From positions 1-37,869 of IMG/VR virus record IMGVR_UViG_3300028423_000593: 37,869 bases of DNA; one strand, 5' to 3'. This document shows, piece after piece, positions 1 to 37,869 of the stretch. This DNA comes from a virus. The stretch's first letter is position 1; each line of letters opens with the position of its first letter. The notes beneath the pieces were generated by a model. That model did not search any database, was not told the origin of the DNA, and was given only the letters and a program-made list of their open reading frames with translations. The translations under genes and the position numbers were made by a program.

Positions 1-289
1 TTTAGAGCCGTGGGTGAAACTTCGTGACGAAAGCCGAGGGGTGACAGGTTTCCATTTGAACGGGAATGAAGCCGATTGGGATGAGTTTGACCTGCCAGAA
101 TTAGACGACGACGCACAGGCCGCGCTTGAGCGTGTGAAGCAAGAGGCCCGGAACGAGGCGCTGAGGGAGGCGGCGGAGGCTACTCAAGAGGTCAGCGGGA
201 TAAAGCCTTTCTCATCTGTCGCTCACGTGAAGTCTATAATTTCCAAGTCAATCCTCGCACTAATCACGGAGGACCAGAGCGATGGATGA
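1..289 (+). CDS. 3' part of a hypothetical phage gene that crosses the window ends
   Basis: This frame is open from the left edge to a TGA at 287-289. It encodes a hydrophilic, Asp/Glu/Ala-rich C-terminal part with a helical stretch typical of small phage early proteins. Base 1 completes the last partial codon of the gene that starts at 37796, and the frames match, so on a circular molecule the product would be about 120 residues. The first internal GTG (14) has no convincing ribosome binding site, which fits a frame entering from upstream. I do not recognise a family. It is the last substantial gene of the rightward early run and faces the late arm across a terminator. Confidence 0.6.
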   Translation, partial: LEPWVKLRDESRGVTGFHLNGNEADWDEFDLPELDDDAQAALERVKQEARNEALREAAEATQEVSGIKPFSSVAHVKSIISKSILALITEDQSDG

Positions 290-338
290 AGAAGAAGCAG
301 TTTTGGAAATGTACAAACAGGCCCTTGGCATGGGCTGA
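282..338 (+). CDS. possible 18-residue peptide
   Basis: An ATG at 282 overlaps the end of the preceding gene and opens an 18-codon frame rich in Glu (starting MDEEEAVLEMY) that stops at 336-338. A GGAGGA at 268-273 could serve as its ribosome binding site, about 8-9 bases upstream. Nothing else supports it, and no function can be assigned. Confidence 0.25.
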   Translation: MDEEEAVLEMYKQALGMG

Positions 339-482
339 CCAGAAGCGCATCAATAATTTGCGTGTGTGACAGTCTCTAGGCGCGCAGCGGGTGATCGCGC
401 CATTGAGTAATCCCCGCAGCAAGGGGTAGGCGTTTCTCCTCCTTCCCGCCAACAATCCCAGACTTGCTGGAAAGCCCCTGCT
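339..482. other. convergent intergenic region with several short stems
   Basis: There is no convincing gene between the end of the rightward genes and the end of the leftward late arm. Several short inverted repeats follow one another: GGCGCG/CGCGCC around 377-399, CCCC/GGGG around 413-427, and the terminator hairpin starting at about 471. This looks like a transcript-end region. A structured RNA or a packaging signal cannot be excluded. Confidence 0.4.
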
Positions 483-500
483 TTACGCGGGGGCTTTTTC
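471..500. terminator. bidirectional intrinsic terminator between converging arms
   Basis: AAGCCCC and GGGGCTT form a perfect 7-bp stem around an 11-base loop, followed on the plus strand by TTTTTC. The minus strand reads the same stem followed by a shorter T run. It lies exactly between the convergent early and late arms and overlaps the stop of the late-arm gene at 483. Confidence 0.7.
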
Positions 501-857
501 TTTGCCCCTGATAGCCCGCCAAATTTGCCCCGGCCACCGCAGCGGGCTATCCAAAAACAAAGCCGCCGCAAACGCCCAAATCAGCCATGCGGGATATTCT
601 TGCACAACAACTGTTTCAACGCTGTCGGCGCTGACGCGGTTTGTGTCTGACGATTGACGCACGGGGGCTTGTGGCCGAACGACCTTCTGGCTTGTGTTTT
701 TTGTTGTCCCAATCGTCTGCGAATTGGTTTTCCCGGCCTGCACATTCGCGGCAACATTCGGCCCGCCGCCTGTCAGCAGATCAAGAGGGCTGCCACAAGC
801 CGCCAGCAGTAGGGTCAAAGACAGCGCCCGCACCAACCCTACCCGCGATTGTCCCAA
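483..857 (-). CDS. candidate unimolecular spanin (lipoprotein with C-terminal membrane segment)
   Basis: From a TTG at 857 the 124-residue product begins MGQSRVGLVRAL, followed by a hydrophobic core and the lipobox LLAAC, so an outer-membrane lipoprotein is predicted. A polar Ser/Thr/Gln/Asn-rich middle follows. Near the C-terminus is one membrane segment (AWLIWAFAAALFL) and a basic tail. An N-terminal lipobox plus a C-terminal membrane anchor is the layout of u-spanins, which join inner and outer membranes at lysis. GGGAGG lies 4 bases before the TTG. A GTG at 831-833 is a shorter alternative start (116 residues). The gene follows and overlaps the endolysin, as expected for a spanin. The call rests on architecture, not on recognised homology. 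Confidence 0.6.
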   Translation of the reverse strand: MGQSRVGLVRALSLTLLLAACGSPLDLLTGGGPNVAANVQAGKTNSQTIGTTKNTSQKVVRPQAPVRQSSDTNRVSADSVETVVVQEYPAWLIWAFAAALFLDSPLRWPGQIWRAIRGKEKAPA

Positions 858-1204
858 CGCGCCTCCCAGCCCCGCACATCGAAGTGTGTGAAGGTGTTGT
901 ATCGACCAATTCCATACCGCCCCGCAAAGCGAACGATCAAATAGCCCTGAATGTCGTCGTGCGCGATGCCAGCAATCGAAAAGTCGCAGGCGTTTCCGTA
1001 AAGGTGCTGCGAGTTCGAGGCCCCACCCACGCGCTTGTTGTAGCGGGCGCACCGATGCCCCGAATGGATTGTGATCGGCTTGCCCACCAAATCGCGCAGG
1101 TTTTGCATGTGTTCAATCAGTTCGGGATTGATCTCAATCGGATCGCATTGCCCGCATTTGCACCGAAATTCGTTGCTCGAAAAGTTTGTGCTAAGGTCGC
1201 CCAT
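839..1204 (-). CDS. M15-family peptidase endolysin
   Basis: The 121-residue product has the zinc-peptidase signature of the M15 D-Ala-D-Ala carboxypeptidase / L-Ala-D-Glu endopeptidase group. SxHxxGxAxD is present as SQHLYGNACD, and THFDVR near the C-terminus supplies the third zinc ligand. It should cleave peptide cross-links in peptidoglycan at the end of infection. There is no signal peptide, so it needs a holin or membrane protein for access. It sits between two small membrane-protein genes and the spanin candidate, and its start overlaps the end of the 50-residue gene by 14 bases. The size is normal for a compact single-domain endolysin. Confidence 0.85.
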   Translation of the reverse strand: MGDLSTNFSSNEFRCKCGQCDPIEINPELIEHMQNLRDLVGKPITIHSGHRCARYNKRVGGASNSQHLYGNACDFSIAGIAHDDIQGYLIVRFAGRYGIGRYNTFTHFDVRGWEARWDNRG

Positions 1205-1343
1205 GTGACGCTCCTTTCGTGTCCTGCATATCTTCGATTAGGCTTTCGCTTGCGCTGTGAGTGATGGCCATGATGATGCCCAGCGCGATAATCAACGCCC
1301 ATGTTGCTCGCTGCCTCCGCAGGGCTTCTTTTGTGTGCTTCAT
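1191..1343 (-). CDS. 50-residue single-span membrane protein of the lysis cassette
   Basis: ATG at 1343 overlaps the stop of the upstream holin-like gene in an ATGA arrangement, which suggests translational coupling. The product has a basic N-terminus (MKHTKEALRRQR), one hydrophobic span (WALIIALGIIMAIT) and a polar acidic tail ending HGRP. This topology suits a small holin, antiholin or holin partner. No catalytic motif is present. The place between a two- or three-span membrane protein and the endolysin supports a lysis role. I cannot assign a family. Confidence 0.6.
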   Translation of the reverse strand: MKHTKEALRRQRATWALIIALGIIMAITHSASESLIEDMQDTKGASHGRP

Positions 1344-1633
1344 TTCCGACCTCCCCCCAAACGTGCTTTGACAACTTCGATGAAGAAATCTCGGTCCAGA
1401 AGGATTGCGCCCACGGTATCCATGATGACGTAGCCAAAGGCTGTGAGAGCAGTCATCACCAGTATTTCCGGCACGCCAAAATACGCAGATACGGCCCCTG
1501 CCAAGCTGTATCCAAACGCGCCGGAAATACCCGCGATTGTTCCGCGCGCAGCCATTGGCTTTTCCTTGTGCTGCATCACCACGAAAAGCACGGCTCCGGC
1601 GAGGGCGATATAGTATTCGACGGGTTTATTCAC
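1340..1633 (-). CDS. holin-like small membrane protein
   Basis: The 97-residue product is mostly hydrophobic. One span lies near residues 8-20 (YIALAGAVLFVVM), and two more lie around residues 30-50 and 58-78, followed by a short basic tail GGGRK. Size, span number and charged C-terminus fit a phage holin that permeabilises the inner membrane. Its ATG overlaps the stop of the preceding gene (ATGA) and its own stop overlaps the ATG of the 50-residue membrane protein, so the cassette is tightly coupled. The holin call is inferred from topology and position. Confidence 0.65.
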   Translation of the reverse strand: MNKPVEYYIALAGAVLFVVMQHKEKPMAARGTIAGISGAFGYSLAGAVSAYFGVPEILVMTALTAFGYVIMDTVGAILLDRDFFIEVVKARLGGGRK

Positions 1634-1887
1634 GGCGCAAACCCTCTTTTCCTGATGGTTTTGTCATCATCGACGGTTTTGTGCGCGCGGCGCACATCTT
1701 CTTGCCACCAACGGGCGCAGTGGCCTTTCTCCCCTTTGAGAAACACGAACAGCGCGTCGATGTACTTTTCTGTCCAAAGCCCGTCACGATGCGACCGCGC
1801 GCTGAATGTCAGGTCCGCGCTACCGCCCGTTGCGACGTTAAGGCCCCGAGATAGGACAGAGCCTATTTCGGTCAGCACACCGCGCAT
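1630..1887 (-). CDS. conserved-looking small phage protein, function unknown
   Basis: The 85-residue start at ATG 1887 is preferred: AGCGGAG lies 6 bases upstream and the previous gene stops 1 base earlier. The product has a patterned core (SARSHRDGLWTEKYID, then CARWWQEDVRRA) that looks like a small conserved phage family, but I cannot name it. It sits between the tail-fibre cluster and the lysis cassette, so a minor virion or lysis-linked role are both possible. Confidence 0.6.
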   Translation of the reverse strand: MRGVLTEIGSVLSRGLNVATGGSADLTFSARSHRDGLWTEKYIDALFVFLKGEKGHCARWWQEDVRRAHKTVDDDKTIRKRGFAP

Positions 1888-1888
1888 C

Positions 1889-2338
1889 TTAAACTCCGCT
1901 GATACCAAACAAGGCGTCAACCTGCTCAGGCGTTAGGTTTTTGAACGCTGCCAGCGCCTCAATCAGCGGGGCGTTACGGTGTATGTTGACTGCCGCTGCC
2001 CACCGTGCCTTAGCCTCAATCCGAGCGCGTGCAGGTTGCCCTTCAAAGAAACCATCCCACCCCGTAGGCCAACCGTTTGTGGCTTCTTCGGCGTCTGTTT
2101 CGGACAAAACTTCAAGGTCAAGCGCGACAATAATAAAGTCGTCTTTTGGCATGAAGGCTCTGGCGCGTTTTTCCTCAAGCGAAAGTTGTGGCTCAACATA
2201 GGGTGCAGGCTCGATCCCCTGTTCCACCATAGCCGCATAGTGGCGGTTACCAGCGTCAGCAGGGATAGACATCTGGACGCCATCGACCAGTGCCGTGATG
2301 TTTCCGTTTTCGGTGTATTGTGCGTTGGTGATGTTCAT
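1889..2338 (-). CDS. hypothetical protein downstream of the tail fibre, possible fibre assembly factor
   Basis: ATG at 2338 follows the tail-fibre stop after a single base, so translation is probably coupled. The 149-residue product starts MNITNAQYTENGNI and has a small beta-rich N-terminal part (GVQMSIPADAGNRHY), followed by a helical, Ala/Glu-rich C-terminal half. Small proteins immediately behind a tail fibre are often fibre assembly factors or virion accessories. That is inference from position only. A longer frame starting at 2413 would overlap the fibre gene and lacks support. Confidence 0.55.
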   Translation of the reverse strand: MNITNAQYTENGNITALVDGVQMSIPADAGNRHYAAMVEQGIEPAPYVEPQLSLEEKRARAFMPKDDFIIVALDLEVLSETDAEEATNGWPTGWDGFFEGQPARARIEAKARWAAAVNIHRNAPLIEALAAFKNLTPEQVDALFGISGV

Positions 2339-2339
2339 T

Positions 2340-4112
2340 TTATAGCTCCGCGTCTGCTGCGAAGTTTGCACTAGCAATAAATCCGCCACTGCCTGTCCCT
2401 GACCCAGCTGCAAATGTTAATCCGTCAGTTGTAGCTGAAGTATCAAAGTTTGAAGTAGATACGTTACCAGATGCAACAAGGTTTGATAAAGACACGCTGG
2501 GAACAATTCGTTTAGAATTTGCAAAAATAATTCGCTCAAGCGGCCCAATGCCTGTTTGCACATACCCCCCAAAATCTAAAAAACCTTTTTCAAAATACCG
2601 CTGACACAACGCCAGTTCGGTTCCCACGGGCCTGCGCTCAAACGGTGTGGCGACGGTGCCTGCTTCTAGTTGGACTTGCGCGATGTCAAAGGTGCCTGAC
2701 TGTTGGCCGAGGCTGTTGGTGCGGGCGTTGAAGTCGCTGCCTGCGTCGAACCAGAAAAAAAGTCCTAAATGATCGTTCCCGTTGGTGCCAAGCGTCTTAC
2801 CTGCGATGGACGGAATTTCTGCAGTGACGGTAAACTTTTGCCATACGGTCTTTAAGGAGGCGGTCGTGACCCCTATGGCATCAACTTGAGATGACGGTGA
2901 GCCTCCACTACCGAAAGTTTGCGCAAACTCAACTGCAATGTTTCTTGCTGCGTCGGCTTTAGCCCAGAAGGAAAGGGCTACCGTTTGCCCCGCAAAAGTA
3001 CGGACGTCCTCAATTCTCTGCTGAAGTATTGCGTAATTACCAGCACCAGCAGACGACGTTACTGCGGTCCGGCAAAAATACTCTGGCTCGTTTGGCACAT
3101 CCGTTTGCCCCAATGCGAACGCTTGGCGCGACTGCGTGGCAGAACTGCCGCTGATAACATTATACCAACGATCAGCGCCGTATTCAAATCCAGTAAAACT
3201 CGTCCCCCGCTGCCAGTGGTCGAAGTTGCCGTTGATGATGGCGTTGCGAGCAGTCGTTGTTCCCAGACCCAAATTTTCTCGCGATGCTGCGGCGTCGTTT
3301 ACATCTGAAAGATTATTGGAAACCTGCAAGAACGTATTTGCGTCTTGAGTGGCGGCGGTTCCTAGCCCAAGGTTTAAACGAGAGGTTGATTGGCTATCTA
3401 CATCAGACAGGTTATTAGAAGCCTTGAGAAATCCGGGCGGTGCAAAACCTTCTGCTTTTTTGGCCCAATGAAACGCTGAATAAAGCCCCGGCTCGACCTC
3501 TACATCTTCTGCTTCTGTTGCCCAATCTTCGGCTTTACTTTCAAATGCCGAAGCATTGGTTTCTGATGTACTTGCCGCGCTTGCCGATGCAGCCGCCGCA
3601 GTTTCGCTTGCCGCTGCCGCCGCCGCATGCCCTGCCGCATCATCGATCTGGCCGATAGTTGTTCCGTTTTCAAAACTCTTGGCCGTTTCATTCCAAACAG
3701 GCACCGCCCCATCGCTCGGCGTATAAACCTCAGCTTCTTCACCATACCCGAGGCGCACGGTGCGCTTGAATTTCTGCGCAAGTTCTTGGAACAAGGCAAA
3801 GACCCGATCCAATTCCTTAGACAGTTCCGCCTGCACAAAGGTTTCAGCGGTATTGCGGGTTTCGCCCGTGCTGGAAAGGATTGTGACGGTCGTGTTTGAC
3901 ACCGCCACGTCGAGTTCAACATAGTTGCCTTCAACGCTTACATGGCTTGCCTTGTAAACTGTAAGCGCCGTTTCTTCTTCGCCACCAACAAGAACTTTGA
4001 TTTCGTCGTTGTCTTGAAAAAGAAACGGGATGTCGAAAGGTCCAGTCGTGGGGGTAGACCCCACGGTATAGACAATCTCGCGATCCCAGATTTGATCCGT
4101 TTGAACAGCCAT
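2340..4112 (-). CDS. tail fibre with T7-like N-terminal anchor and carbohydrate-binding-like C-terminal region
   Basis: The 590-residue product starts at ATG 4112, where CGGAAG lies about 5 bases upstream; a GTG at 4127 is the longer alternative. The first 130 residues match the style of the T7 gp17 N-terminal domain that fixes the fibre to the tail. An Ala/Ser-rich helical stretch follows. Then come two copies of the fibre repeat NNLSDV...R-NLGLGT (genomic about 3430-3250). The C-terminal half contains INGNFDHWQRGTSF and a jelly-roll-like segment ending VQLEAGTVATPFERRP, a pattern common in carbohydrate-binding fibre tips. It should recognise the host surface. Confidence 0.85.
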   Translation of the reverse strand: MAVQTDQIWDREIVYTVGSTPTTGPFDIPFLFQDNDEIKVLVGGEEETALTVYKASHVSVEGNYVELDVAVSNTTVTILSSTGETRNTAETFVQAELSKELDRVFALFQELAQKFKRTVRLGYGEEAEVYTPSDGAVPVWNETAKSFENGTTIGQIDDAAGHAAAAAASETAAAASASAASTSETNASAFESKAEDWATEAEDVEVEPGLYSAFHWAKKAEGFAPPGFLKASNNLSDVDSQSTSRLNLGLGTAATQDANTFLQVSNNLSDVNDAAASRENLGLGTTTARNAIINGNFDHWQRGTSFTGFEYGADRWYNVISGSSATQSRQAFALGQTDVPNEPEYFCRTAVTSSAGAGNYAILQQRIEDVRTFAGQTVALSFWAKADAARNIAVEFAQTFGSGGSPSSQVDAIGVTTASLKTVWQKFTVTAEIPSIAGKTLGTNGNDHLGLFFWFDAGSDFNARTNSLGQQSGTFDIAQVQLEAGTVATPFERRPVGTELALCQRYFEKGFLDFGGYVQTGIGPLERIIFANSKRIVPSVSLSNLVASGNVSTSNFDTSATTDGLTFAAGSGTGSGGFIASANFAADAEL

Positions 4113-4191
4113 GCCAGCTTCCGTCACTTAATTTTGGGTCGGCTGGCAGGCCGTGAGGGGGGTTGTGGCGAGGCTACGCTTTCGCTTTTGC

Positions 4192-7100
4192 TTAATCTAG
4201 CCCAGATTGTCGGCGCTCAATGCCATCCACGGCAGCATCGAACATATCGCCAAGCAAGATGTGGTTTTGCAAAGGCAGCCCCTTGGAAAACTGGTTGGCA
4301 TCGCCCGTGACAGCCCCGCCAGCAAAGTTTATTGCCGCTGACGGGCCAGCGCCCGCCGCGCGCAAGGCAGCGCCGCCCAAAGTGTCTTGCTGGAAGATAC
4401 CCTGCGCCTGCGACAACACGCCCATGATGCCCGATTGATCTATAGCGTCTGTCATGCGTTCGCCCATGCCCTGATTGTCCCAGATGTAATCAGGCGTTTT
4501 CAGCGAGGCGGTCATATAGCCAAGCCCGATCATCGCGCCGATGCCGCCGAGTTTCCGCGCAGAGGGTTCATCCAGCCCCGCAATCATAATCTTGTTCGTC
4601 GCGGCAATCGCGTAGGACCAGAAAGTAAATGGCAGGGTCATAAGGCCAGATTGGATGCGCCAGTATCCGCCTTCGCTTTCAAGGCCCGCGCGCACGGCGT
4701 ATTTATCGGCCCGCCCGCCCTTTTTGATCCACACCACGCCATCCACAATGGTCGGCTTGTCGGCGGCGGTTGCCATGAGAATGGTGTTTTCGTTGCCCTG
4801 CGCAATCGCGGCGCGGAACTTGCGCACCAGTTCTTCATCACCCCATGCGTCGGTGTTGGCCAGCCAGTGACCTTCGTCCATCTGCATGATTGGCTCTTTG
4901 GCCATTTTCTCAGCGTCAGCCCGAGAAATGCCCCACCGCGCAAGTTCTTGGAGGTCTGCCTTGTCGGCTCCATTGCCCATCATGGCAACGCGGTCGATCC
5001 GCTCCACCATGTCATGCACACGGATGCCTGCATCAATCTCTTTGAGGCGCGTGGTCATTTGGGCAAGGCCGTTGAACATGAAATACCTGTTTGCCCCGGT
5101 GCGCAGCCACCGCTCGACCCGCGACCCGTGAATGGCATCAACGCCTGTTTCCGCAAAGTGGGACAAAGCAGAGCCTTGAACAATGTCGAGGATCGCCCCG
5201 GCCTTGCGCATTTCGTCCACATTCGCGCGCACCGACGCCTGCATCGCTGCATCCATGTTGGCCAGCGTGTGCTGCCAAACGCGGCCTACGCCGTGACGCA
5301 TGATAAGGGTGCCGAGTTCTGGAATGGCCGACAGCGCCGACATGCCCATGTAGGCAAGGTGCGACCAGTTGCGCAGGCCCGTGGCCGTGCGGTTGTCCCA
5401 TCTATCCGGCGCGCGTACCACACGGTTATTCACACGGTCGCGCAGTTGCATGATGTCGCGCTCAATCGGCTGCCAGTGTTCCTCAAACTCGCGGGTCAAA
5501 ACCATTTCCGGCGTGATTTCATCGCCCGCCGCTTGAACAATGTCCTCAATATCGCTTTCTTCGAGGTTCATATCGCGCAACGCATTGTCGCGGGCCTCGC
5601 CTGCTTCGCGAATTGCCTTCTGGGCGCCGGTCAGATCGTCCATCACCTTGCTGGGGTTGTTGCGGACAAACTCAACCTTGGCAAAGGCAGACTTGCGCAC
5701 CTTCCGCATGTAAGCGTTGCGGAACTTGATTTCGTCGTCAGGTGAGGCGAACTCTTTTTCTTCGACCGCTTTTTCCAAGGAAGGCTGCGCGCGCTCGTCG
5801 GCTTCGTTGATCCACTCGCGCTGCTCGTCCTCGGACATTTTGGCCAGCTTTTCGTTTTCCTTCGCTTCGGCAAAGGACTTTCTGGCCGCGTCGTATTCCC
5901 CCTGCGCGCGGTCCATACGATCCTCGCGATTGCTCAACTCCGCGCGGCGCTCGTCCATCGCCTCTTGCTTGGCCGCGTTGACCCGGCTTTCCACTTCTGG
6001 GTCTTTTACTCGCTCCGTCGCAAAGGCTTTGCGCTCGGCGTCTTTGGCAGCCTCAACGCTTTCTTCAAAACCGCGCCACGCATCCACGCCATCAACAGGG
6101 CGGGCAAAGCTGCGGGCCATCTCAATCGCTGGCCCCATGCGCTCCGCATAAACCTTCTGCACAAGCATATAGTCCGTTTCGATAAAGTCGGCCAAGCCGT
6201 TGCCGTTCGGGCCATCCTTCAACAGCATAGAGTTGGGGATGTTGAACTGGCGGCTGCGGCCAAAGGTCGGGCGGTTTGGCTCTCGCAGGGTGGCCAGATC
6301 GCTCGGCTCTGCTTCCTCAAGGATTTGGTCGATCAGCTTTTCGGCGCGCTCGTCAATCGCCTTGTCTTTGGTGCTGAATTTCTCCGTCACCCATTGGCTT
6401 TTGTCCGGCGCGTCCTCATAGCGCATCCGCATTTCGTTGATCTGCTGCTCGGTGCCGTATTGCTCGATTTCGCGCAGCTTCGGCCCCAACTCGTCTTTGC
6501 CTGCTTTCCAGTATTGCCCATAGGGTTGCTGGCGCATCCACGGCTTGACGATGCGTTCTTTGAACTGCTCTCGGTTTTCCCGAATGGTCGCGTGATCGAA
6601 AATCCGCGTGAAATAGTCCTCGTTCGGCTCTTGTTTGGCAAGGTCGCGCTCACGCTTCAAGCCTTCCAGAAAGTCTTGCTTCCAGCCGGGGACCGTTTCA
6701 AGGTTGTTCACCTGTTCTTCGATTTCATCTTCCAGCTTGGCAATGCGCTGGTTGAGGATTTCATCGCTGCGCAGAACGCCATAGCGTTCGCCTACCTCGC
6801 GATATTGCTCATAGGCGCGCTGGATATTCCCGGCCATTTCATTGACCTCTGGAATGTCGTCAGCCGTGCCTGTGATGTGCGCCCGGGTGGCGCGGCGACG
6901 GAACTCTTGGATACCGATTGAGGGCGTTCCATCCGCACGGCTTTTGCGAACCGATTTGTTTACGGGAACCCCAGCCACGGTCGGGTTGCTGTTGAAGCCC
7001 AGGTATTTCTCGTAGGTTTCGGTTTCTTGGCGATAGAGGGTATCGACCACGCCATCCCAAGTGCGCGCACGGGAATAGACAGAAGGCCCGATGCTAAGGC

Positions 7101-9361
7101 CTGTTTCGTCGGACCCGCGCAGAAACGCTCCATCGGCAGCCAGCTTGTCCGTCAGGTCGCGGATTTCCGGCGTGTAGCCGTTGCGGTGAAGGCGCTTATA
7201 TGGGCCATCCGTTAGTCGCGCCAAGGCTTCCAGCTTGGTATCTTGCAGGATTTTGTTGTTCTTCCTGCGATAGTTTTCAAGCGCCTCTGCGGCTTCGATC
7301 TCTGCCTCTTGCTCAAGGCGGGCGCGTTTTTGGCGCTCGGAGGCGGTCATGCGCGCATCAAAGTTGGTCCCAGACGCGCGCAGGATGCCTTGCAGGCTAT
7401 CTTCAAACTCGGATTGGTCGCGGGCTTTGCTGGCGGCTTGCGCCGCGCGCTTTACGATGTCTGCCGCTTCGTCGGCGTTCTTGATCGTGCGGCTGTCGAT
7501 CTGGATCGGCTTGGTGTTGCCCTCGCCCCCGACGACAATCGGCTCTTGCGCGTCGTATTTGGCGCGCACGGCCTTTTGATCCACCGTGATCTGTCCACGG
7601 TCGTCTACGCTGTAAAGCGGGCGCGATGCGCCGCCGCCCTCGTCCGCTGCGCCAAAGATCGGGTTGCTGTGCATTGTCGGCACGGCCCCCGGTTTATTCA
7701 TGCGGTCCCCGAGTTTGCGCCACATCGATGCCGCCTTTTGGACCTCGTATTCCAAAAGTTCATTGGGGTTTGCTGCGTCGGTCTTGTGATCCCCGCGCAT
7801 AAAGCGGTCGATCAGGATTTTGTCGTCAACGATCACTTGGTCGCCCACAACGCGCACACCGCTGCGCTTGGCGGCTTCCGGCGCATTGTTGGGGATTTGG
7901 CCAACCGTAACCTTGCCTTTGCGGCCTTTACCGAGATCGACTTCTTCTGTGACCGTGTAGATGCCCTTCGCTTCCGCGATTTCGCGCATCGTATCCTTGA
8001 CCAAGTTGCGCCGCGCGCCGCGCGTGGCCATTGCTCCAATGCCGCCGCCAAGAACGCCGCCCAAGGCCGCTGTGGCCCCTATGCGCATGAGACTTTCGTC
8101 GTAGGTGGCCATCGGGTCGAATTTGCGCCGCGCCGCTTCGATTGCCACCTCTGAGCCGCCTGCCAACATACTGGCTTTCAAGGTCGTGCGGGCCGCGTTT
8201 GCCATGCCGCTCCGCATGGCTGAAACACCCACGCCACCGGGAAGCACCATAGATGCCAGCGTGTCGGGGTTCATCAGCCCGCCAACAAGTTCGGCGCTGA
8301 GATAAGGATTTACCGCTTGGCGGCGCTTGCGCTTTTGTTCGGCCTTGTAGTTTTTCTCAAGCTGCTTGAAGTGCGCTGCGTTGCGCGCTTCCGAGAAATA
8401 CCGCCAGTTGTCATAGCCCTGCTCAATGGCCCGATCCACGGGGTTGAAGTTTTTGTCCCACTCAAACCCGTCTGCCTCCATTTCGTACTGCATGCCGCGC
8501 ACGATGAAGCTGTCCGAAACCTCGTCTTTGAAGGCTTGCCCCCAACCGGGATGAATTGTCGGCCCGCCACCGGGGCCAGTACGGGTGCGATAATCCACGT
8601 CTGGCAGCCCCGGCGCATCGCCCCCAATGCCGCCTTCATCGCTCCCGCCGCCATTTTCACCGTAGCCGCGTGGATTTGGCTCGTAGTCGGGCCGCTCCCA
8701 CGGCTCCATGTGCCGCGTCGGATCGAGTTGCGGCAGCGCAACCTGTTCACGCATGCGGCGGTCGGTGTCGCCGCCAAGGCGGTTGTTCGGCTTGCCTTGC
8801 TGGCCACCGCTGTATGACGTGCCGCTGTTTTGCGACGAAATCACGGGCGCTCCCGGCTCCCCGAGAACCGCCGCAAAGTCGTTTGGCGACTGCTTGGACC
8901 GCGACGGGTTCGGCCCAACGCCCCCGTAGTAGGCGTCACCGGGGCCAACAGGTCGCCCCTTAGCGTCATAGGTGTTGGTCAGCACGGGCAGGCTGGCCCA
9001 AACCTTGGCCAGATTGGTGCCAAACTGCTCACTGGTCATGTGGCCGCTTTCCCAATCATCCAGCCCTTTTTCTCGCATCAGAGTAATGGCAAGGTTGTCT
9101 TGGGTTTCGGCGTTGAAAAGGTCGTCACGGCTTGCCGCGCCTTTTTTCACAAGGCCGCGCAGCGTATCCTCCATGACTTGCAAAGCCCCTGTGGCCTCGC
9201 TGTCTGTCTTGCCAGTCCAGAACTTCCCCGACTGTCATTTGCGTAACGGGTTTGGGCGGATAATGCTCGGGCCGAATACCGCTATAGATCACATCGTAAT
9301 CTACTTTGCCCGCGTTTTCGGCTTTATAGATAAACTCAAGAAGGCCGTTGTAGTTGCTCAT
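4192..9361 (-). CDS. large internal virion / DNA-ejection protein (gp16-like) with a +1 frameshift
   Basis: The first frame starts at ATG 9361, where the start overlaps the previous gene's stop, and runs into unlikely sequence after WQDRQ. From about 9205 the protein continues in the +1 frame (DSEATGALQVMEDTLRG) to 4192. Together about 1,720 residues are encoded. The N-terminus resembles the muramidase/transglycosylase-type domain of phage ejection proteins, which opens peptidoglycan for DNA entry. The long middle is highly charged and helical. The C-terminus has Gly/Ala-rich, possibly membrane-active helices and ends DGIERRQSGLD. The shift falls on a GACA tandem duplication (9201-9208), so a real mutation, a sequencing error or recoding are all possible. 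From its size and last place among the internal proteins it corresponds to T7 gp16. Confidence 0.8.
9201..9208. repeat. tandem GACA duplication at the frameshift point
   Basis: The minus strand carries GACAGACA exactly where the two frames of the ejection-protein gene must be joined. Removing one GACA unit gives a continuous frame reading WQDSEATG. A 4-base slip is therefore enough to explain the break. Confidence 0.6.
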
Positions 9362-11691
9362 TCACCTTCACCCATTTCAAAATTTTCGCCCCAGAACTCC
9401 TCAATGATGTCTGCGGGGTCGCGATTGGGGTTTTTGACCAATTCTTCGGCAATCATTTGGTCGATGCCGTTCCGGCCAAATTTATCCACCAGCATTTCGC
9501 CTTTGCGCTCCTGCAAGGCTTCTTCGCGGGCGCGGAAGTTCACGTCGATTTTGGTCAAATCCTCGTACTTTTGGCGCACGTCGAGGGTGCCGATAGAATG
9601 TACGGTTCCATCATCGCCTTTCATCATCACATGATAAACGGGTGGCGTGCCTTTCGAGGCAGGCTTTAGAAGATAATCTCGCCCGCCAATGTAAAGTTCG
9701 CCATCGTTTTTGTATTCTTCTCGGAACAAAGCATCAGGATGATTTTCCACCATTTCCTTGATGCCTTCGTGGGCAATCATGTCAAACGTATTGAGGCGTG
9801 TGCGCGTCAGCGCATCGCTGCCAATGCCGAGAAACACGCCTTCGCCTTTTTCAATGCCGATGAAGTCAAGCAGCGCATCGTTTACCGCGCTGTCTGCTTT
9901 CCAAAACGCATCGACAAAGCCGCCTGCCCCCGGCTCGGGATACCATTTTTCCGGCGCGTAACTGGAACGGCGGTTCATGTAGTCCGTTTCAACCCAACGG
10001 CCTTCCATTGATTGCCGCGTCATTTCCATAGCTTCCTCAAAGCCATAGAGGCCCGCGCCAGCGCGATAGTAGGTCTTAAAGATACGCAGGGCTTCTTCGC
10101 GCTCTTTTGGCTCTGCGGTCACGTCGCCAAAAATCTCGTCCTCAATGGTTTCGCCAAGACGATCTTGCCAGTTGTCAGGTGTCAATGCCCCGCCGCTGAA
10201 CATCCCGCCGCCGATGGACGGGTAGAGTTCCTTGGCCCATTTGTCGTCGGACCAATCGCCTTCTTCTTTCAAGCTGTCCCATAGCTGGAACGCTTCTTGC
10301 ACGCCTTCTTGGCCTACGGTGCCGCTGCCGTGCAGAAGTTCGGCAATGCCGTAAATCTCTTTCACTTTTTCAGGCAAGTCGGCGGTAAGATCGACGCCAC
10401 TTTCGCCTCGCGAATTTGGTGCCTCGCGCAGATCGCGATAGAGTTCAAACCCTGCCGCCAAAAGTTCGGGATCATCGCCACGCATTGCGCCACGGAAAAA
10501 CTTGTCCATGCTTTCGGGCCGGAAACCCGCGTCTTTTGACAAAGAAACAAGCGAGTGGCGCTGCTCGGCATCCATGTTCGCCCAATCGTACATATTCAGC
10601 GGGCGATAGCCGTTGCCATCTGCACGGCGGATTTTGGCTCGCCGCGACAGGTCTTGATCCAGAAGGCTTCTGTTTTTCTGCGTATCGCGCGCCCCGCCTG
10701 CGCGAATGATGGCAATTTGCCCAGCTTCTTTTGCAAGCGCTTGGGCCTCTGATTGGCGACGGTTGGCCTCGCCCATAAGCTGTCGGACTTCATTCGCGGC
10801 CCTAGCAGCAAGTTCGCGCTTGTCGAAATCAACGCCTTCGTGCTGAAAGTATTTCAGCAGTTCTTCGTCCTCGCCAAGTTCCAAATCTGTTGCAATTCGG
10901 CTCAGTTCGGCGGGGCTGGCATCCGCCAATCCCAAGTCTTGTTGCATCCTCGCAACACCAATGCGCAGAAGCGCCGATTTCTTGGCGTCACGCTTTTTTC
11001 CCGGCCCCATAATCTCTGGGCCGGTTTTGTCGATTGTTTCAAAAATCTGATCGACTATCATAATCGCGCGGTCGCCGTATCCGGCATGCACGTTGTCCAC
11101 GGCGATTTGGACTGCATCATCGACAATTAGAGGCGCGCGGTCGCGGGCATTGCTAATTGCAAGCTGGCCCTGCCTGCGGCCAATCTGCGCGCCCTGATCT
11201 GCCAAAACACCCGTGCTGATTTGCTGAAACGCGCCCTGCATATGCTCCGGCACGTTTGCGGCCATCGCTTCAAGCCGACCATTTGCGTCGTCGAGAAAAG
11301 CATCCATATCATACAGGTTGGCCGAATGGGCATCGGCGACCTGCGCGCGCACGGCGGTCGTCAACTGGTGCGCATAGCGTTCTTCGATAGCCCCGTCATA
11401 GGCGCGGCGCGCAATGCTGCCCATGCGTTCCGCTGCGTTCGGAGGAAGCTGCGGCGTTCCCATCTCGTCCTGCGAAAACACGGCGGCTTTTGCCAGCGCC
11501 AGACCTTCTTCTTCGGCTGCCGAGGCCATCGCGCGGCTGTAATCTGCGGCATGTCGCGCGGCCCGATTGCCGAGTTCACGCCACGCCTGCCCGACTGCGC
11601 GGCCCCCAGAGCCGCTAAAGCGGGCGCCGCGCGTGACGCCACCGCTGCCCGCGTTGCTCTTGATCTGGACCCGCTTGCGATTGACTGGCAT
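9358..11691 (-). CDS. internal virion protein (gp15-like)
   Basis: The 777-residue product is long, hydrophilic and largely helical, with no signal peptide or membrane span. The N-terminus is Arg/Gly-rich, and long Ala/Glu/Arg helices follow. It lies between a small helical protein (gp14-like) and the giant ejection protein (gp16-like), the order gp14-gp15-gp16 seen in T7-type podoviruses, where the three form the internal core and the channel for DNA ejection. The assignment rests on order, size and composition. Its stop overlaps the next start (ATGA). Confidence 0.7.
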   Translation of the reverse strand: MPVNRKRVQIKSNAGSGGVTRGARFSGSGGRAVGQAWRELGNRAARHAADYSRAMASAAEEEGLALAKAAVFSQDEMGTPQLPPNAAERMGSIARRAYDGAIEERYAHQLTTAVRAQVADAHSANLYDMDAFLDDANGRLEAMAANVPEHMQGAFQQISTGVLADQGAQIGRRQGQLAISNARDRAPLIVDDAVQIAVDNVHAGYGDRAIMIVDQIFETIDKTGPEIMGPGKKRDAKKSALLRIGVARMQQDLGLADASPAELSRIATDLELGEDEELLKYFQHEGVDFDKRELAARAANEVRQLMGEANRRQSEAQALAKEAGQIAIIRAGGARDTQKNRSLLDQDLSRRAKIRRADGNGYRPLNMYDWANMDAEQRHSLVSLSKDAGFRPESMDKFFRGAMRGDDPELLAAGFELYRDLREAPNSRGESGVDLTADLPEKVKEIYGIAELLHGSGTVGQEGVQEAFQLWDSLKEEGDWSDDKWAKELYPSIGGGMFSGGALTPDNWQDRLGETIEDEIFGDVTAEPKEREEALRIFKTYYRAGAGLYGFEEAMEMTRQSMEGRWVETDYMNRRSSYAPEKWYPEPGAGGFVDAFWKADSAVNDALLDFIGIEKGEGVFLGIGSDALTRTRLNTFDMIAHEGIKEMVENHPDALFREEYKNDGELYIGGRDYLLKPASKGTPPVYHVMMKGDDGTVHSIGTLDVRQKYEDLTKIDVNFRAREEALQERKGEMLVDKFGRNGIDQMIAEELVKNPNRDPADIIEEFWGENFEMGEGE

Positions 11692-11694
11692 GGA

Positions 11695-12234
11695 TTAATC
11701 TCCCATCCCGATAGACTTGAAGAAATAGCTGCTTCGGCTCTCGCCCGTGTTGTTTTTCTGGTAATTCTTTTCGGCGGTGTAGAGGCTATCCATCGCGCCG
11801 ACGACGCCAGAAAACATCGCGGCTTTAGCTTCCGCTTGTGCCGACGCATAGGCAAGATCGCCTTCCATCCGGCGCACCTTCGCTTGCATCTTGTTTTTGG
11901 ATTTACGGATTTTCAGATCGCTTTCCATTTGGCCTTTGGCCTCTTGCATGTTGGCCCTGTTGCCTTCTTCGATCTGCGCAAAAGACATTGGGTCAAGGCC
12001 AGACACCGCTGCCGCCGCCGCGTTTTGCTTGGCCTGTTCCTCAAAGTCTTTGAGCATTTCGCCCTGCTCATTTCGGACCTTCATGGTTTCCAAAATGTTC
12101 AGGGTTTCCATTTGCGCAGCTTCAAACTGCGCATTACCGCGTGCTGTAATGCCCCGCGCCTCCGCAGAAAGCGCCTCGGCTCGACCGCCCATGTAGCTGC
12201 CGAAGCTGGAAACAAAACTCATTGCGTCACACAT
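11695..12234 (-). CDS. small internal virion protein (gp14-like)
   Basis: The 179-residue product starts MCDAMSFVSSFGSYM and consists almost entirely of predicted amphipathic helices (ALSAEARGITARGNAQFEAA and similar), with a weakly hydrophobic stretch around YASAQAEAKAAMFSGVVGAM. The MCDP/MCDA opening and the helical build are common in podoviral gp14-like ejection proteins, which enter the outer membrane on infection. It lies directly after tail tubular protein B and before the gp15-like gene, the expected position. Similarity to a named family was not tested. Confidence 0.7.
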   Translation of the reverse strand: MCDAMSFVSSFGSYMGGRAEALSAEARGITARGNAQFEAAQMETLNILETMKVRNEQGEMLKDFEEQAKQNAAAAAVSGLDPMSFAQIEEGNRANMQEAKGQMESDLKIRKSKNKMQAKVRRMEGDLAYASAQAEAKAAMFSGVVGAMDSLYTAEKNYQKNNTGESRSSYFFKSIGMGD

Positions 12235-12245
12235 GCCGAAGCCCC

Positions 12246-14666
12246 TTAGAAATAGACATTGAGAACAGCGCCCCTCAGCGCGACTTTGCCGGGGTTTGAG
12301 CCTTCAATCCGCAGGCGCGGCTCCCGGCCCCATTCTCCGATGATGTGCCGCCGCCATTCATCCACCGGGGTTGGCGCGGAAAGCGCAGGAACGTCCAGAG
12401 CGTCGAGAATGCTGTCATCGTTGATCGTCCCGGTCGTGGTCATGTCCCAACTCACCTCGGCATCGACAAGCCGCTGCATTTTGCCGACTTTCGGACCCTG
12501 CCCGCTTGCGGCAATGGCAGGGTTTAGTTCTGCCAAATACGGCATCGCCTCACCCACGCGCAGCGTGGTCACGGCTTCCGGCGTTGTGAAATTCCCGCTG
12601 CCATCTGCCGTGGTGGGCGTGTAAACCTTGCCATCACTTTCCATCTGGATTTCTGTGTTTGCTAGATGCGCGGCGGTCCAAGTGTCCGTCGCCGGATCGG
12701 CAGACAGTTCCGCGCCAAAATCCATCGTGATGTAATCTTCCGATGTGTCGAACTCGACAAGGTAATGCGACCCACCCCGCTCCACCGCGGCAAAGAGGCG
12801 ATTGCGCACACCCGACACTGAAACGAAATTTCCGTTGCCAAGCGTCCAGCGCATAAAGCCAAAGGCCCCGTCTTGGCGGCGCGAGTGCATCACCAACAAA
12901 GAGCCATCGGCTTGGTTGGTGAAAATGATGTATGGCGTCACCGTGTATGTGCCGCCCCGGTATTTCGTGGCATCGACTGGCTCATTCACCCAATCCGGCA
13001 CAACCACCGTTGCGGGGTTCGTGGTGTATTCGCTTTCGTCGCCCGAGATCATCATTTCGCGAATGTGCTGGCCTTCTGCATCGACAAAGAACAGCCCACC
13101 ATCAAAGCGGAATGGCGTGGTATAGGCCGCGCCTTCCTTGGTCGCGGGGATTGCACGGGCAGTTGATTGCACAATGGCCTGATCGACAGAGCCGGGGGTG
13201 TAATATTCCCCGCTGTCCGTCAGGATCACCATGTCAAAGCCGGGAACGATGTGGCGCACCTTCGCCTGATCGCCAATGCCGTACATCGTCACCGCGTCGT
13301 CAGGATCGCCCTGATCTGGATCAAAGTCTCGCAGCGCAAAGAAGCGGCTGCCCCAGACTGCATCGGGCAGGCTGACGGTCCCGCCAAGCCAAAGGCGGGT
13401 TTCGTGAATGGCACATGCTTGCGGCCAGCCCCGCGCGTCGGAAAACGCAGGCTCTTTAATCCCGCGCAGTCCGTTGAGCGGGATCATAATCACATCGGAA
13501 CCGCCCGTCAGAAGATCGTTCGTGGGAAGCGCGCTTTCGGTTGTGGCGGAAGCAAGCGTAACGGTCGAAAGCGCCGTGGTTTCCAAGTCGGTCAATGTGG
13601 TTGTGCTATCGCCCAGAACGGCGGTGTCAGCCTCGCTGGCGTTGTGCGCCCACTGGATTTCAAAGTGGTCTTTGTCCACGACGCGGCGCACGATATAAGC
13701 GGCGGCTCCATCTACAGGCGCGGCGGGCAGGTTTCCACCGTCCTCTGGAAAGCGCAGACCGTGACGGACGTATTCGGCGGCTTCTTCGTTCAGCCCCGCA
13801 AATATGACGCTATCACCGACATTCAGCCCGTGATCGAAAGCCGCCACTTCGCACAGCTTACTTTTCGCGCGCAAGAAAAACGGGTTTACATCAAGGCTTA
13901 CCCCAATGTCGCGATGCACTTTAATGTCCGCCTGCCGCGCGTTCGTGACCGCCGTAATCTCGACTTCGCCACCCGCAATTCGCATCCGAGTGCCGACATA
14001 ATCTGCCGTGAACACGTCGCGCTGCACCACCAGCTTCCCGGTGCCTGCCGACAGGTCATAGTCTGCGCCATCTATAAAGCCGGATGCGGTTTGAATGTAC
14101 GCTCCATATCCAGATGATGTGCCTGCGGAGGTATAGATCGTGGTGTAAACCCGCGTGTCGCGCGGCACAAAGGCATAGAAAGGCGCATACTGGCGGCTTG
14201 CATCTTCGGAAATCTCGAACTCGAAATCTTCGATGCTAAAATCCGACGCAATGCGGTCAAACGACAGGATTTGCGTTTTGAAGGTTGCGTCGGCCAACAC
14301 CAGCTTGTTGCTTTCGCTGGCAATGGTCATAAACCGCATGCTCGTTTCCGTCCACGGCTGCCCCGTGAAGGTTTTGCGCAGCGTGAGGGTCATGTCGTAG
14401 ATGTCGAGCCGCTGGTCGGAAAAGACCAAAACAAAACTCTCGTCGTCGGCTTCGGAGTAAACCCAATGCTCCAGCCGCGCCGCGCCGGGGATTGACGCGC
14501 GGCGCAATGTCCCCCATCGGCGGGAAAGGCGATTGTCGGCCTCGACCATCATGTTGTCGGCGTCAAAAACAGACGCCCGATACGCCTTGGTGTCCTGCCG
14601 GATGCGCAGGCCCTTACCTGTGCGGCCCGCAGAAAAGTCAGCGCGAAAGTCGTGAAGCGTCGGCAT
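12246..14666 (-). CDS. tail tubular protein B (tail nozzle, gp12-like)
   Basis: The 806-residue product has the opening typical of podoviral tail nozzles (DFRADFSAGRTGKGLRIRQD, then NMMVEADNRLSRRWGTLRRA), followed by a long beta-rich body. Internal motifs such as WPQACAIHETRLWLGG and LTDSGEYY resemble the beta-propeller region of T7 gp12 homologues. It forms the lower tail tube and carries the fibres. The gene follows tail tubular protein A, and its ATG overlaps that gene's stop by one base. The length is close to that of T7 gp12 (about 790 residues). Confidence 0.87.
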   Translation of the reverse strand: MPTLHDFRADFSAGRTGKGLRIRQDTKAYRASVFDADNMMVEADNRLSRRWGTLRRASIPGAARLEHWVYSEADDESFVLVFSDQRLDIYDMTLTLRKTFTGQPWTETSMRFMTIASESNKLVLADATFKTQILSFDRIASDFSIEDFEFEISEDASRQYAPFYAFVPRDTRVYTTIYTSAGTSSGYGAYIQTASGFIDGADYDLSAGTGKLVVQRDVFTADYVGTRMRIAGGEVEITAVTNARQADIKVHRDIGVSLDVNPFFLRAKSKLCEVAAFDHGLNVGDSVIFAGLNEEAAEYVRHGLRFPEDGGNLPAAPVDGAAAYIVRRVVDKDHFEIQWAHNASEADTAVLGDSTTTLTDLETTALSTVTLASATTESALPTNDLLTGGSDVIMIPLNGLRGIKEPAFSDARGWPQACAIHETRLWLGGTVSLPDAVWGSRFFALRDFDPDQGDPDDAVTMYGIGDQAKVRHIVPGFDMVILTDSGEYYTPGSVDQAIVQSTARAIPATKEGAAYTTPFRFDGGLFFVDAEGQHIREMMISGDESEYTTNPATVVVPDWVNEPVDATKYRGGTYTVTPYIIFTNQADGSLLVMHSRRQDGAFGFMRWTLGNGNFVSVSGVRNRLFAAVERGGSHYLVEFDTSEDYITMDFGAELSADPATDTWTAAHLANTEIQMESDGKVYTPTTADGSGNFTTPEAVTTLRVGEAMPYLAELNPAIAASGQGPKVGKMQRLVDAEVSWDMTTTGTINDDSILDALDVPALSAPTPVDEWRRHIIGEWGREPRLRIEGSNPGKVALRGAVLNVYF

Positions 14667-15277
14667 TATCGCGACCTCCCACCCGTGCGGCGCTGGCGGA
14701 TGAATGTCTTGGTGTCGATCCGTGAGGCCGTGCGCGCTTGGCTTTCACGGCTTTTGGCCAGAGCAAGCCGCCCCATTGCCTTTTGCTCCATTGCGACCGC
14801 CAAGTTTTCGTCTTGCGTAAGCGGCATGGCAAGCGCGGCTGCCAAGTGGAAAATAAAGCCTCGGCGGAAGAACCCCGGCCATTTGTCGGCGGTCATGTAA
14901 ATCGTGATGTCGGCTTTAACCACCGCAGAGGACGACGCGCCCACGTTCACCAAAATGCCATCGGCGTTGGTGTCGAACTTTGCCTCGCCATCATCGACCC
15001 AGACCTTTTGCAACGCGAGGGCTTCGGTTGGCATACCAAAAACGCCCTCCCATTCGGGGGGCGGCGTTTTGTTAAGGCGCTGGATCACCCGCGTTGACCG
15101 TGCAAACCGCCACGGGTACAGCGCCAAGGCTTCCTCGACCACATCTGCAAAAGAAGCGTTGATGGTGCGGGCTGTTTTATTTCCGTCCGTGAATGACGTG
15201 ATCGGGTTGATGCCAAGTTCATTGAGGGCAGCGTTTGCCACCTTAATGTCGCTGTTGGATACGGAAAGCGTTGCCAT
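14666..15277 (-). CDS. tail tubular protein A (tail adaptor, gp11-like)
   Basis: The 203-residue product contains the hallmarks of podoviral adaptor proteins: ANAALNELGINPITSF at the N-terminus, EEALALYPWRFARS in the first third, and a long C-terminal helix rich in Ala and Arg. It joins the portal to the nozzle and begins tail assembly. It is transcribed after the capsid gene, across a strong hairpin that could lower its expression relative to capsid. Length matches the family (about 195-200 residues). Confidence 0.87.
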   Translation of the reverse strand: MATLSVSNSDIKVANAALNELGINPITSFTDGNKTARTINASFADVVEEALALYPWRFARSTRVIQRLNKTPPPEWEGVFGMPTEALALQKVWVDDGEAKFDTNADGILVNVGASSSAVVKADITIYMTADKWPGFFRRGFIFHLAAALAMPLTQDENLAVAMEQKAMGRLALAKSRESQARTASRIDTKTFIRQRRTGGRSR

Positions 15278-15294
15278 GCCAAACCTCTTTTTAA

Positions 15295-15325
15295 GAAAAG
15301 GGGGCCGGGACTAACCCGGCCCCCC
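15295..15325 (-). terminator. intrinsic terminator after the capsid gene
   Basis: On the minus strand GGGGCCGGG and CCCGGCCCC form a 9-bp stem with a short loop, followed by CTTTTCTT. It lies between the capsid and tail tubular A genes, where podoviruses often place a partial terminator so that capsid is made in excess. Confidence 0.75.
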
Positions 15326-15364
15326 TCGGCGGTATGCAGGCCCATCTGCCACTGAACCTGCTAA

Positions 15365-15386
15365 ATCACCCGACCCCCATCGGGTG
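15365..15386 (-). terminator. second hairpin behind the capsid gene
   Basis: TCACCCGA and TCGGGTGA form a perfect 8-bp stem around six bases, followed on the minus strand by TTTAG. It lies 9 bases after the capsid stop. The T run is short, so it may act as a 3' stabilising hairpin or as the first half of a tandem terminator with the stem at 15295-15325. Confidence 0.5.
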
Positions 15387-15394
15387 AAGCCTGA

Positions 15395-16270
15395 TTAGGC
15401 CGCAGGTTGTGGCGACAGCGAGGACACAAGGTAGCAACCCGTATCCTCAATGATCGCGGACCCAAGCGACATCGAGGAAACCGCAGACCAAGCGGAATAG
15501 GTGTTTTCCCAATCCCAGTTGGTTTCGATTTCCTTGTTGACGCCGTGGCCAACAACCGACTGGTGCCAAGCGATGTTGAGGGCTTGGTTTTCCACGGTCG
15601 AAATGCCGCCGCCCGAGGTGCCAGTTGCTGCGGTTTCAAAGTAGATGTTCGGGAGCGGCATCCACAGAACGCCCATCCAGAACTTCGCGGTCATGCCGCC
15701 TTTGAAGGGCAGCATTTCCTGACCCACATAGTCCGCGTTTGCAAACTCAGGCACTTTCAGCAGTTGCGACCAAGCGTAGGGGTGCAGGGCACAGAAGCGA
15801 CGACCATCGTCGGGGACTTCGTTGACTTGGAAGGTGGTGACGACTGCCATTGCCATGTTGAAGTCAAAGGCTTTGGTCGCATCGCCAAGGTCGCTGTTTG
15901 CGCCAGCTTCCATCGTGTCGATGATGATTTGGTCGGCTTTCTTGCCAAGCGCCGAAACGTGCGCCTGCGCGTGAGCGTTTTTCTCGTCGATGTTCAGCTT
16001 GAGCATGTCGAGATCGTCGATCAGCGTCGGCACATACCAGTCAGCCATGTCGGCTTTGACGCGGGTATGTTCGGGGTCTTGGAAGGTGTGTTGGGCGTTG
16101 CGCGTTTTGGTCTGCGCGGTGAGGGTGCCAAACACTTGCCAGTAAACCGACTTTGCCATGACCGTACCCTTGCGGGTTGTGTTCATCAGGCGGGAGCCGA
16201 GTTGGCGGAATTTCAGGTGAACGTCAGCGTTGTATTCTTCAACGAACGCTACATCGATAGTAGGAGCCAT
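15395..16270 (-). CDS. major capsid protein
   Basis: The 291-residue product follows the scaffold and precedes the tail genes. It shows the organisation of podoviral HK97-fold coats: a helical N-terminus (VAFVEEYNADVHLKFRQLGS), a long middle helix (KNAHAQAHVSALGKKADQII) and a C-terminal beta-rich part with ALHPYAWSQLL, a motif style shared by coats of alphaproteobacterial podoviruses. It should form the icosahedral shell. Two hairpins follow it, consistent with separate control of a highly expressed gene. The exact capsid family cannot be fixed without a search. Confidence 0.85.
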   Translation of the reverse strand: MAPTIDVAFVEEYNADVHLKFRQLGSRLMNTTRKGTVMAKSVYWQVFGTLTAQTKTRNAQHTFQDPEHTRVKADMADWYVPTLIDDLDMLKLNIDEKNAHAQAHVSALGKKADQIIIDTMEAGANSDLGDATKAFDFNMAMAVVTTFQVNEVPDDGRRFCALHPYAWSQLLKVPEFANADYVGQEMLPFKGGMTAKFWMGVLWMPLPNIYFETAATGTSGGGISTVENQALNIAWHQSVVGHGVNKEIETNWDWENTYSAWSAVSSMSLGSAIIEDTGCYLVSSLSPQPAA

Positions 16271-16342
16271 GATCGCTTCCTCTCAGTTGGTGAAACACTT
16301 GCCGGGTGTTCCTCCGACTGTCCAAGAAGCGGGTATTCCTTT

Positions 16343-16840
16343 TTAGGGCCGCAGGACCGTCTTTGGGGCCGTTTTAGGGTGTGACCAAAAGGACACATAC
16401 CCATCAGGAACATTCGCTTTTGATTTCGATATGTCAAACCCCAAATATTCAAGCCACGCGATACGGCGGTGCATGTTGGCCGGGACAAGGTTGCCGACAG
16501 CCGAAAATCCTTGTTCCAAGAATGGCTTGATGCGCTTTGTGGCGCGCGTCATGGCCCGCCATTTCAGATCGGCCAAGTCGGTTCCGAGAAACCAGATCGC
16601 ACCGATTTCGGGATTGGGCTGGCAGGAGGCCACGCCAGCCATGCCTACCAGCCCTTCACTGTCCCACAGTGACCAGCACGGCCCGTTTTCAAGTCCGAAC
16701 TGGATTTCGCCCGACAACGACCAGCCTGTATCCATTCTGCCGAATGTAATCGCCGCCGTGCGAACTTCTATGACATCTGACAACCGCATATGCGTTGCCA
16801 GAATGTCACAATCGTGCAGGGTTGCAGGAAGCCAGATCAC
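16343..16840 (-). CDS. gp13-like virion protein with acetyltransferase-like fold
   Basis: The 165-residue product has the pattern of small podoviral gp13-type proteins related in fold to GNAT acetyltransferases: a central beta pair (PCWSLWDSEGLVGMAGVA), an Ile/Trp-rich strand (GAIWFLGTD), a helix, and VPANMHRRIAWLEYLGFDI near the end, where GNAT proteins bind cofactor. In T7, gp13 is a minor internal virion protein. Here the gene lies between scaffold and capsid, with its ATG overlapping the scaffold region (16837-16840). Enzymatic activity is uncertain. Confidence 0.65.
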   Translation of the reverse strand: MIWLPATLHDCDILATHMRLSDVIEVRTAAITFGRMDTGWSLSGEIQFGLENGPCWSLWDSEGLVGMAGVASCQPNPEIGAIWFLGTDLADLKWRAMTRATKRIKPFLEQGFSAVGNLVPANMHRRIAWLEYLGFDISKSKANVPDGYVSFWSHPKTAPKTVLRP

Positions 16841-17697
16841 TTCCCGCCGCGCCGCGCGAAGTCAGACCACGCCTTACGCACCTTTTTGGTGTAAGCGTCG
16901 TCACTTCCAAAGCGGGGGTCGGCCTGCATTTCACGAATTTCATCGCGCGTCATGGGCGTATTTCCGCTTTCGCCATCCGTATCGGGGGCAAAGCCGTTCG
17001 ATCCGGCTTTTTTCATCATGCTTTCCACAAACTCAACGCCTTTGGCCGTGGTCAGCAAGGATTTGACTTGCGGCTCGAACTCGCTTTCCACGTTTTTGTG
17101 AAGCCATTTGTTCACATGATCAATCCGCTCGTCGGCATTGTCGCCAAGTGCCTCATATTCCGCCTCGTAATTGGGCAGCGTTTGCCCGTAAACGTCTTGG
17201 ATCAGTTCTTGAAAGCCCTCTTTCGAGACATTGTGCTTTTGCGCCCAGTTCCGCAGCCCTTCGTCCAATTCTTCGGCGGGGGCCTCGATATTCTCGGGGT
17301 ATTCATACTCCGAAACATCTTCGGGAACGCCGATGGTTTTGCCGTATTCCTTGATCGCTTCGTCTTTGACCTCGGCCCGCAAGTCGTCGGTCTTTTTAGA
17401 GAAGCGGCCATAGAGTTCGCGGTAGGCTTCGGCCTGCTTTTGCGCAGAAGCAGACAGGTCAATGGCATCGTCCTCGCCTTTGACGAGGTATTTTTCCATC
17501 AGCCATTCAGGCTGTTCGCCCGCGCTTTGGCCGCTTTCGCCGCCCTCTGCGCTTTGATCGCCTTCGCCGCCTTCGCTTCCGCCGCCTGCGCCTTCTTGCG
17601 CGCGATAGAAGCCTCCGCCGCCGCCACTGCCGCCTTCGCTTTCGCCATCGCGCAGAAGAAGCGCCAGCGGTCGCAGATACGGGAAATTCTCATACAT
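16837..17697 (-). CDS. capsid assembly scaffolding protein
   Basis: The 286-residue product is very acidic. It has a low-complexity Gly/Ser/Glu-rich segment at residues 18-60, a long charged coiled-coil-like middle and a basic C-terminal end (KKVRKAWSDFARRGGK) that would bind the coat. This charge layout and the position between the portal cluster and the capsid are diagnostic of podoviral scaffolds, which guide procapsid assembly and then leave. The start at ATG 17697 has AGAAAGGAA upstream. Confidence 0.82.
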   Translation of the reverse strand: MYENFPYLRPLALLLRDGESEGGSGGGGGFYRAQEGAGGGSEGGEGDQSAEGGESGQSAGEQPEWLMEKYLVKGEDDAIDLSASAQKQAEAYRELYGRFSKKTDDLRAEVKDEAIKEYGKTIGVPEDVSEYEYPENIEAPAEELDEGLRNWAQKHNVSKEGFQELIQDVYGQTLPNYEAEYEALGDNADERIDHVNKWLHKNVESEFEPQVKSLLTTAKGVEFVESMMKKAGSNGFAPDTDGESGNTPMTRDEIREMQADPRFGSDDAYTKKVRKAWSDFARRGGK

Positions 17698-17720
17698 GGG
17701 GGTTCCTTTCTAAAGGGGGG

Positions 17721-18002
17721 TTAAGACAACGCCGAGACAACCGCCTCGAACACTTTGCCACCGGGGTAATGTTCGGGCCGATACTCGCCGCCAATGTAAA
17801 TCGCTTTCACAAGTTCTTTGGCCTGCCGCTTTTCGCGGGGGATGACAAACTCCCACGGTTGCACCGTGAAGTCGTCGGCTTGGTTTTCGATCTGGTCGAT
17901 CAGGTCAGCTTCGCGCTGCGCTGCGTGGGCAATGCGGGCGATGTCGAGGGCTTCCTTGTCGGAAAGTTCGACTTTCTTGCTGGCTTTTTTCTTGGTCGCC
18001 AT
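17721..18002 (-). CDS. small hypothetical protein in the head cluster
   Basis: The 93-residue product has a Lys-rich N-terminus (MATKKKASKK), a helical middle and a short C-terminal segment, EYRPEHYPGGKVFEAVVSAL. GGAAG lies about 6 bases before its ATG. I recognise no family. The place between portal and scaffold suggests a head-assembly accessory. Confidence 0.6.
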   Translation of the reverse strand: MATKKKASKKVELSDKEALDIARIAHAAQREADLIDQIENQADDFTVQPWEFVIPREKRQAKELVKAIYIGGEYRPEHYPGGKVFEAVVSALS

Positions 18003-18003
18003 T

Positions 18004-18297
18004 TCAGCTTCCTTTCTTGCTTGGCTTCGAGCGGCGGCGCGTATCCAAAATGGCGGTCAGCCGCCGCATGCCCTCCATTTCGCGCAGTTGCGCATCCGAC
18101 GATCCAGCGGGCAAAACTGCGCTGGTCGTGATAGATTTGATGTACTCCATCACCGCCTCGCCTGCGGGGCCTGTCAGAGCCGTGCGACAAGCGGCATCGA
18201 TCTTTTCTTCGGCATCGGCGCTGCGCGCCCATCCGTCGATGCTTTGCTGTTGCGCTTCTCGCAGTTCTTGGATGCGGTTTTTCAGTTCAGTCGCCAC
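18004..18297 (-). CDS. Bbp19-like small phage protein
   Basis: The 97-residue product starts at a GTG (18297) with GAGGGG 7 bases upstream, inside the end of the portal gene (11-base overlap). The pattern ALTGPAGEAVMEYIKSIT...DAQLREMEGMRRLTAILDT resembles the Bbp19 group of small podoviral proteins coded next to the portal. Their role is not well known. The assignment is from memory of the pattern. Confidence 0.55.
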   Translation of the reverse strand: MATELKNRIQELREAQQQSIDGWARSADAEEKIDAACRTALTGPAGEAVMEYIKSITTSAVLPAGSSDAQLREMEGMRRLTAILDTRRRSKPSKKGS

Positions 18298-19825
18298 GCT
18301 TCATCCCCTCTTGGATCAGAGTGGTTTGGGCTTGCGCCTCAAGGCCCGCTTCAAGAGCGGCCTTCATATCGCCAGCCGATTTGTAGAGGCGCGTATCAAG
18401 GCCGATTTGCTCAATAAGCCATTCGTGCATGAACTCTTGATCGTATGCCGCCTGCGCCGCCTGCGGCCCCACCATGCTGGCCCGCACTTGGAAGTCCTGC
18501 ATCAGCGTTTGCACGGAACGGCTGCGTTGCGCTTGCGCAAGCGGGCTGACTGCGGTGAACGAGATCGGTCGCCCGTTTTTCACGGGCAGTTCGATGTCGC
18601 CACGTTGCTCAAGAATGTGCAGGACGCGGCGGTAGTATGGCACGATGAACTCATAGAACACTCGCGCAAAGCCAGAACTTGTGCGGTGCGCCAAATCGGC
18701 CATGCGTTCGGCCACTTCGGTTGCCGTGGCCGGGGTTTTGTTCGGGTCAGACAGCATGTCATTGAACAGAGCGCGCTTGATGTTCAAACGCTGGTCATTC
18801 AGCACCACGTCTCGCATGTTGAAATTGCCCGTGGCCGTGTTGACTTGTTCCAGACCTCGCGTCCCGATTTCGCGGGTCATAATTGTTCCCGGCAGCAAGT
18901 TCACTTGGTCCGAGTTGATAACCCCTTCGTTGTCGGTTTGGTAAACCCCAACGATGTTCATCGCGGCATTTTCCAAAACAAGTTCGACCATCAGGTTTGT
19001 GGTGCGGATGGCGGCGATGGCCCCGAGAAGCGGGCCACGCCCCCAAGTTTCCCCAGCGGCGGTTGTCCAGCGAAATGGAATAAAAGGCCCAGAACCGACG
19101 CCGCTCAAATTGCGGGTATCCAGCGTTTCTTTGTATTCCTCACAGACCACAAAGTGGTCCCACGCTTCGCCTGCTTTGGAAAAGTCGCGGCGCGTGTATT
19201 CGATGATCGTCAGTTCCTTGTCGGCCTCTTGATCCCCTGCCTTTTTCGTTTCCGGCGCATTGTCCAGATCGGCGCGCGGATAGCGGGCCGGGATAAGGCT
19301 TGCCTTGACTTTCGACACGCGGAACATGCCGCCGATGCTATCGTCGGGGCCTTTTTCCAGCAGCATTTCAGTGATCGGCACAGAGCGGTTAATCAGCGCC
19401 GTGTCGGCCCGCCCGCTGTCCTCGACAAGCATCAGGCCCGTGGAAATGGCCAAATCATTCAGGCTTTCCGCGCTTTCCTGCGCAAAGTTGCTGTTCCAGA
19501 TTTCTTCAAACGCAAACTTGTCGATTTCTTCCAGATCGCGGTTCACCGCAGCGCGGTCTTTCGGATCGACCGCACTTGACGCCTCGGATTTCACAAACTG
19601 CGAAAAGGACGGAAACAAGCCCGCCTGCATACGGCTGACAAACTCTTGCACCCCGTTCGCCCCGGTTTCATCGAAGATGTCCTCGGCGCGGTCCACACCG
19701 CCCACGTTGTGAAAGCGCTTGCGGGCGGGCATTGTCAGGCGGATGCAGTCGTCGAACAAGTCCTCATAGCGGGCGCGTTCGCTTGCGGCTGCCTGCTTGC
19801 GCTTGATGATTTCATTTGGCTCCAT
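18287..19825 (-). CDS. portal protein (head-to-tail connector)
   Basis: The 512-residue product matches the podoviral head-tail connector type: an N-terminal helical start (RYEDLFDDCIRLTMPARKRF), a conserved opening around DETGANGVQEFVSRMQAGLFPS, a central wing region, and a Gln/Ala-rich C-terminus (LIQEGMKRGD). Twelve copies form the ring through which DNA is packaged and ejected. Length fits the T7 gp8 family (about 535). It follows the large terminase and a small protein, and its ATG directly abuts the previous stop. Confidence 0.9.
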   Translation of the reverse strand: MEPNEIIKRKQAAASERARYEDLFDDCIRLTMPARKRFHNVGGVDRAEDIFDETGANGVQEFVSRMQAGLFPSFSQFVKSEASSAVDPKDRAAVNRDLEEIDKFAFEEIWNSNFAQESAESLNDLAISTGLMLVEDSGRADTALINRSVPITEMLLEKGPDDSIGGMFRVSKVKASLIPARYPRADLDNAPETKKAGDQEADKELTIIEYTRRDFSKAGEAWDHFVVCEEYKETLDTRNLSGVGSGPFIPFRWTTAAGETWGRGPLLGAIAAIRTTNLMVELVLENAAMNIVGVYQTDNEGVINSDQVNLLPGTIMTREIGTRGLEQVNTATGNFNMRDVVLNDQRLNIKRALFNDMLSDPNKTPATATEVAERMADLAHRTSSGFARVFYEFIVPYYRRVLHILEQRGDIELPVKNGRPISFTAVSPLAQAQRSRSVQTLMQDFQVRASMVGPQAAQAAYDQEFMHEWLIEQIGLDTRLYKSAGDMKAALEAGLEAQAQTTLIQEGMKRGD

Positions 19826-20131
19826 TCACGCCCCCTGAAAGAAAGAGCGCGAAGAAAAGCCTGTAGAGGATGCGGGGGCAAAGCTGCGCTGGTCCTTTCG
19901 CCGCCTTCGGCGGCCGGAGAAAGCATCGCCGCGTTCTGCTCGAAACTCGCGGTCCTCTTGGGCGCGATTGGCTTTTGCCTCGCGCTTTTCGCGGGTCGCT
20001 TCTTCTTTTTGGGCCTTTGCGGTTGCTGCGGCTTGGCGCTTTTCGCGCTTGGCGGCTTTATGGGCTTTAACCGCCTGCACCCCAGTCGTTGCAAGAGAAG
20101 CAGCAACCAAAAAGGAAATGGGATCGCACAT
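19826..20131 (-). CDS. small basic protein with hydrophobic N-terminus
   Basis: The 101-residue product starts at ATG 20131, with AGG about 9 bases upstream. It opens MCDPISFLVAASLATTGVQA, which is hydrophobic enough to touch a membrane, and then becomes very rich in Lys, Arg, Ala and Glu, including RRRRRK. The MCDP opening recalls small podoviral virion proteins such as gp14 types. It lies between terminase and portal. No function is assigned. The intergenic segment in front of it carries palindromic boxes (20144-20187). Confidence 0.6.
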   Translation of the reverse strand: MCDPISFLVAASLATTGVQAVKAHKAAKREKRQAAATAKAQKEEATREKREAKANRAQEDREFRAERGDAFSGRRRRRKDQRSFAPASSTGFSSRSFFQGA

Positions 20132-20143
20132 TTCGCAGACCTC

Positions 20144-20187
20144 GACTTTGCAAATTTGCAAGGAACGTCCGCTTATTTTGCAAAGTC
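20144..20187. promoter_or_regulatory. palindromic box cluster in the terL/portal-side intergenic gap
   Basis: TTGCAAATTTGCAA at 20148-20161 is a perfect 14-bp palindrome. It lies in a larger inverted repeat, GACTTTGCAAA (20144-20154) and TTTGCAAAGTC (20177-20187). The 16-mer ACTTTGCAAATTTGCA (20145-20160) recurs, inverted and slightly varied, twice near 24.82-24.85 kb. Candidate operator for a shared regulator. Confidence 0.5.
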
Positions 20188-20200
20188 GTCAATCCCGGCG

Positions 20201-22645
20201 CTATCCGCGCCCTCGGCTTAGAATAGATGCCTCCCGGTGCCGCGCACGGGCGGTTTTCCCGCCCCGGTTAAACAGGCTTTGCTTGTGGTTTGCTTGAACG
20301 TGGGTCTGCTTGCTTTGCCCAGAGCCAATCAGCTTCTTGCCGTATCCCATTTTCAGCATCATGTATTGTTCGCCATCGGAAACGTGGCTGTAGATCGACT
20401 TCTTATCAATCGTGTCGCCATCCTTGAGATAACAATAGCCGCCCTTCTTTGCGTTCAAAAGGTATGTGCAGCGTTCGTCGATCACATATCCCGGTCGCCC
20501 ATCGACCATTGTGTTCAACTGCGTTTGAACCGCGCCAATCCGCACAATCGGGTCGTTCGACCACGCGGGTTCAATATCCAGCCCGTGCTTTTTGAAAATA
20601 CGGAAGGCGGTGGCCTTGGCGTCCTCTTGGTTTGGCTGCCGATCATCGCCGCGCGGGTCGCCCACCATCACAATCCGATAGCCCTCGTAGTCCCGTTGGA
20701 TTTTTTGGGCCAGCAAAATTGCAAAGTCCTCGGTATGGGTGTCGCGCGTCACCAGTTCATCCAGAGCGCGCACCTGCCCTCGCACATCCTGCCCAAAGGC
20801 CGCTGCGGGCGTCAACCCAAAGTCCACGCCGATATAAATCGGTTCGGCGGGGTCAGGGTCCAGCGTGGCAACGTGGTACTTTTCCGAAAAGCCTTGATAC
20901 ACAGGTCTGCCCGCAAAAATATGCCCGATCTGGTTTTGCAGCATGTTTCTGATCCAGTCGCGGGTTTGCCCCTCGCGCAGATCAACATAATAGCTTTCAT
21001 CGGTGAACCGCGCGTTGTCGCGATTTGGGTTCAATTCGTATCCCGTCAGTTCCGCGCCGCTCCATACATCGAACACGGCAGGCGGCTGGATAAAAAACTC
21101 CCAGTTCTGGGGCTTGAGAAGCGTCAGGCGATCCTCCTCAGACATCCAATCCGGCGCATCCACCTGCCCCGACATGATCGACCACCAATGCTCCTCGTCT
21201 GGCGCGTTTGTGTCCATGATGGCGAAGAAACGGTGCGATCCGCCGTCCATTGCCCTCGGAAAGCGTTTCAGGCGGGAAATCCCGGCTGTAATGATCCCCC
21301 GCGACAGTTCCCGCGCCTCGTTGAACCAGATGTTCGTCAACTCGAACGACAGCAGCTTTTTCACATCCTCGTCACGGTCCAGCGCCAGAAACCAAACCTC
21401 CCACTCCAAATCCAACTCGGGGATGCGAATGTCGTGGCGATACGGCGCCCGCCAGCGCACCTTTCCAAACTGATCCTCGGGCAGCCATTCCAGCCACGTT
21501 TTCATGGTGGTCATTTCAAGCTGCGGGGTGGTATTCCGCACCACGGCAGTCCGCACTTTCCGCTTGCCCGTTCTTTCGCCTTTCCAGCACTTGTCCTTTT
21601 CGCAGTAATAGGCGGTTTGCGGGTCAAGCGCCCTCGGCTGCGCCAAAGCCTGCCGGAACAATTCAACCACGCAGGCAACCGATTTGCCGGAGTTGTGGTG
21701 AATTGCTCCATCTTGGGTAATGTAATTGTTTGTGTCCAGAACCTGCATGTCCCAAAAAACACGCTTTACTTGCTCTCGCTCTAAGCGAACGATGGTCCCA
21801 TAGGTAGCGGAGCAAGCATATGAATGAGAATACTCGTCGCATCCTTGAGATGTCTGATGGCAGTCGCCCTGCTCGTGAGATTGCAGAAAATCTTGGCTTA
21901 TCTGCGCGCTATGTTCGGCGCGTTCAGGCTCGACATAACGCACCGCGTCTTTCTGTTGGCGCTCGCTTTGGCGAAGCAAATCAATCATGGCGTGGTGGCC
22001 GCGCGATTGATCTTGATGGCTATGTTTTGTCTCCTGCTCCCGGCCATCCAAACGCAAGGATGTTGCCGGGGAAAAAGTCGGGGCGAGTTCTTGAGCATCG
22101 CTTGGTGATGGAGCGCAAGATTGGTCGCTTTCTGACTTCCTCAGAAATTGTTGACCATATTGACGGGCTGAAGCTGCACAACGCGCCAGAAAATCTACGT
22201 CTTTTTGATAGTAATTCGGAACACCTACGCCGCACCCTTCAAGGTCGCGCGCCGCAGCACTCTCCAGAAGGCTCAATGAACATAGGGCGACGGACTGACC
22301 TTGGGCAATCTCTGATACGCGTCGATAATTACCGTCTGCGCAGAGAAGAAGGTGGTGTTCGGCTGCAGCAAATTCTCCTTGCGTGGTTGTCACTCGGACC
22401 AGATAGCCCGTTCCTTTTGGGAACGCGCCGCCACTTAAAGAAAGCTGGAATTTCCGACTTTTCGCGTTCCAGCTTAGAACGCGCATTGGCCGATCTATCT
22501 GCGAAATGGGCAATGGGCCGTTTTCCGTTAGAACAACTGCGTCACCAGCAAGGCACCCGATAGGCCCTTGGATGCCCCGCACAAAACTGTCAGAGGCCAT
22601 GAAATCACGCAGGGTTTGCCCGTCAGGCTCGTAGTTGAAGTTCAC
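20201..22645 (-). CDS. terL: terminase large subunit (TerL) precursor interrupted by an intein
   Basis: GTG at 22645 is chosen because the product then starts MNFNYEPDGQTLRDFM, the usual opening of this TerL group; an upstream TTG at 22702 gives 19 unlikely extra residues. The precursor has 814 residues. Walker A is split as GPIG/SGKS by a 288-residue intein. After splicing, about 526 residues remain, the normal TerL size. Walker B is seen as IWFNEARE. The C-terminal RuvC-like nuclease is seen as IYIGVDFG and later VMVGDPRGDD. The enzyme pumps DNA into the procapsid through the portal and cuts it. Until the intein leaves, ATP binding should be blocked. Confidence 0.92.
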   Translation of the reverse strand: MNFNYEPDGQTLRDFMASDSFVRGIQGPIGCLAGDAVVLTENGPLPISQIDRPMRVLSWNAKSRKFQLSLSGGAFPKGTGYLVRVTTTQGEFAAAEHHLLLCADGNYRRVSEIAQGQSVALCSLSLLESAAARDLEGCGVGVPNYYQKDVDFLARCAASARQYGQQFLRKSESDQSCAPSPSDAQELAPTFSPATSLRLDGREQETKHSHQDQSRGHHAMIDLLRQSERQQKDAVRYVEPERAEHSAQISQDFLQSHEQGDCHQTSQGCDEYSHSYACSATYGTIVRLEREQVKRVFWDMQVLDTNNYITQDGAIHHNSGKSVACVVELFRQALAQPRALDPQTAYYCEKDKCWKGERTGKRKVRTAVVRNTTPQLEMTTMKTWLEWLPEDQFGKVRWRAPYRHDIRIPELDLEWEVWFLALDRDEDVKKLLSFELTNIWFNEARELSRGIITAGISRLKRFPRAMDGGSHRFFAIMDTNAPDEEHWWSIMSGQVDAPDWMSEEDRLTLLKPQNWEFFIQPPAVFDVWSGAELTGYELNPNRDNARFTDESYYVDLREGQTRDWIRNMLQNQIGHIFAGRPVYQGFSEKYHVATLDPDPAEPIYIGVDFGLTPAAAFGQDVRGQVRALDELVTRDTHTEDFAILLAQKIQRDYEGYRIVMVGDPRGDDRQPNQEDAKATAFRIFKKHGLDIEPAWSNDPIVRIGAVQTQLNTMVDGRPGYVIDERCTYLLNAKKGGYCYLKDGDTIDKKSIYSHVSDGEQYMMLKMGYGKKLIGSGQSKQTHVQANHKQSLFNRGGKTARARHREASILSRGRG
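21692..22555 (-). mobile_element. intein in the Walker A loop of TerL
   Basis: The element begins with Cys (codon 22555-22553) and ends His-His-Asn (last codon 21694-21692), followed by Ser of the C-extein. Block A is CLAGDAVVLTENGPLPIS. Block B is seen as FAAAEHHLLL, with Ala in place of the usual Thr of TxxH. The C-terminal splicing motif is VFWDMQVLDTNNYITQ through AIHHN. About 100 residues form the N-terminal half and about 36 the C-terminal half. The roughly 150 residues between them are polar, rich in Ser, Gln, His and Arg, with no nuclease motif in this strand. The expected nuclease is instead encoded antisense (21820-22563). The boundaries restore GPIGSGKS exactly. Confidence 0.93.
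21820..22563 (+). CDS. HTH-HNH homing endonuclease encoded antisense inside the intein
   Basis: This 247-residue frame lies opposite the intein. CGGAG sits 7 bases before the ATG. Residues 15-37 form a helix-turn-helix (REIAENLGLSARYVRRVQ). Residues 92-138 carry the HNH core: EHRLVMERKIGR, then VDHIDGLKLHN, then PENLRLFDSNSEHLR. The catalytic-type His is H113, with N121 and N125. A C-terminal part (about 165-231: LQQILLAWLSLG, RRHLKKAGI, SSLERALADL) looks like a second DNA-binding helix set. The family would cut intein-free terL alleles to drive homing. Only the last two codons and the TAG lie outside the intein. I see no clear promoter upstream, so how it is transcribed is open. Confidence 0.85.
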   Translation: MNENTRRILEMSDGSRPAREIAENLGLSARYVRRVQARHNAPRLSVGARFGEANQSWRGGRAIDLDGYVLSPAPGHPNARMLPGKKSGRVLEHRLVMERKIGRFLTSSEIVDHIDGLKLHNAPENLRLFDSNSEHLRRTLQGRAPQHSPEGSMNIGRRTDLGQSLIRVDNYRLRREEGGVRLQQILLAWLSLGPDSPFLLGTRRHLKKAGISDFSRSSLERALADLSAKWAMGRFPLEQLRHQQGTR

Positions 22646-22649
22646 TCGG

Positions 22650-22985
22650 TCATTCCTCGCATTGGAACATAAATCTAAGAAGCCCGTTGGCTTCCCCTGC
22701 AAAGGTTTCCGTGTACCCGTCCCCAGAGATTTCAGTCAGGTTGGCGGCAACATCTACTGGGTCTTTACTATAATATCAGCAAATTTTTTTCCCTCCTGCA
22801 TGACCAGATGAAAATGCCGCCTCGACAATCCCAAGGTGATAGAAAAAACACTTCATCCGCGCTTCTATTTTCGCATCTTTGCTTTTGTTTGGAGGCTGTG
22901 CCTCGCAAGCGATGCGTACTGCGCTGTCCGCAAAAGCAGGGGCAGAAAAAGCAATCAGGGCGGCAGTAAAGGCATATTTCATCAT
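22650..22985 (-). pseudogene. Rap1a/Tai-like exported protein interrupted by an in-frame TGA
   Basis: ATG at 22985 (or 22982), with AGAGGA upstream, starts a clear signal peptide (MMKYAFTAALIAFSAPAFA). The frame stops at a TGA at 22778-22776, after KKIC. The same frame then continues without stops for 41 sense codons (YYSKDPVDVAANL through FMFQCEE) to a TGA at 22652-22650, 4 bases before the terL start. Taken together, the spacing of Cys residues, with a central GIVEA segment and a C-terminal FxC, resembles small periplasmic Rap1a/Tai immunity-type proteins. The extension fits a once-intact gene of about 111 residues filling the gap before terL. A nonsense mutation is likeliest; read-through or sequence error is possible. 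Confidence 0.55.
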
Positions 22986-23015
22986 CTGGGGGTTCCTCTC
23001 GCAGAAAAAGCCCGT

Positions 23016-23411
23016 CTACCTTACCTTCCTGCGCCGCGCGTTCAACCTTACCCGCGCCAATTCCTTCTTCTGCGCAGGCGTCAGCAAACGCATGATCTTC
23101 TTTGAACTCCCCCGGCGAACCTCGGTATAGTGATCCGCCTTCGGAACGCACCAATACCCGTCAAGGTCAAAGAAACCACCCGCAACCTTGAACAAACACC
23201 CCCTCGGCAGCCGATCCAGAACCACGTTGTTCGTCAGGCCAACCTTCTTCCGCCCCTCAAGCGTTTCACCCTTCCGCCGATACTCCGGCTCAGGCTCCGC
23301 CTGACGCTGCACAAGCGTCCGATCCCCGCGTTGCTGAAACCTCGGAACCCCCTCAAAGGGCTTAGAAGTCGATGCGTTCGTGTAATTCTTCGGCTTCGAA
23401 TAGAAACTCAC
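23016..23411 (-). CDS. hypothetical basic protein
   Basis: A GTG at 23411 with GGGG about 8 bases upstream starts a 131-residue product rich in Arg, Lys and Gln. The central part NNVVLDRLPRGCLFKVAGGF and FFDLDGYWCVPKADHYTEV look like a small beta domain, and the end (MRLLTPAQKKELARVRLNARRRKVR, split here by position 107 onward) is strongly basic. Nucleic-acid binding is possible. It lies between terS and terL in the late arm. No family is recognised. Confidence 0.55.
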   Translation of the reverse strand: MSFYSKPKNYTNASTSKPFEGVPRFQQRGDRTLVQRQAEPEPEYRRKGETLEGRKKVGLTNNVVLDRLPRGCLFKVAGGFFDLDGYWCVPKADHYTEVRRGSSKKIMRLLTPAQKKELARVRLNARRRKVR

Positions 23412-23439
23412 AGCAAATACCCCTGCGGTTTTCTCGTTT

Positions 23440-23736
23440 TCACAGCATCACCTCGTCTGCCTTCCGATCACGACGCGCCTCAGCCTCGTCCATATGCTCA
23501 CGGCACGACCACAAATATTTCCACCGCAAACCCTCCGGCAAATCACCCATAGGCCCAGGCAACCGAAACCCATATGGCGCAGGCGCATCACAACCCTCCT
23601 TAAAACAAACCCGAGTGCAGCGCCCCATCCAGCATCCCCCGTTGTTGCGAGGCGTCAACGACACAAGGTCGTTTCCCTCGTCCCCGTCAAACCGCAACCT
23701 CACCCTCAAAGGGCCGAACCAAAGAACCCAAACCAT
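23440..23736 (-). CDS. hypothetical Cys-containing small protein
   Basis: ATG at 23736 is preferred because GGAGGAG lies 7 bases upstream. The 98-residue product contains CWMGRCTRVCFKEGC followed by APAPYGFRLPG and later LWSCREHMDEAE, a Cys/His spacing that suggests a zinc-binding knuckle. It overlaps the end of the preceding gene by 50 bases. Function unknown; similar small Cys-rich proteins are common in phage accessory and head regions. Confidence 0.55.
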   Translation of the reverse strand: MVWVLWFGPLRVRLRFDGDEGNDLVSLTPRNNGGCWMGRCTRVCFKEGCDAPAPYGFRLPGPMGDLPEGLRWKYLWSCREHMDEAEARRDRKADEVML

Positions 23737-24085
23737 CCGCAGGCTCCTCCGCAGTCGCAACACAAGCCATCAAAAAGTCCAAAACCATCCGCTCAACATT
23801 CGTCGGCGGCGGCGAAACACTCGGCATCACAAACTCTCCATTCACCCGTACACGCATAACCTTCTCCCTCACACGCGGATCACGCCAATGCACCCAAGAC
23901 GCCCTCAATCGACCGAGAATACCCCAAGGCCCCTTCCAAATATATCTCGGAAAAGGAATGTGACCCTTTTGAACCTGAGTGATATACGGGCGGGTCGGGT
24001 CGCCTCCGAGGGGGCCGCCCTGTTTTTCCCCCCACCCCCCTCCGCCTGTGCTGCAAAGTTGCAAACTGCCTGTGTCTGCTGGCAT
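23687..24085 (-). CDS. hypothetical protein directly behind terS
   Basis: ATG at 24085 lies just after the terS stop (24089) and has GAGGA 7 bases upstream, inside the end of terS. The 132-residue product has a Gly-rich start, an aromatic segment around FPRYIWKGPWGILGRLRASW, and a less polar helix near the end (VERMVLDFLMACVATAEE). An internal ATG at 23857, also with a good AGGGAG, would give a 56-residue form. No family is recognised. Confidence 0.5.
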   Translation of the reverse strand: MPADTGSLQLCSTGGGGWGEKQGGPLGGDPTRPYITQVQKGHIPFPRYIWKGPWGILGRLRASWVHWRDPRVREKVMRVRVNGEFVMPSVSPPPTNVERMVLDFLMACVATAEEPADGLGSLVRPFEGEVAV

Positions 24086-24088
24086 TTT

Positions 24089-24658
24089 TTAATCCTCGCT
24101 GCTTGCTGTGTGGCTGGCTGTATCTGGCCCCGCCTGCGCCGTGCTTGTCTCGCTTGGCGTGATGTCTATTGTTGCTGGCTCTGCTGTGTCTGGCCTCGCC
24201 TTTGCTACGCTCGTCTCGACCGTGGCTGGCTCACCGCTTTCGCCGCCCACTCTTATGTTGATGTTCAACTCGCGCCCGCCGTTATTACTTAGGCTCGCCT
24301 GCTCCGCTTGCAGTTCGCTCGCGATCCCGCTCCACTCTACCAGCTTCGCCGCTGCCAACTGGCGTACCGTCTCCGATCTACTTGATTTCGCTAGATTAAT
24401 TGTAGCCTGCAAGCCCGTCCGGCCAGCGTCCTGCATGTGCTGAATGAGCGCGGCTCGCACCGCCAGCTTGCCGTGTTTGCTTTGCAGGAAAGTGGAAACG
24501 CCTTGTCTTGAGGCATAACCTGCTTGTTCTGCGATCTGTTCGTGGCTTAGGTCGGAAGTTGCGTGTAGCAAAGCGGCTTTTGTTTGCCGTTCGTTTAGTT
24601 CTGTACCGTCTGGTAGTGTGATTGTTTCGAGTTCGGCTGGTATGTTTGGCAGGTTATT
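24089..24658 (-). CDS. putative terminase small subunit
   Basis: A TTG at 24658 with AGAGGA 8 bases upstream gives 189 residues; a GTG at 24733 would add 25. The product has an N-terminal helix-turn-helix-like segment (ELNERQTKAALLHA, then LSHEQIAEQAGYASRQGVST) followed by a helical oligomerisation region (AGRTGLQATINLAKSS, VRQLAAAKLVEWSGI) and an acidic, disordered tail. This is the usual build of small terminases, which recognise the packaging site and form a ring. It is the first gene of the late arm and precedes terL, separated by four small genes. Confidence 0.7.
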   Translation of the reverse strand, partial: NNLPNIPAELETITLPDGTELNERQTKAALLHATSDLSHEQIAEQAGYASRQGVSTFLQSKHGKLAVRAALIQHMQDAGRTGLQATINLAKSSRSETVRQLAAAKLVEWSGIASELQAEQASLSNNGGRELNINIRVGGESGEPATVETSVAKARPDTAEPATIDITPSETSTAQAGPDTASHTASSED

Positions 24659-24806
24659 CAAGGTTTGCGTCCTCTGGAGGCGTCTGTGAATTGCCGCGTC
24701 GGTGCTGCAATGCTCACTCGTTTGCTTTCGCACGAGGCTGCGCGTTTCAAGCCGTCGCGAAACGGTCGCCCCCTACCCCCGACTGGTCCGCTTGTTCTGC
24801 GATCTC

Positions 24807-24851
24807 TGTCAAGGTGTAAATTTGCAAAGTTTGGTTGTAAATTTGTAAAGT
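24807..24851 (-). promoter_or_regulatory. two 16-bp boxes next to a TTGACA, upstream of the late arm
   Basis: On the minus strand the box ACTTTRCAAATTTRCA occurs twice, at 24830-24815 and 24851-24836. The two copies match at 15 of 16 positions and are spaced 21 bp apart, two DNA turns. A perfect TTGACA (24812-24807) follows after two bases, but no good -10 is found 17 bp further on. This suits a promoter that needs an activator bound just upstream, or an operator. A third copy lies at 20145-20160. Confidence 0.45.
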
Positions 24852-25025
24852 CGTTGATTTTGCTGGCAAATCCAGCGAGGCTGGACCGCGCTCTACTCGT
24901 CGCTTCGCGACTCCCCGAGCCAGCAAGCTGTCTCGGCCCATTCGGGTGACGATCGCTTTCGCGTGCTAGAGTCTGGCTTGTCTCGTTCGGCCTTTGCTTG
25001 GGAAGGTGTCGGATGCTGGTATATT

Positions 25026-25050
25026 CAGGGGGCTTATAGGCCGCCCCCTG
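25026..25050. repeat. 8-bp inverted repeat with 9-base loop
   Basis: CAGGGGGC (25026-25033) and GCCCCCTG (25043-25050) are perfect complements. No T run follows on either strand, so it is more likely a structural or binding element than a terminator. It lies in the gene-free control region between the two arms. Confidence 0.45.
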
Positions 25051-25100
25051 AAACCCCCGCTATACATGCCTTCCAATAGCTTTCACGGCGCTGCCTAACA

Positions 25101-25170
25101 GCACAACCTCAAGCTGGTCCTCCGTTGCACTATGCTGCGTCCTTGAGCCTCGACCAACTTGAGGCTGTGC
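25101..25170 (-). ncRNA. long stem-loop in the control region, probably formed by minus-strand RNA
   Basis: Segments 25101-25119 and 25152-25170 are complementary at 17 of 19 positions around a 32-base loop. Both exceptions would be A-C mismatches in plus-strand RNA but G-U pairs in minus-strand RNA, so the full 19-bp stem forms only in a leftward transcript. CTTGAG also occurs in the loop (25142-25147), which allows a competing shorter hairpin. A regulatory leader or small RNA is possible. There is no promoter or terminator firm enough to define its ends. Confidence 0.4.
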
Positions 25171-25172
25171 AG

Positions 25173-25202
25173 TTAGTTCGCTTGCATATTGCGTGATATG
25201 AT
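25173..25202 (+). promoter_or_regulatory. weak candidate early promoter
   Basis: TATGAT at 25197-25202 matches the -10 consensus at 5 of 6 positions. TTAGTT at 25173-25178 is a poor -35 with 18-bp spacing. It points toward the early genes that begin at 25607. It is the best rightward sigma-70-like pair I could find in the control region, but it is weak. Confidence 0.3.
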
Positions 25203-25302
25203 CTCGCTCTGAAGTCACGACTTCATTCCGCGACTTTTTTTCAAAAAGCTCTCTCCATTACGTCGCGCCTTCCGAGTTCTTCGATCTCATATCACATACA
25301 CC

Positions 25303-25436
25303 GTTCGTCAACGATCAGCTTCGCGGCGCCTCCGGCTTTAACATGGAGCGTTCGTAAAGGGGTTCGTATTTTCCAAGATAAAGAGCGCCTTCGGCGCGCA
25401 TTTTTAGTGTGCTTGGAAACATACTCTGTCGTTCGT
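25303..25436. repeat. four GTTCGT repeats
   Basis: GTTCGT occurs at 25303, 25350, 25362 and 25431 in the same orientation within 134 bases of gene-free DNA. The spacing is irregular. It could be a regulator-binding or replication-origin motif, or chance. Confidence 0.25.
25385..25405 (+). terminator. hairpin with T run in the early leader
   Basis: GCGCC and GGCGC (25385-25389, 25393-25397) form a stem around TTC. GCA and TTTTT follow (25401-25405). It lies about 200 bases before the first early gene and points rightward, so it could attenuate the early transcript or end a short RNA started near 25.2 kb. Confidence 0.45.
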
Positions 25437-25446
25437 CGAAACGTGT

Positions 25447-25465
25447 TTGTGATCGAAGATCACAA
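25447..25465. promoter_or_regulatory. perfect 19-bp palindrome, candidate operator
   Basis: TTGTGATC and GATCACAA flank GAA. The half-sites recall the CRP type (TGTGA/TCACA) but the spacing is 7, not 6. It lies 142 bases before the first early gene and would suit a dimeric regulator. A shorter palindrome, CCGCGC-AA-GCGCGG, follows at about 25488-25501. Confidence 0.45.
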
Positions 25466-25606
25466 GCCACATTTCAACGCCCGCCATCCGCGCAAGCGCG
25501 GACCCCGGTTGACAAATCTGCTCCTTGTTGGGGCCGAAGGTCGCGCCGCGTAGCAGATCGTTTCCTCTGCGGCGTTTGTTTTCTCAAAAAATCGAAGGAG
25601 GCTCAC

Positions 25607-25798
25607 ATGCCTGATGGAACTCTGTTTCTCACCGAACCCGAAATCCTCGCCATTGAGGACAGCTTGATCGACTACGACGATCCCGCTCACCCCGCCAGCC
25701 TGTTTCTGGACGAGTTCGACACTTGGATGGCCGATGGCTGGCAGCAGCCGGAAACGGTCGTCATCGACTACACCGCGACCGACGAGGTGCCGTTTTGA
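25607..25798 (+). CDS. small acidic protein, first gene of the early run
   Basis: ATG at 25607 has GGAGG 7 bases upstream. The 63-residue product is acidic (about 25% Asp and Glu) and starts MPDGTLFLTEPEILAIEDS. No domain is recognised. As the first early gene it could be an anti-host or regulatory peptide, but nothing in the sequence shows this. Its stop overlaps the TTG start of the next small gene. Confidence 0.65.
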   Translation: MPDGTLFLTEPEILAIEDSLIDYDDPAHPASLFLDEFDTWMADGWQQPETVVIDYTATDEVPF

Positions 25799-25875
25799 AA
25801 CTCGACGACTTCGCACTCGCAGCGGGGGCAGCTTTTGCCCTCGCGATGATCTTCACCGTCTGGACAGGAGGATAA
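25795..25875 (+). CDS. 26-residue single-span membrane peptide
   Basis: A TTG at 25795 overlaps the previous stop (TTGA), which suggests coupled translation. The product starts MKLDDFALAAGAAFALAMIF and is a single hydrophobic helix followed by TVWTGG. The end of the frame includes the AGGAGG that serves the next gene, so part of its sequence is constrained by that role. It may only be a coupling device. Confidence 0.4.
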   Translation: MKLDDFALAAGAAFALAMIFTVWTGG

Positions 25876-25876
25876 C

Positions 25877-26167
25877 ATGGACCTGATCTACATTCTGATG
25901 CTTTCAACAATCAGCGTGCTTTGCGCGCTGACGTTCGCCCTGCGGCTGGTCGGCTGGTCGCAGCTTCTTGCCGCTCATTGGCTGGCTGACGTGCTTTTCA
26001 CCGTCGCCTTGTTCCTGATCTTCTCTGGGACGCTCACTGGGTCGCTTGTCGCGGCCTTCGGCGGGCTGATGTTCAGCTTGATACTGACCGCAGGCCGGAT
26101 TGCTCACAAGCACGCCCAGAAAATGAAACGTCGCGCCCGGGCGCAGTCGTGGCTGGCCGGGGCCTGA
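25877..26167 (+). CDS. early membrane protein with about three spans
   Basis: The ATG at 25877 follows AGGAGG. The 96-residue product has hydrophobic spans at about residues 3-22 (LIYILMLSTISVLCALTFAL), 28-52 and 56-74, and a basic C-terminal tail (HKHAQKMKRRARAQS) likely to lie in the cytoplasm. Small early membrane proteins in temperate phages can act in superinfection exclusion or membrane protection; this is only a possibility here. Confidence 0.65.
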   Translation: MDLIYILMLSTISVLCALTFALRLVGWSQLLAAHWLADVLFTVALFLIFSGTLTGSLVAAFGGLMFSLILTAGRIAHKHAQKMKRRARAQSWLAGA

Positions 26168-26246
26168 TGGCCCCGGAGAAAATGAAGCCTGAATACCCCG
26201 TGCGAGGCACGGTGAACAACGAAACGAAAACTCGAAAGGAAAGAAC

Positions 26247-26879
26247 ATGCGTGACGCATTGAACAAAGCTGAAATCGAAGCAATCGAACAATTCCAGCAA
26301 GAGCAGGCGCAAGCCGCTCAACAGGAGCAAGAGAAAGACCGTAGCATCGAAGATGTCTACCTTGACGCTTTCACCGCCTATACCGAGGGCGAAAAAACCC
26401 CGCCGCACATCATGGAAGCCTTCGCTGCCATCGCAGCCTTCTTCTACGACGATGACCCTGAGTTCAAAATCGACGGAGGGATTGATGGCGTCACGGGCGA
26501 CGTGATCGAAGGCAGCGATCCCAACAACTGCCAGTTCAACCAGAAAGGCATCCTTGGCAACTTTTGCCAGCAGGCCGACTGGATGCTTGGCCGTGAGGAG
26601 CGCCGCTTGAACTACCTCAAAAACGCAGCGTTCCGCGCCCGCCGCGCACACAGCCAATCGGAGATCGACACTCTGGCCTTGGAGAAAGCCGAGGCCGAAT
26701 ATGGCAAATGCAAGCTGGTCAACCTGCCGATCCTTGAGGACTTCAAGAAAGCGGCCAAGACCGCCTACCTTGTCCAGTTTGGAGAAGAATGGGTCCGTCC
26801 CACCAAGAAGGACACGGCGCGCACGACTGAGCAGCTTGAGGACCGCTTCAAGCATCAGGAACGTCGCAGCCGCTTGTAA
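26247..26879 (+). CDS. hypothetical early protein, helical and acidic
   Basis: The 210-residue product starts MRDALNKAEIEAIEQFQQEQ, a Gln/Glu-rich helix. An acidic middle (FFYDDDPEFKIDGGIDGV), a long helix (EIDTLALEKAEAEYGK) and a basic end (FKHQERRSRL) follow. AAAGGAAAG lies before the start. No family is recognised. A strong hairpin 7 bases after the stop marks the end of this gene block. Confidence 0.65.
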   Translation: MRDALNKAEIEAIEQFQQEQAQAAQQEQEKDRSIEDVYLDAFTAYTEGEKTPPHIMEAFAAIAAFFYDDDPEFKIDGGIDGVTGDVIEGSDPNNCQFNQKGILGNFCQQADWMLGREERRLNYLKNAAFRARRAHSQSEIDTLALEKAEAEYGKCKLVNLPILEDFKKAAKTAYLVQFGEEWVRPTKKDTARTTEQLEDRFKHQERRSRL

Positions 26880-26885
26880 TTAAAC

Positions 26886-26907
26886 GGCGGGGCAACACTG
26901 CCCCGCC
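26886..26907 (+). terminator. 9-bp hairpin after the early gene block
   Basis: GGCGGGGCA and TGCCCCGCC form a perfect stem around ACAC, starting 7 bases after the preceding stop. No T run follows, so it may protect the 3' end or pause RNA polymerase rather than terminate. The next 250 bases, to 27158, have no clear gene but contain further nested repeats, such as ACGGG/CCCGT inside CAGGG/CCCTG (about 26917-26953), and could form a structured leader for the DUF932 gene. Confidence 0.45.
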
Positions 26908-27158
26908 TCCAAATCAGGGTCGACGGGGTAAGGCCCGTGCAAAGCGCCCTGACAATCTGGTCCGCTCTTGCTCCGGCGAGGGCGGGCCAACTTCGCCGTT
27001 TCACACTACTCTAACCAACGCGCACACCGCAACCCTCGGGCTGAAATACAGCACTGAGAAAAGCGCCTCATCCGCGTTTGTAGAAACGGACTTCACAAAA
27101 TCGAAACAGAAGCGCAGGCGTAGGGAATACCCCCGCGCCTCTACAGAGGAAATCTGCC

Positions 27159-28100
27159 ATGAACACCATCGCACCTATCAGCGCCGCAACCGAAATAACC
27201 GAACGCAACGAGCATTTCTTCAATGCAGGAGTGCGCCCCCTCTACGGCATCGACGGTGAACCCATCGACCCCCAGATCGCCCGTGGCGTTTATCGCGACG
27301 ACACGAACGAGTGCATCGCGTCCTGCGGCCCCAACTTCAAGCCCGTGCAACACCACGACATTGTGCAGCCCATCATGCAGCACTTTCACGGCCTTGGTTA
27401 CGAGATCGAAGAACGTGCGCCCAACAGGCGCGACCTTCGTGATCTTGTGGGCCGCTCAGGTGCCTTCATGCAGCGCAAATATGCCCACAATGGCGCCGTG
27501 ATGCGTACCGACATCATCACAGGCGACTTCATCACGCCCACGGGCAGAACCAGCTATATGCAGCAAGGCCCCGACACGATGTTGTTCAAGACATCCATCC
27601 TGAACAGCCACAACGGCAGCCTCGCGGTGCGCGTCATTACCAGCTACGAGCGCATCATTTGCATGAATGGCATGACCCGTCCCGATTTCTCGGCTGGCGT
27701 TTACGGCAAGCACACATCGAACTTCTCGCTGCGCGCCATGACCGCCCAGATCGAGAACTCGCTCAATGGCATGTACCAAGACGCCGAAACCTTCGGGCGC
27801 TGGGCCAAGAAGAAAATCAACCGCGAAATCGCGGAAACGATGCTTCAAAAGACCATCGCCAAGCAGCAAGCGCGTGGCAACAACCCGCCCTATTCCGAGC
27901 GCCTTATCGGCCTGATCCTCGACCGCTTTGCACACGAAGATCAAACCGTCTGGGGCCTCTACCAAGCTGTGACGTGGTGGCAGTCGCACCACAAGGTCAG
28001 CGAGAACGCCTCGCCCCTGACAACCACCATCAACCGCGAAACGCGCGTGGCCAAGATGCTGCGCAGCGACGAGTGGAACGCACTGACGGAGGACGCATGA
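27159..28100 (+). CDS. DUF932 family protein
   Basis: The 313-residue product matches the phage/plasmid DUF932 type: VYRDDTNECIASCGPNFKPVQ at the start (split at residue 44 onward), a central segment with FKTSILNSHNGSLAVRV and ERIICMNGMTRPDF, and a C-terminal helical part with TTINRETRVAKML. These proteins are common on mobile DNA; their biochemical role is unknown, though they often lie near replication and recombination genes. A long, structured intergenic leader precedes it. The end ACGGAGGACG provides the ribosome binding site for the next gene, whose ATG overlaps the stop. Confidence 0.8.
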   Translation: MNTIAPISAATEITERNEHFFNAGVRPLYGIDGEPIDPQIARGVYRDDTNECIASCGPNFKPVQHHDIVQPIMQHFHGLGYEIEERAPNRRDLRDLVGRSGAFMQRKYAHNGAVMRTDIITGDFITPTGRTSYMQQGPDTMLFKTSILNSHNGSLAVRVITSYERIICMNGMTRPDFSAGVYGKHTSNFSLRAMTAQIENSLNGMYQDAETFGRWAKKKINREIAETMLQKTIAKQQARGNNPPYSERLIGLILDRFAHEDQTVWGLYQAVTWWQSHHKVSENASPLTTTINRETRVAKMLRSDEWNALTEDA

Positions 28101-28309
28101 CGCGATACGACGAACGCCACGGTGGACCCTTTAACAGAGGGTCCGCTGACTTCTGGTATCATCGGCCCCCAGAGCCTCATTACTACCTCGGGGCCACTTA
28201 CCAATCCCAGAAAATCACCGAAAGCGGCATGACCGAAGCTGAAATCGAAGCGTATCTGGCTGGATACGACCAAGCCGAAGCTGACGGTGGCCAGAAAGAC
28301 TACGGATGA
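28097..28309 (+). CDS. small conserved-looking phage protein
   Basis: ATG at 28097 overlaps the stop of the DUF932 gene. The 70-residue product contains GGPFNRGSADFWYHRP, PHYYLGATYQS, and MTEAEIEAYLAGYDQAEADG near the end, a pattern I associate with a small phage protein family coded in early regions. Its function is unknown. It is probably co-expressed with the DUF932 protein. Confidence 0.65.
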   Translation: MTRYDERHGGPFNRGSADFWYHRPPEPHYYLGATYQSQKITESGMTEAEIEAYLAGYDQAEADGGQKDYG

Positions 28310-28422
28310 CTTTTGGCCACTGGAAATACCCGCCGCGCAAGCGCCGCAAGCCGATCCCTTGGATGACCGTCTTTGGCATCCTTTGCTGGATCGCGGCGCT
28401 TGCTGTCATTTTCGCCCCTTAA
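28306..28422 (+). CDS. 38-residue single-span membrane peptide
   Basis: ATG at 28306 overlaps the previous stop. The product has a very basic N-terminus (KYPPRKRRKPIPW) and one membrane span (MTVFGILCWIAALAVIFAP) ending at the C-terminus. The positive-inside rule places the N-terminus in the cytoplasm. Function unknown. Confidence 0.5.
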   Translation: MTFGHWKYPPRKRRKPIPWMTVFGILCWIAALAVIFAP

Positions 28423-28434
28423 CAGGAGAAAAAC

Positions 28435-28761
28435 ATGCCTTGGACCAACATCGAGCAGGTTGGTTATCAACCCGTTGACACAAGCCTCGACGCCGCAATC
28501 GCGGGCGAAAAAACCGCCCCAATTCTCAGAACGATGATCCTCAACTTTCTGCGCCAAACAGGCAAAGGCTGGACAAGTGAGGAAATCGCCCGTCGCCTTG
28601 ATCTGGACTATCGCAGCGTCCAGCCCCGCCTATCCGAACTGCGCGATGCTGGCAGCGTCTATGACACAGGCGAACGCCGCATGAGCGAACGCAACCGCCA
28701 GATCATTGTCTGGAAATCCACCCCCAAGGAGAACAGCCATGAAAGCCATTCTGAACTCTGA
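28435..28761 (+). CDS. winged helix-turn-helix DNA-binding protein
   Basis: The 108-residue product has a clear winged-helix segment: TMILNFLRQTGKGWTSEEIA, then RRLDLDYRSVQPRLSELRDAG and a wing with VYDTGERR. Such a domain binds duplex DNA as a regulator or accessory. It has no other domain. It is the only recognisable early DNA-binding regulator candidate in the window and lies just before the clamp gene, overlapping it by 23 bases. AGGAG lies upstream of its ATG. Confidence 0.7.
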   Translation: MPWTNIEQVGYQPVDTSLDAAIAGEKTAPILRTMILNFLRQTGKGWTSEEIARRLDLDYRSVQPRLSELRDAGSVYDTGERRMSERNRQIIVWKSTPKENSHESHSEL

Positions 28762-29383
28762 CCTTTTGTCTGCCGTTTCTATCGCCGCTTCAACCGAAGA
28801 AACCCGCTATTATCTTTGCGGTGTCCATGTGGAGCCTCACCCAAAGCAAGGCGTCATTATGACTGCCACCGATGGTCATATTCTGGCTACCGCCCACGAT
28901 CTCGAAGGCACAATCGACAAACCTCGCATCATCTTGGCCAACTTCAAGTCGGCCTCTTTCAAAACAAAAGCCAAAGAAGATCAGCGCAGGCTGCATGTCA
29001 ATTTTAAAGATGAAATGGGTGCCATTCGCGATGATGACAGCGCCAAAAATTTGGATGCCGTTGTTGTTGAAAACATCTACGCCACCTTTCCAGATTGGCG
29101 CAACATTACCCCCGGCTTTACACGCTCTGAACCGACTGCCGGATTTGGCCAGTTCAATCCGAACCTCTTGGCCAAAACGATGTCAGTGTTCACCCGCGCT
29201 TCTGGCCCCGACAAACCCGGCCCTGTGGTTTTTCAGCAAAAAACGCCCAACGATCCTGCGCTTTTTGTTCTCGACAACCCCGAGATCAACATCGCCGTTA
29301 TTGCAATGCCCATGAAGTCTGACGAACTCGATGTGCTGCAACGGTACGATTGGGGCAAGCCACAAGAAACCGCTGCCGCCTAA
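28739..29383 (+). CDS. two-domain DnaN-like sliding clamp
   Basis: ATG at 28739 has AAGGAG upstream; the 214-residue product starts MKAILNSDLLSAVSIAAS. It lines up with domains 2 and 3 of bacterial beta clamps. ETRYYLCGVHVE and ATDGHILA match the domain 2 pattern RYYLNG...ATDGHRLA. YATFPDWRNITP matches DGRFPDYRRVLP. FNPNLLAKTM and the end VIAMPMK match FNVSYVLDVL and VVMPMRL. Domain 1 is absent. A ring of six domains would need three subunits, as in PCNA and T4 gp45 (about 228 residues). It may tether a polymerase or compete with the host clamp. No phage DNA polymerase is seen. Confidence 0.78.
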   Translation: MKAILNSDLLSAVSIAASTEETRYYLCGVHVEPHPKQGVIMTATDGHILATAHDLEGTIDKPRIILANFKSASFKTKAKEDQRRLHVNFKDEMGAIRDDDSAKNLDAVVVENIYATFPDWRNITPGFTRSEPTAGFGQFNPNLLAKTMSVFTRASGPDKPGPVVFQQKTPNDPALFVLDNPEINIAVIAMPMKSDELDVLQRYDWGKPQETAAA

Positions 29384-29395
29384 AGGAGCAAGCAA

Positions 29396-29836
29396 ATGGA
29401 CACGAAACAACTTCAATCGCGCCTTGAAGGCTATAACAACACCTTCTCAGACCTCGGCTATTTCAAGCCGTTTTCGTCGTTTCGCTTTTACGACTCTGGC
29501 CGTTGCGAAATCTTTGCCTCTGGCCAACGCGAAGAAAGATGGTCCTCAGATGGGTCCGAAGCGTTCATTGCATACGGCAATTCGCCAGAAGAAGCGCTTA
29601 CAGAAATGGACCAAAAAATCGCCCTTTTGGAGCCTCGCGACAAACGCGAAAAAGACACATTTCTTCGTGACGTTGCCAAATTAACCGAGAAAGCGCGCGA
29701 TCTCGGCTTCGATCACGTTGCAGATGAAAGCGATCCTTCCGGCCATGTGGATTACGCAGCACAGCTTCAAAATCTCTTGGATAGCCTTTCCAAAAACATT
29801 CTTGAAGATCAGCGCTCCACAGAACACGCTGAATAG
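29396..29836 (+). CDS. hypothetical early protein
   Basis: The 146-residue product follows the clamp gene after 12 bases, with AAGGAG before its ATG. The first half is beta-rich (FKPFSSFRFYDSGRCEIFAS), the second helical and acidic (EEALTEMDQKIALLEP, KLTEKARDLGFDH). No family is recognised. A GAAA-capped hairpin follows it. Confidence 0.6.
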   Translation: MDTKQLQSRLEGYNNTFSDLGYFKPFSSFRFYDSGRCEIFASGQREERWSSDGSEAFIAYGNSPEEALTEMDQKIALLEPRDKREKDTFLRDVAKLTEKARDLGFDHVADESDPSGHVDYAAQLQNLLDSLSKNILEDQRSTEHAE

Positions 29837-29865
29837 CGGGCCTTTAACAAAAATGAGAGAAATTG

Positions 29866-29883
29866 GGCCGGGGAAACTCGGCC
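29866..29883 (+). terminator. 7-bp hairpin with GAAA loop
   Basis: GGCCGGG and CTCGGCC (one G-U pair) close on GAAA, a stable GNRA tetraloop, followed by ACTTTTCCCCC. It lies between the hypothetical gene ending at 29836 and the gene starting at 29911. It may be a weak terminator ahead of the integrase region. Confidence 0.45.
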
Positions 29884-29910
29884 ACTTTTCCCCCTAAATT
29901 GAGGAACGCA

Positions 29911-30144
29911 ATGAAATCTGTTATCAAGCAAGTCGTCGATGCGATTGACAAGTCCGAAAATCGCAAGCTATCCCATGTCACCTACAATGGCGAAGATGTG
30001 ATCTTCCACACTGACGCCTCACAGGTCGATGGCTCCCCCAAACTTGGCCTCGACCCCGCCTATGAGTGGTTGCAAAAAAATGGCTCTGCCAGCCAAGGGA
30101 ATACACCGCGTAAAAGCCAAACTGGCGAACAAGACCCGCGTTGA
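29911..30144 (+). CDS. small protein overlapping the integrase start
   Basis: ATG at 29911 has GAGGAA 5 bases upstream. The 77-residue product starts MKSVIKQVVDAIDKSENRKL, has a short beta-rich centre (THVTYNGEDVIFHTD-like) and a polar tail. Its last 65 bases overlap the integrase frame. Position suggests an integrase partner such as an excisionase, but no winged-helix Xis motif is visible. Confidence 0.5.
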   Translation: MKSVIKQVVDAIDKSENRKLSHVTYNGEDVIFHTDASQVDGSPKLGLDPAYEWLQKNGSASQGNTPRKSQTGEQDPR

Positions 30145-31135
30145 GTATCACTATGCTTGGCGCGGCGGTCCCAAGTTTTGGACATCGACAAGCGGCATTG
30201 CCAAGCACAGTCCCGATTATTGGGCGGCGTACCACGATGCTTGCGCCGAGCGCCGCCCAGATCGTGGCCTGTTTCGTGAAGTCCTAAACGCTTACCTGAA
30301 CAGCCCGCAGTTCAAAAAACTCGGCGCGCGCACCCAGAAAGACAAACGCACATCAATCTTTCACCCCAAGAATGGCATTGAGCAACGCTTTGGCGATGCC
30401 CCTCTTGGCGTTTTTGCCCGCCCTGAAATCCGCCGCGTGGCCTACGAGTGGCTTGACGACATAGATAGCGACCGCGTGTCTGACATGCGCCGTGCGGACC
30501 TTGTATCTATCGTGGCATGGGCCGTAGATCGCGGCTATCTCACAGCGCACCATCTGCAACGCATGACCCCTCGCTATACGGTTGACCGCAGCGAAATCAT
30601 CTGGTCCGACGCCGAAATTGATACTTTCGTCGCGCTTGCTCCTGACTGGATTGGTCGCATCCTGATTGCCGCCACAGAAACAGGGCTTCGCCCCGGCGAC
30701 CTTATTCGCCTCAATCGCGGCCATGTCCAAGGCACCGCCGCAGGCCAGCGCCGCATCTTCATGCGCACGGCGAAGCGCGGCAAAGTCGTATCAATCCCCG
30801 TCACCCCGAAAATGGGTGAACTGATCGACGCCACGCCGCGCGACAGACTGCACATTTTGGCCAATGCCAGCGGCGGGCCGTTCGTCAATACGAACTATCC
30901 GATGAAAAAAGTGCGCGACTGGCGGCGCAAGGCGGGCTTGCGCGACGAATTGCACCTGCACGACGCCCGAGGAACAGCGGCAACGCGACTTTTCGAGGCT
31001 GACGCCAGCCTGCGCGAGATCGCAACGCATATGGGCTGGTCCGTCCAGCACACCGCCAAGATGATTGAGGTCTATGTCAGCCGCAATCCATCGCACTCAG
31101 ATGACCTTTTGATCCGGCTTCATCGCGACCGCTGA
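30080..31135 (+). CDS. int: tyrosine site-specific integrase
   Basis: The 351-residue product from ATG 30080 has an N-terminal DNA-binding part rich in basic and aromatic residues, then a core-binding helical domain and the catalytic domain. Catalytic-type residues are visible: the first Arg in ETGLRPGDLIRL, HDARGTAATRL (HxxR), HMGWS, and Tyr in MIEVYVSRN. It should insert and excise the phage at the tRNA-Trp-like core 123 bases downstream. The start is uncertain; a weak AGTGG lies upstream and a longer frame opens at 30029. No separate excisionase is clear. Confidence 0.88.
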   Translation: MALPAKGIHRVKAKLANKTRVEYHYAWRGGPKFWTSTSGIAKHSPDYWAAYHDACAERRPDRGLFREVLNAYLNSPQFKKLGARTQKDKRTSIFHPKNGIEQRFGDAPLGVFARPEIRRVAYEWLDDIDSDRVSDMRRADLVSIVAWAVDRGYLTAHHLQRMTPRYTVDRSEIIWSDAEIDTFVALAPDWIGRILIAATETGLRPGDLIRLNRGHVQGTAAGQRRIFMRTAKRGKVVSIPVTPKMGELIDATPRDRLHILANASGGPFVNTNYPMKKVRDWRRKAGLRDELHLHDARGTAATRLFEADASLREIATHMGWSVQHTAKMIEVYVSRNPSHSDDLLIRLHRDR

Positions 31136-31178
31136 TTCGCTTTAAGTTGTGAAACCGACGCAAAATCGCAACACATCT

Positions 31179-31396
31179 TGTAAAAGACCCCCTCAAACGC
31201 TGTAAAACGGTATTTTTTTTTAATGCCTTTGAGCGACATTTTTTCCTTTAAAATCAAGTGGCAGGGGCAGCAGGGTTCGAACCCGCGACCTACGGTTTTG
31301 GAGACCGTGAAAATTCTCTGATTGCAAACAAAAAAAATGTAAAACACTCTGCTTTCACGCCACCAAGTGTCAAGCACTTAGCGCCCTTTTGTAAAA
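31179..31396. repeat. TGTAAAA repeats flanking attP, candidate integrase arm sites
   Basis: TGTAAAA occurs at 31179-31185 and 31201-31207 on one side of the tRNA-like core, and at 31338-31344 and 31390-31396 on the other, all in the same orientation. Tyrosine integrases bind such short arm repeats on both sides of the core. Confidence 0.4.
31259..31308 (-). other. attP: attP core: 3' half of a tRNA-Trp(CCA) gene
   Basis: The minus strand carries the 3' 50 bases of a tRNA-Trp: an anticodon arm ACGGT-CTCCAAA-ACCGT with anticodon CCA, a short variable loop, a T arm with GGTTCGAACCC, the acceptor strand TGCCCCT, discriminator G, and an encoded CCA end. No D arm or 5' acceptor strand precedes it, so it is not a working tRNA. 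A tRNA 3' half next to an integrase gene is the classic attP signature: on insertion it restores the host gene. Confidence 0.88.
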
Positions 31397-31412
31397 TGGA
31401 GGACCATCGCAA

Positions 31413-31709
31413 ATGACATCAAACAAAGCGGCACAACACTCGCAGAAAGTGTATCTTGCAGGCGGGAACCAAGTCTCCCAAGCAGTCAAGCCGACGAAAG
31501 CCAAAATCACCCTCGCGCAGCCCGTCGATGATCCCATCACCTACCGTCGATGGAACGAATTGAAGCAAGAACTTCAAAACACGCGCAGCGACCTTCTGCG
31601 CACTCAAGAAGAAAAGCATCGCCTTTGCGACAAGCTGAATGAAGCGCACAGCAAAATCGCCGCCCTCAAGCAAATCTGCCAGCACCACGGGATCGAGGCC
31701 CCGGTATGA
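31413..31709 (+). CDS. coiled-coil hypothetical protein
   Basis: The 98-residue product has a polar N-terminal half and a long coiled-coil-like C-terminal half (RRWNELKQELQNTRSDLLRT, EEKHRLCDKLNEAHSKIAAL). GGAGGA lies about 10 bases before the ATG. It is the first gene after attP. Its stop overlaps the next start (ATGA). Function unknown; a structural or DNA-bridging role is possible. Confidence 0.6.
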   Translation: MTSNKAAQHSQKVYLAGGNQVSQAVKPTKAKITLAQPVDDPITYRRWNELKQELQNTRSDLLRTQEEKHRLCDKLNEAHSKIAALKQICQHHGIEAPV

Positions 31710-32095
31710 GCAGCCCGACAACCCGCTCAAAAGCCATGCTTGAAAAAGATGGCTGGACCGTCGCCATCGTGGAAAAGTTCAACTCTTTCACAAAAACACG
31801 CCACGATCTGTTCGGCTTTGCCGACCTTTTGGCCATGAAACCCGGCGAGGTTCCCAAGCTAATCCAAGTCACATCGACAGGCTGGCAGTCTCGCGTCCAA
31901 AAAATAAAGGACGAGCCAAAAGCAGCCGTGTGTCTGGCAAGCGGCTTCACCATCGAAGTGCATGGCTGGCGGAAGCTGAAAGTGAAGCGCGGCGGCAAAG
32001 CCATTCGCTGGACGCCGAAAATCATTTTGCTGACGGAGGACGATTTCGATGAACCTGCCATCGCTGCCGACGCAGACCTCCCTGCCCACTGTTAG
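31706..32095 (+). CDS. PD-(D/E)XK-like nuclease (resolvase/VRR-NUC type)
   Basis: The 129-residue product begins with PTTRSKAMLEKDGWTVAIVE. It carries the sequence RHDLFGFADLLAM, with the core Asp pair, followed by LIQVTSTGWQSRV, where the usual ExK is QVT-like, and VHGWRKLKVK. This small nuclease type is common in phage replication and recombination clusters, where it may resolve branched DNA. Activity is inferred. The last 47 bases overlap the next gene, whose ATG lies 8 bases after GGAGGA coded inside this gene. Confidence 0.65.
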   Translation: MSSPTTRSKAMLEKDGWTVAIVEKFNSFTKTRHDLFGFADLLAMKPGEVPKLIQVTSTGWQSRVQKIKDEPKAAVCLASGFTIEVHGWRKLKVKRGGKAIRWTPKIILLTEDDFDEPAIAADADLPAHC

Positions 32096-32606
32096 GGAAG
32101 TCAAGGAAAGCGAGCGCGACAAGGTTCTCAAAACTCTCAGCGCCCTTTCCGCAGAAAAGCGCCCATCATCGACCTACAACGATATACGGCAGTATGAGCG
32201 CCAGCTTGGCGCATACTGGCTTGGCCCGCTTCTCGGATATTACTGGTACATTCCAGCCGATACCGACCCTGAATTGGTGCGCCGGATCATCGACCGCATA
32301 GAGCAGCGCCGTGCGCCCGATCCGCGCGTAGCCCAAGCCCTCGGGGAACTTTGGGTCACAACCAAAAAGGCCAAAATTGGCGATGCCGAGCGCGATACAA
32401 CGCTCAATGCCTATGCCAGCCGCCTATCGGCTTATCCGCCCGAGCATTGCCTGCTTGTGCTGTCTCAACTGACCGACACAGAAACCTTCTTTCCGCCTTG
32501 GTCAACCGTTCAGCAAAAGCTGATGCCTTTGCAAAGTGATCGCTTTGCTCTGAGCAAATTGCTCAAAAACATTCTGCCAAAATTACAGGAGGCTTCTGCC
32601 AAATGA
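32049..32606 (+). CDS. putative replication accessory protein
   Basis: The 185-residue product has an alpha-helical build. Visible parts are an aromatic segment (YWLGPLLGYYWYIPAD), a middle with RVAQALGELWVTTKKAKIGD, and a C-terminal segment (YPPEHCLLVLSQLTDTETFF, then PPWSTVQQKLMPL). The last pattern resembles helicase-loader or replication-initiation accessory proteins in alphaproteobacterial phages. It lies between the nuclease and the exonuclease. The match is weak and from memory. ATG overlaps the next gene's start (ATGA). Confidence 0.45.
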   Translation: MNLPSLPTQTSLPTVREVKESERDKVLKTLSALSAEKRPSSTYNDIRQYERQLGAYWLGPLLGYYWYIPADTDPELVRRIIDRIEQRRAPDPRVAQALGELWVTTKKAKIGDAERDTTLNAYASRLSAYPPEHCLLVLSQLTDTETFFPPWSTVQQKLMPLQSDRFALSKLLKNILPKLQEASAK

Positions 32607-32905
32607 CCGAAACACAAGCCAAAAAATCAATGTTTTGCTTCAATCCTGCCGACCCTATTCCAATGGAAATCAGCGGAGCCGCTTTTGAAGTCGCCATTCA
32701 CAATGACGCCGAAATCTCACCACACGATCTTGGCCTTTATTCAATGGCATCCGCTTGCTCAATGCTGACGTTCTTTGGCTATCAACCCAAAGACGTTGCT
32801 TTGATCGCTGAAAAAATGGCCGCTGGATACCTTCACGCCGCAGGCCCGTCTGGCAACCAAGCCACAATCCAAGACATCACCACGCTTACGGAGGACGATC
32901 TATGA
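32603..32905 (+). CDS. hypothetical protein next to the exonuclease
   Basis: The 100-residue product begins with MTETQAKKSMFCFNPADPIP and has a hydrophobic, helical centre (LGLYSMASACSMLTFFGYQP). No family is recognised. It overlaps both neighbours by 4 bases, so it is translated with the exonuclease. Its end again contains ACGGAGGACG, the ribosome binding site of the next gene. Confidence 0.55.
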   Translation: MTETQAKKSMFCFNPADPIPMEISGAAFEVAIHNDAEISPHDLGLYSMASACSMLTFFGYQPKDVALIAEKMAAGYLHAAGPSGNQATIQDITTLTEDDL

Positions 32906-33774
32906 ACGTCAATGACCGCACAACCTACATCGGCAGTTCCGATGCGCGCGACATTCTCGCAGGCTCTTTTGACCGCCTGTATAAGCTGAAAACTGGCGCG
33001 ATTGAGCCTGACGATCTGAGCGACAATTTCCCCGTGCAGCTTGGCCTCCACACCGAGGGCTTTCACCTTGATTGGACCATCCGCCGCTTGGTCGAAGAAA
33101 AAGGCGATGGCTTCAACTGGTCCCAGTTTGCCGAGAATGGCGATCAACATCACGCCAGCTTTACGCCGGAGCAAGCTGAATACCGCCCGCCGCTGGTCAG
33201 CCACCCCGACGCGCTTTTGCGCGATCCCTCGGGCGCTGTGCTGCCGCTGGAAGCCAAGCACACGGGGCGCTTCAAGAACGCCGACGAAGCCGCTGATTTC
33301 TACATGCCGCAACTCCAGCACCATCTGCTTTGCTGGAACTCCAAAGTGCTTCTGTTTTCCGTGATCTGCGGAAACTCGGAGCCGGAACGCATTTGGGTCG
33401 GCTTTTCTCAAGAGTGGGCCGATCACTACATCGAGCAATGCAACCGCTTCTGGTCTTACGTTGCGACCAAAACGCCACCGGCCCCTGCGTTCTACGACGA
33501 CGCCAAAGAGCCAAGCATCCCCACGGCAGTCAAAAACACCGTGCCGATCAACGGGATGCTCAAGCGCGACATGACGGGAAACAACCGCTTCAAAGCAGTC
33601 ACAAGTGAGTTCATCGAAACCAAAGCTGCGGTCGCCAAGCACGAAAAGGCCAAGAAAGACCTCAAGTCGATGATGAACGACGACGACAAAGAGATTTTCT
33701 CTGACGAGATCAAACTCAAGCGCGATGCACGCGGGGCTATTCGCATCACGGTTCTCGAAAAAGAGGACGCATGA
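32902..33774 (+). CDS. YqaJ / lambda-exonuclease type 5'-3' exonuclease
   Basis: The 290-residue product shows the order of motifs of the YqaJ recombinase group: IGSSDARDIL at the start (the conserved G-x-S-D), then VSHPDALLRD with the catalytic-type Asp, LPLEAKHTG (ExK) and MPQLQHHLLCW (QxxHxL). A helical C-terminal part with acidic and basic runs follows. It would degrade one strand of a duplex end so that the annealing protein coded two genes later can pair the other. Length fits the family. It overlaps the preceding stop (ATGA). Confidence 0.85.
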   Translation: MNVNDRTTYIGSSDARDILAGSFDRLYKLKTGAIEPDDLSDNFPVQLGLHTEGFHLDWTIRRLVEEKGDGFNWSQFAENGDQHHASFTPEQAEYRPPLVSHPDALLRDPSGAVLPLEAKHTGRFKNADEAADFYMPQLQHHLLCWNSKVLLFSVICGNSEPERIWVGFSQEWADHYIEQCNRFWSYVATKTPPAPAFYDDAKEPSIPTAVKNTVPINGMLKRDMTGNNRFKAVTSEFIETKAAVAKHEKAKKDLKSMMNDDDKEIFSDEIKLKRDARGAIRITVLEKEDA

Positions 33775-33899
33775 CGCCCACCCACAAGAAGCTGATCCCG
33801 TATCTCGAAAAAATCCTTCGCGCCGCCAGCGCGGAGGACATCGAAACCGTGAAGCAAGAAGCACGCCTTGCGCTGCAACTCGCTGAGCAAAAAAAATAG
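33771..33899 (+). CDS. 42-residue helical protein between exonuclease and annealing protein
   Basis: ATG at 33771 overlaps the exonuclease stop. The product starts MTPTHKKLIPYLEKILRAAS and is probably two helices. It is too small for a known enzyme. Position between recombination partners suggests an accessory or coupling role. Confidence 0.5.
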   Translation: MTPTHKKLIPYLEKILRAASAEDIETVKQEARLALQLAEQKK

Positions 33900-33926
33900 A
33901 CCGCAAACGCCGCAAGGAGATGAACC

Positions 33927-34634
33927 ATGACCAATGAAGCCCAATCCCAAAAGAACCTCGCACTTTTTGATTCCTTGCGCCAAGTTGACCGCAAATACAC
34001 GAAGCCTATTACTGGCAAGTCGTATAAAGGCGACAGTCCTTCACCGACCTATATAATCTGGAAGCTGACGCAGGCCCTCGGCCCTATCGGCATCTATTGG
34101 GGCTTCAACGTGAAGTTTGACCGCGTTCGCGAGGGCAAACCGCACCAGATCATCACCACGCAGGAACAGACGTTCCACGATCAGCCCAACGAGGATGGCA
34201 CCCCGCGCATCAAATCAAAGTCGGTCGCGTATCAAATCATTCGCGAGGAATACCACGAGGTCTGCCTGACCTTCTGGTTCCAGCCCGAGGGCGTCAAAGA
34301 GCCTCGAACATTCGATGCTTATGGCGGCACACCAATGCTCTACATGACCAAGAGCGGCAACTGGATGCACGACGAGGACGCTGCCAAGAAATCGCTCACT
34401 GACGCCTATACCAAGGGCGCAAGCTGGCTTGGCGCATGTGCCGACATTTTCCTTGGCATTTTCGATGACAAGTATTCTGGCGTCGATGACAGCGCCGCAC
34501 ACGGCAATGCCGCAAAGCAAAGCGCCCCACCGCCGAGTGACGACAACAGCGCCAACCCTGACAGCCCTGCGCCGATGGGCCAACCCAAGCAACCTGATAC
34601 GCAGCGCCAGAACAGCGCGCCCCCAGGCTGGTAA
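33927..34634 (+). CDS. Erf-like single-strand annealing protein
   Basis: The 235-residue product carries the Erf-type signature KKSLTDAYTKGASWLGACAD followed by IFLGIFDDKYSG. The N-terminal part has SPTYIIWKLTQALGP and a beta-rich central section. The C-terminal 50 residues are polar, rich in Pro, Ser, Gln and Asp, and probably disordered. It should anneal complementary single strands made by the exonuclease at 32902, and act with the SSB-like protein downstream. AAGGAG lies before its ATG. A strong hairpin follows. Confidence 0.78.
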   Translation: MTNEAQSQKNLALFDSLRQVDRKYTKPITGKSYKGDSPSPTYIIWKLTQALGPIGIYWGFNVKFDRVREGKPHQIITTQEQTFHDQPNEDGTPRIKSKSVAYQIIREEYHEVCLTFWFQPEGVKEPRTFDAYGGTPMLYMTKSGNWMHDEDAAKKSLTDAYTKGASWLGACADIFLGIFDDKYSGVDDSAAHGNAAKQSAPPPSDDNSANPDSPAPMGQPKQPDTQRQNSAPPGW

Positions 34635-34657
34635 CACCCGCTCTAACGAGTGGGTCA

Positions 34658-34693
34658 GAGGGGCGGCGAATAAGGCGAGTCTCGCCGCCCCTC
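34658..34693 (+). terminator. perfect 12-bp hairpin after the annealing-protein gene
   Basis: GAGGGGCGGCGA and TCGCCGCCCCTC pair fully around 12 bases. No T run follows. It lies between the annealing protein and the SSB-like gene and could protect the upstream message or partly stop polymerase. Confidence 0.5.
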
Positions 34694-34729
34694 GCATCAT
34701 TCACGAACGACCAAACACAGGAGGCCAAA

Positions 34730-35218
34730 ATGGCTGACGGAAACTATGACAGCACCAACAGCGGTGTGATTTTTGGACCGCATCAAGACCAAACTTTGAG
34801 CGGCCAAGGCAAAGTGAACATCGAAGGCGGTGAAAGCAAATACGTCATTGTCCGCGAAAAACTCTCGCGCGATGGCGACCCGCAACTTGTTCTTTACCAA
34901 CGCGCGGGCGTTCTGTTTCACAACGACAAAAAAGGCAACGACAAAGCGCCTGACTTTTCCGGCCCTCTCGACATGCACCCCAATCACAAGATTGCGGCGT
35001 GGACAGGCGAAAAAGACGGTCGCAAGTACATGAGCCTCAAAGTCTCTTTGAAGCAGTCCAACGGCAACGGCGGTGGCCAGCAGCAGCAACAGCAAAACGC
35101 TGGTTGGGGCGCTGGGGCAGGCATGGACGACGAGATTCCCGCAACTTGCCGCCAAGGGATCGAATGTTGTTCCCTTCAAGCCTTTCAGGAAAGACCCCCA
35201 TGCCAAAAATCCCCCTAA
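34730..35218 (+). CDS. SSB-like protein with possible C-terminal frameshift
   Basis: The 162-residue product contains DSTNSGVIFG, a beta-rich centre (KYVIVREKLSRDGDPQLVLY), KAPDFSGPLDMHPNHKIAAW and GRKYMSLKVSL. This pattern resembles small DUF736-like or SSB-like proteins coded beside phage recombinases. A Gly/Gln-rich linker precedes GAGAGMDDEIP, which looks like the acidic SSB tail (usual end DDxIPF). The frame then goes on for 25 residues of unlikely, Cys-rich sequence. The +1 frame after the CCC run at 35148-35150 reads PQLAAKGSNVVPFKP instead. A 1-base change may have altered the tail. Confidence 0.6.
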   Translation: MADGNYDSTNSGVIFGPHQDQTLSGQGKVNIEGGESKYVIVREKLSRDGDPQLVLYQRAGVLFHNDKKGNDKAPDFSGPLDMHPNHKIAAWTGEKDGRKYMSLKVSLKQSNGNGGGQQQQQQNAGWGAGAGMDDEIPATCRQGIECCSLQAFQERPPCQKSP

Positions 35219-35361
35219 AAAACCGAGCCGCTAGATACGCCGTTCTATTCTGCGCGGGATTTACAATGGGCGCGGCCTTTATGGCCACGCCCGCCCTTGG
35301 CTTCGTGCTGATGTGCATCGCAGCCGTTTTTGTCGGCATGTCCATTCTTCGCAAAATTTGA
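35200..35361 (+). CDS. 53-residue membrane protein
   Basis: ATG at 35200 has AGGAAAG about 8 bases upstream. The product starts MPKIPLKNRAARYAVLFCAG and has two hydrophobic spans (about 13-30 and 32-49) with a basic N-terminus and RKI end. Both termini should be cytoplasmic. It overlaps the end of the SSB-like gene. Function unknown. Confidence 0.55.
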   Translation: MPKIPLKNRAARYAVLFCAGFTMGAAFMATPALGFVLMCIAAVFVGMSILRKI

Positions 35362-35368
35362 GGACGCC

Positions 35369-36490
35369 ATGAAAGACGCACAGATTGATTTTTCCCAACA
35401 GCAAGCCGACGCCATCGACGCGGTTGAGGCATGGCTGAAAACCCCCAAAGCCGAGCGCCCACAGGTGTTTCGCCTGTTTGGCTACGCTGGCACCGGGAAA
35501 ACCACGATTGCGCGGCATCTGGCCGACCAGCAAAAAGGCGACGTTTGCTATGCCGCTTTTACAGGCAAAGCCGCCTTGATGATGCGCCGCAACGGCTGCG
35601 TAGGAGCCAGCACCATCCACAGCCTGATTTACACGACCGTGGAACAAGAAGATGGCTCTGTTGAGTTTGTCTGGGACCAAGAAAGTCCAGCAGCCACAGC
35701 TTCCTTGATCGTGATTGATGAATGTTCGATGGTCGATGAAGAACTTGGCAACGATCTTTTGCGCTACGGCGTTCCCATCCTTGTTCTTGGCGATCCTGCA
35801 CAGCTTCCGCCCGTCAAGTCAGCGGGGTTTTTCACAGAAGCCGAGCCTGACGCCATGCTGACTGAAATTCATCGGCAGGCCGAAGGCAATCCGATCATCC
35901 AGCTTGCTACGAAAGTGCGCAAAAGGGAGCGCCTTGAATATGGCAACTACGGGGAAACCCGTATTATCCCGCGAGGTGTTTTGACCCCTGCGCAAGTCGC
36001 AGAAGCCGATCAAGTGATCGTTGGCAAGAACGTGACGCGCCACGCTTACAACGCCCGCGTTCGCAAGTTTTTGGGTCGCGAAAGCCAAATGCCGCAAGCA
36101 AATGATAAGCTGGTGTGTCTGCGCAATGACAAGTCCGTGGGCATTTTCAACGGCGGTATTTTTGTGGTGGATGACGTTCCCCCGCGCCGCGCCCAAAAGG
36201 GTAAAATCCGCATGAAGCTAATTTCTGAGGATTTTCCAAACCGCCCACCGTTTACCGTTCAAGTGCTGCGTGAGTTTTTCTTCGGCGGCGTTGAGGATTT
36301 GGATTGGAAAGACCTCAAGCACAGCCAGCATTTTGACTATGGCTATGCCCTGACCTGCCATAAGGCGCAAGGCAGCCAATGGCCGCATGTGATCGTGTAT
36401 GACGAAAGCAGCATTTTTCGCGATGATGCACGGCGCTGGCTTTATACCGCAATCACCCGAGCGCAGGAAAAGCTGACGCTGGTAATGTAA
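35369..36490 (+). CDS. SF1B helicase (RecD/Dda-like)
   Basis: ATG at 35369 with GAGGA 5 bases upstream gives 373 residues. Motifs in order: Q-like start FSQQQADAIDAV; I/Walker A GYAGTGKTT; Ia FTGKAALMMR; II/Walker B IVIDECSMVD; III GDPAQLPPV; a C-terminal UvrD-like half with ALTCHKAQGSQW (motif V) and LYTAITRAQEKL (VI). It is a compact 5'-3' helicase like T4 Dda, useful in replication restart and recombination. It closes the recombination module. Confidence 0.87.
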   Translation: MKDAQIDFSQQQADAIDAVEAWLKTPKAERPQVFRLFGYAGTGKTTIARHLADQQKGDVCYAAFTGKAALMMRRNGCVGASTIHSLIYTTVEQEDGSVEFVWDQESPAATASLIVIDECSMVDEELGNDLLRYGVPILVLGDPAQLPPVKSAGFFTEAEPDAMLTEIHRQAEGNPIIQLATKVRKRERLEYGNYGETRIIPRGVLTPAQVAEADQVIVGKNVTRHAYNARVRKFLGRESQMPQANDKLVCLRNDKSVGIFNGGIFVVDDVPPRRAQKGKIRMKLISEDFPNRPPFTVQVLREFFFGGVEDLDWKDLKHSQHFDYGYALTCHKAQGSQWPHVIVYDESSIFRDDARRWLYTAITRAQEKLTLVM

Positions 36491-36576
36491 GCGATGCTGC
36501 CAACCATACCAGAGAGGGGCAGCGCGCCTGCCTTTCCGTGGTGCGATTGGCACCAAACAACCACAGGAGAATGATC

Positions 36577-37014
36577 TTGAAACACTTTATCACAACCACA
36601 GTCGCAGCCGTTGCTTTGGCTGGCATGGCACATGCCGACGATGACAGCTTCAACGGCGTCCAAGGCGCATTTGGTGGCACCGTCAGCACCTTTGCCAAAT
36701 CTGGTGGTGTCTCGGCCACGGGTTCACTGGGCGGCTACCAAAACACCACCATCCGCAACGAAAGCGGCAGCGGTGAGTTTGCCGGGGCCAGCATGACGTG
36801 GAGCGCGGAGGACGGCTCTGCCAGCATCACAGGCGAGAGTTTCACAGACGGGTTCGACTTCTCTGAAACCACTGCTGGCGGTGGCTACGGCGGATCGTTT
36901 GCAGCGCGCGCTGGCTTTGCCAAAGCCGAAGGCGGCTTTGCTGGTGGCTTTGCCAACGGTGAGTTCGATGACGACTGGGATGACGATTACGACAACGATT
37001 ACGACGACGATTGA
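36577..37014 (+). CDS. secreted Gly-rich protein with poly-acidic tail
   Basis: TTG at 36577 is chosen over ATG 36571: CAGGAG lies 7 bases before the TTG, the same layout as the next secreted gene (37073). The 145-residue product starts with a signal peptide, MKHFITTTVAAVALAGMAHA, cut before DDD. The mature part is rich in Gly, Ser, Ala and Phe with repeating turns, and ends in an Asp-rich tail (DDDWDDDYDNDYDDD) that could bind divalent metal. No cysteine is present. No family is recognised; action in the periplasm or outside the cell is inferred from the signal. Confidence 0.65.
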   Translation: MKHFITTTVAAVALAGMAHADDDSFNGVQGAFGGTVSTFAKSGGVSATGSLGGYQNTTIRNESGSGEFAGASMTWSAEDGSASITGESFTDGFDFSETTAGGGYGGSFAARAGFAKAEGGFAGGFANGEFDDDWDDDYDNDYDDD

Positions 37015-37019
37015 TCGGC

Positions 37020-37043
37020 TGGGGCGGGCGGCAACCCGCCCCA
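37020..37043 (+). terminator. 9-bp hairpin between the two secreted-protein genes
   Basis: TGGGGCGGG and CCCGCCCCA form a perfect stem around CGGCAA. It starts 6 bases after the stop of the first gene. There is no T run. Likely a 3' protecting or pausing hairpin. Confidence 0.45.
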
Positions 37044-37072
37044 ACACATCCCCCATCTACAGGAGAATGACT

Positions 37073-37492
37073 ATGAACCTTGCACGACTCACAGCCGCTT
37101 TGATCCTATCAGCCAGCGCCGCGACAGCGCAATCTGTCACATCTGACAGTCAATCTCAGAGCGGTTCTTACAGCGGCGTCAACATCGAGGGCAGCACGAC
37201 TGATTTTTCAGATCAGGTGCCGGGCATGGGCGCCCCCTCGATGAGCCACACAACAAGCTGCGCCCTGAGCGCCTCTGGTGCTGTCTCTGGCCCCGGCTTT
37301 GGCATTGCTTTTGGAAACGGTCGCATTGACGACGAGTGCAACACACGGGAAGAAGCACGTTTCCTGCATGACCTTCTTACGCAGCGCCCGTCTTATGCAC
37401 GGAAAGCAGCGATCCATCATGCGTGTAGCCGTGACAAGTCAATGCGTAAAACTCTTGTGGCTATTGGTATTTGCAAAGTGGTGAGGAAGTGA
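37073..37492 (+). CDS. secreted protein with conserved cysteines
   Basis: The 139-residue product has a signal peptide (MNLARLTAALILSASAATAQ) and a Ser/Gln-rich mature start (SVTSDSQSQSGSYSG). The C-terminal half has CALSASGAVSGPGFGIAFGN, DDECNTREEARFLHDLL, HHACSRDKSM and AIGICKVVRK, with four Cys that could form two disulfides. I have seen this layout, a polar linker then a small Cys domain with the pattern SGA-G-D-C-R, in secreted proteins of other phages and prophages, but have no family name or function. Its ribosome binding site copies that of the previous secreted gene. Confidence 0.65.
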   Translation: MNLARLTAALILSASAATAQSVTSDSQSQSGSYSGVNIEGSTTDFSDQVPGMGAPSMSHTTSCALSASGAVSGPGFGIAFGNGRIDDECNTREEARFLHDLLTQRPSYARKAAIHHACSRDKSMRKTLVAIGICKVVRK

Positions 37493-37689
37493 TGACTGAC
37501 ACAGACACAAGCGTAGAGGCACCATTCGTTCGAGCGGCATTTATCAATGCGATAGCGGAAGAAGGGTCAAAAGCAGAAGCCGTGGAATGGCTGCAAAAAA
37601 CTTGGAACGAGAAGTGCCAAATTGAAGCAGAACGCGACCGCTACAAAGCACGGGCAGAGTGGGCGGAGAAGCCTTGCTGGAAGCCTTAA
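37492..37689 (+). CDS. small acidic helical protein
   Basis: ATG at 37492 overlaps the previous stop by one base. The 65-residue product starts MTDTDTSVEAPFVRAAFINA and has a long helix (AVEWLQKTWNEKCQIEAERD) of coiled-coil type. Such small proteins are common at the ends of phage early regions. The following frame (37659-37799) may be a continuation lost by frameshift or a separate gene. Confidence 0.5.
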   Translation: MTDTDTSVEAPFVRAAFINAIAEEGSKAEAVEWLQKTWNEKCQIEAERDRYKARAEWAEKPCWKP

Positions 37690-37799
37690 AAGAAGGAATA
37701 TCTGAACCCGGTCAGCGCGTTTACAATATGGCAATCTCCGCCCTCGCCCAGATCGATGCCGAACCTGTGAGCGCCCTCGCAGAAGGAGACAGCCAATGA
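37659..37799 (+). CDS. possible small helical protein or frameshifted continuation
   Basis: From a GTG at 37659 a 46-codon frame reads plausible helical protein (EALLEALKEGISEPGQRVYN, ISALAQIDAEPVSALAEGD) and ends with a TGA overlapping the next ATG (ATGA). The close fit to the next gene suggests it is translated. GGGCAGAG is a poor ribosome binding site, so coupling or a frameshift from the preceding gene are alternatives. Confidence 0.4.
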   Translation: MGGEALLEALKEGISEPGQRVYNMAISALAQIDAEPVSALAEGDSQ

Positions 37800-37869
37800 C
37801 AGATGAACAGATTATTGACGCCTTGAAATCCGGCGAAACATTAACATTCGGCTGCAATGGGCGAAACAC
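37796..37869 (+). CDS. 5' part of the gene that continues at the window start
   Basis: ATG at 37796 overlaps the previous stop and has AGAAGGAG upstream. Twenty-four codons (MTDEQIIDALKSGETLTFG and a CNGRN end) reach the right edge, with two bases left over. Added to base 1, these complete a Thr codon, after which the frame that ends at 289 continues without a stop. The joined product would be about 120 residues, of unknown function. Confidence 0.6.
   Translation, partial: MTDEQIIDALKSGETLTFGCNGRN

What the first reader, a model, noticed from the sequence alone, without database searches (positions are those of the whole stretch)
21820..22563. Homing endonuclease encoded on the opposite strand of the intein it appears to mobilise
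The intein in TerL has good splicing motifs but no nuclease in its own reading frame. The antisense strand of the same DNA carries a 247-codon gene with a ribosome binding site, an HTH and a well-formed HNH core (EHR, VDHIDG, N-P-E-N-L, SNSEHLR). Known homing inteins carry their nuclease in frame between the splicing halves, and free-standing ones sit outside. Here the two proteins share DNA head-to-head. The polar, Ser/Gln/His/Arg-rich insert in the sense frame would then be the by-product of coding for the HNH protein. I know of antisense nucleases in some group I introns but not of a described class in inteins.
Basis: partly seen in the sequence, partly recalled or inferred. Interest (0 to 1): 0.93.

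Follow-up and report, generated by a model that had tools for sequence, protein, structure and literature searches.

The report
Inteins carrying antisense homing nucleases
A phage DNA-packaging gene is interrupted by a self-splicing protein element whose own spreading enzyme is written backwards on the opposite DNA strand of the same sequence; dozens of phage lineages share this layout, which I could not find described.

Summary
TerL (20201-22702, minus) carries an intein (Cys1 to HHN|S, 21692-22555) inside its Walker A loop. The plus strand encodes an HNH endonuclease (21820-22563; PHROG_10730, E 2e-56). This is not chance. All 48 distinct lineages of this HNH family that I collected, plus 24 lineages of a second, more distant HNH family, lie antisense to an intein in the same register. 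They are mostly in TerLs, some without detectable extein similarity; one is in an SNF2 helicase. Codon-position tests show both genes are selected. In the linker, mainly HNH wobble positions vary. Over Hint-N residues 24-94, where the HNH C-domain overlaps, all three positions are nearly frozen. Outside the HNH gene, TerL wobble varies normally. The TerL frame has 0 stops across 72 HNH genes, against about 491 expected from permuted codons, so this is a continuous intein and not a split one. Sixteen TerL relatives have exact empty sites, and intein DNA is in several pairs far less diverged than its exteins, which indicates mobility. Best reading: a homing intein whose nuclease is antisense-encoded and, in this family, has grown over the splicing domain. 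Splicing, cleavage and expression are inferred.

The parts
20201..22702 (-). TerL gene (large terminase) including the in-frame intein; 833 codons from a TTG
   Evidence: PHROG TerL matches
22556..22702 (-). N-extein, ending ...VRGIQGPIG in the Walker A loop
   Evidence: empty-site relatives read QGPIG|SGKS
21692..22555 (-). intein, 288 aa, Cys1 (22553-22555) to HHN (21692-21700); next residue Ser
   Evidence: model matches solved inteins
22283..22555 (-). Hint-N splicing half (intein residues 1-91), pLDDT about 90-97
21809..22282 (-). polar linker (residues 92-249), mostly predicted disordered; sequence dictated by the antisense HNH gene, kept open
21692..21808 (-). Hint-C splicing half (residues 250-288), not overlapped by the HNH gene
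   Evidence: normal TerL wobble variation
20201..21691 (-). C-extein starting SGKSVACV (second part of Walker A) through the rest of TerL
21820..22563 (+). antisense HNH endonuclease gene, 247 aa; register: codon position 1 opposite position 1, HNH position 3 opposite TerL position 2
21809..21812 (+). GGAG ribosome-binding-like site, 7 nt before the HNH ATG
   Evidence: similar sites in most lineages; TerL-synonymous conservation about 2x at 21788-21823
21820..21942 (+). N-terminal helix-turn-helix of the HNH protein (about residues 1-41)
22096..22206 (+). HNH_3 catalytic core (residues 93-129; HR...VDHIDG...N..NLR)
   Evidence: H93, R94, D112, H113, N121, N125, H135 invariant in 42 aligned members
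22327..22512 (+). C-terminal helical domain (residues 170-231), antisense to Hint-N; dual-coding zone in which all codon positions are constrained
   Evidence: no match outside PHROG_10730 above noise
22513..22563 (+). unconserved HNH tail whose stop codon (22561-22563) lies in the N-extein

Best explanation
This is a mobile (homing) intein at the Walker A site of TerL whose homing endonuclease gene lies on the opposite strand of the intein DNA. Shown by sequence: a continuous cis intein with intact splicing residues; an intact HNH gene antisense to it in a fixed register; purifying selection on both frames; exact empty sites in relatives; horizontal movement of the intein DNA between TerL alleles. 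Inferred: the HNH protein is translated from a plus-strand transcript, cuts intein-free Walker A DNA of co-infecting phages, and repair copies intein and nuclease gene together; TerL is restored by protein splicing, with the antisense-derived linker removed as a disordered loop. In the window's family the nuclease has gained a C-terminal helical domain coded antisense to Hint-N, so that each protein constrains the other there. In the second family (L114-like) the nuclease is confined to the linker.
For: HNH family match. Same antisense register with an open TerL+intein frame in all full-length relatives examined (48 distinct lineages) and in 24 lineages of the second family, host genes mostly TerL but an SNF2 helicase in L171; non-intein HNH controls lack it. 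Substitutions at TerL positions 1/2/3 in 8 disjoint close pairs: linker 35/166/32, Hint-N 24-94 10/10/13 in 568 codons, Hint-N 1-23 7/0/56, Hint-C 10/5/39, C-extein 363/216/1304. TerL-synonymous conservation about 2x over the HNH gene, about 1x outside. 0 TerL-frame stops against 346 expected, and 0 against 145 in the second family. Cys1 and HHN|(S/C/T) in 48 of 48. Empty sites in 16 relatives and in E. coli ET729 against occupied MEI003. Intein much less diverged than extein, e.g. L054/L055 Hint-C wobble 1/32 vs 192/457, p 2e-6. Intein fold; HNH model pLDDT 87.
Against: No expression, splicing or cleavage data. No promoter-like site above chance near the HNH start. The best solved-structure match of the HNH model, I-HmuI, has E 0.14 (probability 0.96). 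The window's Intein_splicing score is below the Pfam cut-off. Several close pairs show no excess similarity of the intein.
Confidence: 0.88

Rival explanations
1. The HNH gene is real and selected but is not a homing enzyme for the intein: it helps packaging (as reported for the HNH protein next to the HK97 terminase) or attacks competing phages.
For: HNH proteins beside terminases can act in packaging (discussed in PMC10448857); no cleavage target was tested.
Against: Inside unrelated TerLs and an SNF2 helicase, always within an intein at a Walker A loop; nearest TerL relatives do without intein and nuclease; intein DNA moves horizontally.
Confidence: 0.07
2. Split gene: TerL is made as two pieces with a split intein and a free-standing nuclease gene between them; the open minus-strand frame is incidental.
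For: Known fractured genes have a nuclease gene between split intein halves (own knowledge); the linker is disordered and unconserved in the TerL sense.
Against: 0 TerL-frame stops where about 491 are expected over 72 HNH genes: the continuous frame is kept by selection. The other two antisense frames are short over the HNH gene in nearly all loci.
Confidence: 0.03
3. The antisense ORF is a by-product of the intein coding (or the reverse) and only one frame is a gene.
For: Long antisense ORFs are common in G+C-rich DNA.
Against: HNH wobble-specific substitution in the linker and freezing of all three positions in Hint-N 24-94; full-length family match; conserved catalytic residues.
Confidence: 0.01

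Closest known systems
Homing inteins with an in-frame endonuclease (e.g. LAGLIDADG PI-PfuI, VMA inteins; HNH in some bacterial inteins)
   Same: Splicing domain plus a nuclease in one mobile DNA unit at a conserved site of an essential gene; empty sites and horizontal movement.
   Different: Nuclease is on the opposite strand, made as a separate protein, and in this family overlaps the splicing-domain codons; the linker of the precursor is by-product sequence.
Antisense homing endonuclease genes in nuclear rDNA group I introns (Didymium squamulosum I-DsqI, D. iridis Dir.S956-2; PMC9548176)
   Same: Nuclease gene antisense to the self-splicing element it mobilises.
   Different: There the splicing element is RNA and the antisense gene sits in a peripheral segment, so no second protein frame has to stay open; here both strands code protein. 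No Rfam match in the region.
PHROG_10730 HNH endonucleases; HNH homing endonuclease I-HmuI
   Same: Full-length sequence family; best fold match I-HmuI, weak.
   Different: The PHROG entry says only 'HNH endonuclease', nothing of inteins or antisense coding; I-HmuI is intron-encoded on the sense strand (own knowledge).
Fractured genes with split inteins and a free-standing nuclease (own knowledge)
   Same: Nuclease not fused to the splicing domains.
   Different: Here the precursor is one continuous frame.

Membership tests
Intein | Nucleophile at position 1, C-terminal Asn, nucleophile at +1 | tested here: met
   Cys1, HHN, Ser+1 in the window; kept in 48 of 48 lineages
Intein | Hint fold | tested here: met
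   model matches NpuDnaB and others, E 1e-8; Pfam score below cut-off
Intein | Protein splicing activity | not testable with these tools
   needs expression
Homing (mobile) intein | Empty and occupied alleles at one exact site | tested here: met
   16 relatives with QGPIG|SGKS or QGPIG/RGPVG|SGKS junctions; E. coli ET729 empty, MEI003 occupied
Homing (mobile) intein | Associated nuclease with intact catalytic core | tested here: met
   HNH_3 above cut-off, core residues invariant
Homing (mobile) intein | Nuclease coded in frame between the splicing halves (classical arrangement) | tested here: not met
   nuclease is antisense
Homing (mobile) intein | Horizontal movement of the element | tested here: met
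   intein far less diverged than extein in several pairs; intein similar while exteins show no match
Homing (mobile) intein | Cleavage of the empty site and co-conversion | not testable with these tools
   needs biochemistry and crosses
HNH endonuclease family PHROG_10730 | Full-length family match | tested here: met
   E 2e-56, residues 7-231 to profile 15-234
Split intein / fractured gene | Two separate host-gene frames | tested here: not met
   continuous frame, stop avoidance
Group I intron with antisense nuclease gene | Ribozyme around the nuclease gene | tested here: not met
   no Rfam match up to E 1

The most novel reading that the evidence does not exclude
A large class of phage inteins carries its homing nuclease antisense, probably from a single origin. 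In one branch the nuclease acquired a new C-terminal DNA-binding domain by overprinting the opposite strand of the Hint-N splicing domain. The two functional proteins are then locked together codon by codon, which would slow the loss of the nuclease that normally follows fixation.
Probability: 0.6. Interest if true: 0.93.

Novelty: new variant of a known kind. Interest (0 to 1): 0.88.

Why it matters
It would be a protein-splicing counterpart of antisense nuclease genes in introns, but with two proteins coded on both strands of the same DNA, including a zone where both a splicing domain and a nuclease domain are under selection. That makes origin by overprinting, and the gain-and-loss cycle of homing elements, directly testable. 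It also explains mis-annotation: E. coli MEI003 TerL is called a pseudogene missing its N-terminus, PHS3 TerL is truncated, and Pectobacterium phage TerLs are 'hypothetical'.

Tried and rejected
By-product ORF, split or fractured gene, and group I intron were each tested and rejected. A promoter search near the HNH start gave one match, equal to the shuffled mean. PDB sequence search with the HNH profile gave no nuclease, only a designed repeat protein over the HTH. The paper on the Pectobacterium Ymer genus does not mention intein, HNH or homing. Ten literature searches with strand, orientation and overlap terms found no antisense nuclease in an intein; subscription journals and preprints are not held, so priority is not proven.

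Full report
WHAT IS THERE. The minus strand carries a TerL gene (20201-22702) with an intein from Cys1 (22553-22555) to HHN (21692-21700), followed by SGKS. The plus strand carries an HNH gene, 21820-22563, with GGAG 7 nt before its ATG. The HNH protein matches PHROG_10730 over its full length, E 2e-56, and Pfam HNH_3 above its cut-off. The intein matches Pfam Intein_splicing at E 8.5e-6, below the cut-off, but its model matches solved inteins (NpuDnaB, E 1e-8). In the model, Hint-N and Hint-C are confident, and most of the roughly 150-residue linker is predicted disordered.

HOW COMMON. tblastn with the HNH protein found nine phage records with full-length matches: seven Pectobacterium phages, Dickeya phage Setonix and Pseudoalteromonas phage PHS3. 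In these the TerL search also matches the intein region on the opposite strand; for the eight Pectobacterium/Dickeya records only the intein (query 39-353) aligns, although TerL exteins flank it. Profile searches gave 250 relatives in IMG/VR, of which the best 80 were taken, and six in GTDB genomes. After removal of overlapping fetches, 95 loci were examined (94 with a full-length HNH, plus L011 with a shortened one), and these reduce to 48 distinct lineages. In every one the same antisense register is an open TerL+intein frame, and the other two antisense frames are short over the HNH core in nearly all. All 48 keep Cys1 and HHN|(S/C/T). Short HNH relatives outside inteins do not have the open frame.

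A SECOND FAMILY. The distant relatives L114 and L115 led to about 40 more loci, 24 distinct lineages. They are again antisense in the same register, in TerL Walker A inteins, and in one case (L171) in an SNF2 helicase. Here the HNH gene ends at the border of Hint-N. A tree of the HNH core puts both families in one clade (support 0.84) apart from the sampled free-standing HNH genes; L116 branches just outside. The alignment is short and the sampling of free-standing genes small, so a single origin is suggested and not proven.

BOTH FRAMES ARE SELECTED. In the register used here, HNH codon position 3 faces TerL position 2, and HNH position 2 faces TerL position 3. In eight disjoint close pairs, substitutions at TerL positions 1/2/3 were: C-extein 363/216/1304 in 3420 codons; Hint-N 1-23, outside the conserved HNH gene, 7/0/56 in 184; Hint-C 10/5/39 in 256; linker 35/166/32 in 1264; Hint-N 24-94, opposite the HNH C-domain, 10/10/13 in 568. 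The linker therefore follows HNH constraint, the extein and free Hint parts follow TerL constraint, and the overlap of Hint-N with the HNH C-domain follows both. Across 48 lineages, codon identity at TerL-synonymous sites is about twice the extein level over the HNH gene and about equal to it outside, including the last 17 HNH codons of the window. In the second family it rises only in the linker, and close pairs agree: Hint-N 14/9/66 in 150 codons, linker 46/148/25 in 347 (two pairs only). With HNH codons permuted within amino acids, 346 TerL-frame stops are expected in the first family and 145 in the second; none is seen.

MOBILITY. Sixteen TerL relatives of the window (43-68% identity) read QGPIG|SGKS, or RGPVG|SGKS in the most distant one, without an intein. 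Prophages of E. coli MEI003 and ET729 are occupied and empty at one site. In several pairs the intein is far less diverged than the flanking TerL: L054/L055 Hint-C wobble 1/32 against 192/457 (p 2e-6), L092/L097 1/32 against 133/405 (p 1e-4), L098/L111 6/32 against 247/405 (p 3.5e-6). Other pairs show no such difference. Nuclease loss is seen in L011, L259 and L263, where in-frame deletions remove the N-terminal half of the HNH gene while the splicing residues remain.

THE C-TERMINAL DOMAIN. Residues 170-231 of the HNH protein are modelled as helices at pLDDT mostly 92-97 and match nothing but PHROG_10730 above noise. They are coded antisense to Hint-N, and the second family lacks them. The simplest account is that the nuclease gained this domain by overprinting the splicing domain; the direction is inferred.

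MECHANISM AND LIMITS. The best-supported account is a homing intein with an antisense nuclease. Expression, splicing, cleavage and co-conversion were not tested. Two search biases should be kept in mind: loci were collected by HNH similarity, and the reverse search with the intein (78 of 80 with an intact HNH) ranks by a query that includes the linker, which favours inteins with the nuclease. The literature search covered open-access papers only; antisense nuclease genes are known in rDNA group I introns (PMC9548176), and none was found for inteins.

Noticed in passing
L101 (TerL ORF 1488-4862), L084 (2043-4868), L011 (2770-5580): TerL proteins that appear to hold a second, unrelated intein-like insert further downstream; the L101 insert looks like one with an in-frame nuclease domain.
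   Followed up: no
L134 (E. coli MEI003) 3101-5388: RefSeq annotates the antisense HNH and calls the intein-containing TerL a pseudogene missing its N-terminus; PHS3 (L025) has a TerL truncated in the same way. The annotation conflict hides the intein.
   Followed up: partly
L134 TerL, C-terminal part: A stretch of about 28 residues (VVVNSSNPPVKDRVNSMNAMFCNANGERR) is present twice in tandem in the MEI003 TerL.
   Followed up: no
L026/L033 and L049/L056, first 30 codons after the intein: Extein codons just downstream of the intein are more diverged (4-13%) than most of the rest of TerL (mostly 0-1%) between otherwise near-identical alleles, as if a short flank had been co-converted from another donor.
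   Followed up: partly
L085, L092, L098, L111 group and L003: HNH open frames extend some 40-110 codons further upstream, with a second HTH-like repeat in L003; here the Hint-C side of the linker is longer.
   Followed up: no
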